Positions 1 through 64,000 of a stretch of 64,000 nt of DNA are shown in pieces. Positions within the stretch are counted from its first letter, which is position 1. Each line of letters opens with the position of its first letter. The stretch comes from Bryobacterales bacterium. Its GTDB lineage: Bacteria; Acidobacteriota; Terriglobia; Bryobacterales; UBA6623. Both the position numbers and the translations under genes were made by a program. The notes below the pieces were generated by a model. The model saw nothing but the letters and a program-made list of their open reading frames with translations, was not told the DNA's origin and did not search any database. The stretch lies in contig JAPOOG010000150.1 in assembly GCA_026713545.1 (NCBI GenBank), forward strand, positions 1 to 64,000. The letters are read 5' to 3'.

Positions 1-3000
1 CGGTCCGGCAGCTCACCGCCTCGGACGAGTAGTTGATATAAGTGAGCGTGGTTTGCCAACCCGCTCCCACCGCAAGATGCGGGAAGTAATAGATCCGGCT
101 GCCCGGCGGCGGGGCGACGGTGGCGTCGAGCTCGGCCGTGAGCGTGACCTCGGCCACGGCGCGGGTCGTGCGGAGCATCAGCGAGACGTAATAGGTCCCG
201 GCTCGAAGCGGCGGGGCGGATTGCGGGGTGACGACGATCTGCTCGTTGCCCGTGGGTCCGGTGGAGGAATAGTCCGAGACAACGCTCCCACCCTGAACGG
301 CGTTGTCCTCCCCATAGCGGACATACAGATCCACGTTGACATCGGGATCGACGGATTCCAGCGTGAAGGTTACGCTGGCGGCGCCCTCGGGAACCTCCAC
401 CTGGAAGGAAGAGTCCCCGGAGAAGAGCATCGGGGAGTCGACCGGTCCCAGGCGGAAGGCGGCAGGCTGCCCGGGCGGGAGCGCGCCGCCGGTGATCTCC
501 GGCAAGGTGCTGTCGATCAAGGGCCGGATATGGGGATAAAGAGCCGAAAAGTGTGTGAAGCGGTCAACAACGGGCTTGGTCGGGCAGGCATACCCGACAA
601 TGTCTCCGCCGCTCAACGCCCCCACCACGGTTTCAGAGTTGCTGAAAACGGCCGACCCGGAAGAGCCCGGCTCCGTGTAGCCCTGTCCCACGGGATAGGA
701 GACGTTGAAATAGGTATCGTCGGAAGGTCCATAGGCCGATTCGGGAATGATCCGGGCGAAGGAGACCCGCTTGAAGAAGCCCCAATCAGCGCTCTGGGGA
801 TGATGAATGCCGGTGATCTGGGAGCCGACAGGCTGGGGGGCCGCGTCCCATCCCTGGAACACGGTCCCGGCAGGCAAATCGCCTTCGAGCTGCAGCAGCG
901 TGATATCGCCGTCGGGATGACGTGCACCGCCCAAGGCCGAGAGCAGGCCGGCCCCCTCGGTCCGCGGCACGCTGCGCAAAGCCGGCAGATCTCCGTTGCA
1001 GTTTCGTGTCTGGTATGACCAGAAGGCGGTCACGCTGCGCGCTTCCTCCTCGGTTTGCACGCAGTGGGCGGCAGTGAGAAAGTAGGGAGTCAGGTCTTGC
1101 CGGCGGTTGTTCAGCAGCGTGCCCGAACAGGCAGCGCTGCCCCCATTCTTCTCAATGACCATCAGCGCGACGCCAGTCGCGGAGCTCGACCATTCGGTGT
1201 AGCAGGTCACGTCAAGGTGACAGTCCTCGGCGTCCGTCTCCACCGTCGCCGTGAGCGTGCCCTCGGCGACGACGCCCTCATCAAAGACCAATATCGATAC
1301 GAAGTAGGTTCCGGCTTGAAGAGGCGGGTCGGAGCGATGGGTGATGCCGATCCGTTCATTGCCCGTCAAGCCCCTGGAGAAGTGGTCAGAGACAGGTTTC
1401 CCATCCTGAACGGCGTTGTCCTCGCCGAAACGAACATACAGATCCACATCGACGTTGGGGTCGACGGATTCCAGCGTGAAGGTGATGCGGGTGGCGTTCT
1501 CGGGAGCCTCCAACCGGAACGAGTGATCCCCGGTGAAGATCGTCGGGGAGTCGACCGGCCCCAGGCGGAAGTCGGCGGGCTGTCCGGGCGCGAGTGTGCC
1601 GCCGCTGATCGTCGGCGGAGCCTCTCCTTCGAGTTCCACTTCCGCCGTGAGCGTGCAGTTGACTTCGACGCCCGTAGCATAGACTGCTACCGATATGAAG
1701 TAGGATCCCGCTCGAAGCGGCGGGTCGGATTGGGAAGTAATGACAATCCGTTCATTACCCGTGCGGTTCCGGTGCCGGTGGTCCGTGGCAAGCCTCCCGT
1801 CCTGAACGTCGTTGTCCTCTCCAAAGCGCACCAACAACTCCACGTCGGCATCGGATTCCAGAGTAAAGGTTACGCTGGTGGCGTCCTCGGGAACCTCCAG
1901 CAAGAATGAGTTAGGCCCAACAAAGAGCGTCGAGTTGTCGACCGGCCCCCGTTGGAAGGTGACAGGCTGCCCGGGCCTGAGCGTGCGGCCGCTTGGCGGC
2001 GGCGGAGTTCCTCCTTCGCGTTCCACTTCCGCCGTGAGCGTGCAGTTGACCTCGACGCCCATAGCAAAGACTACGACCGATACGAAGTAGCTTCCTGCTT
2101 GAAGCGGCGGGTCGGATTCGGGGGTAATGTCGATCTCTTCGGTGCCCGCAAAGACCTCGTCGGCGGCGTAGTCGAAGACAGCTCTGTCATCCTGAACATC
2201 ATTGTCCTCGCCATAGCGGACCAGCAGGGCCACGTCGGCATCGGATTCCAGCGTGAAGGTTACGCGGGTGGCGTCCTCGGGCACTTCCAACTGATATGAA
2301 AAATCCCCGTGGAACAGCGTCGTGGAGTCAACCGGCCCCCGGCTGAAGGAGACGGGTTCCCCGGGCGTGAGCGGCCTTGCCGCCTTCGGGCGCGGCTGTT
2401 GCAGGGACGCAGACCGCTTGACCGACGGGATTGCCTCTGTCAGCCGCGACTTCTTCGACGGCGTTCCCACCGCAAGGTCGATGGGGCCGGGCAACAGCTT
2501 GACCGCTCCCGATCGGTCCGAGCCCTCCCGGGCCGCCTTCGGCGATTGGACGCCGTCCTCGGCACCCTCTCCAAAAGCATCGCCCCAGATATGACTGATG
2601 GCCACGATTTGGAACGGCACGGCCTCTCCCACCGCCGCCGGATCGGGCAGGTACTCGATCGTCAGGCTGTCGCCGAAAACGATGCCGCTCCAGAAGTCTC
2701 CATCGCCGTAAAGGCCCGTGCCGCTATAGAGCCCGACGGTCTGCCCGTCCTCGGAGTGAATCCAGAGACGGCCCGACCCGATGGCGAAGTCCCGAAAGTG
2801 AACGCGCATGGCGCGGGCGCTGGGAGAGGTCAACTTCAGACGCCACAGGCGGCCGGCCTCGGTCGATTGCCACGCTCCCTCGGCGGTCGACTTGACGCCT
2901 CCTGCGGAGATGCTCAGCTTGAGCGCTCCCTGCGGCAAGCGGCGGTGGACGCCGATGGCGGGCGGGCGGCCGCGTTGCGGCTGCAAACGCTGCAGATCGT

Positions 3001-3250
3001 CGGGACCCAACGGCGGTAGAGCGACCTCAGCCGGCGAAGGAAGGCTCAGTTGCAGGCTGGGCGGCCGAAGCTCATCCTCGCGCTCGGCCGACGATGCCTT
3101 CGACTGCTGTGGGTTGTCCGGAACCAGCGGCCCGATCCGTTGTGCCTGAGCCGGTCGCGGCAGCAGAGCAAGCGCCAGGATAAACAAAATCCCCGAGCCT
3201 TGCAGCGCCATCGACGCCATGCGACTCATCCTGTCGGAGGAATGGTTCAT
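1..3250 (-). CDS. Secreted trypsin-like serine protease with PPC repeats (C-terminus beyond the window)
   Basis: An open frame runs from ATG at 3250 to the left edge without a stop (1083 residues seen). Residues 1-36 form a signal peptide ending PRPAQA. Three pre-peptidase C-terminal (PPC) repeats lie at about 300-405, 410-515 and 525-640, each with a VTFTLES-like strand and a YFVS/YFIS strand. A trypsin-like domain of lysyl-endopeptidase style follows at about 650-905: LTAAHC gives His729, DGDITLL gives Asp782 and GSSGSAVF gives Ser864. A fourth PPC repeat (about 915-1040) and the start of another beta domain (YYFPHLAVGAGW) come next. The enzyme should act outside the cytoplasm; substrate unknown. 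PPC repeats normally sit C-terminal to the protease, so three copies ahead of it is unusual. Family and catalytic triad are clear; specificity is not. Confidence 0.88.
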   Translation of the reverse strand, partial: MNHSSDRMSRMASMALQGSGILFILALALLPRPAQAQRIGPLVPDNPQQSKASSAEREDELRPPSLQLSLPSPAEVALPPLGPDDLQRLQPQRGRPPAIGVHRRLPQGALKLSISAGGVKSTAEGAWQSTEAGRLWRLKLTSPSARAMRVHFRDFAIGSGRLWIHSEDGQTVGLYSGTGLYGDGDFWSGIVFGDSLTIEYLPDPAAVGEAVPFQIVAISHIWGDAFGEGAEDGVQSPKAAREGSDRSGAVKLLPGPIDLAVGTPSKKSRLTEAIPSVKRSASLQQPRPKAARPLTPGEPVSFSRGPVDSTTLFHGDFSYQLEVPEDATRVTFTLESDADVALLVRYGEDNDVQDDRAVFDYAADEVFAGTEEIDITPESDPPLQAGSYFVSVVVFAMGVEVNCTLTAEVEREGGTPPPPSGRTLRPGQPVTFQRGPVDNSTLFVGPNSFLLEVPEDATSVTFTLESDADVELLVRFGEDNDVQDGRLATDHRHRNRTGNERIVITSQSDPPLRAGSYFISVAVYATGVEVNCTLTAEVELEGEAPPTISGGTLAPGQPADFRLGPVDSPTIFTGDHSFRLEAPENATRITFTLESVDPNVDVDLYVRFGEDNAVQDGKPVSDHFSRGLTGNERIGITHRSDPPLQAGTYFVSILVFDEGVVAEGTLTATVETDAEDCHLDVTCYTEWSSSATGVALMVIEKNGGSAACSGTLLNNRRQDLTPYFLTAAHCVQTEEEARSVTAFWSYQTRNCNGDLPALRSVPRTEGAGLLSALGGARHPDGDITLLQLEGDLPAGTVFQGWDAAPQPVGSQITGIHHPQSADWGFFKRVSFARIIPESAYGPSDDTYFNVSYPVGQGYTEPGSSGSAVFSNSETVVGALSGGDIVGYACPTKPVVDRFTHFSALYPHIRPLIDSTLPEITGGALPPGQPAAFRLGPVDSPMLFSGDSSFQVEVPEGAASVTFTLESVDPDVNVDLYVRYGEDNAVQGGSVVSDYSSTGPTGNEQIVVTPQSAPPLRAGTYYVSLMLRTTRAVAEVTLTAELDATVAPPPGSRIYYFPHLAVGAGWQTTLTYINYSSEAVSCRT

Positions 3251-3887
3251 ATCCGAATCTCTCGTTCCGATGATCTTGTAGACTGCCCGCGTCCAAGCGG
3301 CAAGCGTTGGATGGTGTGACCGCCAGTAGTCAGCGAAAATACACTACCACCTACTAATGACGTAGAAGAAAAGGAAATCGGACAGGCCGATTGAAAAAAG
3401 TGTGATCTACTCTCTGCCAAGAGCTTGATGAAGAGCGGCTGCGAACGCGAGCGCACTCGCCGGGCGCTCCGACCGCGGCGCAGTCAGCATCGATCCCGCA
3501 AATGCGATCGCCCCGCCGCGCCCGTTCCAACAAACGCCGGTCCGAGGTGGGAGCGCGGGTCTCGGATCCGGCGGGTGTCTTCGACGACGAAGGAGTCAGT
3601 TCGGGTAGCACGACAAATGGGGACCCAAAACGCCAGCGCCGGTCTGGTTCACCCGGCAGCCGAGGTCAAGATGCCTCCACGTGCCAGCGTTGACCGCATT
3701 CGGAACGGGATTATATCGAACAGCGTCCATCGGCTGTGCCCTTGTAGCTGGACTTTATCCGATCCTTCCGGAAGAGATACTCGCGACGGGAGCGGAACCG
3801 GGACTTGTCGGCGCCGTTGATATACTTGGGGTACCACCTGCGCGGCGCCTCCCGCAAGCGGCGCGACCAACTCCCTCGGAGCTAGCC
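3251..3887. other. Gene-poor stretch upstream of cvpA and the protease
   Basis: No open frame here resembles a known family or has a convincing ribosome binding site. It holds the 5' regions of the leftward protease and the rightward cvpA. A short palindrome (AATCGG/CCGATT, about 3377-3393) is flanked by an A-rich run, so it could be a weak terminator. Confidence 0.5.
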
Positions 3888-4460
3888 ATGAACTGGTTAG
3901 ACATTCTGCTTGCGGTCATCCTGCTGTTCTCGTTCGCCGGCGCTCTCTGGAACGGCATCACCCGTGAAGTGATCCGCATCATCGCGCTGCTCATCGGCAT
4001 CTTCGGCGGCATGTGGTGGTACTCCGGTCTCGTCCCCCATATCGCACCTTTTATTGGGGACGAATCGCTGGCGTCGTTCGCCGCGTTCGGCGCGATCGTC
4101 ATCGGCTCGCTGGTCGCCGGCGGCATGACCGCATGGCTGCTGGCGAAAGTCCTGCGCTGGTCCGGACTGCGCTGGTTCGACCGCCTGCTCGGGGGAGCGT
4201 TCGGCCTGGTTCGCGGCCTGATCCTAGCGACCGCCATCGTGCTGGCCGTCATAGCGTTCTCACCGCTGACGGGTTCCCAGGAAGTGATCGCCAAGTCGCG
4301 CATCGCACCGGTCGTTCTCAACAGCGCCCGCTGGATGGCCTCCTTTGCCCCCCAGGGTCTTCGCGCCTCATTCTTCGACGGCTTCACCCGCATCCGCGAC
4401 ACCTGGGCCACTGCCAAACCCAAGGTTCCCCTCAAGACAGACCCCGGCACGGGGGATTAG
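3888..4460 (+). CDS. cvpA: CvpA family inner-membrane protein
   Basis: 190 residues with four hydrophobic segments, matching the CvpA family, which in E. coli is tied to colicin V production and envelope homeostasis. The first helix (WLDILLAVILL), the glycine-rich helix near residues 60-80, and the conserved stretch RWFDRLLGGAFGLVRG at about 95-110 are typical. A longer open frame begins upstream, but the ATG at 3888 has GGAG six bases before it and begins exactly at the family's N-terminus (MNWLDI). It stands alone, followed at once by a family A repeat. The molecular function of the family is not established. Confidence 0.85.
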   Translation: MNWLDILLAVILLFSFAGALWNGITREVIRIIALLIGIFGGMWWYSGLVPHIAPFIGDESLASFAAFGAIVIGSLVAGGMTAWLLAKVLRWSGLRWFDRLLGGAFGLVRGLILATAIVLAVIAFSPLTGSQEVIAKSRIAPVVLNSARWMASFAPQGLRASFFDGFTRIRDTWATAKPKVPLKTDPGTGD

Positions 4461-4671
4461 AAATCCTCTACCCTTTTTCACCAAGCGGGGAGGCGAAGCG
4501 CCTGCCGGCTGCAGGACAGGCAGGCGTGAGAGGGCGGTCAGGCCGAGGCGCGAGCCGCCGGGCGCGCGCAGGTGTACTTGAACCTGCATCGAGCACGGCA
4601 AGCATGCGCAACGAAGTCATGGCGGTCTTTACCGCGTGCTTCGACCGTCAGGTGATGAGAACGGCAGGTCA
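4461..4671 (+). repeat. Family A dispersed repeat, copy A1 (degenerate)
   Basis: A diverged copy of the roughly 180-bp family A element. It keeps the core GAGGCGAAG...GTGAGAG...GTCAGG, the GAGCACGGCAAGC block, and CAACGAAGTCATGGCGGT at about 4610. Its right end (read leftward) is TGACCTGCCGTTCTCA, and the TGA is the stop codon of the coiled-coil gene. The left end is poorly conserved. Confidence 0.75.
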
Positions 4672-4998
4672 GGGGAAGAAGACGAGCTTGACCAGCAGGC
4701 CGATGATGACAGGGCAAAAAGTGAAGACCGCGAACTTGAGGACCGCGATGTCCTGCTTTACTTCGGCGATGTCCTGTTTCAACTCGGCCTTCACATCGGC
4801 AATTTCCTTCCTCACGTCGCCGATGTCCTGTTTCAACCCGGCCTTCGCATCGGCAATTTCGTTCCTCACGCCGCCGATGTCCTGCTTGGTGGCGATCCTT
4901 TCCCCGACGGGGATGGCGGCGGCGGCAGCCTTGGCCTTGTCGTCGTCGGCGCCTGCGCTGACGAGGGCTTCGTAGACCTCGGTGACCATAATACTCAT
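4669..4998 (-). CDS. Small coiled-coil protein with C-terminal membrane anchor
   Basis: 109 residues starting MSIMVTEVYEAL. An N-terminal helical part ends near residue 40. Three imperfect 18-residue repeats follow (cores KQDIGGVRNEIAD, KQDIGDVRKEIAD, KQDIAEVKQDIAV), predicting a coiled coil. The end is one hydrophobic helix (VFTFCPVIIGLLVKLVFF). This layout matches small CCDC90/DUF1640-like anchored coiled coils; no enzymatic role is expected. ATG at 4998 or 4989 is possible; longer upstream extensions look non-coding. Its stop codon is also the terminal TGA of the adjoining repeat. The 54-bp repeat unit invites slippage in copy number. Confidence 0.75.
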   Translation of the reverse strand: MSIMVTEVYEALVSAGADDDKAKAAAAAIPVGERIATKQDIGGVRNEIADAKAGLKQDIGDVRKEIADVKAELKQDIAEVKQDIAVLKFAVFTFCPVIIGLLVKLVFFP

Positions 4999-5137
4999 CG
5001 CGATCAATCTAGCACGGAGAGACTGTCGGCAACAATTTCCAACGAATAGGCTGGGGAGGCCGGCGGCGGCGTGCTTGAAATCGAGTGGCTGCGTGTCCAA
5101 ACCGCATCGCACCCGAGAAGCCCGATAATAAGACCTT

Positions 5138-6526
5138 ATGGACGACACCACCTACCGCATCGAAAAAGACAGCATGGGCGAAGTGCAAGTTCCGGCAGAC
5201 GCCCTCTACTCGGCGCAAACGCAGCGCGCCGTCAACAACTTCCCCGTCAGCGGCCTGCGTTTCCCTCGCACCTTCCTTCGCGCGCTCGGGCTCGTCAAGG
5301 GTTCGGCGGCGGTGGTGAACCACGACCTGGGATTGATTCCGGCCGACATGGCCCAGGCCATTGAAGACGCCGCGAACGAAGTTGCCGACGGCCACCACGA
5401 CGACCAATTCCCTCTCGATATCTTCCAAACCGGCTCGGGCACCAGCACGAACATGAACGCCAACGAGGTCATTGCGACGCTGGCGACGCAAAAACTGGGC
5501 AGCCAGGTCCATCCGAACGACCACGTCAACATGAGTCAAAGCAGCAACGACGTGATCCCCACCGCCATTCACGTCAGCGCGTATCTCGAAACGGCCGCAA
5601 CGCTGCTGCCCGGCCTGGAGCACCTGCGGGACACGATCAACGACAAGGCGGAGACACTCGATGAGGTTGTCAAGACCGGCCGCACGCACCTGATGGACGC
5701 CCTGCCGATTCGCCTCAGCCAGGAGCTGAGCGGCTGGAGCGCGCAGGTGGATCAGTCCGCCGCCCGCATCCGCTCTTCGCTGCCGCGCGTCTCGGCCCTG
5801 GCGCTGGGCGGCACGGCGATCGGCACGGGGGTGAACGCGCATCCCGAGTTCGGCCCGCGCGTCGCCAAGCGCCTTGCCGCGCTCACCGAACTGCCGTTTC
5901 TCAGCAGCCGCAACTACTTCATGAGCTTGGCAAGCCAGGACGCGATCGTCGAGCTGAGCGGCCAAATCAAAGCGGGAGCCGTGGCGGTCATGAAGATCGC
6001 GAACGACCTGCGCTGGATGAACAGCGGCCCGCAGGCCGGGGTCGCCGATATCGCACTGCCGTCGCTGCAGCCCGGCAGCAGCATCATGCCCGGCAAGGTC
6101 AATCCGGTCATTCCCGAAGCCGCGGCGATGGTCTGCGCGCAGGTCATCGGCAACGACGCCACGATCACGATCGCCGGACAGTCCGGCAGTTTCCAGTTGA
6201 ACGTGATGCTTCCGGTGATTGCCTACAACATCCTCGAAAGCGCGCGTCTGCTCGGGAACGTCTCACGCCTGCTCGCCGACAAGGCGATCGCGGGTTTCCA
6301 AGTCAACGAAGAGCGCATCGCCGACCTGGTCGAGAAGAACCCGATCCTCGTCACCGCGCTCAACCCCGTGATCGGATACGAGAAAGGCGCGGCGGTCGCC
6401 AAGCAGGCCTACCGCGAGGGCCGCAAGCTCAAGGACGTCGCCCTGGAGCAGACCGACCTCACGGCCGCCGACCTCGACCGCCTGCTCGACCCCCGCAAGA
6501 TGACCGAGGGCGGCATCGCCGAGTAG
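5138..6526 (+). CDS. fumC: Class II fumarate hydratase
   Basis: 462 residues, full length for class II fumarase, which interconverts fumarate and L-malate in the TCA cycle as a cytosolic homotetramer without an iron-sulfur cluster. Hallmarks are GSGTSTNMNANEV near residue 100, SQSSNDVIPTAIH near 135, TGRTHLMDA near 185, and the superfamily signature GSSIMPGKVNP near 320. N-terminal ALYSAQTQRA is also typical. No close aspartase-specific feature was noted. It is monocistronic: the next genes point the other way. No clear Shine-Dalgarno sequence precedes the ATG. Confidence 0.95.
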   Translation: MDDTTYRIEKDSMGEVQVPADALYSAQTQRAVNNFPVSGLRFPRTFLRALGLVKGSAAVVNHDLGLIPADMAQAIEDAANEVADGHHDDQFPLDIFQTGSGTSTNMNANEVIATLATQKLGSQVHPNDHVNMSQSSNDVIPTAIHVSAYLETAATLLPGLEHLRDTINDKAETLDEVVKTGRTHLMDALPIRLSQELSGWSAQVDQSAARIRSSLPRVSALALGGTAIGTGVNAHPEFGPRVAKRLAALTELPFLSSRNYFMSLASQDAIVELSGQIKAGAVAVMKIANDLRWMNSGPQAGVADIALPSLQPGSSIMPGKVNPVIPEAAAMVCAQVIGNDATITIAGQSGSFQLNVMLPVIAYNILESARLLGNVSRLLADKAIAGFQVNEERIADLVEKNPILVTALNPVIGYEKGAAVAKQAYREGRKLKDVALEQTDLTAADLDRLLDPRKMTEGGIAE

Positions 6527-6549
6527 CGCGGTTGCGTTGAGGCGGCAAT

Positions 6550-8103
6550 TCAATACTTGTGGCGCCGCGCCTCCCAGGTAGCGACCGGGAGCGCGCCCGG
6601 ATTCAACAACCCTCCCATGCGGTCTCCCCTGAGGGCGCCTTCAAAGCGATATCCGAGAGTGACGCTCTCGAAAGGCAAGGCGCTGCTCAAGCGCACCTTG
6701 TCTCCATCCAGGGTTCCACGAACTCTTCCTTCCGCGATCGTACCGATGTGGGCGCCCGTCACGTTGTTGCCGTCGGCTTCGAGAAAGAGCTCGTGTTCGG
6801 CATTCCCGACGCCGAAATCCATACGGACGTGCCAGCGGCCCGCAATTTCGTCGACAGGCGTACGCATCACCGGCGCGGGCCTCGGCTTCGGGGCATTCCG
6901 AAAAACCGAGTGCAGCCGCTCGGCCACCATTTGGTACTCGCTCGGCTTCATGGCCACCGGCCGCAGACGGAACGACGTTCCGCTGCCGGCAGCATGAGTC
7001 GCGATGCGAGGCGTGCCGTTCAACAGATGTGCGCCGACCTCGCCGGCCGTCAGCCCGATCTTCGCCGGGTCCCATTCCACCATCAGGACCGGGAACGGGC
7101 CACCGCGCGAGGGTGCGGCGACATACGTGGAAACCCCATCCACTTTCGTGATCTGCTCGGAGATGTACTTGTACCAGCCTTCCCACTCGCGGTACTCCTG
7201 CTGCAGGTCTCTGCGTCCAAAGAACGTTTCGACGGCCGTCAGCACGCCGATGATCTCCTCCTTGCTGACCTTCATCGGCCGTCCGAAAGCGTGGTGATGG
7301 GCGGCGTTCGCGAAAGCGGCGCGAACCAACTCTTCGTTGCCCACGAGCAATCCCCCGCCCTGGGGGCCGCGGGAGATCTTGCCGCCGCTGTAGGCAACGA
7401 GATCGGCCCCCTGGGCGACATAGGGATTGGGAGAGACCAGATAATCCGCAGCCGAGTCGACAAGGACGGGGATTCCGGCCTGGTTGGCAATCGGCGCAAC
7501 TTCCTCGAGGGGCAACTCGACCTTCGGGCTGAAACGGTCCCCGAGCATGGCGATCATCGCGGTGCGGTCGTTGATCGCCGCCTTCAGTTCGCGAGCCGTC
7601 CCGACCTCCACGGTGGTCACGCCGACCATCCGCACGGCGTAGTCGTAACCGTTGCGCGAGGACTTGGGCATGATGACCTCGTTCTTCAGGCCCGTCATGT
7701 CCGGGAGCTGCTGCATGCGTTCCGGGTCGGTGCCGGCCACGATGCCCGCCGTGGCATGCGCCAGCGCGGCCGCCGCACCGGACGAGACCAAGGCGTGCTC
7801 GACCTGCAGCAACTCCGCGATGCGTTTCCCGGCGGCTTCCTGAAGCTCGTCGAGATTCACGTGGTAGTGCGAGGCGTGGTGGATCGCCTGGATCACCTCG
7901 GGCAAAGTCCGCGAACCACCATTGCTCGTCACCGTGGCCGTGCAATTGATGAAGGGCTCCACTCCGAGCCGCGTATAGACGTCTTTCGGCGGCTCTTCGT
8001 GGATCTCGGAAACCGTCGTCGCCCCGGCACTATTGAGAAGCGCCGCCGCACTCGCTGCTCCACTCGCTTGCAGCCAGCCGCGGCGTGTCGTCCGATCGCT
8101 CAT
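6550..8103 (-). CDS. Tat-exported SelA-like PLP-dependent enzyme with extra C-terminal beta domain (downstream paralogue)
   Basis: 517 residues. The N-terminus carries a twin-arginine signal (TTRRGWLQ followed by an alanine-rich stretch). Residues 40-405 are a fold-type I PLP domain of the SelA/D-glucosaminate-6-phosphate ammonia-lyase group: VLVDSAAD places the ring-binding Asp216, and YSGGKISRGPQ supplies Schiff-base Lys242. Residues 418-517 form a separate beta-rich tail (GRWHVRMDF, HELFLEADGN, GAHIGT) resembling a small barrel. It overlaps the upstream paralogue by 4 nt, so the two are co-translated. The substrate is unknown; selenocysteine synthase itself is unlikely because the protein appears to be exported. 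Confidence 0.85.
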   Translation of the reverse strand: MSDRTTRRGWLQASGAASAAALLNSAGATTVSEIHEEPPKDVYTRLGVEPFINCTATVTSNGGSRTLPEVIQAIHHASHYHVNLDELQEAAGKRIAELLQVEHALVSSGAAAALAHATAGIVAGTDPERMQQLPDMTGLKNEVIMPKSSRNGYDYAVRMVGVTTVEVGTARELKAAINDRTAMIAMLGDRFSPKVELPLEEVAPIANQAGIPVLVDSAADYLVSPNPYVAQGADLVAYSGGKISRGPQGGGLLVGNEELVRAAFANAAHHHAFGRPMKVSKEEIIGVLTAVETFFGRRDLQQEYREWEGWYKYISEQITKVDGVSTYVAAPSRGGPFPVLMVEWDPAKIGLTAGEVGAHLLNGTPRIATHAAGSGTSFRLRPVAMKPSEYQMVAERLHSVFRNAPKPRPAPVMRTPVDEIAGRWHVRMDFGVGNAEHELFLEADGNNVTGAHIGTIAEGRVRGTLDGDKVRLSSALPFESVTLGYRFEGALRGDRMGGLLNPGALPVATWEARRHKY

Positions 8104-9653
8104 GCTGATGCCTCCCTTCGACGCGCCACCCAGCGTCCTGGCGGATACTCGCCCAGATCCAAGTCCCCTTGCATTTCGCCGCCCTGGACGACTCCCGAGA
8201 AGCGATAGCGCAACCGCGAACCCTCCATCGGCAAGACGCTTTCGAGACGGACCTTGTTGCTTTCGACCGCCCCTTTCAGGTCTCCCCTGGCGCGAGCACC
8301 GATGTGCGTGCCGACGACGCCGTTCTCCGCCGCTTCGAGGAACAACTGGTGTTTCCCGCGCCCCCGCAAGAACTCGATCTCGACATCCCAGTGCCCCGAA
8401 ACATCGGTTGCCGGCTTCTCCGGAGCGCGTTTGTCGGCCCCGCTCGGAGCGGCCGCCAGAATCGACCGGACCGTCTTCCCGATGATCTTGTACTCACCGG
8501 GCTTGAGCGCCGCCGGACGAATCACAAGGAAGTTCCGGTCGCCATAGTCCCAGGTCATGATCGGCGGATCGGAATCCAGAAGCCGCCGGTGCACGTCGGA
8601 CGAGCGGAGACCGATCTTGGCGGTATCCCAGGAGATCCGCAATGTCGGGAAGGGGCCGCCACGGGTCGGTCCCTGGACTCGCGCCTCGACGCCGTCCACC
8701 TGGCGAACCTCGTTGCTGATGTGGCCGTACCAGCCTTCCCACTCCTCATACTCGCGCCGGATGTCGCGCTCTTTCACCCAGATTTCCAGCGCCGTGACGA
8801 GCCCGACAATCTCCTCCTTGCTCACTTTCATCGGCCGCCCGAAACCACCGTTCGGAGCAGCGTTGATGCCGGCCGCCCGGACGAGGTCTTCGCGGCCGAG
8901 CAGGATGCCCGAGCTTTGCGGTCCGCGCAGGATCTTGCCGCCGCTATAGACGACCAGGTCCGCCCCGTCCTTCAGATAGGGGTTGGGGATGACCGGAAAA
9001 TCAGGCGCGGCGTCGACCAGAACGGGGATGCCACGCTCTTTCGCGAGCGGCGCCAGATCCCTCAAGCCGGGGCGATCATTTCCGAAACGGTCGCCCAGCA
9101 GAGCCACCATGGCGGTGTGCGGACTGAAGGCGGCGCGGGTCTGGGCCACGGTTTCCACCTCGACCATGCGCACGCCCACCATCCGAATCGAGTGGTCGTA
9201 TTGATTCCGCGACCACTTCGGCATGATCACCTCGTTCCTCATGCCGTCGAGCATCGGCAGTTTCTGACGCCACTCCGGGTTGGCTCCCGCGACGCAGGCG
9301 GCCGTGGCGTGGGTCAATCCGGCCGCCGCGCCGGAGCAGACGATCGCCCAGGGAACCTCCAGCAGCTCGGAGATCCTCTGGCTGGCCGCTTCGATCAGCG
9401 AAGCAAGCCGCACGTGATAGTGCGAGGCATGCTCGACAGCCTCGATGACCTCGGGCAGCAGAAGAGAGCCGCCGTTGCGCGTGATCGTCGCCGTGCAGTT
9501 GATGAACGGCTTGACGCCGATCCGCGTGTAGACGTCGGGAGACGGCTCGTCCCTGGTCTCTGCCGCCACGGGCTTCGCTCCCGCCGCGCCCAGAAGGGCA
9601 GCGGCCCCGGCGCCGGACTTCAGCCAACTACGGCGTGTCGTCGGATACACCAT
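8100..9653 (-). CDS. Tat-exported SelA-like PLP-dependent enzyme with extra C-terminal beta domain (upstream paralogue)
   Basis: 517 residues, the same length and architecture as the next gene. The Tat motif is TTRRSWLK; cleavage is likely near PVAAET. Asp214 (VLVDAAPD) and Lys240 (YSGGKILRGPQ) are the PLP residues. The C-terminal module begins at about residue 418 (GHWDVEIEFL) and repeats the tail of the paralogue. ATG at 9653 is the first gene of a two-gene operon. The pair arose by tandem duplication but is well diverged, so the two probably act on different substrates or form a hetero-oligomer. Family assignment is firm at the SelA-like level only. Confidence 0.85.
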   Translation of the reverse strand: MVYPTTRRSWLKSGAGAAALLGAAGAKPVAAETRDEPSPDVYTRIGVKPFINCTATITRNGGSLLLPEVIEAVEHASHYHVRLASLIEAASQRISELLEVPWAIVCSGAAAGLTHATAACVAGANPEWRQKLPMLDGMRNEVIMPKWSRNQYDHSIRMVGVRMVEVETVAQTRAAFSPHTAMVALLGDRFGNDRPGLRDLAPLAKERGIPVLVDAAPDFPVIPNPYLKDGADLVVYSGGKILRGPQSSGILLGREDLVRAAGINAAPNGGFGRPMKVSKEEIVGLVTALEIWVKERDIRREYEEWEGWYGHISNEVRQVDGVEARVQGPTRGGPFPTLRISWDTAKIGLRSSDVHRRLLDSDPPIMTWDYGDRNFLVIRPAALKPGEYKIIGKTVRSILAAAPSGADKRAPEKPATDVSGHWDVEIEFLRGRGKHQLFLEAAENGVVGTHIGARARGDLKGAVESNKVRLESVLPMEGSRLRYRFSGVVQGGEMQGDLDLGEYPPGRWVARRREASA

Positions 9654-9749
9654 ATTCCTTACCTCTCATGGCCGCGTCTCGATCGAGAGCGGCGCTCTGT
9701 CCAGGTCAATGATAACGGTTGGCTCCGCATCTGTCGCCGCAACATAGAA

Positions 9750-10110
9750 CGTTCCCCTTTCTCAGCATGGTTTCATTTGGCGTTCGCCGCGGCTAACGGC
9801 GCTCGTCCCGAGGCCGGCCGGGAACGGCTTACGGGGCAAGGACACTGCCGCAGGGCAATATTTTTTTCCGAACAATGGCGAACAATAGTGAACAATAGTG
9901 AACAATGGTGAACAGGAAAACAGTGACTGGGCGACGATCCGGACGGCGGTTTCCGGTGGCGCCACCCTTGCGCACACACGGCGAAAAAAAGCCGTGTTTC
10001 GTGAAAACCAGGGGAGGGGCCTGGTTCGCTCCAGAAGAAATTTCTGACGGCCAGTGAACCGTAAAGGCCGTGTTTCGTGTTTCGTGTCTCGTGTTTCTTG
10101 ACCCGAAGGC
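9750..10110 (+). repeat. Family B dispersed repeat, copy B1 (3' truncated)
   Basis: It shares with B2 and B3 the blocks GCTAACGGCGCTCGTC, GGGCAATATTTTTTT, CAGTGACTGGG and CACCCTTGCGCA. At 9870-9909 it carries four 10-bp units all of the form GAACAATRGY, and at 10070-10101 an array of GTG-N4 heptamers (GTGTTTC, GTGTCTC). It lacks the distal third (block AGCCTCTACAGCGAG) present in B2 and B3, and is fused to a family A half-element. Confidence 0.75.
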
Positions 10111-10129
10111 CAGAGGAGGCAATATGACC

Positions 10130-10217
10130 GCTGCGCCTACGCACGCCAAGCGGCTCGCGCCTCGGCTTGGCCGCCCTCTCACGCACTTCACCTCGCCTCG
10201 TGGTAAGACATGCAGGC
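10130..10217 (-). repeat. Family A half-element, copy A2
   Basis: The reverse complement of the left half of family A: GCCAAGCGGCTCGCGCCTCG, CCCTCTCACGCACTTCACC and the terminal block GTGGTAAGACATGCAGG. The other half is missing. It is joined directly to a family C fragment, showing that the elements recombine or insert into one another. Confidence 0.75.
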
Positions 10218-10534
10218 GGCGTTACGCGCCCCTGGGCCGATTGCGTACTGTCCAAGCCGGCGCCTCGCTCTGCGCGTTTTTCCTTCGAAGCCGAGCGGAA
10301 GCGGCGCGTAACCCTTTGGACGACGGACATTTTTTTGTTCCAACGGCGGTTCTGAGCTTGCCGGCGAGCGTGACCACGCAGACGACCGCCTAAGCTCATC
10401 GGCTTTGTCGTTCGCTTTTCCTTCGCGAGGAGGAGATCACCCGGATCGCCATCCTCCTCACTCCGCGCCGAGGATGAGCAGGAGCCTGCCGCGCTTTTTC
10501 CTTCGTACCAAGGGACCTTTACCACGGGCTGCTA
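10211..10534 (-). repeat. Family C element fragment, copy C2
   Basis: It matches the reverse complement of the complete copy at 39845-40110 over GGCGGCGTTACGCGCCCC, GCGCGTAACCCTTTGG, GACGGACATTT, GTCGGCTTTGTCGTTCG-like and GAGATCACCCGGATCGCC. It ends in the terminal repeat CCACGGGCTGCTA near 10534. The opposite terminus has been replaced by the A2 half-element. Confidence 0.75.
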
Positions 10535-10976
10535 ACGGCGCTTGTCCTGAGGCCGACCGAGAACAGCGGACGATGCGTTGAAAATGGCTCATGGGCAATA
10601 TTTTTTTACCGGGAAATAATGAGCAATGCCGGGAAATCGTGGGAAATTCCTTGCAGGCGAGCAGTGACTTATCGGCGTGTGCGGCGGTCCAGATGGCGCT
10701 TCTCAGTGTTGCGACCCTTGCGCACTCACGGCGAAAAAAGCCGTGTTTCGTGACTCGTGTCTCGTGTTTCGTGAAAACCAGGGGAAGGGGCCTGGTTCGC
10801 TCCAGAAGAAATATCTGACGACCGCTGAACCGTAAAGGCCGTGATTCGTGAAAACCTCATGTGGGCGCGGCAGCCTCTACAGCGAGTGCCGCGCCGACGG
10901 CACGTCGATCGTTGGCCTCGCTGTCCTCATGCTAAGCAGGCCGGAGCGGGAAAAAAAGACTGAAGGACTCCAGTAC
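10531..10976 (+). repeat. Family B dispersed repeat, copy B2
   Basis: The longest plus-strand copy. Its 10-bp array (10611-10650) has units GGGAAATAAT, GAGCAATGCC, GGGAAATCGT and GGGAAATTCC, different from B1. Two GTG-N4 heptamer tracts lie at about 10741-10775 and 10839-10855. The distal part contains AGCCTCTACAGCGAGTGCCG and ends in an A-run plus palindrome, which on the minus strand is a terminator. Confidence 0.75.
10950..10976 (-). terminator. Intrinsic terminator downstream of the ORF6N gene, supplied by repeat B2
   Basis: On the minus strand an ACTGGAG/CTTCAGT stem with one mismatch is followed by C and seven T. It lies about 115 nt past the end of the leftward ORF6N gene and is part of a dispersed repeat. 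Confidence 0.6.
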
Positions 10977-11092
10977 CACGATCCGAAGTCACACTTTTAC
11001 CATGTCCGCGTCCCAAGTCGTAGGCACGATCTCACCAAGTGAGAAGGCAGCGATTCTCGAATAAAGCTTCTTTAGTCGAGGAAGGCCCAACG

Positions 11093-11620
11093 CTAGCGCT
11101 CAGCATCCACATCTTTCGCACGAAAGCCGATCCGGGGTTTTGGGGGAAGTTCAGGCGGCTCCAACAGATCCTTGATGTGTTCGAAGAGAAGGTTGATCTT
11201 CTGATCGTGCTCGGCCACTTTGCAGGCCAGCTCTTCGTTGGTGTCCAGCGCCCTGCGAAGGTGCACGAAGGCGCGCATGATGTCAATGTTCACCTCAACC
11301 GCCCGTTTGCTGCGCAGGACGCCGGAAAGCATAGCAACACCTTCCTGGGTGAAGGCTCGCGGCGGGTAGCGGCGACCTCCCCAACTTGAGATCACAATTT
11401 GTGACCTCAAGTACTCGAACTCCTCTTTCGAGAGTTGGAACATGAAATCCTCGGGAAATCGCCCGCGGTTGCGAGTCACGGCTTGGTTGAGCGCTCTCGT
11501 GGTCACACCATAGAGTTTGGCCAGATCGAAATCGAGCATAACCTTCTGCCCGCGCAGGAGATAAATTTGCGCGGTGATCCGTTCAATGGGTATCAGGCTC
11601 TGAGGCTTCGCCTTGGCCAT
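11093..11620 (-). CDS. ORF6N domain protein (KilA-N/ORF6N DNA-binding type)
   Basis: 175 residues from ATG 11620 (MAKAKPQSLIPIERI). The ORF6N domain spans about residues 10-95: the conserved IYLLRGQKVMLDFDLAKLYG, then RALNQAVTRNRGRFPEDFMF, and WGGRRYPPRAFTQEGVAML. The C-terminal part is helical (RRALDTNEELACKVAEHDQK) and ends in a proline-rich tail. ORF6N domains occur in phage antirepressors and as lone chromosomal genes; DNA binding is inferred from the family. No phage genes surround it. A longer start at 11698 is possible but has no family support. Confidence 0.85.
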   Translation of the reverse strand: MAKAKPQSLIPIERITAQIYLLRGQKVMLDFDLAKLYGVTTRALNQAVTRNRGRFPEDFMFQLSKEEFEYLRSQIVISSWGGRRYPPRAFTQEGVAMLSGVLRSKRAVEVNIDIMRAFVHLRRALDTNEELACKVAEHDQKINLLFEHIKDLLEPPELPPKPRIGFRAKDVDAER

Positions 11621-11825
11621 GATCACACTGTGTCGAACACCGGGTTCGGTGTCAAAGACAGAGAAAACCAAGGCCACATCGGAAGCAACGATCGGCACGG
11701 CGGCCGCGTGTTCAGTGAGCGGTACGAATCCCCAGGTAGTCAGGGTCCATACCCGTACATGTGGGGAGCTTTAGTGACCAAAGCCACTGAGCTTCCATGA
11801 ACGGTCCACTCCCGAGAGCAAAGGG

Positions 11826-12270
11826 CTACTCCATCCTCAGCAGCCAGAAGCGGATGTAGTGGTCTCGGTCGTCGGGCGAACGATAGTAACGGCGCGGCGC
11901 GCGGCAGAAATAGGCGAACTCGCCCCAGGAACTGCCTCCTCGAGTCACCCGTCTCGTGCCTGACCCAGGACCCACTGGATCTGTCACCAACCCACCCGGA
12001 TATTCTCCTATCCAGTCCTGCACCCACTCGGACACATTCCCAAGCATGTCGTACAGCCCCCACAGGTTCGGTTCCTTCTGCCCCACCGGATGCGGCCGAC
12101 CAAAGCTGTTCTTATCAAACTAAGCGATCTGCTCCAATGACGGATCCTTCCCTAACGGAACCGTCAAGATTCCTTTATCTGTGTCCTCCGCAGTCCCCGA
12201 CCGCGCCGCGCACTCGCATTCCGCCTCGTTGGTAAACGGTACCGATTTCCTCCGGCTCGGTCTTCGGCTC
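11826..12270 (-). pseudogene. Decayed formylglycine-generating-enzyme (FGE/SUMF1) domain gene
   Basis: The C-terminal FGE-sulfatase signature is plain: GLYDMLGNVSEWVQDW, then RVTRGGSSW and CRAPRRYY. Upstream, in the same frame, EQIA is followed by a TAG stop where the family has Trp (IAWFDKNS), consistent with TGG to TAG. Further upstream the usual TEAEWEYAARSGT reads NEAECECAARSGT, and the normally conserved GFRL end reads RFWL. No N-terminal half of the domain was found. The intact family converts cysteine to formylglycine in sulfatases or acts as iron-dependent oxygenase relatives. I read it as a dead fragment. Confidence 0.75.
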
Positions 12271-12389
12271 GCAGGTGCGAGCCCGTTCCAGAGACTCCCT
12301 TGTTTCGCGCTGTAGCTCAGTGCGGGGAACGTTCCGTCTGGCTCACCAAGAGCACTTCTCCGGTTGCGCCGACAGGGCGGCTCCGTGTC

Positions 12390-12418
12390 TTGACCGTTCG
12401 TCCGGAGCGTGGTAGCGT
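12390..12418 (+). promoter_or_regulatory. Candidate sigma-70 promoter for the M19 dipeptidase
   Basis: TTGACC and TAGCGT separated by 17 bp, 59 bp before the GTG start. The -35 box is good; the -10 box is weak. Confidence 0.35.
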
Positions 12419-12476
12419 CGAGCCTGCCCTCTCAGGCTCTTTCGGGGCCTGAGTTCATCCGGCAGGAGGACTACCC

Positions 12477-13688
12477 GTGAGAACTCCACTGCATCTCGCA
12501 TTGCTCGCCGCGGCCGCGATTTCGGCGGCTCCGGGACAACCGCTTTCCGAACAGGCCAACCGCCTGCACGAAGACGCGTTCATCTTCGACGCCCACGTTC
12601 ACTTCATCAACCGTCAGCTCTATCTCGGCGGGAACATCGCTGAGCGTCTTCCGGGGCCGGTCAGCGGGATCGGCGTCGACCTGCCGACGACTCGAGAAGG
12701 CGGACTCGACGCGCTGTTCCTGAACCTCTACGTCGAGCCGGAATACACGAAGCGCCATCTCGAGGTGAAGCAAACCCTGCGGCTGCTCGAACTCGCGCAT
12801 CAGCAGATCCGCAACAACCATGCCGACATCGAGGTGGCATTGACCGCGGACGATGTCGAGAGAATTCATCGCGCCGGCAAGATCGCCGCCGTGCTGGACC
12901 TGGAGGGCGCCTTCGATTTCGACGGCGATCCGGACGTCCTTCGCAGCCTCCACAGGCTTGGCCTGCGCTCGGTCCAGTTCGCCGACAACGCTCAGGCCAA
13001 CGGCTATGCCGACTCATCCTGCTGCGCGCCCAAATGGAACGGAATCAATCAGCGCGGACGCGACTTGCTGCGCGAGATGAACCGCCTCGGGATGGTCGTC
13101 AATCTCGCGCACGCCTCGCAGGACGCCTGGATGCAGATCGTCGAGCTCAGCGAGCATCCGGTCGTCGCGACCCACCAGGGAATGCGGGCCTTCAACCCCC
13201 GCCATTCGGGCAATGCCAGCGACGAGATGCTCATGGCCCTGGCCGCCAAGGGCGGGATCCTGGCCGTGCACTTCAGTCCGAATACCTGGAGCCCTCTTTT
13301 TTTCGACCACTACCGCAACCGGCCGGGATCACCGGACCCCCTGCCCCCGCTTTCCGTCGACGCCGTGTACGAGGAGATCGTCAACCGCTACCGGCTCAGC
13401 TATCAGAAGCCCGGGGCAGTCCCCCCGCAAGAAATTGTCGAGCCGATTTCCCGTTTCGTCGAGGTGATCGACTACGCGGTGCGGTTGATCGGCGAGGACC
13501 ACGTCTCACTCGGTTCGGATTTCGGCGGCGGGCTCAATTCGAGGGCGAGCATGACCAGCATCGCCGAATACGGACGGGTAACGCAGGCGCTCGTTGACAA
13601 AGGCTATTCGGAAGAGAGAATCCGCAAAATCCTGGGCGGCAACCTCCTGCGCGTGTTCCGGCAGATTACGGAGGGGGCCAGCCGCTGA
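12477..13688 (+). CDS. Secreted membrane dipeptidase, peptidase M19 (renal dipeptidase family)
   Basis: 403 residues from a GTG start preceded by GGAGGA at good spacing. Residues 1-20 are a signal peptide. The amidohydrolase-type barrel has metal ligands His40 and His42 (DAHVHF), bridging Glu142 (DLEGAF), His211 (VNLAHAS) and His232 (ATHQGMRAF); LGSDFGG near the C-terminus is also conserved. M19 enzymes are dinuclear-zinc dipeptidases that cleave Xaa-Xaa dipeptides, often including D-residues or dehydropeptides. Export suggests peptide scavenging outside the cytoplasm. It has its own candidate promoter and no evident operon partner. Confidence 0.88.
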   Translation: MRTPLHLALLAAAAISAAPGQPLSEQANRLHEDAFIFDAHVHFINRQLYLGGNIAERLPGPVSGIGVDLPTTREGGLDALFLNLYVEPEYTKRHLEVKQTLRLLELAHQQIRNNHADIEVALTADDVERIHRAGKIAAVLDLEGAFDFDGDPDVLRSLHRLGLRSVQFADNAQANGYADSSCCAPKWNGINQRGRDLLREMNRLGMVVNLAHASQDAWMQIVELSEHPVVATHQGMRAFNPRHSGNASDEMLMALAAKGGILAVHFSPNTWSPLFFDHYRNRPGSPDPLPPLSVDAVYEEIVNRYRLSYQKPGAVPPQEIVEPISRFVEVIDYAVRLIGEDHVSLGSDFGGGLNSRASMTSIAEYGRVTQALVDKGYSEERIRKILGGNLLRVFRQITEGASR

Positions 13689-13851
13689 ACCTGCGAAGAG
13701 CATCCGTCCGAACGATCACGGGGGCGCACGCCCGGAGGCGCGCAAGCAATGGGCCGATGAAGCGCCCTCTTGCTTCGCAGAGCGCAGCTTCACGACGACG
13801 ATCTTGCATGAGAGAATGGTTGCACGAATCCAGAAGCGCCCAGGGGGAGAG

Positions 13852-14439
13852 ATGGGAGTCGCTGCCAAAGTTCCCGACCAGCAGCAAGCCTCTGAGACAA
13901 GCAGTCTCCATGATCGGGATTTCTACACTTGGGCAGTGCAGCAGGCCGCGGCACTGCGGAGGCGTGACTTCAGCGCCGTCGATTGGGAGAACGTCACCGA
14001 GGAGATCGAAACCTTGGGCCGAACCGAAGAACGCAGCCTGAGGAACCAATACGCCAGGGCCGTGGAGCACTTGCTGAAGCTGCAATACCGGGGGGATGAG
14101 GAAACCGAGCCCGTGGCCGGCTGGGAAAGTTCCGTGAATCAAGCCCGGGTGGAAATCGAGGAAGTCCTGCAGGACAGTACCGGACTGAAGAGCAAGCGCG
14201 ATGAAGTGCTCGCCAGAGCTTGGCTCAGCGCCAGGAGAGCCGTCATCGAAGCCTTCGCGCACCACGCCACCGCAGGCATCAGGGACGACTCAATGCGGCA
14301 TCGCGAACAAAAGCGTCTGACGCGGGAGTGGAGCCAGACGCTGCCGCAGACGAACCCCTTCACCCGTGAGCAGGTCGAGGATTCGTTCTGGATGCCGGAG
14401 CGAACAAGGTTGGCGCAGCGTCCGCAGAGCCTTCATTGA
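13852..14439 (+). CDS. DUF29 domain protein
   Basis: 195 residues. The DUF29 core is recognisable at about residues 20-140: HDRDFYTWAVQQAAALRRRDFSAVDWENVTEEIETLG, broken by helices, then LRNQYARAVEHLLKLQY and the later SWR-like region. I chose ATG 13852 because GGGGGAG sits just ahead of it; upstream in-frame starts lack this. The family is small, helical, common in cyanobacteria and proteobacteria, and of unknown function. This copy is single and has no toxin-antitoxin partner beside it. Confidence 0.78.
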   Translation: MGVAAKVPDQQQASETSSLHDRDFYTWAVQQAAALRRRDFSAVDWENVTEEIETLGRTEERSLRNQYARAVEHLLKLQYRGDEETEPVAGWESSVNQARVEIEEVLQDSTGLKSKRDEVLARAWLSARRAVIEAFAHHATAGIRDDSMRHREQKRLTREWSQTLPQTNPFTREQVEDSFWMPERTRLAQRPQSLH

Positions 14440-14548
14440 CCCGTCCGGAAGTCCGACGGGAGCCGCTGACCTCGAGCTCCTTTCAATATCTCCCATGCCG
14501 GAGCACAGAGGTTGACGCTTTCGGGGTTCTTTCCGACCTCGCCGCAAG

Positions 14549-15181
14549 CTACTCGACCGCCGCCTCGGCATGCTCCGGCTCCTGAGTGTTGCCGGCCGGC
14601 TCGACTTCGCCGAGCGCCGACCGGCCCAGCTCTTCCAGCTCCTTGAGCGTCGGCAACTCCGTCAGGTCGCTCAGCCCGAACTGAATCAGGAAATCCTTCG
14701 TCGTCCGGTACTGCATCGGCCGTCCGATGACGGCCTTGCGGCCGGCGGTCGTGATGAGCTTGCGGTTGAGCAGCGTGCTGACCACTCCGGTCGAGTTGAC
14801 GCCGCGCACCGCCTGGATCTCAGGTATGGTGACCGGCTGTTTGTAAGCGACCACGGCCAAGGTCTCCAAAGCCGGCAGCGACAGCCTGAACTTCGGACGC
14901 AATGTCTTGACAAACTTGCGAACGCCGTCATGATGCTCCGCCTTGGTCGACATCTTGTAGCCTTTCGCTACCTTGCGGATTTCGATGCCGCGCTTGTCGG
15001 AGGCCGATTCCTCCATCAGGGCCCGCAAGTCCGCTTCAACCTGGTCCAGCGGCACGTCGAGCCCTTTGCTGATCTGCGCCGCGGTGAGCGGTTCCTCGGC
15101 CGCGTAGATGATCGCCTCCAGCAATGCGCGGCGGCGTTTCTCTCCAGGATCGATGCCGGGAAGTTGCTGCTGGGCACTCAC
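14549..15181 (-). CDS. scpB: Segregation and condensation protein B
   Basis: 210 residues with the two winged-helix domains of ScpB, the regulatory subunit of the SMC-ScpAB condensin that compacts and separates replicated chromosomes. Conserved features are LLEAIIYAAEEPLTAAQI at the N-terminus, FRLSLPALETLAVVAYKQPVT in the middle, and the diagnostic RGVNSTGVVSTLLNRKLI with GRPMQYRTTKDFLIQFGL. The acidic tail after about residue 180 is typical. ATG 15181 overlaps the end of scpA by 4 nt, so the two are translationally coupled. Confidence 0.94.
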   Translation of the reverse strand: MSAQQQLPGIDPGEKRRRALLEAIIYAAEEPLTAAQISKGLDVPLDQVEADLRALMEESASDKRGIEIRKVAKGYKMSTKAEHHDGVRKFVKTLRPKFRLSLPALETLAVVAYKQPVTIPEIQAVRGVNSTGVVSTLLNRKLITTAGRKAVIGRPMQYRTTKDFLIQFGLSDLTELPTLKELEELGRSALGEVEPAGNTQEPEHAEAAVE

Positions 15182-16194
15182 TCGCCGTACTCCCGCGCCA
15201 CGGCGTAAAAGCTCTCTTCGTGGGCGAATACGGTGTCGAACATCTTGTGCTTACGGATCACGATTTCGCCGAACAGCTTCTTCTGGCGCAACACGACGGC
15301 GCTCATGCGGACGAGTTCCAGAAGGGCGAGAAAGGTGGCCAGCAATGCACGGCGGCCGGGTTGACGCTCGAACACATCGCTCAACGAGACAGCCCCGTCC
15401 TCGGACAGCAGAAGGTTCTTGAGGTATTGAATCCGGCTTGCGACGGTGACGTCCTCTCCCTCCACCTCATAGGAAGGCCGGTTCCTGGCGCGTTCGAGGA
15501 CCTTCTCGAAGGTCCGGACCAGATCGATGACGCCGACCGCCGACTCGGGCTCCTCATCCACATCGGGAAAGTCTTCGAAAACCGGACGCGTCCAGGTATT
15601 CTCTTCGACGAGCCGCTTCTCCCGCAGCATCTGGGCCGCCTGGACGAACTTCTCGTGCTCGATGAGCCGCTTGACGAGGTCGTCCCGCGGGTCCTGTTGT
15701 TCCTCCTCGGGAACGAGCGGGTCGGACGGCAGCAGCATCCGCGACTTGATGTGGATCAGCGTCGCGGCCATGAAGACGAACTCGCCTCCCAGATCGATGT
15801 TCAGTTCCTCGGCCCGGCGCAGATAGTCGAGGTACTGCTCGGTGATGCTTGCGATCGGAATATCGGAGATGTTGATCTTCTGCCGCCGGATGAGGCTGAG
15901 CAAAAGGTCGAGCGGCCCTTCGAACTGGTCAAGCCGCACGCCGAAAGCGTTCTCGGACTGAACCGACTCACTGGAAGCGGCGGCGGTTTCCGGGCCTGGG
16001 ATCTCGATGTCCGGGGCGGAAGCGGCGCGATCGTTCACGGAACGGGCGGGAAGCCAAGCGGGGCGGAGTGGTGAAGCGACTCTCGCCCGACGGTACTGAT
16101 AATGTAGCACGTTGCCGAGGGCTGCTCGGAACCCTGCTCGGCCCCCCGCCCTCCGCAAACGGGGGGCGGTAAAGGCCGTTCGAGCCGGCGCCAC
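15178..16194 (-). CDS. scpA: Segregation and condensation protein A
   Basis: ScpA is the kleisin that bridges SMC heads. The signature VRLDQFEGPLDLLLSLIRRQKINISDIPI is seen in pieces from about residue 86 of this frame, followed by EFVFMAATLIHIKSRMLLP and a C-terminal winged helix (AVVLRQKKLFGEIV). The N-terminus is uncertain: true ScpA normally starts within 10-25 residues of the signature, so GTG at 16038 (VNDRAAS) is more likely than the far-upstream start, though neither has a strong ribosome binding site. The gene leads an scpA-scpB operon. Confidence 0.9.
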   Translation of the reverse strand: MAPARTAFTAPRLRRAGGRAGFRAALGNVLHYQYRRARVASPLRPAWLPARSVNDRAASAPDIEIPGPETAAASSESVQSENAFGVRLDQFEGPLDLLLSLIRRQKINISDIPIASITEQYLDYLRRAEELNIDLGGEFVFMAATLIHIKSRMLLPSDPLVPEEEQQDPRDDLVKRLIEHEKFVQAAQMLREKRLVEENTWTRPVFEDFPDVDEEPESAVGVIDLVRTFEKVLERARNRPSYEVEGEDVTVASRIQYLKNLLLSEDGAVSLSDVFERQPGRRALLATFLALLELVRMSAVVLRQKKLFGEIVIRKHKMFDTVFAHEESFYAVAREYGE

Positions 16195-16203
16195 AAAAAA
16201 GAG

Positions 16204-16231
16204 TTGACGCGTCGAAAGAATCTGATATAAT
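16204..16231 (+). promoter_or_regulatory. Strong sigma-70 promoter for the TonB-dependent receptor
   Basis: TTGACG at 16204-16209 and a perfect TATAAT at 16226-16231, spacing 16 bp. Transcription would start near 16238, leaving a leader of more than 300 nt before the ATG at 16557. Confidence 0.7.
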
Positions 16232-16556
16232 TGATCGGAGTCTAGTGGGGCTGGTGGGGTCTGTGTGCGCTCGTCCGTACCTGCCCAGCGCTTTTCGTGA
16301 GTTGCTCAAGTGTCCCGGTTCATTGCACCAAGGGATCCGGGAAGAAAAATCAATCTCACCCAATCAACAAGCCGAGTCGACCGACACCGCATCTTGTGAG
16401 CTAGCAAGCGTGAATCCGTAACCCTACGTGTTCGGCAGCCCACAGCCGGTAAACGGAGCGGGGCGTTCGAAGCGGCCAAAAGGATCAACCCACAAGGGCG
16501 TGGTGGATTTTCCCTCCGCCGCGCCGGCTCGGACCACTGCAAACCGAAGGAGAAAC
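16232..16556 (+). other. Long 5' leader of the TonB-dependent receptor gene
   Basis: About 320 nt of transcribed, apparently untranslated sequence between the promoter and the start codon. I recognise no known riboswitch consensus (no cobalamin box, for example). It ends with GAAGGAGAAAC just before the ATG, a strong ribosome binding site. Confidence 0.4.
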
Positions 16557-19500
16557 ATGATCAACAAACTCAGTTACGGAGGAGGAATCCCAAGCCGTTT
16601 CCTGCTCCTCACGACTTGCCTGTTGATGGCGTCGATGTGGACCGTCGATCTACAGGCACAGGATCTTCGCGGCAAAGTGACGGGAACCGTCACCGACGCC
16701 AGCGGCGCCGTCATTCCCGGCGCCAGCGTGAGTCTCACGAACGACAACACGACTGTCGCGACCGTGACTTCCACCAATGAGGTCGGCCAGTACCTGTTCG
16801 ACTTCGTGATTCCCGGAACCTACACCGTCAGAGTCGAGCTGGAAGGCTTCCGGACCTTCGAACAACAGAACATTCTTGTCCAGACCCGCGCCGACATCAC
16901 CGTGAACGCCACGATGCAAGTGGGCGCCGTCGCCGAGACCGTAACCGTGGAAGAGGCTCCCGTCGCCGTGCAGTTCACGACCACGACGATGGAGACGACC
17001 CTCGACACGAAAATGTCGCAGGAACTTCCTCTGCTGAACCGGAATCCCTACATGCTGGCGGCGCTCGACCCGGCGGTGAACTACCGCGGAGGGGCCGAGA
17101 ACGCGCCCTACCACCACTGGGCCATGAGCCAGTTGGACGTCGGCGGCAACACCAGCACCAAGAACAACGTCCTGATGGACGGCGTTCCGCAGCTTGTCGG
17201 CGCCAAGGGCGTCTACACGCCTCCGATGGACGCCGTATCGGAAGTCAACGTGCAACAGAACGCCACCGACGCCGAATACGGCCACAGCGCAGGCGGCATC
17301 GTTTCGGTGCAGATGAAGAGCGGCACGAACGACTGGCACGGCACGGGCTATTTCTTCGGGCGCAACCCGGCGATCAACGCCCGCCCGAACGCACTGACGA
17401 CCAATCCGAGCGTCGACCGCAGAAACGTGTGGGGGGTCAGCTCGGGCAATCCGATCGTCAAGAACAAAGTCTTCAACTATGTGTCGTACGAAGGGCAAGA
17501 CGTCCGTTCGCCCTCGACCGTGACCTTGACGCTGCCGCGGCAGCTCGAGCGCAGCGGCGACTTCTCGGAGAGCTTCAACCGCTCCGGCGGCCTGCGGGTC
17601 ATCCATGATCCGTGGACCACGGACCCTGACGGCAACAACCGCCTCCCGTTCGCCAACAACACGATTCCGCAGTCGCGCATGGATCCGACCTCGCAGACGG
17701 TGCTGGGCAAGACGTGGTCCCCCAACAACCCGGGCGACAACATCTCCGGCGCGAACAACTTCCGGCTGGTGTTCCCGATCCGGTTCCAGTACTGGAACCT
17801 GACGAACCGCACGGACTGGAACGTCAGCGACAACGTCAAGGTGTTCGGGCGCTTCAGCCGCTTCCATACGACGCAGAGCGAGCCGGACTACTCAGGCTCG
17901 GTGGCGCAGCGCCGCCAGGGCAGCGCGCGGAACAGCGCCCAAGCATCCGGCGACGTCGTGTGGACGGTCAATCCGACCACCGTGGTGAACGTGCGCGGCT
18001 CCTGGTCGAAGATCACCGACTCGTTCTACACGCCCCAGGCTGAGATCGGCGAGGAAGGCCTGGCCGAGTTGTGGCCCGGAAATCAGTGGTACGCCTCGCA
18101 CGTGCGCGACATCCCGGCGGTGCACTTCCCGGAAATCAACGTGCGGGCCGACGGCAACACCTCCTTCGGCCGTTCGGGTTTCTGGTTTCAGGAGCCGACG
18201 ACCTGGAACATGGAAGGCAAGCTGTCGAAGCAGGCCGGCCGCCACTATCTGAAGTACGGCGTGCAGTTCCGGAAACAGCTCGTGCTGGCGGCGCGCCCGC
18301 GCGGCATGCGCTTCCGGTTCAGCCCCACCGCCACTGCGGACACGATCAACAGCCCGAACACGGGAGCCATCGGTCACGCCTGGGCGTCGATGGCGCTCGG
18401 CGTCCTTGAGGATTCTTCCTTCTCGCGCGCCCGCACGGTCGCCGTCAACCGGCCGCGCGTCGACGTCTACGGATTCTACGTGCACGACGACTTCAAGGTG
18501 AACCAGAAGGTCACCCTGAACCTGGGGCTACGCTACGAGTACGAGACGCCGATGCTCGATCCGGAGAACCGCCTCTCGCGGACCATCGACTTCAGCCAGG
18601 CGTTGCCGGAGATCCAGTCGGCGATGGGGCCGATCGCCGATGACATACTCGCGATGAGAACCCGGCCGCTCGACATCAGCGGCGCCTGGCTCTTCACCGA
18701 CTCGAACAACCGGCGGACGTGGATCGGGCAGAAAAACCTGTTCCTGCCGCGCGCCGGCATCGCGATCCGGTTGAACGACCGCAGCGCGCTACGGATCGGA
18801 TACGCCCGCTACGCGACGCCGCCGATCCAGGAGCGCAGCGCGCTGGGCATCCTGGGCAGCACGCCGTATCCGGGCTTCGAGATCGAAGGCCAACCCCTGA
18901 ACTCGATCAACGGTACGCCCAGGGCGGTGTTCTCGAATCCGTTCCCGAGCGGCGGCGACAACCCCAATCCGCTGCCGGAGCCGAACGGCCAGCGGTTCGG
19001 CCGGTTCGCGACGGTCGGCTCGAACGAAGCGATCGGTTTCAACCAGGACTGGAGCGCGGGCATCAACGACCGCTTCAACTTCAGCTACCAGCAGGAGATC
19101 ATGGCCCGCATCGTGGTCGACGCCACGTTCTTCTCCAACTTCGGTCACAACCAGCCCTACAACATGCGGCCGAACCTGCTCGATCCACGGATCGGCTTCC
19201 AGCACGGCAGCCGAATCAACGCCAGCGTGGACAACCCGTTCTTCGGACTTGCCGAGGACATCATGCCGGGGCCGCTGCGGAACCAGCGCACGGTGCGGAT
19301 TTCGCAGCTTCTCGTGCCCTATCCGCACTACCTGAGCAACGGCATTACCATTCGGGGAGTCAACGCCCGCAGCGAGCGCTACAACGCCTTCCAGTTGCAG
19401 GTGCAGCGGCCGTTCGCCAACGGCTTCAATTTCCTGCTGGGCTACAACCACAACCGCGCTCGGAACCAGACCTTCTACGACACGGTGGACGAGGTTGACC

Positions 19501-20093
19501 AATACTTCACGTATCTGCGTGATCGCCGCGGCCGCAACAAGTTCACGCTGGCGGGAATCTACGAGCTGCCGTTCGGGAACGGAAAGCCGATCGGCAACAA
19601 CCTCAGCGGCGTCGCGCAAAAGGTCATCGGCGGCTGGCAAGTCAGCGGGATCTTCGTCTACCAGGGCGGAGAGTTCCTGGATTTCGGGGGGGCGATCATG
19701 AACGGCGATCCGGCGCTCGGCAGCCCGCAACCAGGGCCTGGCGGAGACGGTTTCCGACGCGTCTTCTTCTCGAATGACGTGCTGGGACGAGGCTGCACCT
19801 CGAACTGCACCTGGGAGGTTCTCCCGGCGTTCACGAGGCGGGGGAACCCGAGATTCGTCGACGGCGTCCACGGGCCACGGTTCCAGAACGTGGACTTCAT
19901 CCTGTCGAAGACCACTAACATTACCGAGAAACTGAAGTTCGAGTTGCGAATGGAAGCCTATAACCTCACGAACAGCTTCATGGGCACCAATCCCTCGACA
20001 AGCGTTACCAGCGGAACCTTCGGCCAAGTGACCAGCAAGCTGCGTACGCACTTCGGCCGTTCGCTCCAGTACAGCGGACGTTTCATCTGGTAG
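16557..20093 (+). CDS. Oar-type TonB-dependent outer-membrane receptor with N-terminal carboxypeptidase-regulatory-like domain
   Basis: 1178 residues. A signal peptide ends around residue 35 (LQAQD). Residues 38-125 are a carboxypeptidase-regulatory-like/CarboxypepD_reg domain (GTVTDASGAVIPGASV, GTYTVRVELEGF). A plug follows (near 150-290, with VSVQMKSGTNDWHGTGYFF) and then a long beta barrel. The C-terminus (LRTHFGRSLQYSGRFIW) ends in an aromatic residue as outer-membrane barrels do. In Acidobacteria such proteins form large families presumed to import glycans or other polymers, but the ligand is unknown. ATG 16557 has a clear GGAG; an upstream open extension overlaps the leader and lacks signal-peptide sense. 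Monocistronic, with its own promoter and a following hairpin. Confidence 0.92.
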   Translation: MINKLSYGGGIPSRFLLLTTCLLMASMWTVDLQAQDLRGKVTGTVTDASGAVIPGASVSLTNDNTTVATVTSTNEVGQYLFDFVIPGTYTVRVELEGFRTFEQQNILVQTRADITVNATMQVGAVAETVTVEEAPVAVQFTTTTMETTLDTKMSQELPLLNRNPYMLAALDPAVNYRGGAENAPYHHWAMSQLDVGGNTSTKNNVLMDGVPQLVGAKGVYTPPMDAVSEVNVQQNATDAEYGHSAGGIVSVQMKSGTNDWHGTGYFFGRNPAINARPNALTTNPSVDRRNVWGVSSGNPIVKNKVFNYVSYEGQDVRSPSTVTLTLPRQLERSGDFSESFNRSGGLRVIHDPWTTDPDGNNRLPFANNTIPQSRMDPTSQTVLGKTWSPNNPGDNISGANNFRLVFPIRFQYWNLTNRTDWNVSDNVKVFGRFSRFHTTQSEPDYSGSVAQRRQGSARNSAQASGDVVWTVNPTTVVNVRGSWSKITDSFYTPQAEIGEEGLAELWPGNQWYASHVRDIPAVHFPEINVRADGNTSFGRSGFWFQEPTTWNMEGKLSKQAGRHYLKYGVQFRKQLVLAARPRGMRFRFSPTATADTINSPNTGAIGHAWASMALGVLEDSSFSRARTVAVNRPRVDVYGFYVHDDFKVNQKVTLNLGLRYEYETPMLDPENRLSRTIDFSQALPEIQSAMGPIADDILAMRTRPLDISGAWLFTDSNNRRTWIGQKNLFLPRAGIAIRLNDRSALRIGYARYATPPIQERSALGILGSTPYPGFEIEGQPLNSINGTPRAVFSNPFPSGGDNPNPLPEPNGQRFGRFATVGSNEAIGFNQDWSAGINDRFNFSYQQEIMARIVVDATFFSNFGHNQPYNMRPNLLDPRIGFQHGSRINASVDNPFFGLAEDIMPGPLRNQRTVRISQLLVPYPHYLSNGITIRGVNARSERYNAFQLQVQRPFANGFNFLLGYNHNRARNQTFYDTVDEVDQYFTYLRDRRGRNKFTLAGIYELPFGNGKPIGNNLSGVAQKVIGGWQVSGIFVYQGGEFLDFGGAIMNGDPALGSPQPGPGGDGFRRVFFSNDVLGRGCTSNCTWEVLPAFTRRGNPRFVDGVHGPRFQNVDFILSKTTNITEKLKFELRMEAYNLTNSFMGTNPSTSVTSGTFGQVTSKLRTHFGRSLQYSGRFIW

Positions 20094-20120
20094 ACGACCA
20101 GACCCCATTCAACCTTCAAC

Positions 20121-20155
20121 CCGGGCCGCTTGCCTCTCGCGAGGCGGCGGCCCGG
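20121..20155 (+). terminator. Terminator-like hairpin after the TonB receptor gene
   Basis: Arms CCGGGCCG/CGGCCCGG and inner GCCTC/GAGGC around a TCGC loop, 28 nt past the stop codon. It is a very stable stem, but only a short T-run follows. Confidence 0.5.
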
Positions 20156-20162
20156 CCGCTTT

Positions 20163-20300
20163 AAGGCCGTGGTTAGTGGATAGTTGTTAGTAGTCAGTGG
20201 AAAATCTTCAAGGCGATGTTGCCGGCGCTCAGCGGCTCGCGCCTCGTCCTGACGGCCCTCTCACGCACTTCACCTCGCCGCGTGGTGAGAAATGCAGGCT
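20163..20300 (-). repeat. Family A half-element with heptamer tract, copy A3
   Basis: A tract of 7-bp units with GTG-like phase (GTGGTTA, GTGGATA, GTTGTTA, GTAGTCA) at 20169-20196 leads into ATGTTGCCGGCGCT, then the family A half GCGGCTCGCGCCTCGTCC...CGTGGTGAGAAATGCAGGCT. The heptamer letters differ from other copies but the spacing is the same. Confidence 0.75.
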
Positions 20301-20382
20301 TGCCGCTGACGGGTCTTGGCTCGAGCAGCCAGCCTGAAACGGGGTGCCGCGGCAGCATGGGGCTGCGTCCGCCCCGGCTTTT

Positions 20383-22956
<2,574 letters not shown>

Positions 22957-22990
22957 TGAGCAAGGTCCTCAGGTGGGATGGCAAACCCTT

Positions 22991-22998
22991 ATTTTAGC
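22991..22998 (-). promoter_or_regulatory. Candidate extended -10 element for gyrA
   Basis: TGCTAAAAT on the minus strand about 35 nt before the gyrA ATG. No good -35 was seen, which extended -10 promoters can tolerate. Confidence 0.3.
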
Positions 22999-23029
22999 AG
23001 AGTTTAGGGTCCCTTGCCGGGTGAAAGCC

Positions 23030-23067
23030 GTGTTTCGTGATTCGTGTCTCGTGATTCGTGAAAAACC
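23030..23067 (+). repeat. GTG-N4 heptamer array
   Basis: Four 7-bp units (GTGTTTC, GTGATTC, GTGTCTC, GTGATTC) closed by GTGAAAAACC. This is the same short array seen in repeats A4, A5, B1, B2 and B3. Confidence 0.7.
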
Positions 23068-23124
23068 CGTTGGTCGGGCTTGGGGTTGCTCTCCTTGGAG
23101 TCGCTAGAGGGACGGGAAAAACCC

Positions 23125-23239
23125 GTGTCTCGTGATTCGTGAAAAACCTTACAGGCCGTGTTGCCGACGCGGGCGGCTTGCACTTCGTGCCGACGGCCCT
23201 CTCACGCACTTCGCCTCGCCACGTGGTGAGCAATGCAGA
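23125..23239 (-). repeat. Family A half-element with heptamer tract, copy A4
   Basis: Two GTG-N4 units plus GTGAAAAACC, then CTTACAGGCCGTGTTGCCG, then a diverged family A half ending CACGTGGTGAGCAATGCAG. It lies 19 nt beyond the stop of the leftward nitrilase-family gene. Confidence 0.65.
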
Positions 23240-23257
23240 CTCAGCCCGGCTCGCAGC

Positions 23258-24154
23258 TCAGCACTTCAGCAGGTCCGCGGCCAGCGCGGCGAACAACTCA
23301 TGACGGCGCGTCTTGAGCGTGAAGTTCGGCTGAGCCCGCTCCTCGTCGATGGCGGCGGCCTCGAGCGTGGCCACGATCATCTCCGGCTCGATCCGCTCGT
23401 CCTGCGTTTTGGCGATGATCTCGCCGGCGGGGTCGGAAATCATCGCTCCGCCGGGATGGTGCGGTTGGTTGGGGTGGTCGCCGGGATAGGCGTCGACGTA
23501 GCCGGCGCGGCCCGCCTGGTCCGTCAAGACCGCGAAGCAGGAGTTCTCCATGGCGCGGGTGGGAACGATCTTGGCGTGATAATCCGCGATATCCAAGCGA
23601 GCCGCCTTCTGCGATTCCGGCGTTTCGTCCCACATCATGCGGCGGGCGGCGTGGGGCATGAGAAGGACCTCGGCGCCTCGCAAGCAGAGCACCCGCGAAA
23701 TTTCCGGGAACAGCTTATCGTAGCAGATCTGAATGCCGATCCTGCACTTGCCGATATCGAACACCGGCATCTCGCGCCCGCCCTTGTAGAAAAGAACCTC
23801 ATCGCGAGACAGATGGATCTTGCGCTGCTTGCCGACGTAGCCGTCAGGCCCGGCGACGACTTGGGTGTTGAATACGAGGTCATCCTCCTTCTCGCTCAGG
23901 CCGGCGCAGACGAAGACCCTGTTCTCTTTCGCGATGCGGCAGAGCCGCTGCGTGCTCGGGCCGCCGGGCACGGCTTCGGCGAGCGCATAGGTGTCGGGCG
24001 TGCAATGTCCGTGGACGACCAGTTCAGGGAAGAGGACCAACTCGGCGCCCTCCCGCACGGCCCTGGCGGTCCAGTCGGCGATTTCGTCGAGAACGGCCTC
24101 GGGTTCACCGAGACGGCCATTCATGCTCACGGCGGCGATACGGATGTCTTGCAT
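23258..24154 (-). CDS. Carbon-nitrogen hydrolase (nitrilase superfamily)
   Basis: 298 residues, typical length. The Glu-Lys-Cys catalytic triad is visible: Glu44 (LVLFPELVVHG), Lys112 (KQRKIHLS) and Cys144 (GIQICYDKLFPE). These enzymes hydrolyse non-peptide C-N bonds such as amides, carbamoyl groups or nitriles. The region after the cysteine (LMPHAARRMMWDE) suggests an N-carbamoyl/omega-amidase-like branch rather than a true nitrilase, but the substrate cannot be named. No partner gene sits beside it, and no signal peptide is present, so it is cytosolic. Confidence 0.88.
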   Translation of the reverse strand: MQDIRIAAVSMNGRLGEPEAVLDEIADWTARAVREGAELVLFPELVVHGHCTPDTYALAEAVPGGPSTQRLCRIAKENRVFVCAGLSEKEDDLVFNTQVVAGPDGYVGKQRKIHLSRDEVLFYKGGREMPVFDIGKCRIGIQICYDKLFPEISRVLCLRGAEVLLMPHAARRMMWDETPESQKAARLDIADYHAKIVPTRAMENSCFAVLTDQAGRAGYVDAYPGDHPNQPHHPGGAMISDPAGEIIAKTQDERIEPEMIVATLEAAAIDEERAQPNFTLKTRRHELFAALAADLLKC

Positions 24155-24271
24155 GGAATCTCCCTCACTCTGTTAACGAGTGTCGTGCAGTGCGGCCGCC
24201 GGCGAGCCCGACAGCTTCTGTCTTCGCGCCGGGAGTATCAAACGGCCGGTCTGTAGTTTGCAGGGCCGAGG

Positions 24272-26521
24272 CTAATCCGAAAGCAGGATCGTCGCGGCGT
24301 GAACGGAGCCGCCCCGCACCTCACCCACGATCGCCGCGCGGGAATAGCCCGCCTGCCTCAGTTCCGCAAGGCAGGCATCCGCGCTCCGGGGCGGAATGCC
24401 CGCGAGCAGTCCTCCGGCTGTCTGCGGATCGAAGAGCAAGGGGTACTCCGTTCGGCGGCGCTGCTTCGCCGCTTCACGGATACCCTGTTCGGAGCGCAGG
24501 TTCTGAGGGTGGAGTGAGCTGAGGATGCCCGCCTTCGCCGGTTCGCAGGCGCCATCGAGGAGCGGGACCGCCGACAGCGACAACTCGACCTCGACTCCCG
24601 AGGCGGCGGTCATTTCCATCAGATGGCCGATGAGCCCGAACCCGGTGACATCGGTGCAGGCCGCCGCGCCGTGCTCTTTCAGGATCTCGGCGGCGCGCCG
24701 GTTGGGCTGCGTCATGGAGTCCAGCGCGGCGGCGATCCAACGGCCCTTGGCCTTGCCGCGCATCTCGGCGGCGAAGAGAACGCCCGTTCCCAGCGGTTTG
24801 GTCAGGATGAGCTTGTCGCCGGTTTGCAGCCCCTGCTTGCGAAGGATGCCGTCCTGCTCCGCCAGGCCCGTGACGGTGAAACCGAGAGCCATCTCGGCCC
24901 CCTCGCTGGTGTGGCCGCCGACGAGCGCGGCGCCGGCGTCCGAGAAGATTTCCTGCGCGCCCAGCAGCAACTGCACGAGCATCTCCTCCGTCTTGTCGTC
25001 GGACGCCAGAGGCAATGCCGCGATGGCCAGGGCGGTCTGCGCTTCGGCGCCCATGGCGAAAATGTCGCCCAGGCAGTGGTTGGCCGCGATCTTGCCAAAA
25101 AGGTAAGGGTCGTCAACGATGGCGCGGAAGAAATCGACCGACTGGACGACAACCTTGCCGCTGGGGATGCGAACGACGGCCGCGTCATCGGGCTGGTCCA
25201 GCCCCGCGATGACGTCGGACCGCGCGACCGGCCGGATGCGCGACAACGCTCTCTCCAACACCGCCGAGCCGACTTTGGAGCCGCAGCCGGCGCAGCGCAT
25301 CGCCGGAGATTCGGAGGCCGTTGCGGAAGCCGCCGGCGTTTGTCCGGCAGGCTCGCCCTCCATGTCAGGCAGCTTGTTGTACTTATCCATGAATCGACGG
25401 TCGATCCAATCTTTCCACCGCCACACCCAGTTTCCTTCGAGCGCCCAGAAAGAACGCGAAGCCACGGCGTATCGATCGCCGGTGCTGACAAGACTCAAGA
25501 ACCTGCTTTGCGGCCGGAACGGCCGTGGTTGCCGGCCGAGCAGGACGCGGCGCAAGTTGGCTTCGAGCGGCGGACCCTGCCTGACCGCGAACACGCCCGC
25601 CTTCTCGCGAGGATGGTCCGCAAAGGCCGCCACGTCGCCCGCCGCGAAGACTTCCGGGCGGGCCAGCGTTTGCAGCGTCGCCCGTACCCGAATGAAGCCT
25701 TTTTCATCGGCGTCCAGGCCGCACGCATGCGGCCACGAGGGGGCCGACGCGCTGGTGACCCAGAGGACCTCGTCCAACCCGTGCCAACCTCCGCCCCGCA
25801 GGCGCAACCCTGATTCCGTCACCTCGCTGACTTCGCTCGACGTATGCACGCTCACCCCGCGTTCGGAGAGAATGCGCTCGAACTTGCTTTGGACCCGGGC
25901 GTTGTGCGTCGGCAAGACGGCCGGGTCAATGCCGAACAGGTGGAACTCCGGCTCGACAACCGACCCCATCAAGCGAAGACGCTTGCGCAGGCTGAACTGC
26001 GCCGCGAGGGTCAACTCGACGCCGCCCGCGCCGGCGCCCACGACGCCGATCCGCGGCGCGCGGTGAAGGGCAAGCACGCGTTCGACGAGCCCGGTCCAGC
26101 GGGACAGGAAGTTGTTGATCGGCTTGACGGGCACGACGTGCTCGGCCGCTCCCGGAACATCGAGGCTCGGCGTGGAGCCGGTATTGATCGAGAGGACGTC
26201 GTACGCGAGATCCGGCCGGCTGCGAAACCGAAGCACCCGCCTGTCGAGGTCGATGCCGGTGACTTCATCGTGGATGAATCGGGCTCCCGCGAAACGCGCG
26301 AGCGGCACGAGATCGATGTGGGCATCGTCGTAGTCGTAGTGTCCGGCGATGAACCCCGGCAGCATGCCGGAATACGGCGTGTGAACGTCCCGGCAGACCA
26401 GCGTAAGACGCACCCCCGGAACCGGCTTCATGCCGAAGCGCTTGATGACCGTGACATGGCTGTGGCCGCCGCCGACCAGGACAAGGTCCTTCGATAGCAG
26501 CGTATTGGATTGATGGTTCAC
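24272..26521 (-). CDS. selD: Selenide, water dikinase fused to an N-terminal FAD/NAD(P) oxidoreductase
   Basis: About 749 residues in two parts. Residues 10-385 are an NDH-2-like pyridine-nucleotide-disulfide oxidoreductase with dinucleotide motifs LVLVGGGHSHV and GVVGAGAGGVEL and an FAD-site AAGDVAAF. From residue 408 comes SelD, which makes selenophosphate from selenide and ATP: MRCAGCGSKVG supplies Cys413 and Lys416, matching E. coli Cys17 and Lys20; DVTGFGLIGHL and GGLLAGI complete it. Fused SelD forms are known in some bacteria. I favour GTG 26521, since residues further upstream (to 26635) have no family match, but no clear ribosome binding site decides it. No selA, selB or tRNA-Sec lies in the window. 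Confidence 0.9.
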   Translation of the reverse strand: MNHQSNTLLSKDLVLVGGGHSHVTVIKRFGMKPVPGVRLTLVCRDVHTPYSGMLPGFIAGHYDYDDAHIDLVPLARFAGARFIHDEVTGIDLDRRVLRFRSRPDLAYDVLSINTGSTPSLDVPGAAEHVVPVKPINNFLSRWTGLVERVLALHRAPRIGVVGAGAGGVELTLAAQFSLRKRLRLMGSVVEPEFHLFGIDPAVLPTHNARVQSKFERILSERGVSVHTSSEVSEVTESGLRLRGGGWHGLDEVLWVTSASAPSWPHACGLDADEKGFIRVRATLQTLARPEVFAAGDVAAFADHPREKAGVFAVRQGPPLEANLRRVLLGRQPRPFRPQSRFLSLVSTGDRYAVASRSFWALEGNWVWRWKDWIDRRFMDKYNKLPDMEGEPAGQTPAASATASESPAMRCAGCGSKVGSAVLERALSRIRPVARSDVIAGLDQPDDAAVVRIPSGKVVVQSVDFFRAIVDDPYLFGKIAANHCLGDIFAMGAEAQTALAIAALPLASDDKTEEMLVQLLLGAQEIFSDAGAALVGGHTSEGAEMALGFTVTGLAEQDGILRKQGLQTGDKLILTKPLGTGVLFAAEMRGKAKGRWIAAALDSMTQPNRRAAEILKEHGAAACTDVTGFGLIGHLMEMTAASGVEVELSLSAVPLLDGACEPAKAGILSSLHPQNLRSEQGIREAAKQRRRTEYPLLFDPQTAGGLLAGIPPRSADACLAELRQAGYSRAAIVGEVRGGSVHAATILLSD

Positions 26522-26932
26522 GGAAAGCCCATTTTGGCACGCAGGTTCAAGTTGAAACGGCGCACGATCCGTGTAACACCGCGACGCCTCGTCTTTCGGA
26601 TGGCTCCCGAAGGGCCGCGGAACCCGGCTAAACATGCCGGGCCGCCTCTACCCTTGCCGGACGGGATGCGGAGCGTGACCGAGGTTCTCCGAGCGGAAAA
26701 AGTCCAATATCAGTCCGCTACCGATACCCTCGAGCAAACCAACGAAACCTGTTATCGCGATAACACGGACCGAGTTCATATCACGCACGATCTGGTCTTG
26801 CCTGCGTCTTGTGGTCGAAGCACAAGCCCCTGACCGCGCGGGTGGCAATGGGACGCTGTGATATGATGGCCGGGCATTGGCGGCCGCTTCAGGCCGGTAT
26901 TTCCTCCGCCCGTGTGCGGATCATAAAAGCGG
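26522..26932 (+). other. Intergenic region between selD and the PQQ-repeat gene
   Basis: It contains the divergent 5' regions of selD and the PQQ-repeat gene. TATGAT at 26862-26867, preceded by a TG, may be the -10 for the rightward gene. A 45-codon hydrophobic frame on the minus strand (MNSVRVIAITGFVGLLEG) has no ribosome binding site and is not called. Confidence 0.35.
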
Positions 26933-26979
26933 GAAACATCCGAACCGCTGTCAACACCACTTGATCAGAAGGATGTTTC
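26933..26979 (+). promoter_or_regulatory. Conserved leader hairpin, copy 1
   Basis: A perfect 9-bp stem, GAAACATCC with GGATGTTTC, encloses a 29-nt loop. A second copy with the same stem, same loop length and shared loop letters (ACCG..GTCAA, CTTG) lies before the DUF362 gene at 28944. The stem ends 26 nt before the start codon of the downstream gene. It matches no riboswitch that I recognise. Confidence 0.5.
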
Positions 26980-27005
26980 AGGCCAGAGTGATGGGAGGAG
27001 AGGCT

Positions 27006-28352
27006 TTGTCAAAAAAGCTGATTGGATCAGTCGGGGTCCTGGCGTTGGTTCTCGCGGTTTCCCTTACGGGAGCGAACCCGAACGAATACTGGCCGCAGTG
27101 GCGCGGGCCGCACTTGAACGGGAGCAGCACGACGGCCAATGACCTGCCCACGAATTGGAGCGAGACCGAAAACGTCAAGTGGCGTATCGCATTGCCGAGC
27201 TGGAGTGCGGCCACCCCGATCATCTGGGAAGACACGGTGTACGTGACCTCGGCGCAGGAGGGCTTTCAAATCCTGCAGCGGAGCTACCGCCGGGGACAGC
27301 CGCGGCCTCCCAACCCGGGAGCCGAAAACGACGAGATGTACCTGCTGGCGATCCAGCGCAGTGACGGCAAGGTCAAATGGCGGCAGCAGATCGGGATCGG
27401 AAACCTACTTTACCGCAAGCAGAATCTGGCGTCGCCCTCTCCGGTCACGGACGGCAACCGTATCTGGGCTTTCACCGGCGCGGGCACCCTGACGTGTTTC
27501 GACATGGCGGGCAAGCGAATCTGGCGTCGCGAGATCCAGCAGGACTATGGCCGGTTCGGATTGAATCATGGGTATGGATCGTCTCCGTTGCTGCACGACG
27601 GCCGGCTCTACATCCAGGTGTTGCACGGCATGAAGACGGACGATCCGTCGTATGTCTTCGCGGTGGACGCCAAGACCGGCAAGACCGTTTGGAAAGTGGA
27701 CCGATGGACGGATGCCCAGATGGAGTCGCCCGATGATTACTCGACGCCGATTCTCGTGACCGTCGGCGGAAAGCTGCAACTGGTGGTCTCGGGCGGCGAT
27801 TACGTGACGGGCCACGACCTGCATTCCGGCGAAGAGCTGTGGCGCATGGGCGGCCTGAACCCTGAGAACGGACGCATGTACCGCACGATTGCTTCGTCGG
27901 TGACCACCGGAGGGGTCGTATACACGACCAGCACACGCGGCAAGCCGTTTATCGCTTTCAAGCCGGGCGGGTCGGGCGACATCACCGACAGCAATCTCGT
28001 TTGGAAGAACAACCTGGGCTCGGACGTGCCCACGCCGACGACCGATGGCAAACGGATCTTCGTCGTGAATGACCGCGGGATCATGATGGCGTTCGACGCG
28101 GCCTCGGGCGATATCCTCTGGGACCGGCAGCGTCTGGCGCCCGGCACCTACAGCGCATCGCCCATTCTGGCGGACGGCAAGATTTACGCGACCAACGAGG
28201 AAGGGACGACGACGGTGGTGGAGGCCGGCGACGAGTTCAAGATGCTGGCGCAGAATCAACTCAACGACCACACGCTGGCGACACCCGCGCCCGTCGGGAA
28301 CGAGTTGTATATCCGGACGGCCGAATATCTCTACTGCTTGTCGAACCGGTAG
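27006..28352 (+). CDS. Secreted PQQ-like beta-propeller protein
   Basis: 448 residues. I chose TTG 27006 because GGAGGAG ends five bases before it; ATG 26991 is the alternative. Residues 1-24 are a signal peptide (LIGSVGVLALVLAVSLTGA). The mature part starts YWPQWRGPHLNG, the hallmark of bacterial PQQ-like (BamB-type) quinoprotein-fold proteins, and has repeated blades: FAVDAKTGKTVWK, GHDLHSGEELWR, MAFDAASGDILW. Such secreted propellers are common in Acidobacteria and Planctomycetes and seldom bind PQQ. Its function is unknown. It follows the leader hairpin and stands in tandem with the next small gene. Confidence 0.85.
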   Translation: MSKKLIGSVGVLALVLAVSLTGANPNEYWPQWRGPHLNGSSTTANDLPTNWSETENVKWRIALPSWSAATPIIWEDTVYVTSAQEGFQILQRSYRRGQPRPPNPGAENDEMYLLAIQRSDGKVKWRQQIGIGNLLYRKQNLASPSPVTDGNRIWAFTGAGTLTCFDMAGKRIWRREIQQDYGRFGLNHGYGSSPLLHDGRLYIQVLHGMKTDDPSYVFAVDAKTGKTVWKVDRWTDAQMESPDDYSTPILVTVGGKLQLVVSGGDYVTGHDLHSGEELWRMGGLNPENGRMYRTIASSVTTGGVVYTTSTRGKPFIAFKPGGSGDITDSNLVWKNNLGSDVPTPTTDGKRIFVVNDRGIMMAFDAASGDILWDRQRLAPGTYSASPILADGKIYATNEEGTTTVVEAGDEFKMLAQNQLNDHTLATPAPVGNELYIRTAEYLYCLSNR

Positions 28353-28435
28353 ACCGGGCCGCCTCACTGAAAGCTCCGCAACGCACACTCCCGCCGTCTC
28401 ATGCGATAATAGGAGTTCCTCCCAGGAGTTACATC

Positions 28436-28672
28436 ATGTCCGAACTGCGTCTCGGCGACATGATCGATGACCACTGCTCGAAGTGCAGGATGTTGACGAA
28501 TCACTCCGTGGTCTCGATCGTTGACGGCTCGCCCGCGAAGGTCGAGTGCCGCACCTGCTATCACACTCACAACTACCGGCGCGGCAAAGGCGGCGCCAAG
28601 AAGAAACCCGGCAAGAAAGCGGCCCTGTTCGACGAAGTGCTGGCGAAGATCACCGGCGACCTGCCGAACTGA
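28436..28672 (+). CDS. Small zinc-ribbon-like basic protein
   Basis: 78 residues with two CxxC pairs (HCSKCRM at about 13-17 and CRTCYHTH at about 38-42) separated by a short beta stretch, then a lysine-rich linker (RRGKGGAKKKPGKKA) and a helical end. The start codon has GGAG upstream. The pattern suggests a zinc ribbon that could bind nucleic acid or protein, but I do not recognise a characterised family. It lies 83 nt after the PQQ-repeat gene. Its stop codon TGA forms the first three bases of repeat A5. Confidence 0.75.
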   Translation: MSELRLGDMIDDHCSKCRMLTNHSVVSIVDGSPAKVECRTCYHTHNYRRGKGGAKKKPGKKAALFDEVLAKITGDLPN

Positions 28673-28851
28673 CCTGCATTTCTCACCACCCGACGTCCGA
28701 AGCACGCGATCAAAAGGCCGTGATTCGTGTTTCGTGTCTCGTGATTCGTGAAAAACCTTAAAGGCCATGTTGCCGGCGCCAAGCGGCTCGCGCCTCGTCC
28801 TGACGGCCCTCTCACCCATTTCGCCTCGCCATGTGGTGAAAAAAGCAGGCT
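28670..28851 (-). repeat. Family A element with heptamer array in place of the core, copy A5
   Basis: Both family A ends are present (left TGACCTGCATTTCTCACCAC, right GTGGTGAAAAAAGCAGGCT). The usual core with GAGCACGGCAAGC and CAACGAAGTCATGG is absent. In its place are four GTG-N4 heptamers and GTGAAAAACC at 28720-28757. This is the complete form of which A3 and A4 are halves. Confidence 0.8.
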
Positions 28852-28943
28852 ATTTTTCTCGCTGCCCAAGATTCACATTCGAGTCCGGTTCACGCGGCGA
28901 TCCGTTGTCCTTCTTGCCGGTCCCAGGCCGATCAACCAAGAGG

Positions 28944-28990
28944 GAAACATCCGGACCGGGGTCAATGCGGCTTGCGCAGGAGAATGTTTC
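28944..28990 (+). promoter_or_regulatory. Conserved leader hairpin, copy 2
   Basis: GAAACATCC pairs with GAATGTTTC (one mismatch) around a 29-nt loop. It matches copy 1 at GAAACATCCG.ACCG..GTCAA, CTTG, CAG and ATGTTTCAGG. It lies 148 nt before the chosen start of the DUF362 gene. Confidence 0.5.
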
Positions 28991-29137
28991 AGGTCCGCCC
29001 GAGGAGGCAGACGGCGCCCGCGCCTCCCGGCCGGGTTCGGGTTCGCATGAGAGGGCCGCATGACCGGCAAGGCCGGCCAGAAGTGTTCTGACGGGAGTAC
29101 AATCATGCCAAATACTCTTCCCCGGGAGAATCAGACC

Positions 29138-30274
29138 ATGAGCCTTGACCGCCGTGAGTTTCTCGCCGCCTCGCTAGCGGCGGCTACCGCCGCCTGCCAA
29201 CAGCAAATCGCCGAACGCCAAACCGCCGCCACCGATCCGGAGGCGCAGCCCGGCATACCCGGCCCCTATCCGGGACGGGTGGTGGCCGTCGACCATCCCG
29301 GCAGCATCGCAGCGGGGGAATATCAGCGCGGCGCCGTCCGCGGCATGATCGAGCGCGGCTTGACCGAGTTGACCCACGCCGAGAGCCTCGTCGATTCATT
29401 GCGGGAATTCTTCGAGCCGGGCGACGTCGTCGGGATCAAAGTCAACGGCGTCGGCAGGCCCTACGTGATCTCGGATCAGACGGTTCTCCACACCCTCGTG
29501 GACGGACTCAACGCGGTCGGCATCCCGAACGGGGACATCGTCGTCTATGAGCGCACGAAGGCCTCGTTCATGGGCGCGGGCTTCGACAAATGGCTGCCCG
29601 ACGGCGTGCGCTTCATGAACGCCACCGAGACCTACCACCGAATCCAGCTCGACATGGCCGGCTACGACCGCGACGTCTACATGGAAATGCCGCTCGTGCA
29701 TCCGGAGTACGCGGAAGAGTACCGCCTGGACGATCCGCATGTACGGCGGTCTTACGTCTGCAAGTGGCTCAGCCAGGCGGTCGACAAAGTGATCAACATC
29801 TGCGTGCTGAAGCATCACCAATCCGCGGGCGTGACGCTGGCCCTCAAGAACATGTCCCACGGGTTCGTCAACAACGTCAATCGCAGCCATGCCACGACGA
29901 CCGCGAACGCCTGCGGCATCTTCATCCCGGCGGTGGTCGATCTGCCGATCATTCGCGACAAGGTGAAGCTGCACATCCTCGACGGCGTGAAGGGCGCCTA
30001 TCACGGCGGGCCGGGGGGCAAGGTGGGCAAGTACACGTGGGAGCACAAGACGATGTACTTCGCGACCGATCCGGTGGCGCTCGACAAGACCGGCTGGAAG
30101 GTCATCGACGAGAAGCGCGCCGAGGTCGGCGTACCATCCATCGCCCTGCTCAAACCCGACGAAGACAGCCTGTGGCTGAACTGCCAGGTCGAGCATATCG
30201 AGTTGGCCGGGAACATGGGCCTCGGCGTATACGACGACGAGAAGATCCGCGTCAAGCGAGTCAGCCTGGCCTGA
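29138..30274 (+). CDS. Tat-exported DUF362 lipoprotein
   Basis: 378 residues from ATG 29138 (GGGAGA upstream); ATG 29105 is an alternative in the same frame. The N-terminus has a twin-arginine motif (DRREFLAAS) followed by a lipobox-like TAACQQ, so it is probably exported folded and lipid-anchored. The rest is DUF362 (GDVVGIKVNGVGR, CVLKHHQSAGVTLALKNMSHG, LPIIRDKVKLHILDGVKGAYHGG). Some DUF362 proteins carry ferredoxin-like iron-sulfur domains, but this one lacks that cysteine cluster. Function unknown; a redox or ligand-binding role outside the cytoplasm is inference. Confidence 0.85.
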   Translation: MSLDRREFLAASLAAATAACQQQIAERQTAATDPEAQPGIPGPYPGRVVAVDHPGSIAAGEYQRGAVRGMIERGLTELTHAESLVDSLREFFEPGDVVGIKVNGVGRPYVISDQTVLHTLVDGLNAVGIPNGDIVVYERTKASFMGAGFDKWLPDGVRFMNATETYHRIQLDMAGYDRDVYMEMPLVHPEYAEEYRLDDPHVRRSYVCKWLSQAVDKVINICVLKHHQSAGVTLALKNMSHGFVNNVNRSHATTTANACGIFIPAVVDLPIIRDKVKLHILDGVKGAYHGGPGGKVGKYTWEHKTMYFATDPVALDKTGWKVIDEKRAEVGVPSIALLKPDEDSLWLNCQVEHIELAGNMGLGVYDDEKIRVKRVSLA

Positions 30275-30442
30275 GCTCGGCACATTCACCCGGTTACGCC
30301 TTCCGGCCGCGACTAGCTTGGCCTTTTTCCCTGGGACATCCTCTCAATTCGGGACTTCTCGGGAATCACCCGGGCCGGTCTCCAGTGCCATCTCACTTGA
30401 TCATTCAGCGGTGACCGGCACGGGCTTTCGATGCTGATTCTA

Positions 30443-31348
30443 TCAGGGCGCGACGGCCGGTCCCGCCTCGGCATCACGTTGCTCGACAAGCTCCAGGAAG
30501 GCTCGAGCGGCGTGAGAGAGCTGGCGTTTCGCGGCATGGACGAGGTTGATTTTTCGCTCCATGCCGACTTCGTCGACCGGCACGCTGACGAGGCTCCCCG
30601 AGGCAATTTCCCGCTCGACGCACATCTTGGGCATGAAGGTCACGCCGAGGTTGGCCTGCACCATGCGGCGGATGGTCTCGATCGTCGGCAACTCGAGGTT
30701 CATGTTCAGGGGCACGCCGTGCCGGCGGAAGGCGTCCACCACGTTTTTGCGGTACGGGCTGATGACGTTGTGCGCGATGAACGATTCCATGCCGAGCTCG
30801 GTGATGCGCACCTGCTCGCGGCCGGCGAAGCGGTGTCTGGGCGAGACGATGAACACCAGGCTGTCGTTGTAGATCACCCGTGTGGCGAGCTTCGGGTCCT
30901 CGGGATCGTAGCTGATGACCCCCAGGTCGAGCGATCCACCGACGATGGACGCGGGGATGCGGCTCGACAAGCTGCGCCGCATCTCGACCTTGACGCCCGG
31001 ATAGAGCGTTCGATACTCCTCGATGTGCCGCAGCAGATAGAGCGCCGTCGATTCGTTCGCGCCGATCGACAGGCTGCCGGTACGCTTGTCCCGCAGCTCG
31101 ACCAGGCGGTTCCGCAGCTCCTTCTTGAGGTCGTCGAAGCGCTTGGTGTACTCGAAGACCGCCTGGCCGGCATCGGTCAGCACGACGCTCTTCGAGGAGC
31201 GGTCGATCAGCTTCTCGCCCAACTCGGTTTCGAGGCGCTTGAGGGCGATCGAAACGGCCGGCTGCGTTCGCCGCAGGCGCTGTCCGGCGGCGGAGAAGCT
31301 GCCCTCCTCGACGACCGCCTTGAATGCGCCGAGCAATTGAAGGTCCAT
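30443..31348 (-). CDS. LysR-type transcriptional regulator
   Basis: 301 residues from ATG 31348. The N-terminal winged helix-turn-helix (LLGAFKAVVEEGSFSAAGQRLRRTQPAVS, in pieces; residues 5-60) and linker helix are canonical. The effector domain (about 90-295) has the periplasmic-binding-like fold with SLSIGANES and LDLGVISYDPED. It is transcribed divergently from leuA across about 155 bp that contains a palindromic AT-rich segment (CATATCACTTCTGTATATAG), so regulation of the leu genes is a reasonable inference. The co-inducer cannot be predicted. Confidence 0.9.
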   Translation of the reverse strand: MDLQLLGAFKAVVEEGSFSAAGQRLRRTQPAVSIALKRLETELGEKLIDRSSKSVVLTDAGQAVFEYTKRFDDLKKELRNRLVELRDKRTGSLSIGANESTALYLLRHIEEYRTLYPGVKVEMRRSLSSRIPASIVGGSLDLGVISYDPEDPKLATRVIYNDSLVFIVSPRHRFAGREQVRITELGMESFIAHNVISPYRKNVVDAFRRHGVPLNMNLELPTIETIRRMVQANLGVTFMPKMCVEREIASGSLVSVPVDEVGMERKINLVHAAKRQLSHAARAFLELVEQRDAEAGPAVAP

Positions 31349-31386
31349 GGCGTGACTCAAAGGGCCGGCTCAATGGTAATGAAACA

Positions 31387-31414
31387 TTGCACAGCCATAA
31401 GTCCCTGTTATCAT
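31387..31414 (+). promoter_or_regulatory. Candidate sigma-70 promoter for leuA, in the LysR-leuA intergenic region
   Basis: TTGCAC and TATCAT with 16-bp spacing, about 90 bp before leuA. The AT-rich partial palindromes just downstream could be LysR-type binding sites. Confidence 0.45.
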
Positions 31415-31503
31415 ATCACTTCTGTATATAGTGTCAGGGAAAATTATTAACTTGCATTATGACCGGACGGCTGCTTTACTGATGAGCGAGAGGGAAGCAG
31501 TCC

Positions 31504-32703
31504 ATGTCCGAACGAGTCTATATCTTCGACACGACCCTGCGTGACGGCGAGCAGTCTCCCGGGTGCAGCATGACCACCCCGGAGAAGCTCGAAGTGGCGA
31601 AGAACCTCGTCGAGATGGGCGTTGACCTGCTCGAGGCAGGCTTTCCGATCGCTTCCGTTGGCGATTACGAGGCGGTGCGGGCGGTTTCGCGCGAATTCCC
31701 GGAGACGCGGGTTGCGGCGCTGGCCAGGACGGTTCCGCGGGATATCGACCGCGCCCTCGACGCGCTCGACAAGGCGAAGAACCCGCGGCTGCACTGCTTT
31801 ATCGCGACGAGCGAAATCCACCTCAAGTACAAGCTTCACATGACCGAGGAGGAAGTGCTCGAAGCGGCCGTCAAGGGCGTCGAGCAGGCCAGGCGGCACG
31901 TCGACGACGTCGAGTTCTCGGCCGAAGACGGCAGCCGCACGAACCTGGAATATCTCTGCCGCATCTCGAAGGCCGCGGTGGATGCCGGCGCGACGACGAT
32001 CAACATCCCCGACACGGTCGGATTCATGGTGCCCGAGGAATACGCGGAGATGATCGGACGAGTCGTGGAAGCGGTGGGGGACCGCGCCATCGTGAGCGTT
32101 CACACCCACAACGACCTGGGCCTGGCGGCCGCCAATGCCCTGGCGGCGGTGATGGTCGGAGCGCGGCAGATCGAATGCACCATCAACGGCATCGGCGAAA
32201 GGGCCGGCAACTGCTCGCTCGAGGAGTGCGTGATGATCATGAAGGTGCGGTCGGACCGCGTGCCGTACTACACGAACATTCGCCCTGAGTACCTCTATCC
32301 GACCAGCCAATTGCTGGCGCGGCAGATTGCGTTCGGCCCGCAGCCGAACAAGGCGATCGTCGGCGCGAACGCGTTCGCGCACGAGGCGGGCATCCACCAG
32401 GACGGGTACCTCAAGAACCCGCTGTGCTACGAGATCATGCAGCCGGAGATGGTGGGCGTTCCGGCTACGAACCTGGTGCTGGGCAAGCACAGCGGGCGTC
32501 ATGCTCTGCATGAGCGGGTGAAGGACCTGGGATATGAAGAGCCTTCCCGCGATCAACTCAACCGGCTCTACGAGGCGTTCACCGCTCTTGCCGACAACCG
32601 CAAGGGACTGACGAACGACGACATCGCCGCTCTCGTCGAGCAGTTCCAGATCAGGAAGAAGGCCGTTCAGCAGCCGGCGGAAGTGTTCGCCACCAGCGCC
32701 TGA
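31504..32703 (+). CDS. leuA: 2-isopropylmalate synthase, short form without the leucine-binding domain
   Basis: 399 residues. It condenses acetyl-CoA with 2-oxoisovalerate, the first committed step to leucine. The HMGL-like TIM barrel is complete: [16 protein letters not shown] at the N-terminus (metal Asp9), [17 protein letters not shown] with the metal histidines, and [15 protein letters not shown] short helical subdomain follows ([22 protein letters not shown]). The protein ends at about 400 residues, whereas standard LeuA has 500-530 with a C-terminal LeuA dimer domain that senses leucine. So feedback inhibition may be absent. Homocitrate or citramalate synthase are possible alternatives; adjacency to leuB favours LeuA. 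Confidence 0.88.
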
Positions 32704-32781
32704 TCGATTCAGGCCCCGACTCAGCCAGGCCGTCATCGCTGGAGTGACCCTCGGCCTGAAAGAAAGCAGTAGCTCCCTACC

Positions 32782-33867
32782 ATGAAACTCAACATTCTTG
32801 TTCTGCCGGGCGACGGCATCGGTCCCGAAGTCACTCGCGAGGCGGTCCGAGTCCTCGAACACGCCGCTGCGAAATGGAATCACGAGCTGCGCCTGCAAGA
32901 AGGGCTTCTCGGCGGGACCGCCATTCACGAGACGGGTGTCTCCTTTCCGGAGGAGACCCGCCGGCTTGCTCTGGAAACCGACGCCACGCTGCTTGGCGCG
33001 GTGGGTCTGCCGGAGTTCGACAACATCGCGCCGGAGAAGCGGCCCGAGAAGGGTTTGCTGCGGCTCCGCAAGACGCTGGACGTGTTTGCGAACCTGCGGC
33101 CGATCGTTGCGTACGACACGTTGCTGGGCTCCTCGCCGCTGAAGGACGACATCGTGCGGGGGACCGATCTGCTGATCGTCCGCGAATTGACGGCGGGCCT
33201 CTACTTCGGCGCCCCGAGAGGGATCAGCGGCCAACCCGGCGAGCGCGTCGCGACGAACTCGATGGTCTATCGAGAGTCGGAAGTAGAGCGCGTTGTGAGA
33301 ATGGCCTTCGAGCTGGCGCTCAAGCGCCGCAAGAAGCTGACTTCCGTGGACAAGGCCAACGTTCTCGAAAACTCGCAGATGTGGCGGGAGATCGTCATGA
33401 CGGTTGCGAAGGACTATCCCGGCGTGGAGCTGGATCACGTGCTGGTCGACAACTGCGCGATGCAGCTCGTGCTCAATCCCACACGCTTCGACGTCGTGGT
33501 GACCGAGAATCTGTTCGGCGACATTCTCAGTGACGAAGGCGCGGTGCTGGCGGGCTCGATCGGCATGTTGCCGTCGGCATCGATCGGCGACCGGTTGCCG
33601 AACGGCGTCTGGCGCGGCCTCTATGAACCCGTGCACGGGTCGGCGCCCGACATCGCCGGGCAGGACAAGGCGAATCCGCTGGCGGCGATCGGTTCCGCCG
33701 CGGCGATGCTGAACTACAGCTTCGGGCTCAAGGAGGAAGCCGCCGCGATTGATGCCGCCGTGCAGACGGTCCTTCGGAACGGTCCCCTCACCTCCGATTT
33801 GAAGCCGGCGGGGACCGCGGCGACAACAGAAGAGGTCGGGCGGGCGGTGTGCGCCACGATCGGGTAG
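32782..33867 (+). CDS. leuB: 3-isopropylmalate dehydrogenase
   Basis: 361 residues, standard length. It oxidatively decarboxylates 3-isopropylmalate with NAD to 2-oxoisocaproate. Family marks are LPGDGIGPEV at the N-terminus, RKTLDVFANLRP, the substrate-binding RELTAGLYFG, VDKANVLENSQMWREIV, and the signature NLFGDILSDEGAVLAGSIGMLPSASIG seen in pieces at about 245-270, with GSAPDIAGQDKANPLA. It follows leuA by 78 nt in the same direction. leuC and leuD are not in the window. Confidence 0.96.
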   Translation: MKLNILVLPGDGIGPEVTREAVRVLEHAAAKWNHELRLQEGLLGGTAIHETGVSFPEETRRLALETDATLLGAVGLPEFDNIAPEKRPEKGLLRLRKTLDVFANLRPIVAYDTLLGSSPLKDDIVRGTDLLIVRELTAGLYFGAPRGISGQPGERVATNSMVYRESEVERVVRMAFELALKRRKKLTSVDKANVLENSQMWREIVMTVAKDYPGVELDHVLVDNCAMQLVLNPTRFDVVVTENLFGDILSDEGAVLAGSIGMLPSASIGDRLPNGVWRGLYEPVHGSAPDIAGQDKANPLAAIGSAAAMLNYSFGLKEEAAAIDAAVQTVLRNGPLTSDLKPAGTAATTEEVGRAVCATIG

Positions 33868-33875
33868 CACGCCGC

Positions 33876-33892
33876 GGACGGCTGCGCCGTCC
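33876..33892. terminator. Possible bidirectional hairpin between leuB and the small leftward gene
   Basis: GGACGGC/GCCGTCC around a 3-nt loop between two converging genes. T-runs are short on both sides. Confidence 0.35.
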
Positions 33893-33914
33893 GGGCTGAC
33901 GGTTTCCCCCTGCG

Positions 33915-34133
33915 TCAGGCCGCGGGCCGGAGATCCTCTACGAGGCCGGACCGCGCCAGGAACTCTCGAACCGGCGCGGCCTCCTCGCCCTGGACGCTCA
34001 CCGTCAGCGCGACGTCCACGGAGGGGCCCAGCAGGCGGATGTCAATGCGGTCCGACTCGTCATACAAGCGGAAATAGGAAACCGCCGCCAAGTTGATGAT
34101 GCGGCTGCGAATGCGAATGAAGTGTGGCTGCAC
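33915..34133 (-). CDS. Small conserved-looking protein of unknown function
   Basis: 72 residues from a GTG start with GGAGGG about 11 bases ahead. It reads as one small alpha/beta domain: HFIRIRSRIINLAAVSYFRLYD, then DIRLLGPSVDVALTVSVQG and a C-terminal helix EEAAPVREFLARSG. The pattern (strand, asparagine turn, strand, helix) recurs in many short bacterial proteins of unknown role. No partner gene is evident. It converges on leuB. Confidence 0.55.
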   Translation of the reverse strand: MQPHFIRIRSRIINLAAVSYFRLYDESDRIDIRLLGPSVDVALTVSVQGEEAAPVREFLARSGLVEDLRPAA

Positions 34134-34195
34134 CGAAACGCTGTCCCTCCGTGTTGGAATCGATCCCGTCTTCGATTACGAGATCCAGCCTATTC

Positions 34196-34280
34196 TAGCC
34201 TGCATTTCTCACCATGTAGCGAGGGGGAGCGTGGAGAGGGCCGCCGGGACGAGACGAGCCGCTTGGCTTGCGGAGCGGCG
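34196..34280 (+). repeat. Family A partial element, copy A6
   Basis: A well-kept left end (TAGCCTGCATTTCTCACCAT) and a diverged half (GAGAGGGCCGCCGGGACGAG, GAGCCGCTTGGC). The right end cannot be traced. Confidence 0.6.
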
Positions 34281-34340
34281 ACTGACCGGCAGGGAGCATG
34301 CCAGGCAAGAGCGGCGAAGCCATGGGGACCTATTTCGTAG

Positions 34341-34379
34341 TACGGCCGTCCGGCGGCGGGAAAGCGCCGCCGGCTGTAC
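34341..34379. other. Strong hairpin upstream of the FG-GAP gene
   Basis: CCGGCGGCG (34350-34358) pairs perfectly with CGCCGCCGG (34365-34373) around GGAAAG, with partial GTAC pairing outside. No T-run follows. It could be a leader structure or the remnant end of a repeat. Confidence 0.4.
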
Positions 34380-34475
34380 GCAGCGCCGCGGAGTCTGCTA
34401 CGCTCCCGTTCTTGGAGAGGCTGCTTTCGGCGCGGGCCGGGCCTGGGTTCCCGCTCGGCGGCCCGCAAGATCTGC

Positions 34476-35645
34476 ATGCGTGATCCGGCCGGCTTGACCT
34501 TCTTTCAGCGGGGAGCGGCCGTCCTGCTCCTGTTTTGCCTCGGCATCGTTCCTACCCGCGGACAGGTATCGGACGAAATCCCCTTTCGAAAGCACACTCT
34601 CGACCTCGGCCGCAATGAAACGTGCGCCGTGGCGGACCTGAACGGCGACGGCCGGCTCGACGTCATCTCGGGAGAGAACTGGTACGAGGCGCCTTCCTGG
34701 CGCAAGCACCGCTTCCGGCGCTTTCCGACGCTGAACAACTATATCGACGTATTCAGCGACTTGCCGCTGGACGTGGACCGCGACGGCAAGACGGACATCG
34801 TCAGTGTCAGCTACATGAGCCGGAAGATGGCATGGTTTCGCAATCCGGGCAAGCCCCAAGCCGAGTGGAAGGAGTCCGTCATCGATTCCGGAGCGCCCGT
34901 GGAGTTCGCTTTTCTCGTCGACATCGACAACGACGGGAACGCCATGGAAGTCCTGCCGCAGTTCGGCGGCAGGGACAACGGGACGGCGTGGTACGAAGTC
35001 GTGGAAGAAGGGAGCGCGGCTTCCTGGCTCAAGCACGAAGTCGATGAGCGCAGTTTCGGGCACGGCATCGGCGCGGGCGACATCGATGGGGACGGACGCA
35101 ACGACATCCTGACCCCGAAAGGTTGGCTCAAAGCACCCTCGGACCCGCGCGCGGGCCGCTGGGAGCACCGCCCCGAATACGATACCGAGGGGCATGCAGG
35201 GTTCCTGTTCGTTCACGACGTCAATGGGGACGGCCTCAACGACATCGTGACGTCGATGGCGCACGACTACGGCATCTTCTGGTTGGAGCAATCCGCGCCC
35301 GGCAGCGCGGGAGCGCGTTGGACGAAGCGCCTGATCGATGACGCCTGGTCGCAGGCGCACGCCTTGACGATGATCGATCTTACCGGCGACAGCCGTCCGG
35401 AACTCGTGACGGGCAAGCGGCTCTTCGCCCACAACGGGCATGACGCGGGAGGGCGCGAGGCGTTGGGGCTGTACTGGTATGAACAGACCCTCTCCGGCTC
35501 GCAGTGGGTGAGGCACATCATCCACTACGGGGGGCGAGTGGGCGGCGGGATGCAGATCCCGGTCGTCGACGTGGATGCCGACGGGGACCTCGACATCGTC
35601 GTGGCCGGTAAGGGCGGAGTGTTCCTGTTCGAGAACCTCGATTAA
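34476..35645 (+). CDS. Secreted FG-GAP/VCBS repeat protein
   Basis: 389 residues. A signal peptide covers roughly residues 1-30 (AAVLLLFCLGIVPTRGQ). The mature part has repeated calcium-loop motifs typical of FG-GAP beta-propellers: DLNGDGRLDVIS, DVDRDGKTDIVS, DIDNDGNAM, DIDGDGRNDIL, DVNGDGLNDIV and DVDADGDLDIV. Such proteins bind calcium and probably ligands outside the cell. It lies just before the DUF1549/DUF1553-DUF1501 genes in the same direction, a neighbourhood seen in Planctomycetes, Verrucomicrobia and Acidobacteria. Enzymatic activity is not evident. Confidence 0.85.
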   Translation: MRDPAGLTFFQRGAAVLLLFCLGIVPTRGQVSDEIPFRKHTLDLGRNETCAVADLNGDGRLDVISGENWYEAPSWRKHRFRRFPTLNNYIDVFSDLPLDVDRDGKTDIVSVSYMSRKMAWFRNPGKPQAEWKESVIDSGAPVEFAFLVDIDNDGNAMEVLPQFGGRDNGTAWYEVVEEGSAASWLKHEVDERSFGHGIGAGDIDGDGRNDILTPKGWLKAPSDPRAGRWEHRPEYDTEGHAGFLFVHDVNGDGLNDIVTSMAHDYGIFWLEQSAPGSAGARWTKRLIDDAWSQAHALTMIDLTGDSRPELVTGKRLFAHNGHDAGGREALGLYWYEQTLSGSQWVRHIIHYGGRVGGGMQIPVVDVDADGDLDIVVAGKGGVFLFENLD

Positions 35646-35772
35646 CGCGCTTCAAGGCCGTCGACCGCGGCTTGCCGGTCCTCTGGCCTCCACAGAGCGG
35701 GGATTGCGGGCAGCCCACGGAGCTGTTCCGGCTCTTCCGCTCCGCCGTCCGCTGTTGCATAATCAATACGGC

Positions 35773-38325
35773 ATGCGATCGGTTCCCGCCGTGATCCTGA
35801 TGTCGGCGGCGTCCGCGGTTTCCGCCGCCGCCGCTCCCGACTTCGCCGAAGACGTCCGCCCCATCCTGGCGCGGCGCTGCTTTGCCTGCCATGCGGGCGA
35901 GATGCGGATGGGCGAGCTTGATCTCCGCACGCCGGAATCGATCGTCAAGGGCGGCTCGAAGGGCCCCGCCGTCACCGCCGGTTCGCCCGACGCCAGTCTG
36001 CTCTACCGGCGCATCATCGATCAGTCGATGCCTCTGGGCGAAGAGAAGGTGAGCGCGGATGAGGCCGTCGTGATCAGGGGATGGATCGAACACGGGCTGG
36101 CGCCGGTTCCGCCGGCCTCCGAAGCGCAGCCCGCCGCATCCGCCGCGCCCGAACCGGCCCGGCCCCGTATCGCGCATTGGGCCTTCACGCCGCCCGAGAG
36201 GCCTGCCGTGCCCGAACCCGCCGAAAAAGGGTGGGCGAAAACTCCGGTCGATGCCTTCATCAAGTCGGCTTTGGAACAGAACGGCATTACACCCGCGCCG
36301 CCCGCCGACCGCCGCACGTGGCTCCGCCGCGCCCACTTCATCCTGACCGGCCTGCCTCCGACTCCCGCTGAAGCGGAAGCCTTTCTGGCCGACGAATCGC
36401 CCGAGGCCTACGATCGGCTCATCGACGATCTGCTCGACCGCCCGGCGTACGGAGAGCGTTGGGCCCGTCATTGGCTCGATGTCGTTCGCTACGCCGAATC
36501 CAACGGTTACGAGCGCGACGGAGCGAAACCGCACGCCTGGCGCTATCGGGATTACGTGATCGAGGCCTTCCAGAAGGACAAGCCGTTCGACCGTTTCCTC
36601 ACCGAGCAGTTGGCGGGCGACGAACTCGAAGGCGCCGATGCCGAGTCGCAGATCGCCACCACCTTTCTGCGCCTCGGCACCTGGGACGATGAACCGGCCG
36701 ACCCCCGGGTCGACCGCTACGATCAGCTTGACGACGTGCTCGGGGTCGCTTCCACGACCTTCCTGGGCCTGACCATTCGCTGCGCGCGCTGCCACGACCA
36801 CAAGTTCGAGCCGTTCTCGCAAAAGGACTACTACCGTTTGCTGGCGGTCTTCGAACCCCTCAAGCGACCCCAGGACAAGCGCAGGGATCTCGATCGCCTG
36901 GTCGGCGCCGAAGGGGAATTGGCGGCTTACCGCACCGCCATGGAAAAGGCGGATCAGGCCGTCGGGCGGCTCAAGAGAGACATCGGCAAAACGCGGCAGG
37001 CGATTCTCGACCGGCTGTTCGAGAAAGCCCCCGGCGGCCCGGAAGATCTGAGCTTCCTCAACCATGCGGAAACCGTGCTCGCTTTCCGGAAGGACGAAAA
37101 GCAGCGCTCGGACCGCCAGAAGGAGTTGGTCGAGAAGTTCGAAACGCAGCTCGACACCGCCATTTTGCGGGAAGCCAGCGGCGAAGAAGCGGCCAAGCTC
37201 GGCGAGTGGAACCAGCGGGTCGAGGCCATCGAAGCCTCGCGGCCGGCCGAGCCGCCGCGGGCCTACATCTGGTTCGAAGACACCTCGATCCCGCCCGTTA
37301 CGCGCCTGTTTGCGCGCGGCGACACCACCCAGCCCGCCGATGTCGTATTTCCGTCGACGCCGGCGGTCCTGGGGCGCGTCCCGCTCGACCCCGATGAACG
37401 CCCGATGTATTCCACGGGGCGGCGCCTGGCGCTGGCGCGCTGGATGACGGCCCCCGGGAATCCGCTGGTCGCCCGGGTGATCGTCAACCGGATCTGGCAG
37501 TGGTATTTCGGGGAGGGCCTGGTCGCCTCGGAAAACGACTTCGGCGTGGCCGGCGAGCGGCCCAGCGATCCCGAGCTGCTCGACTACCTTGCGACGGAGC
37601 TGAGGCAATCCGGTTGGAGCCTCAAGCACCTGCACCGGCTGATCGCCAAGTCCGCGGCCTTCCGCCTGTCGTCGCAGTGGGACGAGGCCGCTGCCGCCAG
37701 GAGCATGAACAAGCGCCTCGTCTGGCGCTGGCAACCGCGGCGGCTCGAAGCCGAAGCCGTGCGCGATTCCATGCTCGCCATCAGCGGCAGCTTGAACACC
37801 AAGCGGGGAGGGCCGAGCATCTTTCCCGAGCTGCCGCAGGCCGTCCTCGATGGCCAGTCGCGTCCGGGGTTGGGCTGGGAAACATCCGAGGCCGCCGAAG
37901 CGGACCGCCGCAGCGTCTATATCTTCATCAAGCGCAGCGTGGCCGTCCCGGAACTGGAAATGCTCGACTCGCCCGACACCACGTCGAGTTGCGAGCACCG
38001 CCGCGTCTCGATCACCGGTCCTCAGGCGTTGACGTTCCTGAATGGCGATTTCACGCACGCCCAAGCCGAACGGCTGGCCGGGCGGCTGCTGCGGGAAGCG
38101 GGAACCGATCGACCCTCGCAGGTCCGCCTGGCGTTTCAGCTTGCTCTGAACCGACCGCCGACCGCCGACCAACAACAAGAAGCGCTCCGTTTCCTCGAGA
38201 AGCAGGCCTTGCAAGTCATGGCTGAAACCTCCGCCCCGGACGCGCAGGCGGAAGCGAATCTTCGCGCGCTCCAAGCCTTCTGCCTGGTGCTGTTGAACAT
38301 GAACGAGTTCTTCTATCTGAGTTAA
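35773..38325 (+). CDS. Planctomycete-type cytochrome c protein, PSCyt1-DUF1549-DUF1553
   Basis: 850 residues from ATG 35773, with a signal peptide to about residue 20. PSCyt1 at 22-110 has one heme site, Cys36-Phe-Ala-Cys39-His40. DUF1549 spans about 150-360 (TPVDAFIKSALEQNG, ERWARHWLDVVRYAESNGYERD), with a second Cys/His cluster, CARCHDHKFEPFSQKDYY, near 336-353. A charged, coiled-coil-prone segment covers 380-480. DUF1553 is at about 545-820 (ALARWMTAPGNPLVARV, VNRIWQWYFGEGLV, DFGVAGERPSDPELLDYLA). The family is secreted and of unproven function, always paired with DUF1501, which follows 16 nt later. Confidence 0.92.
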   Translation: MRSVPAVILMSAASAVSAAAAPDFAEDVRPILARRCFACHAGEMRMGELDLRTPESIVKGGSKGPAVTAGSPDASLLYRRIIDQSMPLGEEKVSADEAVVIRGWIEHGLAPVPPASEAQPAASAAPEPARPRIAHWAFTPPERPAVPEPAEKGWAKTPVDAFIKSALEQNGITPAPPADRRTWLRRAHFILTGLPPTPAEAEAFLADESPEAYDRLIDDLLDRPAYGERWARHWLDVVRYAESNGYERDGAKPHAWRYRDYVIEAFQKDKPFDRFLTEQLAGDELEGADAESQIATTFLRLGTWDDEPADPRVDRYDQLDDVLGVASTTFLGLTIRCARCHDHKFEPFSQKDYYRLLAVFEPLKRPQDKRRDLDRLVGAEGELAAYRTAMEKADQAVGRLKRDIGKTRQAILDRLFEKAPGGPEDLSFLNHAETVLAFRKDEKQRSDRQKELVEKFETQLDTAILREASGEEAAKLGEWNQRVEAIEASRPAEPPRAYIWFEDTSIPPVTRLFARGDTTQPADVVFPSTPAVLGRVPLDPDERPMYSTGRRLALARWMTAPGNPLVARVIVNRIWQWYFGEGLVASENDFGVAGERPSDPELLDYLATELRQSGWSLKHLHRLIAKSAAFRLSSQWDEAAAARSMNKRLVWRWQPRRLEAEAVRDSMLAISGSLNTKRGGPSIFPELPQAVLDGQSRPGLGWETSEAAEADRRSVYIFIKRSVAVPELEMLDSPDTTSSCEHRRVSITGPQALTFLNGDFTHAQAERLAGRLLREAGTDRPSQVRLAFQLALNRPPTADQQQEALRFLEKQALQVMAETSAPDAQAEANLRALQAFCLVLLNMNEFFYLS

Positions 38326-38341
38326 ACTAACAGCGGAAGCC

Positions 38342-39847
38342 GTGGCGATACCGTTCAAACCCAAGGCCGGGCGACGCGCGACGCGCTTGGCGTGCGGTGA
38401 AACCCGCCGCGAGTTCCTGTGGCAGGCCGGCGGAGGCTTCGCCGGCACGGCCCTCACCTATCTGCTGGCCCAGGACGGTTTCTTCGGCGCGCAAGCGCGC
38501 GCCGCGAGCAGAACGGCCGGCGGCGCGGAGGCCGCCTCGCCGCTCGCGCCCAAACAGCCCCACTTCGAGGCCAGGGCCAAGCGCTGCATTTTCCTGTTCA
38601 TGTATGGCGGGGGCAGTCAGGTCGATACGTTCGACCCCAAGCCCGAGTTGAACCGGCGGCACGGCGAGCCGATGCCGGACTTCGATGCCGACCCGCTGCT
38701 CGCGATGCGCCGCAGCCGCCTCGGCGGACTGCTCGGCTCGACGCGGACGTTCAAGAAGTACGGCGAGTCGGGCATCGAGGTCTCCGATCTCTATCCCAAC
38801 GTTGCAAGCAAAATCGATGACATCGCGGTCATCCGCGGCACCTACGCCGACAGCTTCGCGCACGGCTCCGGGCTGCTTCAGATGAACACCGGTTTCATAC
38901 GGCAGGGCCACCCGAGCGTCGGCTCGTGGGTGACCTACGGCCTCGGCACCGAGAACCAGGACCTGCCGGCCTACGTCGTTCTGCTCGATCACCGCGGCGG
39001 TCCCATCTCGGGTCCTCCGAACTGGTCCTCGGGCTTCATGCCGGCGACGTACCAGGGAACGCAGTTCCGCTCCACGGGCGACCCGATTCTCCATCTCGAG
39101 CCCCCCGAAGGCGTTTCGCGGGAGCAACAGCGGCAACAGCTCGATCTGTTGTCGAAGTTCGACGACCTTCCCGGCGGCGCAGCCGGTCCGGAAAGCGACG
39201 AACTCGAGGCGCGCATCGCCAGCTACGAGCTGGCCTTCCGCATGCAGCAGTCGGCGCCCGAGGCCGTCGATCTCTCGAGCGAAACCCAGGCGACGAAGAA
39301 CCTCTACGGCCTTGACCGGAAGGTGACGGAGAAGTTCGGCCGCAACTGCCTCATCGCCCGCCGCCTGGTCGAACGCGGCGTCCGCTTCGTGCAGGTCTAC
39401 TCGGGAGGAGGCCACGGCGACGACACCTGGGACGCCCATGGCGATGTCGACAGCAACCACGAGCTCCACTGCGCCGAAACCGACCTGCCGATGGCCGGCC
39501 TGCTCAGCGACCTGCACAGCCGCGGCCTTCTGGAAGACACCCTCGTCGTCTGGGCCGGCGAGTTCGGCCGCACTCCCACCAGCCAGAACACCCTCGGCCG
39601 CGACCACAGCCCCCGCGGCTTCTCCACCTGGATCGCCGGCGGCGGCGTCAAGGGCGGCCAGGCCGTCGGCGCCACCGACGACTTCGGCTACAAGGCCGTC
39701 GAGAACACGGTCCACGTCCACGACCTGCACGCGACCATCCTCCACCTGATGGGCCTCGACCACACGCTGCTGACGTACTTCCACGGCGGACGCGACATGC
39801 GCCTGACCGACGTGCACGGCCGGGTCGTTCGGGAATTGTTGGCTTAG
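38342..39847 (+). CDS. DUF1501 protein, Tat-exported
   Basis: 501 residues from a GTG start 16 nt after the preceding gene, so one operon. A twin-arginine motif (Arg22-Arg23, TRREFLWQAGGG) leads a hydrophobic region ending near AQARA. DUF1501 shares the alkaline-phosphatase/sulfatase-like fold: FLFMYGGGSQVDTFDPKP at the start of the domain, YSGGGHGDDTWDAHGDVDSNHELHCAETD in pieces near 360-385, GEFGRTPTSQ, and GRDHSPRGFSTWIAGGG. With its DUF1549/1553 partner it is thought to form an exported complex; substrate unknown. Its stop TAG is the first three bases of repeat C1. Confidence 0.92.
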   Translation: MAIPFKPKAGRRATRLACGETRREFLWQAGGGFAGTALTYLLAQDGFFGAQARAASRTAGGAEAASPLAPKQPHFEARAKRCIFLFMYGGGSQVDTFDPKPELNRRHGEPMPDFDADPLLAMRRSRLGGLLGSTRTFKKYGESGIEVSDLYPNVASKIDDIAVIRGTYADSFAHGSGLLQMNTGFIRQGHPSVGSWVTYGLGTENQDLPAYVVLLDHRGGPISGPPNWSSGFMPATYQGTQFRSTGDPILHLEPPEGVSREQQRQQLDLLSKFDDLPGGAAGPESDELEARIASYELAFRMQQSAPEAVDLSSETQATKNLYGLDRKVTEKFGRNCLIARRLVERGVRFVQVYSGGGHGDDTWDAHGDVDSNHELHCAETDLPMAGLLSDLHSRGLLEDTLVVWAGEFGRTPTSQNTLGRDHSPRGFSTWIAGGGVKGGQAVGATDDFGYKAVENTVHVHDLHATILHLMGLDHTLLTYFHGGRDMRLTDVHGRVVRELLA

Positions 39848-40110
39848 CAGCCCGTGGCAAAAGTCCCGTGGAAGGCGCGGCGGGCTCCTGCGGTCGCTCG
39901 GCGAGAAGTGAGGAGGATGGCGATCCGGGTGATCTCCTCTGACGAACGACAAAGCCGACGAGCGCAAATGTCCGTCGCCCAAAGGGTTACGCGCCCCTTC
40001 CGCTCGGCTGCGCAGAGAGCGAGGCGCCACGTTTTTGGAACAGCCAGGCGTTACGTCATCGGCGCCGGGGCGCGTAACGCCGCCCGCGTGACTTTTGCCA
40101 GGGGCTGCTA
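39845..40110 (+). mobile_element. Family C MITE-like element, complete copy C1
   Basis: 266 bp with inverted ends: left TAGCAGCCCGTGGCAAAAGT and right (read inward) TAGCAGCCCCTGGCAAAAGT, one mismatch in 20. No open frame for a transposase. The interior is shared with the fragment at 10211-10534. The left terminus coincides with the DUF1501 stop codon. Confidence 0.75.
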
Positions 40111-40156
40111 GCTTCGACGCTCGGCCGGGATTTGGCGTGAACCGGGAGGAGGCGGG

Positions 40157-40454
40157 ATGATTCCTGTCATCGAGGAGAGGGCCGACGAACTGAAGCGTCT
40201 CTGCCTCCAGTACGGGGTCCGGCGGCTCGACCTGTTCGGGTCCGCCGCAACCGGCCCGTACGATCCGGAAGAGAGCGACCTTGACTTCCTGGTCGAGTTT
40301 CAACCCGCGGCTCTCGACGCCTATGCGGACGCCTACTTCGGCCTGCTGGAAGCTCTCGGACGGCTTTTCGGTCGGCCCGTGGACCTGGTGGTGGAGTCTG
40401 CCATCAGGAATCCCTACTTCCTGCAATCGGTGGAGCGGACGAGAACGCCCGTCT

Positions 40455-40465
<11 letters not shown>
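40157..40465 (+). CDS. mntA: Minimal nucleotidyltransferase, MntA-type antitoxin
   Basis: 102 residues. The nucleotidyltransferase motif LDLFGSAATGPYDPEESDLDFLVEF gives GS near residue 29 and the paired aspartates DLD near 42-44; a later VDLVVE supplies the third acidic position. In HepT-MntA modules this enzyme AMPylates and silences the HEPN ribonuclease HepT. The next frame overlaps its end by 11 bp and begins like HepT, confirming the pairing, but that partner is broken. It may therefore be an orphan antitoxin. Confidence 0.82.
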
Positions 40466-42273
<1,808 letters not shown>

Positions 42274-42283
42274 GCCGCCTGCC

Positions 42284-42544
42284 TTAACTTCCACGTTTCC
42301 CCGGGAACGTTATTCCTCTTGCCGCGACCGTCCAACCCCAACCCTGGCTGGGCTTGGCCCGTCGGCCGCTGGCGTCGCGCGACCCTTCCAGCAGCCCTTC
42401 AAGATGCGCCATGCGCTCGCGGAGTTCACCAATCTGGGACTCCAGCCCGCTGATCCTCTTATCCAGGCGCGATTCCATCTGCGCCATGTCCTGCCGCAGC
42501 CCGCGACTCCTGGTCAGGATCAGCCCGGCCAAGGTAACGCCCAC
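42284..42544 (-). CDS. Small anchored coiled-coil protein, probably N-terminally shortened
   Basis: 86 residues from a GTG start. A short hydrophobic N-terminus (GVTLAGLILTRSRGLRQDM) leads into a coiled coil (MESRLDKRISGLESQIGELRERMAHLEGLLEG). This resembles a widespread small bacterial family with one membrane helix plus coiled coil. A stop codon sits immediately upstream of the GTG and there is no good ribosome binding site, so the usual longer membrane segment may be lost. Its C-terminus after SRDASG is unlike the family. Confidence 0.55.
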   Translation of the reverse strand: MGVTLAGLILTRSRGLRQDMAQMESRLDKRISGLESQIGELRERMAHLEGLLEGSRDASGRRAKPSQGWGWTVAARGITFPGKRGS

Positions 42545-42637
42545 CTATAATCAGAGTGACTTCACAGGATCATACGTGACTATTATGAGAATTGCTATGT
42601 GAGTTGCCGGTCGCAGGCCGTTGGCGCTGATCCCTCA

Positions 42638-43255
42638 GTGAACTTCCTGGCTCACCTTTCCTTGTCCGGCGACGATCCCGAAGTGATGCTCGGGAATCTG
42701 ATGGGCGACTTTCTGAAGGGAGTCGACGCGACCGGTTATCCGCCCTCTATTCAGCGGGGGATTCGACTCCACCGCACCATCGACAGCTTCACGGACGCGC
42801 ATCCCGTCTTCGGGCGCAGCCGCCGCAGGCTTCCCCCGCCCTATCGCCGCTATGGCGGTGTGCTCGTTGATGTCTTCTACGACCACTTCCTGGCTCGTGA
42901 CTGGCGCCGCTACCGGCCGCGTGAAGACCTGTCCTCTTTCGTGCGCCGCACTTATCGAATGCTTGCAAACCCGCCGCTCGATCCGCCGCCGCGATTGAAA
43001 AACGCACTGCCGCGCATGATTCGTGAGGATTGGCTCGGCTCCTGTGTGACCCAAGACGGCATCGACCGACAGTTGAAGCGCATCAGCCGCCGCGTGTCGC
43101 GGGCAAATCCGCTTGGGAGCGGCGTATCCCAACTCGCGCTTCACTATGACGGGCTCGCCGCGGATTTCGCGGAATTCTTCCCGGCGGTCATGCGGCGCGT
43201 CACACACGTAACCGAGGTCGAGATGCCACAGGTCCCGGAGGAGCGTGCGTCTTGA
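42638..43255 (+). CDS. acpH: Acyl carrier protein phosphodiesterase (AcpH/DUF479)
   Basis: 205 residues from GTG 42638, which gives the family's canonical N-terminus (NFLAHLSLSG). AcpH removes 4'-phosphopantetheine from holo-acyl carrier protein using an HD-like metal site. Conserved elements are MLGNLMGDFLKG, GIRLHRTIDSFTDAHPVF (with the His-Asp ligands) and VFYDHFLARDW. The C-terminus LALHYDGLAADFAEFFP is also typical. Its stop overlaps the next gene's start by 4 nt, though no functional link with a symporter is known. Confidence 0.88.
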   Translation: MNFLAHLSLSGDDPEVMLGNLMGDFLKGVDATGYPPSIQRGIRLHRTIDSFTDAHPVFGRSRRRLPPPYRRYGGVLVDVFYDHFLARDWRRYRPREDLSSFVRRTYRMLANPPLDPPPRLKNALPRMIREDWLGSCVTQDGIDRQLKRISRRVSRANPLGSGVSQLALHYDGLAADFAEFFPAVMRRVTHVTEVEMPQVPEERAS

Positions 43256-44832
43256 CCGGCACGATCATCATCGCCCTGTATTTCGCAGCGGTTCTCGGCA
43301 TCGGGTTCTACCATTCGCGCCGCAAGACGACGACGACCGAGTACTTCCTGGCGGGCAAGCACGTCGGCTGGTTCGCGGTGGGCGCGACGCTGTTCTCGAC
43401 GAATATCGGAAGCGAGCACTTCATCGGATTGGCCGGCACCGGCGCATCCAGCGGCTTGGCCGTCGGTTGCTACGAGTGGTCGGCGAGTTTCTGCCTCATT
43501 GCCCTGGGGTGGATCTTCATCCCGCAGTATCTACGCAGCCGTGTGTTTACGATGCCGGAGTTTCTCGAGCGCCGTTTCAGCCCCGGCGCCCGCTGGTACC
43601 TGACGGGGGTGTCGCTCGTCGCGTACATCTTCACGAAGATCTCCGTCGCGCTGTTCGCGGGCGGCATTCTCATTCGCGAGATCTTCGGTTGGGACTACAT
43701 GACGTCCGCCATTCTGCTGGTGATCGTCACGGGTGTCTACACCGTGACCGGCGGACTCTCGGCGGTCATCTACACCGATCTGTTCCAGGCCTTCATCCTG
43801 ATCGGCGGGGCCGCGCTGCTCACGTTTCTGGGCCTGGGCGCCGTCGGCGGGTTCGCGGGACTCCGGGAAGCATTGCCCCCGGACTTCTTCCACATGATCA
43901 AACCGCTCGACCATCCGGACTTTCCCTGGCTGGGCACGACGGTGGGCACGCTCATTCTGGGGATCTGGTACTGGTGCACCGACCAGGTCATTGTCCAGAA
44001 GGCGCTCAGCGCGAGAAGCGTGACCGACGCGCGGACGGGCACGATCTTCGCCGCGGCTCTCAAGATCCTGCCGGTGTTCATCCTCGTGCTGCCGGGCCTG
44101 ATCGCGCGGGCGCTGTGGCCGTACGACGTTACGGGCGACAACGCCTACCCGCTGCTCGTCCAACGGCTGCTGCCGCCGGGCTTGACCGGGTTGATGGTGG
44201 CTGCGCTGCTGGCGGCGCTGATGTCGTCGCTGAGCTCGGTGTTCAACTCCTGCTCGACGCTGCTCACGATGGACGTCTACCGCAAGCTCCACCCGGAAGC
44301 GGGTGAGCGGCGCCTCGTGTGGGTGGGGCGGCTCAGCACGGCTGTCATCGTCGGACTCAGCATCGCCTGGATCCCCTTCATCCGCTATCTGGACGATGAG
44401 ATCTATCAATACCTGCAGAGCGTTCAGGCTTACGTGGGCGCGCCGATCACCGCTACCTTCCTCACGGGCATTCTCTGGAAGGGCGCCACGGCGCGGGCGG
44501 CGTTGACGACCCTGCTCGTCGGCGGGCTTGCGGGCGCCTCGCGCTTTGTTCTCGACATCCTGCACAAGGCGATGGGCTACGACCTCGGTCCCTTGATGGT
44601 GATCGTGGACTTCAGCTTTCTCAACTTCAGCGTGATGGTTTTCTTCGGCTGCGTGGCGCTGATGATTGCGGTCAGTTCAATCGGAGAAAAGCCTGTGCTG
44701 GCGCGCATCGCCGGCCTGACGCTCGATTGGGCCGCCGAACGGGACCTCGACCCCGGCGCCGAACGCCGCATGGCCGTGGCGACCGGGATCGTCGCCTGCG
44801 CCGTGCTCGTCCTCTGGCACCACTTCCGCTGA
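43252..44832 (+). CDS. Sodium:solute symporter (SSS/SGLT family)
   Basis: 526 residues, about 13 transmembrane helices, LeuT-like fold. A TTG start overlaps acpH by 4 nt. Typical SGLT-like segments are FYHSRRKTTTTEYFLAGKHVGWFAVGATLFSTNIGSEHFIGLAGTG in pieces over residues 17-62, the GGLSAVIYTD loop, WYWCTDQVIVQKAL, and LAALMSSLSSVFNSCSTLLTMD with the sodium-site serines. The closest functional group is the sugar or inositol transporters (SGLT/vSGLT type) rather than proline or pantothenate. The exact substrate is unknown. Confidence 0.88.
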   Translation: MTGTIIIALYFAAVLGIGFYHSRRKTTTTEYFLAGKHVGWFAVGATLFSTNIGSEHFIGLAGTGASSGLAVGCYEWSASFCLIALGWIFIPQYLRSRVFTMPEFLERRFSPGARWYLTGVSLVAYIFTKISVALFAGGILIREIFGWDYMTSAILLVIVTGVYTVTGGLSAVIYTDLFQAFILIGGAALLTFLGLGAVGGFAGLREALPPDFFHMIKPLDHPDFPWLGTTVGTLILGIWYWCTDQVIVQKALSARSVTDARTGTIFAAALKILPVFILVLPGLIARALWPYDVTGDNAYPLLVQRLLPPGLTGLMVAALLAALMSSLSSVFNSCSTLLTMDVYRKLHPEAGERRLVWVGRLSTAVIVGLSIAWIPFIRYLDDEIYQYLQSVQAYVGAPITATFLTGILWKGATARAALTTLLVGGLAGASRFVLDILHKAMGYDLGPLMVIVDFSFLNFSVMVFFGCVALMIAVSSIGEKPVLARIAGLTLDWAAERDLDPGAERRMAVATGIVACAVLVLWHHFR

Positions 44833-44960
44833 CTCGGCGGGCGCAAACCCTTTCCAGTGAGGACGACAACCCGCCGGGGGAACTCTGAAGTTACGTGCTG
44901 AGAGAGCGCTCGTTCGGCGGCCTGAGGATTGCGAAAAGGGGTTCCGGGAAACCGCGGGCC

Positions 44961-45142
44961 AGCCTGCATTTCTCACCCCGTGGCGAGGCGAAGTGCGTGA
45001 GAGAGCCGTCAGGACGAGGCGCGCGCCGCTTGGCGCGCGCAGGCGTACTCGAACCGTACGTTGAGCACGGCAAGCAAGCGCAACGAAGTCATGGCGGTCG
45101 TATGGCGTGCTTCGACCGTCGGGTGGTGAGAAATGCAGGCTA
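44961..45142 (+). repeat. Family A dispersed repeat, full copy A7
   Basis: AGCCTGCATTTCTCACCCCG at the left and GTGGTGAGAAATGCAGGCTA at the right form inverted ends. The core has GAGCACGGCAAGCAAGCG and CAACGAAGTCATGGCGGT. The right terminus, read leftward, is TAGCCTGC and its TAG is the SDR gene's stop codon. The preceding 44833-44960 holds nothing recognisable. Confidence 0.85.
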
Positions 45143-45901
45143 ATCCATCAACATCCCGCCGTTGATCTCGATCGTCTCGCCCACGATGTGGCTCGACCGG
45201 TCGCTGGCGAGGAACGTGATCATCCCGGCGACCTCCCCGGACTCGCCGGCCCTGCCTTGCGGGATGGTCGATACCATCGCGTTCATCCGCTCTTCGCTGC
45301 TGAATCGCTCGTGGAACGGCGTCAGGATCACGCCCGGGTGTACGGCGTTCACGCGGATGCCGTGGCCGATCAGCTCCTTGGCCAGCCCCTTCGTCATGCA
45401 GGTCATCGCCGCCTTCGCCGCCGCGTAGGGCATGGCGCCGAGACCGCCGCCGTTGCGCGCCGCGATCGAGCTGATATTGATGATCGTGCCGGAGCCCCGC
45501 TCGATCATGTGCGCCGCCACCGGCTTCGTTACCCAGAAGGCGCTGTTCAGGTTCACGTCCATCCCCTGCCGCCACAATTCATCGCTGATGTCGAGCAGCA
45601 GCTTTCGGGCGACGAGCGAACCCGCGTTGTTGACCAGACAATCGATGCGGCCGCACCCGGCCTGTACGTCCGACACCAGCTTGCGCGCGCCCTCCGCGGT
45701 CGACAGATCTCCCTGATAGACCACGGCCGTTCCGCCTGCGGCCTCGATCTTTCCCGCCACTTCATGGGCGGCATCCGAACTGGTGTTGTAGTGGACGGCG
45801 ACGCGGGAGCCTTCCCGCGCCAGATCCAGCGCCGCCGCCGCTCCAATCCCCGTGCTGGAGCCGGTCACGAGCGAGACATGCGCTGACGGAAACATGGGCA
45901 T
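45140..45901 (-). CDS. Short-chain dehydrogenase/reductase
   Basis: 253 residues, classical SDR. The cofactor motif TGSSTGIG is at 13-20, NNAG near 92, and the Ser-Tyr-Lys triad falls in INISSIAARNGG...PYAAAKAA. The C-terminal GETIEINGGMLMD resembles FabG and sugar dehydrogenases. Substrate unknown. Neighbouring aldehyde dehydrogenase and FAH genes on the other strand suggest it might oxidise a sugar or sugar acid, but this is inference. Its 5' end was duplicated upstream (46185-46253). Confidence 0.9.
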   Translation of the reverse strand: MPMFPSAHVSLVTGSSTGIGAAAALDLAREGSRVAVHYNTSSDAAHEVAGKIEAAGGTAVVYQGDLSTAEGARKLVSDVQAGCGRIDCLVNNAGSLVARKLLLDISDELWRQGMDVNLNSAFWVTKPVAAHMIERGSGTIINISSIAARNGGGLGAMPYAAAKAAMTCMTKGLAKELIGHGIRVNAVHPGVILTPFHERFSSEERMNAMVSTIPQGRAGESGEVAGMITFLASDRSSHIVGETIEINGGMLMD

Positions 45902-45928
45902 AGGGGGCCTAATTGTCGAGGAAAGCGT

Positions 45929-46147
45929 TCAATCCGAGGGATCCAGCTTCTCCGCAATGTCGGATAGCTGCCCGACCATCGCCTTCAAGCGCATGCCGAT
46001 CACTTGCATTTCTCCGACAAGCTCCCGATGTCGCAGTTCCTCCAGGTAATAGTTCGTTCCGGCCTGCGACGATTCGGCGTCAAGGTCGTGGAGCTTCACC
46101 AGCTCATCGTTGGAGGTATTCTTGAGGTCTTTATAAGGGATGCCCAT
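45929..46147 (-). CDS. Small helical protein of unknown function
   Basis: 72 residues from ATG 46147 with AGGAGA upstream. It is predicted almost wholly helical: DLKNTSNDELVKLHDLDAES, then GTNYYLEELRHRELVGEMQ and MVGQLSDIAEKLD. Many bacteria have similar short proteins with a YLEELxxRE helix; none has an assigned role that I know. It lies between the SDR gene and a duplicated scrap of that gene's 5' end, in the same direction. Confidence 0.65.
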   Translation of the reverse strand: MGIPYKDLKNTSNDELVKLHDLDAESSQAGTNYYLEELRHRELVGEMQVIGMRLKAMVGQLSDIAEKLDPSD

Positions 46148-46184
46148 GATTTCGTCTCTCCTGTTCGTGTGAGAGGTACGGATT

Positions 46185-46253
46185 TCACACACCCATTCTA
46201 AACCTGCTGGAGCCGGTCGCAAGCGAGACATGCGATGATGGGAAGATGGGCAT
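46185..46253 (-). pseudogene. Duplicated 5' scrap of the SDR gene
   Basis: It reads MPIFPSSHVSLATGSS before diverging, against MPMFPSAHVSLVTGSS in the intact gene at 45901. Upstream letters (CATAGG...C) are shared too. A stop follows after 22 codons. It marks a local duplication or insertion that placed the small helical gene between two SDR starts. Confidence 0.7.
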
Positions 46254-46402
46254 AGGCGCCCGACTGTAGTAAAAAAGATATTTCTGCTCTGCGGCGAAAG
46301 CCGTACCCTGGCGGCGGATTTCGGCCCTCCCCCATTCGAAGCCGAGGACGTCAACAAGGCGTGCAGGCCAGCCTTTGTCCGCCACGTTTCCTGGAGACAC
46401 CG

Positions 46403-47854
46403 ATGAGCGAAGCGAAAACGTACTCAAACTACATCAACGGCGAGTGGGTCACCTCCGACCGGACCTTCGAAGTCCGTAATCCGGCCGATACCGACGACTT
46501 GGTTGCCGTCTTTCCCAAAGGCAGCCCCGGCGACATCGCCAACGCCGCGGCGGCGGCGCAAGAAGCGTTCGCCGGCTGGGCGGCGCTGCCCGGACCCGCC
46601 CGAGGCAGGTACCTCTTCAAGATCGCCGATATTCTCGAGAGCAAGCTCGACCAGCTTGGTGAGGAGATGACGCGCGAGGAAGGCAAGACCCTGCCCGAGG
46701 CCAAGGGCGAGACGATGCGCTCGATCAACATCTTCCGCTATTTCGGCAGCGAAGGATCGCGCATCCCCGGCCACATGGTTCCCTCCGAACGCGACCGTGT
46801 CTTCATGTACGCCTTCCGGAAACCTCTCGGGGTCGTCGGTCTGATCACCCCGTGGAACTTCCCGAGCGCCATACCCGCCTGGAAGCTGGCTCCGGCGATG
46901 GTCGCCGGCAACACCGTCATCATGAACCCCGCGTCCGCCGCGCCTCTGAGCGCCTGGAGGATCATCGAGGCCTGCCATGAAGCCGGCGTGCCCAAGGGCG
47001 TCGTCAATTTCGTGGCCGGTTCCGGCGGCGAGTTGGGCGACGCTCTCGTCAATGCGGCTCCCCTCAAGGCGGTCTCGTTCACCGGATCGTGTGAGATCGG
47101 CAACCAGCTCCACGAGAAAGCTTCGAAGCGCCGACTGCGCATTCAACTGGAAATGGGCGGCAAGAACCCCACCATCGTCCTGAACGACGCGATTCTGGGC
47201 AAGGCTGTCGGCAACACCGTCAACGCCGCATTCTTCTCCACCGGCCAGAAATGCACCGCCACCAGCCGCGTGATCGTCGAGGACGGCATCTATGACGAGT
47301 TCGTAGCCGCTCTCATCGAGGCCACCCGAAAACTGAAGGTCGGCAACGGGCTCGAAGCCGGCGTTCAGATCGGGCCCGCCATCGATCAGGCTCAGCTCGA
47401 AACCGACCTGGGCTACATCGAGATCGCCCGCAACGAAGGCGCCAGGCTCGAATGCGGCGGCAACCGCCTGACCGGCGGCGCCTATGACAAAGGCTACTTC
47501 GTCGAGCCCACCGTTTTCACCGGCGTCACCGAGAACATGAGGATCGCCCAGGAGGAGGTCTTCGGACCGGTGCTGGCCGTGATGCGCGCCAAGGACTACG
47601 ACGACGCCATCCGAATCGCCAACAACATCGCTTTCGGCCTGTCGGCCTCGATCCAGACTCAGGACGTGTCACGCATCCTCGAATACGCCTCGCAAATCGA
47701 GGCCGGTCTCGTCACCGTCAATCTGCCGAGCGCGGGCGTCGAGTATCAGTTGCCCTTCGGCGGCACCAAGGACTCCAGCTTCGGCCCGAAAGAGCAGGGT
47801 CCGGCGGCGCTCGACTTCTACACCGACTACAAGACGGTCTATCTCGGCTACTAG
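46403..47854 (+). CDS. NAD(P)-dependent aldehyde dehydrogenase
   Basis: 483 residues from ATG 46403. The ALDH fold has cofactor motif ITPWNFP near 147-153, FTGSCEIG, general-base Glu in LEMGGKNP, and nucleophile Cys in FFSTGQKCTATSR. The length and the FAH-type gene 13 nt downstream fit 2-oxoglutarate semialdehyde (2,5-dioxovalerate) dehydrogenase, the last step of non-phosphorylative pentose or sugar-acid oxidation. That substrate is inference. Cytosolic, no signal peptide. Confidence 0.92.
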   Translation: MSEAKTYSNYINGEWVTSDRTFEVRNPADTDDLVAVFPKGSPGDIANAAAAAQEAFAGWAALPGPARGRYLFKIADILESKLDQLGEEMTREEGKTLPEAKGETMRSINIFRYFGSEGSRIPGHMVPSERDRVFMYAFRKPLGVVGLITPWNFPSAIPAWKLAPAMVAGNTVIMNPASAAPLSAWRIIEACHEAGVPKGVVNFVAGSGGELGDALVNAAPLKAVSFTGSCEIGNQLHEKASKRRLRIQLEMGGKNPTIVLNDAILGKAVGNTVNAAFFSTGQKCTATSRVIVEDGIYDEFVAALIEATRKLKVGNGLEAGVQIGPAIDQAQLETDLGYIEIARNEGARLECGGNRLTGGAYDKGYFVEPTVFTGVTENMRIAQEEVFGPVLAVMRAKDYDDAIRIANNIAFGLSASIQTQDVSRILEYASQIEAGLVTVNLPSAGVEYQLPFGGTKDSSFGPKEQGPAALDFYTDYKTVYLGY

Positions 47855-47867
47855 AGGGGGCTCTGTC

Positions 47868-48719
47868 ATGAAGCTGGCCCAGGTTCGTATCGCAGCCACC
47901 GGCGCGCTTTCCGCGGCCATCGTTCACCAAAACGGCTATCGGCTGATCATCAGCCACACGATGGCTTCGCTCATTCGCCAGGCCGAGCAGGAAGGACGCG
48001 GCCTGGCCGACCTCGCCGAGGAACTGGCGCTGGTCGACCCCGTCATGCTCGAACTCGCCATGCCGGTGACCCCGAGCGAAGTCTGGGCCTGCGGCTGCTC
48101 GTATGCGCCGAGCGCCGAGTTCCGCGACGGCGAGCTGGGCGCGGGCGAAGGCCCCTACGGCTACGTGTCCGACCCGGCGCACCGTCCCGAGCTGTTCTTC
48201 AAGGGCACCGCTCGGGTTTGCGTCGGCCCGAACGAACCGGTCGGCATCCGCCCGGACTCGACCTTCACCGCGCCGGAGCCCGAACTCGCTCTCGTGCTCG
48301 ACAGCAGGGCCAGGATCGTGGGCTACACTCTCGGCAACGACGTTTCCGCTTGGGATATCGAACGCGAGAACCCTCTCTATCTGCCGCAGTCGAAGGTCTA
48401 CGACAGGTGTTGCGCGCTGGGGCCGTTCCTGGTGACTCCGGACGAAATCGACGACCCCTATCAACTCGACATGACCTGCAGCATCCGCCGCCACGGCGAT
48501 GTGACCTTCGAAGGCAAGGCCTCCACGGCCCAACTTCGGAGGAGATTCGAGGAACTGGTCGAGTGTCTTCGCCTCGGCAATTCCATCCCCGCCGCGACCG
48601 TGCTGCTGACCGGCACCGGGATCATCGTGACCCAGGAGGCCGCGCTGGCCCCCGGCGACGTCGTGACCATCGATGTCCCGGGGCTCGGGTGCCTCGTCAA
48701 CCCCGCTGTTGCCGCTTAG
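47868..48719 (+). CDS. Fumarylacetoacetate hydrolase-fold protein, possible 2-keto-3-deoxy-sugar-acid dehydratase
   Basis: 283 residues, 13 nt after the aldehyde dehydrogenase and so co-transcribed. The FAH fold includes the metal-binding PEPELALVLD (about 137-146), GYTLGNDVSAWDIERENPLYLPQ and TGTGIIVTQE. In archaeal and some bacterial pentose pathways FAH-family enzymes dehydrate 2-keto-3-deoxy-pentonate to 2-oxoglutarate semialdehyde, which the upstream dehydrogenase would oxidise. WACGCSY near residue 75 is in the place where many relatives have WAAGVTY. The dehydratase role is a context-based guess. Confidence 0.85.
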   Translation: MKLAQVRIAATGALSAAIVHQNGYRLIISHTMASLIRQAEQEGRGLADLAEELALVDPVMLELAMPVTPSEVWACGCSYAPSAEFRDGELGAGEGPYGYVSDPAHRPELFFKGTARVCVGPNEPVGIRPDSTFTAPEPELALVLDSRARIVGYTLGNDVSAWDIERENPLYLPQSKVYDRCCALGPFLVTPDEIDDPYQLDMTCSIRRHGDVTFEGKASTAQLRRRFEELVECLRLGNSIPAATVLLTGTGIIVTQEAALAPGDVVTIDVPGLGCLVNPAVAA

Positions 48720-48960
48720 GAACACGCGGTAAGCCGGGGCATAGTAAGACTTACCTAAAGGACTGAATATCTCATCACATGGGGCTTCGGGCGGAAGCGG
48801 ATCCTGTTATAGGTTGAGGGAGTAGCTGTTCCAGCGGCTTAAGATCTGATCGGGCACCCATCATCCGGTATGGCTGATACCAACCGAAGCGTTTGTTGTT
48901 AGACGAGGTTCGCAGCCACTCATAGGATGCGCCTTTCCACGGCGCTCTGAGACAGTCAGG

Positions 48961-50325
48961 TCAGTAGTCGCGGAAAGGGCCGCGGGGCTCGGCGGCGTTC
49001 ATTTCTTCACGCCAGCGTCGCCAGCGGGCCTTGAGGTCGGCGAGGATTTCCGGGCGGGCCTCCGACAGATCCTTCTCTTCGCCGATGTCGTTCGTCAGAT
49101 CGAACAGTCCGCCGTCCGAACCCGCCTCGACCCACTTCCAATTCTTGTAGCGCGCCGCCTTGTGGCTGCGCCGCTGCCAGAACATCTCGGTCCGTTGCGA
49201 GTCGGCTTCGCCCCGCAGAACGGGAAGCATGTCGAACCCGTCGTAGGTGACGCCCTCGGGCAGCCGGCCTCCCGCGGCGGCGGTGAATGTCGGAAAGACT
49301 TCGAGGGAAGTGAGGAAAGCGTCGCTGACTTCCCCCTGCGGCAGGCGCCCCGGCCAACGCGCGATGAACGGCACGCGCAGGCCTCCCTCGAACATTCGCC
49401 CCTTGCGTCCGCGCAACGGCGTATTGTCCGCGACGCCGGAACCGCCGTTGTCGCTGAAAAAGACGACCAGCGTGTTCTCGGCGGCTCCGTGTCGGTCCAG
49501 TTCATCGAGAATCTTGCCGATGGCGTGGTCCATGGCAGTCACGGCCGCCTTGTAGCGCTGCTCCCTGGTGGGGGGAAGGCCGCCGTACATCCGGTAATAC
49601 TCATCAGGCGCCTGCACGCCGACGCGTTCGAGATTCGAGGCGCCGTGCGGCGCGTTGAAAGGCACGTAGAGGAAGAACGGCCGGTGGCGGTTCCTGTTCA
49701 GAAACTCGATCGCCTCGCGCCGGAACAGATCGGTCGCGTAGCCCTCGACCTTGACCCGCTCGTTGCCGCGGTACATGGACGGAACGCCGTACCGCTCGTG
49801 GGTGAAGTAGTCGATGCCCGTGTTCGAGAATCCGAAGAAGGCGTCGAACCCGCGCTGCAACGGCATGAAGCGCCGGGCGCGGCCGCTGTCCCACTTGCCG
49901 AAAACGCCCGTCGCGTAGCCGGCTTTGCGGAGAACCTGCGCGATGGTGATCTCGCGCGCGTCAAGCCCCAGGGTCATCTCGGGCGAGACGGCGTATTCCT
50001 CCTCGGTGAAGCGGTGGCCGTAGTTGACTTCGTTGTTGCGAATCATGTCGTAGAGGCCATTTCGCTGCGGATAGCGTCCGGTAAGGATGCTGCCTCGGGA
50101 CGGCGTGCAGGCCGGCCAGGTGACGTAGAAGTTGGTGAGCCGCACGCCTTCGGCGGCGAGCCGGTCGAGATTGGGCGTCTTCAGCTCGGGCCGGCCGCAG
50201 CAGCCCAGGTCGGCGTAGCCCTGGTCGTCCGACACGATCAGGACGATGTTGGGCTTCGCTTCCTGCGCCCACAGAGCCGGCGTTCCCGCTAAAACGGCAA
50301 GCATTGCTGCCGCAACCCGTTTCAT
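48961..50325 (-). CDS. Secreted type I sulfatase
   Basis: About 454 residues from ATG 50325; in-frame starts at 50328 (GTG) and 50346 are possible, with AAGGAG between. A signal peptide ends at ALWAQ. The alkaline-phosphatase-fold sulfatase has metal ligands VSDDQGYADLG and the formylglycine site CTPSRGSILTGRY, where Cys73 is matured by an FGE-type enzyme, plus VFFSDNGG and RGRKGRMFEGGLRVPF. It would remove sulfate from a polysaccharide or sterol-like ester. The FGE relative in this window is broken, so maturation must rely on a gene elsewhere. Its 5' end is duplicated beyond the RDD gene. Confidence 0.93.
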   Translation of the reverse strand: MKRVAAAMLAVLAGTPALWAQEAKPNIVLIVSDDQGYADLGCCGRPELKTPNLDRLAAEGVRLTNFYVTWPACTPSRGSILTGRYPQRNGLYDMIRNNEVNYGHRFTEEEYAVSPEMTLGLDAREITIAQVLRKAGYATGVFGKWDSGRARRFMPLQRGFDAFFGFSNTGIDYFTHERYGVPSMYRGNERVKVEGYATDLFRREAIEFLNRNRHRPFFLYVPFNAPHGASNLERVGVQAPDEYYRMYGGLPPTREQRYKAAVTAMDHAIGKILDELDRHGAAENTLVVFFSDNGGSGVADNTPLRGRKGRMFEGGLRVPFIARWPGRLPQGEVSDAFLTSLEVFPTFTAAAGGRLPEGVTYDGFDMLPVLRGEADSQRTEMFWQRRSHKAARYKNWKWVEAGSDGGLFDLTNDIGEEKDLSEARPEILADLKARWRRWREEMNAAEPRGPFRDY

Positions 50326-50391
50326 CACAAATCTCATCTCCTTCATGTCGGCGTCAGGCTAGCACAGCATCCGGGGACTCGGAGGTTTCCA

Positions 50392-50397
50392 TATAAT
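50392..50397 (+). promoter_or_regulatory. Perfect -10 box before the first RDD gene
   Basis: TATAAT 47 bp before the ATG, within GGTTTCCATATAATGGC, a block repeated before the second RDD gene. No clear -35. Confidence 0.45.
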
Positions 50398-50443
50398 GGC
50401 TCTCTCTGCTCGGAAGAGCTGTTCCGAGCCAAGGGAGCCTTTC

Positions 50444-51070
50444 ATGTTCTGCCCTCAATGCGGTAGCCCGAACGATGACGCGCATGCCTTCTGCAGGCAG
50501 TGCGGCGCTTCGCTGAGGCGCGGCGAAACCCCTGCCCCCGCAGCCGCACCTCCCGTCTCAGCTCCGCCGCCCGACCCTGCGGTGACCACTCCGCCTCCCG
50601 CTGCGCAGACGGCGGGGCAGGCGACCCGGTACGCAAACTTCGGGTGGCGGCTTCTGGCCTTCATTTTGGATGCGATTGTGGCCGGTATCGTCGGGGCCTT
50701 GATCGGAGGCATGCTCGGGGCTATGTCCTATCTCGTAGGGGTCGTGACCGGCGCCGACGATAACGTCGTCTCAGACGTCATAGACCTGTTGGGCATTCTG
50801 GCAGGAACAGTAGCGGGTTGGCTTTATGAAGCACTGCTGGTCAGTTCCTCTTACCAGGCGACCCTGGGCAAGATGGCGGTGGGCATCGTCGTCACCGACC
50901 TGCAGGGGCGCCGCATTTCTTTCCTGCGAGCTACCGGCCGCTACTTTGGCAAGATCGTGTCGGGGATGACTCTGATGATCGGCTACCTGATTCAGCCGTT
51001 CACCCCGAAGCGCCAGGCGCTGCACGACATCATGGCGGGGTGCTTGGTGCTGCGGAAGGTCCCGCGTTAG
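50444..51070 (+). CDS. RDD-family membrane protein with N-terminal zinc ribbon (copy 1)
   Basis: 208 residues from ATG 50444 (AAGGGAG upstream). Residues 1-22 are a zinc ribbon (Cys3, Cys6, Cys17, Cys20: MFCPQCG...FCRQCG). A proline-rich linker follows to about 65. The RDD domain has three to four membrane helices (WRLLAFILDAIVAGIVGALIGG, SSYQATLGKMAVGIVV, GYLIQPFTPKRQALHDIMAG). RDD proteins are inner-membrane proteins of uncertain role, some linked to ion transport. A tandem copy lies 189 nt downstream. Confidence 0.88.
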   Translation: MFCPQCGSPNDDAHAFCRQCGASLRRGETPAPAAAPPVSAPPPDPAVTTPPPAAQTAGQATRYANFGWRLLAFILDAIVAGIVGALIGGMLGAMSYLVGVVTGADDNVVSDVIDLLGILAGTVAGWLYEALLVSSSYQATLGKMAVGIVVTDLQGRRISFLRATGRYFGKIVSGMTLMIGYLIQPFTPKRQALHDIMAGCLVLRKVPR

Positions 51071-51081
51071 TCGAGGTTGGG

Positions 51082-51156
51082 CTACGCGCCCTGCGCCGCT
51101 GTTCCCGAGAAAAGGACAAGTATTGCGGGCGCTACCCGTTTCGTCATGAACTTCAT
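51082..51156 (-). pseudogene. Remnant of the sulfatase signal-peptide region
   Basis: A 24-codon frame reading MKFMTKRVAPAILVLFSG, closely like the sulfatase start MRFVMKRVAAAMLAVLAG at 50337. It shows that the tandem duplication carried part of the divergent sulfatase gene together with the RDD gene. Confidence 0.7.
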
Positions 51157-51212
51157 CTCCTTCGTGTCGTGTGTGCACTCTAGAACAGCATCGGTGAACC
51201 CCGAAGGTTTCC

Positions 51213-51218
51213 TATAAT
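51213..51218 (+). promoter_or_regulatory. Perfect -10 box before the second RDD gene
   Basis: TATAAT in GGTTTCCTATAATGGC, 42 bp before the ATG, duplicated from the first copy. Confidence 0.45.
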
Positions 51219-51259
51219 GGCACCCTCTTCGCGGAAGCGGAGTTCCAAGGGAGCCTTTG

Positions 51260-51853
51260 ATGTTCTGTCCTCAATGCGGGAGTCCAAACGATGACGCGCA
51301 TGCCTTCTGCAAGCAGTGCGGCGCTTCGCTGAGGCACGGCGAAACCAGTGCTCCTGTGCCCCCTGTGACCACTCCGCCGACTGCGGCGCCGGCGTCCGGG
51401 CAGGCTACCCGGTACGCAAACTTCGGTCAGCGGCTGCTGGCCGTCATTCTGGATACGATCGTGGTCTGTATCGTTGCGGGCGTGATCGGAACCATGCTGG
51501 GTCTTGTGATCGGTGTCGGCGGGACCATGACCGGCGGGCATGTGGGCGCCGGCGCTGACATCGCGGGCCTGTTGGGCCTTCTGGCAGGAATAGCGGTCGA
51601 TTGGCTTTATGAAGCGCTGCTGGTCAGTTCCTCTCACCAGGCGACCTTGGGCAAGATGGCGCTGGGCATCGTCGTCACCGACATGCAGGGGCGCCGTATT
51701 TCCTTCCTGCGAGCTACCGGCCGCCACTTTGGCAGATTGCTATCGTTGATGCTCTTGCTGATCGGCTACCTGATACAGCCGTTCACCCCGAAGCGCCAGG
51801 CGCTGCACGACATCATGGCGGGGTGCTTGGTGCTGCGGAAGGTACCGCGCTGA
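51260..51853 (+). CDS. RDD-family membrane protein with N-terminal zinc ribbon (copy 2)
   Basis: 197 residues from ATG 51260 with AAGGGAG upstream. It has the same layout as copy 1: zinc ribbon (CPQCG...CKQCG), a shorter linker (APVPPVTTPPTAAPA) and the RDD membrane domain (QRLLAVILDTIVVCIVAGVIG, SSHQATLGKMALGIVV). The C-terminal 26 residues are identical to copy 1, while the first membrane helix has diverged most, so it may have a modified channel or partner. Its TGA stop is the first codon of repeat A8. Confidence 0.88.
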   Translation: MFCPQCGSPNDDAHAFCKQCGASLRHGETSAPVPPVTTPPTAAPASGQATRYANFGQRLLAVILDTIVVCIVAGVIGTMLGLVIGVGGTMTGGHVGAGADIAGLLGLLAGIAVDWLYEALLVSSSHQATLGKMALGIVVTDMQGRRISFLRATGRHFGRLLSLMLLLIGYLIQPFTPKRQALHDIMAGCLVLRKVPR

Positions 51854-52031
51854 CCTGCATTTCTTACCACGCGGCGAGGTGAAGTGTGTGTGAGGGCCGT
51901 CAGGACGAGGCGCGAGCCGCTTGGCGCGCGCAGGCGTACTGGATCGTACGTCGAGCACGGCAAGCAAGCGCAACGAAGTCATGGCGGTCGTATCGGGTGC
52001 TTCGACCGTCGGGTGGTAAGAAATGCAGGCT
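51851..52031 (+). repeat. Family A dispersed repeat, full copy A8
   Basis: TGACCTGCATTTCTTACCAC at the left, beginning with the RDD2 stop codon; GTGGTAAGAAATGCAGGCT at the right. The core matches A7 and A9 almost letter for letter, including GAGCACGGCAAGCAAGCG. Confidence 0.85.
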
Positions 52032-52108
52032 GGTCATCGCCCTGCGGCAAAGGGTGATCGGGCCTTGACGGGGTTCGTCATTGACGGGACTCCGCAAACC
52101 AAAGCCGC

Positions 52109-55100
52109 TTACAATCCCGCGCGCATGTATTCGATCACGTCGGCCAAATCCTGCGGGCTCAGGTCTTCTTCCAAACCGTCCGGCATGAGCGAGACGGTCG
52201 AAGTGCGCATCTCGGCGATGTTCTTGCGCAGGATGGTCTGATCTTCGTATTCGCCGCGCAGTCTCACCGCCTCGGCGGTCTCGCCGGCCAGCAATCCGTC
52301 ATAGATTCGGCCGACCTTGTCGACGACGACGTAGTTGGCGTAGTTGGGCCGGATGTCCCTGCTCGGGTCAAGGATGCTCTCGATGAGTTGCTCGCGCGTC
52401 TTGTTGTTCACGCCGGAAAGATTCGGCCCGATGCGCGCCCGCTCGCCTTGAGGCTGGTGGCATTCCGCGCAATGCTCTTCGAAGACGGCGCGGCCGTGAT
52501 CGAGGTCTCCTTTCAGCGACACGACATCCGCATAGGCGGCCAGGACCTCGGCGCGGTCGCTCACCTGCGCCGCCAGGAGCTTCTCGGCGCGTTGTCGGAG
52601 CGTGTCGTCCGGGTACTGCGTCAGACGGATTCGGGAAACGGGGTCGACCGTTTCGACCGCCACCCGATCGGCCTCGATCGCGTCGAGAAAGGCCGCCGCT
52701 CGATCGCGCTGCCGCATCATGGCCTGAGCGATCCGCTCCCGAACCGGAGGGCCGTAACCGCTCCAGCCGGCCAGCAACAGCTCAGCGACGCCCTCCTCGT
52801 CGAACTCCGCAAGAGTCCCGACCGCGGCGGACTGCAACGCCTGCGGCGCCACGCTCGTCAGCATCTCGCGCAAGACCGGAGCCACCTCCGCGTACGACCC
52901 GGCCCGCAAGGCTTCCGCCGCCCGCACCCGCTCTTCGATCGACAGCTCCGCGTCCGCCACCTCTCGCCGCGATTGGCGAACGAATTCCGGTAGATGCAGG
53001 TAGCGCGCCGCCTCCCGCGCTGCGTCCCGCACCTCGGGGTCAGCGAAACGGACGAACTTCATGATCACTTGCTCGGCGGCGGGGATGCGAAAGCCGCGCG
53101 ACCCGTCGATGGCCAACCCCTTGGCGAGTCCCGAGAGCGCCGCGCTGCGCCAGGCGGCGTTTTCTAGACGGCGGCTGCCGTCGACCGTGATCAGAAAGAG
53201 AGAGATTTCGCGGCTGCTCCGGTGAGCGGCGATGATCGCGCTCAGCTCCCTCAGCAACTCACGCTTGCCCTCTGTCGGCTCGTTGAAGAAACCGGCGTGC
53301 CGCGTCAGCAGCCGGTTCAGCACCCTCAACCCGCCCCTCCCGACCGAGCTGAGCAGCGCCTTGCGGAACCACTTGTCCTCAGCGTGCTCGGCGATCAGCG
53401 GCGCCAGCGCACGATGGTTCGACGGCAGCAACCCGAGGGTGAGGATGAATTGAAACCGGACGCGCGGGTCTTCGTCTTTCTGGCGAGCCATCAGAACGTT
53501 GGCCAATTCGGGAAGTTGCGAAGGAAAAAACGCTTCCGCCATCTTGATTGCGTTTTCTCGAATGCGCGGATGCTCGTCGCTGAGCGCACGGCGCACCAGA
53601 GCCGGCTCCAGCGCTCCCAACCCTTCGAGCACCCAAAGAGCGTGCAGCCGCCCCTGGGGCGATTCGCTCTCGGCGGCCATCGTCTTCAGGAGGGGGACGG
53701 CGGCTTGATCCTGCTTCTCGACCAGCAGGCGGTGAGCCGTCCGCCGATGCCAGCCGTTGGCGTGTTCGAGCGTCGCGGCCAGCTCGGCCGTCGTCGCCTC
53801 TCCCAAGCCCGACTTGAGACTCCGGCCCGTCTGACCATTCTGCGGTACGATGCGGTAGATTCGCCCCTTATCGGTGCCGCGATAGAAATCCATCTGAAGC
53901 CTCTCTTGCAGCCCCATCGGAATCGATAGAGGCTCCTCGATGTACTCGCGGTAGAAGTCGGCCAGATAGAGATGTCCGTCCGGCGCATTGACGAAGTTCG
54001 CGGGCGAGAACCACGAATCCTTGACGGCCAGAAATTCCCGATCTCCGTCCACTGCGCCGTGGGCGCGGAACGTCGCGCCGTCCTGCGTGAGAACGTTGCG
54101 GCGGACGAGATTGCCGTTCACCTCGCCGACAAAGACGTTCCCGGCGTACTCGGGGGGGAAGCTGTCACCGACGTAGACTGTGGCCCCGGTCGCCGCCGAG
54201 AACCGCCCCCAAAGATGTTCGACACGATTGAGGTTTGTTTCGTCGTAGCGTTTCTGACGAGCCCGGGTTCGCTCGATGCGCCATTGTTGCGGCTCGGTAA
54301 GGGGATGGATCTTGTTCTCCTCGTCGTCGTGCTCGACGAGAAACTGCATCGGTGAACCGGGACTGAAGAACCGGTTGCGCAGAGGATATTTCGCCGGCAG
54401 GACGGCGTGAATCAGGAAGATCGTGTTTCGCGAGCCGTACCGCTGGCCCCACTCGTCGAACGACATGCCGTACTGCACCGAACCCGCAGCCGGTTCCCAG
54501 GCGCCGGTCCCCGGATGGAACCGGAAGTCGTGCCCCCGCACGACGACTCCGTCCTTGCCGGGGTGTTGGGGCGAGGTGATCGTTCCGGTCCGGCCGGCGT
54601 TAGCCGCGTAGATCCAGTTGTCGATCCCGTAGCGCAGGCTGTTGATCCGCGCTTCCGGCGAAACATCCGTCTCGAAACCGGTGAACCAGACATCCTTGAT
54701 GTCGGCCTTGTGATCGCCATCGGTGTCCTTGAGATAAAAAACGTCGGGGGCGGCGGCGGCGAAAATACCCCCTTTCCAGGGAAGAACGGTAGAGGCTTGC
54801 GGCAGGTTGTCCGCAAAAACAGTGGCCGTTTCGTAGCGGCCGTCTCCATCCTGGTCCTGCAGGAAACGGATACGGCTGCGCGGTGGTTCTCCCTCCGCGG
54901 GGTCATACGGATAGTCGCGCATTTCGGCCACCCAGAGATCGCCGTTCTCGTCGAACGCGATGTCGACGGGGTCGGTGACTTGCGGTTCGGTGGCGACAAT
55001 CTCGATACGGAAGCCCGGCTCGATCTGGAAAGCGTCAACGGCCTGCTCGGGAGTGAGAGGGTCGCTGTCGTAAGGTCCCTTGGTTGGCCCGGAACAGCCG

Positions 55101-55186
55101 CAGAAGGCCAAGAGAAGCAGTAGAGCAAGTGAGACGACCTTCCCTGCAGAAGAAAAGTCATCCAGTGTGGCGCATAGGGTCTTCAT
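52109..55186 (-). CDS. PVC-type lipoprotein: glucose/sorbosone-like propeller, HEAT repeats and C-terminal cytochrome c
   Basis: 1025 residues. The N-terminus is a lipoprotein signal (SLALLLLLAFCGCSG). Residues 45-430 form a membrane-bound dehydrogenase-type beta-propeller (PEQAVDAFQIEPGFRIEIVA, DENGDLWVAEMRDYPYDP). About 470-850 is an array of HEAT-like helical repeats (HALWVLEGLGALEPALVRRAL). A class I cytochrome c domain ends the protein, with heme site Cys906-Ala-Glu-Cys909-His910 and NIAEMRTSTVSLMPDGLEEDLSPQDLADVIEYM in pieces. The family is frequent in Planctomycetes, Verrucomicrobia and Acidobacteria and is presumed to oxidise an unknown sugar-like substrate outside the cytoplasmic membrane. 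Confidence 0.9.
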   Translation of the reverse strand: MKTLCATLDDFSSAGKVVSLALLLLLAFCGCSGPTKGPYDSDPLTPEQAVDAFQIEPGFRIEIVATEPQVTDPVDIAFDENGDLWVAEMRDYPYDPAEGEPPRSRIRFLQDQDGDGRYETATVFADNLPQASTVLPWKGGIFAAAAPDVFYLKDTDGDHKADIKDVWFTGFETDVSPEARINSLRYGIDNWIYAANAGRTGTITSPQHPGKDGVVVRGHDFRFHPGTGAWEPAAGSVQYGMSFDEWGQRYGSRNTIFLIHAVLPAKYPLRNRFFSPGSPMQFLVEHDDEENKIHPLTEPQQWRIERTRARQKRYDETNLNRVEHLWGRFSAATGATVYVGDSFPPEYAGNVFVGEVNGNLVRRNVLTQDGATFRAHGAVDGDREFLAVKDSWFSPANFVNAPDGHLYLADFYREYIEEPLSIPMGLQERLQMDFYRGTDKGRIYRIVPQNGQTGRSLKSGLGEATTAELAATLEHANGWHRRTAHRLLVEKQDQAAVPLLKTMAAESESPQGRLHALWVLEGLGALEPALVRRALSDEHPRIRENAIKMAEAFFPSQLPELANVLMARQKDEDPRVRFQFILTLGLLPSNHRALAPLIAEHAEDKWFRKALLSSVGRGGLRVLNRLLTRHAGFFNEPTEGKRELLRELSAIIAAHRSSREISLFLITVDGSRRLENAAWRSAALSGLAKGLAIDGSRGFRIPAAEQVIMKFVRFADPEVRDAAREAARYLHLPEFVRQSRREVADAELSIEERVRAAEALRAGSYAEVAPVLREMLTSVAPQALQSAAVGTLAEFDEEGVAELLLAGWSGYGPPVRERIAQAMMRQRDRAAAFLDAIEADRVAVETVDPVSRIRLTQYPDDTLRQRAEKLLAAQVSDRAEVLAAYADVVSLKGDLDHGRAVFEEHCAECHQPQGERARIGPNLSGVNNKTREQLIESILDPSRDIRPNYANYVVVDKVGRIYDGLLAGETAEAVRLRGEYEDQTILRKNIAEMRTSTVSLMPDGLEEDLSPQDLADVIEYMRAGL

Positions 55187-55211
55187 AAAGGCTCGTTCGG
55201 TGGCCTCATTC

Positions 55212-55393
55212 TAGCCTGCATTTCTCACCACGCGGCGAGGTGAAGTGGGTGAGAGGGCCGTCAGGACGAGGCGCGAGCCGCTTGGCGCGCGCAGGTGTAC
55301 TTGACCGTACATCGAGCTCGGCAAGCAAGCGCAACGAAGTCATGGCGGTCGTATCGCGTGCGTCAGCCGTCAAGTGGTGAGACATGCAGGCTA
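55212..55393 (+). repeat. Family A dispersed repeat, full copy A9
   Basis: TAGCCTGCATTTCTCACCAC at the left and GTGGTGAGACATGCAGGCTA at the right. Unlike A1, A5, A7 and A8 it lies in the divergent 5' region of two genes (PVC-type protein and rmlD). The rest of 55394-55589 shows a possible -10 (TACAAT at 55534) for rmlD. Confidence 0.85.
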
Positions 55394-55589
55394 ACGAGGC
55401 TCCGCCTAAGGTCGACACGCAGGACAACGGAGAGCTTCGTGAACTTGACTCAATTGTGAATCGTAGCGAGTGAAGAAAACCGGCGATTTGCTTCACCTCC
55501 ACCCTGCGGCGCGAAGCTGTTGGGATCGGATGATACAATCCCGTTCTGTTTCGGCGGATCGGGGACCGCCGCCGGCAGCAGGGAGTCTC

Positions 55590-56492
55590 GTGAAGGCAAT
55601 CGTCTTGGGAGCCGGCGGGCAATTGGGCGCCGAACTGGTGTTGGAGCTTGCCCGGCGCGGACACGAAGTGACCGCCTTGGGACGCGGGCAACTCGATATC
55701 ACCGACGCGCCGGCCGTCCGCCAAACGCTGTTACGGCAGAAGCCGGGTTGGGTCATCAACTCCGCCGCTTACAACCAGGTCGATCTCGCCGAGAAAGAAC
55801 CGCAGGCCGCGATGGCCGTCAATGGCTTCGCCGTCCACTCGTTGGCGACCGGCTGCCGCGATGCCGGCGCCACGTTCGTTCATTTCTCGACGGACCACGT
55901 TTTTGACGGGACCAAGACGGAACCGTACACCGAGTCCGATCCGCCGAGCACGCCCTCGGCCTACGGACTCTCGAAGCTCGCCGGGGAATGGTATGCCCGG
56001 ATCTATTGCAGCAAACGCTACGTCTTCCGGATCGCCGGCGTGTTCGGTCCGGCGGGGCGGTATACGCGTCGCGGCAACTTTCCCGAACTCGTGATCCGCA
56101 AGGCTCACGAAGGCAGCCCGATGAAGGTCGTGGACGATTTCTTCGCGACGCCGACCTACGCGCCGGCTTTGGCCTCTCGCGTGCTCGACGCGCTCGAGAA
56201 GGAAATCCCGTTCGGCCTGTACCATCTCGGCGGCAGCGTCTCCATCTCCTGGTATCAATGGGCGCTGAAGATTCTCGATCAGACCGGGCTGCAAGCCGAG
56301 ATCGCTCCGACCAATCGACGCGAGTACAAGACGGCGGCTGTGAGGCCGCGCCACGCCGGTCTCTCGAACGCCAGGATCGAAGCCGCTGGCATCGAACGGA
56401 TGCCGTCCCTGGACGAGGCCTTAACCGATTATCTGCGACGGCGCGAAAAGGTCAAGCCCCCGACAGGCCGGTCTGCCCATCCCAGCGCCTGA
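55590..56492 (+). CDS. rmlD: dTDP-4-dehydrorhamnose reductase family protein
   Basis: 300 residues from GTG 55590, preceded by GGGAG. An extended SDR of the RmlD type: nucleotide-binding VLGAGGQLGAEL, the RmlD-typical LDITDAPAV and WVINSAAYNQVDLAEKEP, STDHVFDG, and catalytic Tyr/Lys in SAYGLSKLAGEW. RmlD reduces dTDP-4-keto-L-rhamnose, the last step of dTDP-rhamnose for cell-surface polysaccharide. No rmlA, B or C neighbours are present, so a related NDP-sugar reductase or methionine adenosyltransferase-beta-like role remains possible. Confidence 0.87.
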   Translation: MKAIVLGAGGQLGAELVLELARRGHEVTALGRGQLDITDAPAVRQTLLRQKPGWVINSAAYNQVDLAEKEPQAAMAVNGFAVHSLATGCRDAGATFVHFSTDHVFDGTKTEPYTESDPPSTPSAYGLSKLAGEWYARIYCSKRYVFRIAGVFGPAGRYTRRGNFPELVIRKAHEGSPMKVVDDFFATPTYAPALASRVLDALEKEIPFGLYHLGGSVSISWYQWALKILDQTGLQAEIAPTNRREYKTAAVRPRHAGLSNARIEAAGIERMPSLDEALTDYLRRREKVKPPTGRSAHPSA

Positions 56493-56700
56493 CGCAGAAG
56501 CCTGCGTGCAGACGCGGCATGTCTCGACGACATAGCCACTGCCGCTCAACGCGATCGCACCTCTTGCCGTCGCCGCGCCCCGGATAGCGACTCTTCAAGT
56601 CGAACAAGAGACGGCGAACCGGATCATCCTGCTGTCGGCGCGGTGTAAGGCGTTCCCCGGATGAGCCAGGCAGATGGCGAAGAAAAAAATTCCCTTCGGC

Positions 56701-57166
56701 AAATGGTACGTAAAGGTACTGAAGCCCTTCAGTCTTTTTTTTCCGCCCCGGCCTGCCTAGCATGAGGACAGTGAGGCTAACGATCGACTTGCCGTCGGCG
56801 CGGCACTCGCTGTAGAGGCTGCCCCCCACGACGGCAACACGGATTTTACGCTTTTCACGAATCACGAAACACGAGTCACGAGTCACGAGTCACGGCCTTT
56901 TTATCGATTTGCCATGGCTGCGCAAGGGTCGCACAACCGGAAACCGCCGCCCGGACCGCCGTACCCGCTGCCCAGTCACTGCTTGCCTGCCCGGAATTGC
57001 CCACTATTGCCCGGTAAAAAATATTGCCCATGAGCCATTTTCAACGCATCGCCAGCCGTTCTCGGCGGGCTTCAAGACGAGTACCGTTAGCCGCGGTTCC
57101 CGTCGCCCTGCAGGCACGTTCCGCTGTGGCGAACGCAAAACGAACCCATGCCGAAAAGGGGAACGC
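56701..57166 (-). repeat. Family B dispersed repeat, copy B3
   Basis: An inverted copy reaching to the coxS promoter region. The 10-bp array at 56983-57012 has units GGGCAATAGT, GGGCAATTCC and GGGCAGGCAA, unlike B1 and B2. The GTG-N4 array (56849-56893) has units GTGACTC three times, GTGTTTC and GTGATTC. The AGCCTCTACAGCGAGTGCCG block matches B2. From 56493 to 56700 nothing is recognised. Confidence 0.8.
56714..56742 (+). terminator. Intrinsic terminator downstream of rmlD, supplied by repeat B3
   Basis: ACTGAAG/CTTCAGT perfect 7-bp stem with a 2-nt loop, then C and eight T. It lies 226 nt past the rmlD stop, at the outer edge of a family B repeat, matching the one in B2. Confidence 0.7.
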
Positions 57167-57254
57167 TCTGGATTGCGTCGATGTCCGTATAATTTCGCTT
57201 GACCATGAGGCAGCCGGTGTTTCATGATTAATGGCGCATTTTGGAGACTCTGCG

Positions 57255-57722
57255 ATGGACATTTCGGTAACGGTGAACGATGAACGATTCGAGAGGTCGG
57301 TCGAGCCTCGGCGTCTGCTGGTCCATTTTCTTCGCGAAGACCTTGGACTGACGGGGACGCATATCGGCTGCGAAACGACGGTTTGCGGTGCTTGCACGGT
57401 GATGCTGGAAGGCCGCACGGTAAAATCCTGCACCGTGCTGGCCGTACAGGCCGACGGCAAGGAAATCACGACAATCGAGGGGATGGCGAGCAATGGCGAA
57501 CTGCACGCCGTCCAGGAAGCGTTCTGGAACGAGCACGGACTGCAGTGCGGTTTCTGCACGCCGGGCATGATCATGTCGGTCGACCAGCTACTGAACGATC
57601 AACCGAGTCCGACCAAGGACGAAATCCGGCACGGCATCGAGGGCAATCTTTGCCGTTGCACCGGCTATCAACACATCGTGAACGCCGTCGAAGCGGCGGC
57701 GAAGGCCAAGGCGGGGGCATAA
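57255..57722 (+). CDS. coxS: Molybdenum hydroxylase small subunit, [2Fe-2S] protein (CoxS type)
   Basis: 155 residues from ATG 57255 (GGAG eight bases ahead; ATG 57231 is less supported). The plant-type ferredoxin domain carries its first cluster in [16 protein letters not shown], and the C-terminal four-helix [2Fe-2S] domain the second in CGFCTPGM and NLCRCTGY. It relays electrons from the molybdenum site to the FAD subunit. First gene of a coxS-L-M-G operon, 3 nt before coxL. A TATAAT at 57188 may belong to its promoter. Confidence 0.93.
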
Positions 57723-57725
57723 GAC

Positions 57726-60071
57726 ATGGCGACAACGACAACGGCACCCAAGCTCAAGACCCACGTTGGCGAGCGGATTCGGCGCACCGAAGACCCGCGT
57801 CTGATTACCGGCGCTGCGTGCTATCTGGACGACATCACACGACCCGGCATGCTGCATGCGGCGGTCCTGCGGAGCCCCTACGCGGCGGCCAGGATCAACA
57901 GCATCTCGATCGAAGACGCCCTCGCTCTACCCGGCGTGAAAGCGGTCTACGTGGGGAAAGACGTCGAGTCGGTCGGAGGGGTGCCTTGCGCCGGCTCGAT
58001 GCCCGATCTGCGGATTCCGAACCACAAGATTCTGGCAGGCGACCGGGTGTACTACGTGGGCCATCCGGTGGCGGCGGTGGTGGCGACGGACAAATACATC
58101 GCTGCGGATGCGATCGAGAGGATCGAGGTGGACTACGAGCCTACCGAGCTGGTGTCCGACCCGGAGGAGGCGCTGCAGGAAGGCGCCGTCAAGGTGCATC
58201 CGGAGTACCCCGACAACGTGGCCTTTACGTTCAGCCAGGAAGGCGGGGATGTCGAGGAGGCTTTCCGCCAGGCGGACGTCATCGTCAAGGAAAAGATTCT
58301 CGTGCCGCGGCTGGCGCCGATACCGATAGAAACACGCGGCGTCGTGGCCGAGTACGACGAAGGATCTCAGGAACTCACGATTTATTCGTCTACGCAGATT
58401 CCGCACCTGCTGCGGACACAGCTTGCATTGCAGTTGAACATGCCGGAGCACCATGTGCGCGTGATCGCGCCGGAAGTCGGCGGCGGGTTTGGCTCGAAGT
58501 GCAACGTCTGGGCCGAGGAAGCATTGGCCGCTTTCGTCGCCATGGAACTCAAGCAGCCGGTGAAGTGGGTCGAGTCGCGCCGCGAAAGCATCCTGGTCGT
58601 CGCCCACGGACGGGCGCACGTGGATACTTTGGAGCTGGCCGCGAAGAACGACGGTACGCTCTTGGGCCTGAAGCTCCACATCCTGTGCGACATCGGCGCT
58701 CATCACCAACTGCTCACACCGATCATTCCTACGCTGGCGGTGCTGATGCTGCCCGGCCTGTACAAGTTCCGCAGCTTCAAGGCAGACCTGATCGGGGCGT
58801 TCACCAACCGTGCGCCGAGCGATCTCTATCGCGGCGCAGGGCGTCCGGAAGCGACATACGTCATCGAGCGGATGGTCGACAAGCTGGCCGCGGAGATCGG
58901 GATGGACCCGGCCGAGATCCGGTTCAAGAACTTCCCCGCCTCGACGGATTTCCCCTTCAACTCGGCGACGGGTCTGCAGTACGACAGCGGCGACTACGCC
59001 ACCGCTTTCAACAAGGCGCTCGACATCGTCGATTACAAGGCGCGCCGCGCCGAGCAGGAAGCCGCGCGCGCCGAAGGCCGGCTGTATGGGATCGGAATCT
59101 CGACCTACGGCGAGATTTGCGCCTTCGGGCCTTCCCCGGCGACACCGGCGGGCGGCTGGGAGAGCGCATCGGTTAACGTCGAGGCGACGGGGAAAGTCGC
59201 CGTAATGACGGGAATCTCGCCCCATGGCCAGGGCGAAGAAACGTCCTTTGCCCAGTTGACCGCTGACGCCTTGGGCATTCCGATGGACGACATCGTGGTC
59301 GTTCACGGCGACACGGCCAAAGTGCACTACGGCATCGGCACCTTCGGCAGCCGCGGCATTTCGATCGGCGGTTCGGCGCTGCACCTGGCGCTTCAGGACG
59401 TCGTCGCGAAGGCGACGAAGTACGCGGCGCACATGATGGGGGTCGATGCGGAAACCGTAACGTTCGAAGGCGGTGTGTTCTCTTCCGAAGCAACGGATTC
59501 TACGCTGACCTTGGCGGACGTCGCCCTCGAGGCTCATCTGTGCCGGCAGTTGCCGCCGGGGACCGAACCCGGTCTGGCGGCGACCCGCTTCTTCGAACCA
59601 TCGAACTTTGCGTTCCCGTTCGGGGCGCATATCTGCGTGACCGAAGTGGACAAGGAGACCGGCGAGGTCGATATTCAACGATTTGTCGCAGTGGACGATT
59701 GCGGCAGGATCATCAACCCGTTGTTGGTCGAGGGCCAGATTCACGGCGGTATCGCCCAGGGTTTGGGTCCGGCCTTCCAGGAGGGAGTGATCTACGACGA
59801 TGAAGGTCAGCTCCTCAACGGCACTCTGATGGACTACTCCATCCCCAAGGCGCGGAATATGCCTTGGATCGAGACAGACCGTACCGAGACGCCGTCTCCG
59901 GTAAACCCGCTGGGTACGAAGGGAGTAGGCGAGGCGGGCACGATCGGCTCGCTGCCCGCCTTCGTGAACTCCGTCGTCGACGCCCTCTCGCCGCTCGGCA
60001 TCGAGCATATCGACATCCCGATGACATCCCAATCGATTTGGAACGCCATCCATGAAAGGAGCCGGACATGA
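57726..60071 (+). CDS. coxL: Molybdenum hydroxylase large subunit (CoxL/XdhA family, form II motif)
   Basis: 781 residues, binding the molybdopterin-cytosine dinucleotide cofactor. Typical regions are RRTEDPRLITGAACYLDD at the N-terminus, PEVGGGFGSKCNVW, and the active-site loop LYRGAGRPEA near residue 366, which corresponds to the AYRGAGR of form II CO dehydrogenase-like enzymes, not the AYxCSFR of true form I CO dehydrogenase. The catalytic glutamate is in GTKGVGEAGTIGS. So CO oxidation is doubtful; the substrate may be a purine, aldehyde or N-heterocycle. It overlaps coxM by 4 nt. Confidence 0.92.
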   Translation: MATTTTAPKLKTHVGERIRRTEDPRLITGAACYLDDITRPGMLHAAVLRSPYAAARINSISIEDALALPGVKAVYVGKDVESVGGVPCAGSMPDLRIPNHKILAGDRVYYVGHPVAAVVATDKYIAADAIERIEVDYEPTELVSDPEEALQEGAVKVHPEYPDNVAFTFSQEGGDVEEAFRQADVIVKEKILVPRLAPIPIETRGVVAEYDEGSQELTIYSSTQIPHLLRTQLALQLNMPEHHVRVIAPEVGGGFGSKCNVWAEEALAAFVAMELKQPVKWVESRRESILVVAHGRAHVDTLELAAKNDGTLLGLKLHILCDIGAHHQLLTPIIPTLAVLMLPGLYKFRSFKADLIGAFTNRAPSDLYRGAGRPEATYVIERMVDKLAAEIGMDPAEIRFKNFPASTDFPFNSATGLQYDSGDYATAFNKALDIVDYKARRAEQEAARAEGRLYGIGISTYGEICAFGPSPATPAGGWESASVNVEATGKVAVMTGISPHGQGEETSFAQLTADALGIPMDDIVVVHGDTAKVHYGIGTFGSRGISIGGSALHLALQDVVAKATKYAAHMMGVDAETVTFEGGVFSSEATDSTLTLADVALEAHLCRQLPPGTEPGLAATRFFEPSNFAFPFGAHICVTEVDKETGEVDIQRFVAVDDCGRIINPLLVEGQIHGGIAQGLGPAFQEGVIYDDEGQLLNGTLMDYSIPKARNMPWIETDRTETPSPVNPLGTKGVGEAGTIGSLPAFVNSVVDALSPLGIEHIDIPMTSQSIWNAIHERSRT

Positions 60072-60922
60072 TTCCCGCGAGCTTCGATTACTCTGCTCCC
60101 GAGACTTTGTCGGAAGCGCTGCAACTGCTGGGCGATGAGGAGGCCAAGGTGCTGGCCGGCGGCCAGTCGTTGATCCCCATGTTGAAACTCCGGCTGGCGC
60201 AACCGGCGCGGCTGGTCGACCTCGACCGGATTCCGGATCTCAACTTCATCGCCGAGGACAACGGTACGATCCGGATCGGCGCGATGACGACTCATCATCA
60301 GGTGGAGTCATCAGATCTGCTCGCGGAGAAGTGCCCGCTGCTGGCAAAGACGGCTGGTCACATCGGCGACGTGCAGGTGCGGAATCGGGGGACGATTGGC
60401 GGCAGCGTGGCGCACGCCGACCCGGCCGCGGATTACCCGGCCGCGTTGTTGGCTCTCGAAGCGCAGGTCAAGTTGGTGAGCGCCTCCGGTGAACGGGTCG
60501 TGGCTCTGGATGAGTTCCTGGTGGACGCCTTGACGACCTCGCTCGAGGACGGCGAGATTCTCACCGAGGTGCACGTTCCCGTGGAGCAGGAGGGTGTGGC
60601 AACCGCCTATCGGACGCTGATTCAACCGGCCTCCGGTTTCGCGATCGTCGGCGCCGCCGTGCGGCTCGGCGTGTCGAACGGCAATGTCTCGTTTGTCCGC
60701 GTCGCGCTGACCGGCGTGGGCCCGAACCCCTACCGGGCATCCGCCGTCGAGGAAGCCCTGGAAGGCGGCCCGGCCAACGCGGAAGCTTTCGCCGCCGCGG
60801 CGGCTCATGCCGCAGAGGGCGTCGATGTGCTGTCCGACATTCATGCCTCGGCAGCCTACCGCGCGAGCTTGGCGGCCGTGCAGACCCGGCGGGCGCTGGA
60901 AGATGCCGCCGGTTCCGCATGA
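60068..60922 (+). CDS. coxM: Molybdenum hydroxylase FAD-binding subunit (CoxM type)
   Basis: 284 residues. The FAD-binding fold shows its two glycine motifs, LAGGQSLIPMLKLRL (about 37-51) and TIGGSVAHADPAADYPA (about 109-125), and the C-terminal CO-dehydrogenase flavoprotein domain (FVRVALTGVGPNPYRA). It accepts electrons from CoxS and passes them to the respiratory chain or another acceptor. Overlaps at both ends by 4 nt with coxL and coxG show tight translational coupling. Confidence 0.93.
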   Translation: MIPASFDYSAPETLSEALQLLGDEEAKVLAGGQSLIPMLKLRLAQPARLVDLDRIPDLNFIAEDNGTIRIGAMTTHHQVESSDLLAEKCPLLAKTAGHIGDVQVRNRGTIGGSVAHADPAADYPAALLALEAQVKLVSASGERVVALDEFLVDALTTSLEDGEILTEVHVPVEQEGVATAYRTLIQPASGFAIVGAAVRLGVSNGNVSFVRVALTGVGPNPYRASAVEEALEGGPANAEAFAAAAAHAAEGVDVLSDIHASAAYRASLAAVQTRRALEDAAGSA

Positions 60923-61365
60923 CGCTGAAAGGAACCTACAAGCTCCCGGCGCGGCGCCAGAAGGTGTGGGACGCTTTACTGGACCCCGGCGTTCTGGCGC
61001 GCACTCTGCCTGGCTGCAAATCGCTGGAGGCGGTCGGTCCCGATGAATACCGCATGAACATGGCCCTTGCGATCTCGAGCCTGAAGGGGGTCTTCGAGGG
61101 CAAGGTGCGGATCGAGGACCAGCAGCCGCCTGAAAGCTATCGGCTGACGGTGCAGGGCCGGGGCAAGATAGGGTTCGTCAACGGCGGGGGCTCCTTCCGG
61201 CTTCGAGAGTCGGAAGGCGCCGAGACGGAGATCGAATACCAAGGCGATGTCAAAGCCGGCGGCACGATCGCTTCGGTTGGTCAGCGTCTGATGAACATGA
61301 CCTCGAAGATGATGATCAAGCGCTTCTTCACCGCGCTCGAGAAGGAACTGACCCCGCCGGTCTAG
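60919..61365 (+). CDS. coxG: CoxG-like SRPBCC protein
   Basis: 148 residues, an SRPBCC/START-like fold typical of CoxG: LKGTYKLPARRQKVWDALLDPGVLARTLPGCKSLE in pieces, then FVNGGGSFRLRE and EIEYQGDVKAGGTIASVGQRLM. CoxG in carboxydotrophs is associated with anchoring the enzyme to the membrane; some relatives bind hydrophobic ligands. It lacks the long C-terminal membrane tail of classical CoxG and ends at about 148 residues. Last gene of the operon. Confidence 0.88.
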   Translation: MTLKGTYKLPARRQKVWDALLDPGVLARTLPGCKSLEAVGPDEYRMNMALAISSLKGVFEGKVRIEDQQPPESYRLTVQGRGKIGFVNGGGSFRLRESEGAETEIEYQGDVKAGGTIASVGQRLMNMTSKMMIKRFFTALEKELTPPV

Positions 61366-61376
61366 CCGAGCCGAGG

Positions 61377-62576
61377 TTAGAGCCTGTAGTTGCGAAAGCG
61401 GACCAGTTTTCTGTCAATGTCCGCGATGCTCGGTACGCCGGACATGCCCATATCAAGCGCCAGCTCCGTCCGCAGCAGCTCGATGACGCGGGCGACGCCC
61501 CGTTGTCCGAAGGTGGCGAGGCCCCAAAGGTAGGGTCGTGCAATCCCCACGGCCGTCGCCCCCAAGGCAAGCGCCTTGAGGATGTCGGAGCCGCGCCGGA
61601 AGCCGCCATCGATGAGCACCGGAATTTTTCCTCCAGCCGCCTGGACGCACTCGGGCAGCGCCTCGATCGTCCCGCCGACATGATCCATCTGGCGGGCTCC
61701 GTGACTGGAGACGATCACGGCGGACATGCCTGTCCGTACGGCCATCTCCGTGTCTTCGGCCGTTAGGATGCCCTTGATGACGATGGGCAGGTCGGTAAGG
61801 TCGCGAAGCTTCATGACGGTTTCCCACGTCGGGGTCGGAAAGGGCCGCGAGGGGAAGCCGCCGGTCCGCCAGGGCTCATCGCCTTCTTTGTAGATCAGGT
61901 TGCCCTGCGCGTCGCGGGGGATGCCGGTATTGCACCACGAGCGGACGAACTTATTGTGGATGCTGCGCTCGCGATGGGAGACATGCATGATATCGACCGT
62001 GAACGAGATCGCGCTGGCGCCGGAATCCTCGACGCGCTCGACGAAGTTGAGCATCGAGTTCTCGGTCCGGAACTGGCCGCCGGTCGTGAATTGCCACCAA
62101 TTCTTCGGCCCCTTGCCGGACGCGACGACTTCATCGATGCCGCCGTTGGTGATCATGAGCGTATCGGTATCGCCGGCGGCTTTGGCGACCTCGTTCTCGC
62201 CGTCCGGGTAGAAGCAGTTTTTTCCACCGGCGGGGTCGATGAAAATCGGATGCCGTAGCGTTTTTCCGAACAGTTCGGTTTCGATGCTGATCTTGTGGAC
62301 GTCGGTCAGGAAGCGCGGCCGGATGATGATGCGGTTGAAGGCTTTGCGGGCATCGCGCAGCGCGGCCTCGTCACTGGCGCCTTCGGCCATGTAGTCCCAG
62401 GCGACGGGGTCGAGCTTTTCCTTGGCGAGCTTGGCGAAGTCGAAGACGTTGGCGGGATCGAGAACCGGGTCAATGGCCGGCGGTCCCTGCGATTGCAGAA
62501 GTTGCCTCTGCAAGAGCGGTGAAGCGACAAAGAGTTGAGCCAGACGGCACAGCGCCCGACGGCGGTCGACCTTCAT
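61377..62576 (-). CDS. FMN-dependent alpha-hydroxy-acid oxidase/dehydrogenase (copy 1)
   Basis: 399 residues. The TIM-barrel family includes lactate and glycolate oxidases. FMN and substrate residues appear in DLPIVIKGILTAEDTEMAVRTGM, the catalytic-base histidine in VSSHGARQMD, and arginine and phosphate loops in VLIDGGFRRGSDILKALALGA. The N-terminus (KVDRRRALCRLAQLF) looks like a weak Tat-type leader. It faces the cox operon tail to tail and is probably co-transcribed with the lipoprotein and a second copy upstream. The usual tyrosine at the N-terminal substrate site was not clearly placed, so activity is likely but the substrate is open. Confidence 0.87.
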   Translation of the reverse strand: MKVDRRRALCRLAQLFVASPLLQRQLLQSQGPPAIDPVLDPANVFDFAKLAKEKLDPVAWDYMAEGASDEAALRDARKAFNRIIIRPRFLTDVHKISIETELFGKTLRHPIFIDPAGGKNCFYPDGENEVAKAAGDTDTLMITNGGIDEVVASGKGPKNWWQFTTGGQFRTENSMLNFVERVEDSGASAISFTVDIMHVSHRERSIHNKFVRSWCNTGIPRDAQGNLIYKEGDEPWRTGGFPSRPFPTPTWETVMKLRDLTDLPIVIKGILTAEDTEMAVRTGMSAVIVSSHGARQMDHVGGTIEALPECVQAAGGKIPVLIDGGFRRGSDILKALALGATAVGIARPYLWGLATFGQRGVARVIELLRTELALDMGMSGVPSIADIDRKLVRFRNYRL

Positions 62577-62585
62577 ATTCGTTGC

Positions 62586-63500
62586 CTAGCTTTCAGCAGT
62601 GAGAATCCGTGTTGTTGCCGAGTGCTCCCTTACTTCGGAGTAATGCAGGACACGCGCCAGCTCGCCGCCCGCATCGTCAGTGATCGGCGTCGGCCGCCTC
62701 AGAATCAACTCCACCCGGTCGAGACGATTGTACGCGATGTGCGCCATCTCGAGGCGATCGATCGTCTTCGCCTCAGAGCTTTCGAGATCCGGTGCAAGCA
62801 GCGGACCCGTGTCGACCTGGAATGAGGAATTTTCGGGACGGAAGTTCATGGTCCGGATGGGATACTCAAGCAGATACGTCCGGTCGGGTCTGCGGATTTC
62901 CGTCCGGCCGACGAGCGGGATGTTGTTTTCCGTGGCCTCGTTGATGGCCGCCGGCTCATCAAGAGCACGGGAGGCGGTAAAGCGCGCCACATCGATTTCG
63001 AGCGACCGGAAGCTGTCCGTCACGGGCCTGCCGCGAGCGGCTTCACCCCCATACGTGATCCCGCGGCCCATGGAACGCTCTTCGGTCAGGGAATAGATGT
63101 TTCTGTACTCGCGGCTCGGAAGTTGAAACATCCCGCTTTCCGCGTACACCCATTCGGTGCGGCAAGCGGCAATCAATACGAACCGCTCGGTCTCGCCGCT
63201 CGCCTCGTCAACCACGTCGAGGAGGGCGTCCAACTGGATGCGCGCCTTGTTGCCCAGAGGGATGTTGTGCCTCGCGTGCGGACGGGGATCGGGGCGCGGC
63301 GGCAGATCCCACGTCATGTAGGAAGACTGAAAATTGCATGCCGGGGTATCCGTCATCGATAGCCGATCCTCATCCCTGTCCGTCTTTGTTTCGGACCCTC
63401 CACAAGCAAGGGCGATCAGCGAACTTCCCGCTGCAAGCCCCTTGGCGGACTCGACGAACATCCGTCTTCGCGTGACCGGCATTCGATGGCGCGTGGGCAT
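62586..63500 (-). CDS. Tat-type lipoprotein of unknown function
   Basis: 304 residues from ATG 63500, 4 nt after the stop of the oxidase upstream. The leader MPVTRRRMFVES is a twin-arginine motif, and SLIALACGGS a lipobox, so it is probably exported folded and lipid-anchored. The mature part is mixed alpha/beta with YMTWDLPPRPDP, FVLIAACRTEWVYAE and RSMGRGITYGGEAA. I recognise no family. Its position between two alpha-hydroxy-acid oxidases in one run of genes suggests a shared task, perhaps as an accessory or substrate-binding component. Confidence 0.75.
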   Translation of the reverse strand: MPTRHRMPVTRRRMFVESAKGLAAGSSLIALACGGSETKTDRDEDRLSMTDTPACNFQSSYMTWDLPPRPDPRPHARHNIPLGNKARIQLDALLDVVDEASGETERFVLIAACRTEWVYAESGMFQLPSREYRNIYSLTEERSMGRGITYGGEAARGRPVTDSFRSLEIDVARFTASRALDEPAAINEATENNIPLVGRTEIRRPDRTYLLEYPIRTMNFRPENSSFQVDTGPLLAPDLESSEAKTIDRLEMAHIAYNRLDRVELILRRPTPITDDAGGELARVLHYSEVREHSATTRILTAES

Positions 63501-63504
63501 GATC

Positions 63505-64000
63505 TCAGGGGCTCCAGCCGCGGATGCGGACCAGCTTGCGGTCGATGTCGTTGATCCGGGCGACACCCGACATGCCCATGTCGAGCGCCAGCTCGACGCG
63601 CATCAGTTCGAGGACGCGGGCCACGCCGCGGCTGCCGAAAGCGGTCAATCCCCAAAGATATGGCCGCGCAATGCCCACTGCGGTCGCGCCCAGCGCAAGG
63701 GCCTTCAGCACATCCGTGCCGCGCCGGAAGCCGCCGTCGATGAGGACCGGCATCTTTCCGCCCGCCGCCTGGACGCATTCGGGAAGCGCTTCGATGGTCG
63801 AACCGGTGTGATCGATCTGCCGCGCACCGTGGTTCGACACGACGGCCGCAGACATTCCGTAGCGGACGCACATCTCGGTGTCCTCGCCGGTCAGGACACC
63901 TTTGATGATAATCGGCAGGTCGGTCATGTCGCGGAGTTGCTTGAGGTTGTCCCAGGTGGGCGTCGGGAATGGACGAGAAGGGTAGACGTCGCTCCGCCAG
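63505..64000 (-). CDS. FMN-dependent alpha-hydroxy-acid oxidase/dehydrogenase (copy 2), N-terminus beyond the window
   Basis: The C-terminal 164 codons are present; the frame runs off the right edge. From WRSDVYPSRPFPTPTWDNL onward it parallels copy 1: DLPIIIKGVLTGEDTEM, catalytic VSNHGARQIDH, and VLIDGGFRRGTDVLKALALGA. The strong likeness implies gene duplication, with the lipoprotein between the two copies. Function as for copy 1. Confidence 0.85.
   Translation of the reverse strand, partial: WRSDVYPSRPFPTPTWDNLKQLRDMTDLPIIIKGVLTGEDTEMCVRYGMSAAVVSNHGARQIDHTGSTIEALPECVQAAGGKMPVLIDGGFRRGTDVLKALALGATAVGIARPYLWGLTAFGSRGVARVLELMRVELALDMGMSGVARINDIDRKLVRIRGWSP

Follow-up and report, generated by a model that had tools for sequence, protein, structure and literature searches.

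What could PLP enzymes with Tat-type leaders do outside the cytoplasm? The question is raised by two adjoining minus-strand genes in a 64,000-nucleotide stretch of Bryobacterales DNA (contig JAPOOG010000150.1; hereafter the window), the upstream gene A (8100..9653) and the downstream gene B (6550..8103). The reading developed here, towards which we lean slightly, is that both encode exported PLP ammonia-lyases whose enamine or imine products would be hydrolysed by exported RidA.

The gene pair and its enzymatic relatives

The first-pass annotation described two 517-residue paralogues with conserved PLP lysines, and the open reading frames and the alignment agree with it. A and B show 53% identity over an alignment that takes in the C-terminal domain, and they share the motif SGGK-x3-GPQ, in which the PLP lysine is K240 in A (codon 8934..8936, minus strand) and K242 in B (codon 7378..7380, minus strand; both computed from residue numbers). 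A and B are real genes, as follows from the GC content by codon position (0.67/0.49/0.81 and 0.66/0.48/0.80 for the two frames), from the shadow-frame pattern of the long plus-strand frames overlying them, and from low dN/dS ratios, which were 0.155 for A and 0.099 for B against L010 and 0.238 and 0.142, respectively, against L009; purifying selection acts on both.

The stop codon of A and the start codon of B overlap in an ATGA (8100..8103, minus strand), which suggests translational coupling, and a putative ribosome-binding site, AGGGAGG (8111..8117, minus strand), lies within the 3' end of A ahead of the ATG of B. The overlap suggests co-translation, either of the parts of a hetero-oligomer or of two enzymes of different specificity. 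The coupled tandem described earlier is thus present, but it is not the main unit: the survey found it only in three genomes of the same genus, G000 (the window genome), G001 (L009) and G002 (L010/L051). The exported family, its barrel and its Rid neighbours are, unlike the tandem, phylum-wide.

Both proteins are recognised by the Aminotran_5 model (PF00266; B 34.9 and A 26.2 bits, gathering score 21.5), and K242 and K240 correspond by sequence to the Schiff-base lysine of fold-type I enzymes. The earlier label "SelA-like" holds for the fold, which is common to SelA and A/B, and the GPQ-type loop of SelA is presumably a further likeness; otherwise the label is loose, since the SelA model TIGR00474 gives only 30.5 bits for B and 27.8 for A against a cut-off of 267.9, and DgaE and Cap15 are nearer. 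A selenocysteine role was rejected because of these low scores and because a true SelA is encoded elsewhere in the genome (G000:C91, 549.4 bits). The best NCBIfam model for the pair is the DgaE subfamily TIGR01437 with 169.1 and 145.2 bits, far below its cut-off of 385.3, and the DgaE equivalog NF047797 gives 157.3 and 135.7 bits against 600. Among PDB sequences the best match is Cap15 (8t7j, E 3.9e-40), a monooxygenase-decarboxylase from capuramycin biosynthesis that depends on O2 and PLP, and D-glucosaminate-6-phosphate ammonia-lyase (DgaE, 7lc0) matches with E 1.4e-32. DgaE aligns by sequence over about 360 residues and also possesses the PLP lysine. In Foldseek alignments the identity is 27% for DgaE and 30–31% for Cap15; the Foldseek ranking serves as support only, the full-length model being poor (pLDDT 63.5, pTM 0.48). 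Both differ from A/B in having neither leader nor barrel (for Cap15, in the aligned chain), Cap15 also in its biosynthetic O2 chemistry, and both in the loop that follows the PLP lysine, which reads APT in DgaE, in Cap15 and in L028, a DgaE-like copy in the window genome, and GPQ in A and B. For this reason the A/B reaction may differ from those of DgaE and Cap15. The GPQ loop also occurs in the leaderless L112, Halorussus and rhizobial proteins and is not exclusive to exported ones.

The closeness of Cap15 raises the main rival explanation, in which A and B would be exported O2-dependent enzymes of the Cap15 or PvdN kind: a PLP carbanion would react with O2, the amino acid would be oxidised by decarboxylation to an amide or by deamination, and RidA would clear leaked imine or enamine. 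Cap15 is the top PDB match both by sequence and, with the low-confidence model, by Foldseek, its O2- and PLP-dependence is described in PMC7497351 and PMC6384614, and the Tat-exported PvdN has been proposed to oxygenate. We nevertheless judge this explanation unlikely. Cap15 is no closer guide than DgaE, since both have the APT loop and group together on the tree away from the leader-bearing rows; the amidohydrolase, PIG-L and RraA genes adjoining family members look catabolic.

Leaders, copy number and the C-terminal barrel

As to the reading of A and B as exported ammonia-lyases, its first element is the leader. Twin-arginine leaders had been claimed for both paralogues and are borne out as predicted export signals: TTRRSWLK in A and TTRRGWLQ in B, with the arginines at residues 7-8, stand in Tat-type leaders of about residues 1-31 (9561..9653, minus strand) and 1-28 (8020..8103, minus strand), respectively, the ends marking probable cleavage points. 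By our own rule both N-termini have the features of Tat substrates, namely the twin arginine, AxA sites and a stretch free of charged residues. The window genome has a gene for TatC.

The leaders recur throughout the family. A contig scan with B gave two loci, too few for a distribution, for which a genome search was used instead. The window genome has 24 relatives, 34–53% identical to B, with the PLP lysine in 23 and Asp216 in all 24, and the genus, which is uncultured, holds 21–24 members per genome. An RR leader was found in 23 of these 24, with start codons picked by hand; that of L016 (C102) is weak. Five paralogues have a lipobox-like Cys. One survey scored up to seven candidates per genome, and its per-genome counts are lower bounds. 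In the phylum sample of 105 family frames from Acidobacteriota, 98 passed a leader rule (RR plus uncharged stretch) that is lenient and does not require a start codon, and four more accepted by eye raise this to 102. Of 299 further genes predicted at the loci of these frames, 35 passed a similar but not identical rule, so the leader frequency in the family is above background. Several of these 35 are themselves plausible Tat or RidA proteins.

The tree sets the 102 leader-bearing rows apart from 5 that lack a leader, with an SH-aLRT of 94; with six rows added the split is 104 against 9 and requires one change (support 79). The leaderless rows are DgaE, Cap15, L028, L111, L112, three rhizobial proteins and one haloarchaeal protein. 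Leaderless homologues, which had been named as evidence against export, do exist, but solely outside the exported group. They give some substance to the opposite explanation, that the leaders arose by chance and the proteins are cytosolic; against it stand the leader in 102 of 105 frames, the lipobox-like cysteines, the confinement of leaders to one side of the tree, and the RR leaders of linked Rid and PIG-L proteins, which together make it very improbable indeed. A and B belong by sequence to a large group of putatively exported fold-type I PLP enzymes in Acidobacteriota.

The view that extracytoplasmic PLP chemistry is out of the ordinary remains correct, but precedents exist in PvdN and PtaA of Pseudomonas, described in PMC6206403 as holo PLP enzymes that cross the Tat system with their cofactor. 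They differ from A/B in being devoted to siderophore tailoring, and the available text of that paper mentions no Rid partner; by name only, neither PvdN nor PtaA appears among the 55 PDB sequence relatives.

The annotated C-terminal beta domain of about 100 residues is likewise confirmed in both proteins by alignment and, for B, by a structure model. It covers residues 413-517 of A (8103..8417, minus strand) and 415-517 of B (6553..6861, minus strand) and is modelled in B as an avidin-like eight-strand meander barrel (mean pLDDT 91), with Z 14.9 to the likewise eight-stranded barrel of the quinohemoprotein amine dehydrogenase alpha subunit (1jmx_A) and Z of about 12–14 to avidins, but just 9–20% identity in the matches listed. 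A sequence search of the PDB with E values up to 10 found no relative of the barrel, and a Pfam search of A/B reported no model for this domain. In the window genome the barrel belongs to the 12 long paralogues only, beyond which the query gave weak matches (E 0.16 and above). A single gain holds for the 105 acidobacterial frames. A single origin over all phyla was not upheld, because three rhizobial barrel proteins fall outside the acidobacterial barrel group, on a weakly supported backbone.

The barrel is an extra domain of the long sub-group and probably binds a substrate or a partner. Its modelled avidin-like shape, together with a paralogue (G000:C61) in which Met replaces the PLP lysine, could mean that the long forms have little or no catalytic activity left and serve chiefly in binding or sensing. 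This is very unlikely in view of the near-universal lysine and Asp216 in the paralogues, the purifying selection on A and B, and the lysine retained in L050, the orthologue of the Met copy.

Linkage to Rid-family genes

RidA is known as a cytoplasmic safeguard. It acts on 2-aminoacrylate made by PLP enzymes, and reactive enamines from PLP lyases damage PLP enzymes, as reported in PMC5636819 and PMC12172467. In 19 genomes selected for holding the family, 24 of 124 listed Rid matches have a family member no more than 3 kb away, against 1.13 expected, the count resting on these 124 of about 202 matches. Once multi-domain matches are merged, the linked matches amount to 18 genes in 12 of the 19 genomes; for eight of these 12 the linkage had not been noticed before, and for four (G005, G041, G043, G056) it had. 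Seen from the other side, just 18 of 115 family genes have a listed Rid match within 3 kb. By the rule, an RR leader is present in 15 of the 18 linked Rid frames as against 7 of 28 best-scoring ones, and by eye only one of these seven is convincing, L153, which itself adjoins a family member. Among the linked proteins, G041:C28:98249 is a canonical RidA that has no leader.

The assignment to PF01042 (gathering score 27.3) is clear for L179, L040, L172 and L163, with 49.9 to 193.5 bits; L163 is an unlinked Rid copy of the window genome. Of 20 single-domain Rid proteins in the alignment, 19 have an active-site Arg at the position which we take to be catalytic, L015 being the exception. Just one family locus of the 24 in the window genome, C39, has a Rid match within 5 kb, and the protein matched there has no such Arg; no Rid, deacetylase or aldolase gene stands beside A and B themselves, and RR-led RidA is encoded in trans, for example at G000:C155.

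The linkage also bears on whether A and B are instead an exported racemase, aldolase or transaminase, or whether the reaction differs among the many copies. Fold-type I enzymes catalyse diverse reactions, identity to B ranges from 34 to 53% among the copies, and their neighbours vary (MR_MLE, hydantoinase A/B, RraA, M20, DUF1501); however, the finding of linked Rid genes in 12 of 19 genomes speaks for enamine or imine release, and we regard these alternatives as rather improbable.

A possible extracytoplasmic route

If A and B are exported ammonia-lyases, they would fold and bind PLP in the cytoplasm and then cross through Tat, as their leaders and the PvdN/PtaA precedent suggest. Their substrate outside would be a small alpha-amino acid, probably one with a beta-hydroxy group, of either the amino-sugar acid or the D-amino acid kind; they would abstract its alpha-proton and eliminate its beta group, matching the annotated reaction of DgaE, and exported Rid-family proteins would convert the released enamine or imine to 2-oxo acid and ammonia. 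In several relatives an export-type de-N-acylase in the same row (COG3964-type amidohydrolase or PIG-L) could supply the free amine, and the product might be a substrate of the RraA-like protein encoded in one operon.

The gene rows suggest that relatives degrade amino compounds on the outer side of the inner membrane. In G094 a short PLP gene, RidA and a long PLP gene follow one another, each with an RR leader, and in G005 two PLP genes alternate with two RidA genes. In other genera exported-looking amidohydrolases or an RR-led PIG-L deacetylase sometimes adjoin the family: G014, G015 and G017 have long PLP, RidA and PIG-L genes in a row, the PIG-L leader being seen in L044 and L045. A comparable set is the ong cluster of Pseudoalteromonas, in which the deacetylase OngB, the PLP deaminase OngC and the RidA protein OngD are described as all required for GlcNAc1A use, the role of OngD being given as unknown; it differs in that OngB and OngC are predicted to be cytoplasmic and OngC is of fold-type III (PMC9537276). 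Oxidised-chitin aldonate, an idea taken from the same paper, was rejected as the specific substrate and kept merely as one possible amino-sugar acid, because no AA10 LPMO was found in the window genome. A complete acidobacterial line outside the cytoplasm, comprising an exported de-N-acylase, a Tat PLP lyase (often barrel-bearing), a Tat RidA and maybe an exported aldolase-like protein, is possible, though we hold it only tentatively.

In the open-licence PMC literature no paper was found that deals with acidobacterial SelA/DgaE-like enzymes exported through Tat or with exported RidA in this phylum, and none of the terms looked for is present in the Solibacter genome paper (PMC3174227). What appears new is a family that in other genera adjoins Rid-family genes, many with predicted Tat-type leaders. 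If PLP lyase and RidA have both moved outside, Acidobacteriota could remove amines from environmental compounds before uptake, Rid proteins would gain an extracytoplasmic role beside a many-copy exported PLP-lyase system, and many genes of the phylum labelled "aminotransferase class V-fold" or "PLP-dependent transferase" would receive a testable function. The question is directly testable because the cultured Granulicella tundricola MP5ACTX9 has a compact operon on pACIX902, where RraA, short PLP (RR), RidA (RR), long PLP (RR) and amidohydrolase genes stand in one row.

Gene pair A/B and its enzyme class

Genes A (8100-9653, minus strand) and B (6550-8103, minus strand) were predicted as ORFs of 517 codons each that overlap by ATGA, and a ribosome-binding-like AGGGAGG within A precedes the start of B. 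By codon-position GC they are the coding frames, while the long plus-strand ORFs overlying them are shadows. The products are 53% identical. Each carries twin arginine at residues 7-8 and a stretch that is rich in Ala and contains AxA sites; the lysine of the PLP loop, K240 in A and K242 in B, sits in the motif SGGK-x3-GPQ. The nearest named records to B are Acidobacteriota MAGs. Identity to B is 95% in the same-genus locus L009 (Bryobacterales bacterium RHO3_bin_12) and 84% in L010 (Acidobacteria bacterium casp150-mb.136); dN/dS was 0.238 (A) and 0.142 (B) against L009, and 0.155 (A) and 0.099 (B) against L010. A and B are adjacent in all three of these genomes, the source assembly (5.6 Mb) included. 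The pair stands alone, flanked by fumC on one side and an ORF6N-domain gene (11093-11620, minus strand; 118.6 bits) on the other. A membrane dipeptidase gene (Peptidase_M19, 244 bits; 12477-13688, plus strand) lies 2.8 kb upstream on the opposite strand, and a Peptidase_M19 gene adjoins the pair in L009 too; the intergenic region upstream of A (9860-10830) contains the short near-repeated motifs gaacaatagt and gtgtttcgtg.

Both proteins exceed the Pfam Aminotran_5 cut-off. In NCBIfam the top model is the DgaE (D-glucosaminate-6-phosphate ammonia-lyase) subfamily, yet the scores are far under its cut-off, as are those to the SelA model; a genuine SelA is encoded elsewhere in the genome. Among PDB sequence matches Cap15 (8t7j) ranked first and DgaE (7lc0) second. 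The PLP loop reads GPQ in A and B, whereas it is APT in DgaE, Cap15 and L028, a leaderless copy in the source genome; since GPQ is present in leaderless relatives as well, it is a mark of a wider group.

The isolated C-terminal domain was modelled with eight strands (pLDDT 91). The Foldseek matches of this model, at E above 0.001, were designed beta-barrels and proteins that bind fatty acids. In VIA-align, avidins scored Z about 12-14 and a barrel of quinohemoprotein amine dehydrogenase (1jmx_A) scored 14.9; all these comparisons start from a predicted structure. Fold likeness alone gives no function, and substrate or partner binding may be guessed as the role of the barrel.

Family size, leaders and phylogeny

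At E up to 1e-30 the family has 24 members in the source genome and 22 and 21 in two same-genus genomes; at least one member was found in 44 of 61 related genomes searched and in at least 16 of 198 genomes sampled over the phylum, the source genome counted in. The 24 comprise 12 long forms, which carry the C-terminal domain, and 12 short ones; L028 is DgaE-like (245 bits to TIGR01437). The PLP lysine is kept in 23, being replaced by Met (SGGM) in one long paralogue (contig C61; L011, 5683-7269). The same-genus orthologue L050 has Lys at this position, and the Met reflects either a sequencing error or a recent loss of activity.

With start codons chosen by hand, 23 of the 24 carry a twin-arginine (RR) leader, the exception being L028; that of L016 is weak, and in five short members a lipobox-like Cys follows the leader. 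Loci selected non-exhaustively from match lists of other genomes extended the set to 105 distinct family ORFs, 98 of which passed a lenient leader rule, while a similar rule was passed by 35 of 299 other predicted genes. Leaders of SRR/TRR type were seen by eye in four further ORFs (L079, L085, L088, L090), and three (L028, L111, L112) have none. In a tree of the 105 with DgaE and Cap15, a single branch (SH-aLRT 94) divides the 102 leader-bearing rows from the rest, and the long forms, 62 in number, group together (support 100). When six proteins were added, two from Granulicella, three from rhizobia and one from a haloarchaeon, the split between leader-bearing and leaderless members was kept as one change (support 79); the rhizobial proteins, which bear the barrel, were placed apart from the long forms by a weakly supported backbone.

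On Rhizobium indigoferae and Sinorhizobium meliloti M162 plasmids, leaderless barrel-bearing members (L178, 6938-8542; L180, 5938-7542) share their gene rows with aepX (PEP mutase), aminotransferase, phosphocholine cytidylyltransferase-family and CDP-alcohol phosphatidyltransferase genes, which suggests phosphonolipid synthesis.

Rid-family genes beside the family

Gene clustering around B orthologues of other genera revealed a recurrent Rid-family gene (PF01042, enamine/imine hydrolases), mostly with its own RR leader, and recurrence of the family itself. In 19 genomes selected because the family is present, 24 of the 124 Rid domain matches listed lay no more than 3 kb from a family member, against 1.13 expected. 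Among the matches listed these represent 18 genes in 12 genomes, in eight of which the linkage had not been seen beforehand, and 18 of 115 family genes take part. The RR rule was passed by 15 of the 18 linked Rid ORFs versus 7 of 28 best-scoring Rid ORFs, and in these seven the sole leader convincing by eye belongs to L153, itself linked. Among the 15, the multi-domain L177 is unconvincing by eye and the N-termini of the multi-domain L170 and L172 look Sec-like; L045 failed the rule, though a leader is visible in its gene row.

The rows read PLP short - RidA - PLP long in G094, PLP - RidA - PLP - RidA in G005, and PLP - RidA - PIG-L in G014, G015 and G017, the PIG-L product (44.3 bits) being RR-led in both L044 and L045; multi-domain Rid proteins adjoin a PLP gene in G175, G117 and G018. 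Plasmid pACIX902 of the cultured Granulicella tundricola MP5ACTX9 has the row RraA - PLP short - RidA - PLP long - amidohydrolase, with RR leaders on the three middle products and hydrophobic N-termini on the outer two. The source genome has 20 Rid domain matches; its single-domain Rid proteins with RR-type leaders (contigs C155, C11, C13 and C115) are distant from PLP genes, and on C132 two short PLP genes have an M20 peptidase gene and two amidohydrolases of COG3964 type as neighbours. Two neighbouring proteins on C102 (79757-82066; L166, 4725-7208) have three Rid domains each; both N-termini resemble signal sequences, and one of them includes a lipobox-like Cys.

Proposed reaction and its rival

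Most likely, the A/B family are Tat-exported PLP eliminating enzymes partnered by exported RidA. The enzyme would fold in the cytoplasm with PLP bound and leave through Tat; a free amino acid, supplied by de-N-acylases encoded nearby, would then lose its alpha-proton and undergo elimination, and exported RidA would hydrolyse the resulting enamine/imine. PvdN and PtaA (PMC6206403) provide the pattern for this export logic. The main rival is O2-dependent chemistry, for which Cap15 and PvdN are the models (PMC7497351, PMC6384614); the window pair has no diagnostic neighbour, and its gene context does not distinguish elimination from O2 chemistry. The favoured scheme of elimination followed by Rid hydrolysis resembles the division of labour among OngB, OngC and OngD, although OngC belongs to another fold type than A/B and PMC9537276 assigns no role to OngD. 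Exported PLP enzymes as such are already known. Searches of open-licence literature brought up no DgaE/SelA-like family that combines export, an avidin-like barrel and exported Rid partners.

A similar set of parts to the acidobacterial one occurs on a plasmid of the haloarchaeon Halorussus limi (L182, 1979-8705), where a leaderless short member lies near genes annotated as PIG-L deacetylase, mandelate racemase-family and Rid-family.
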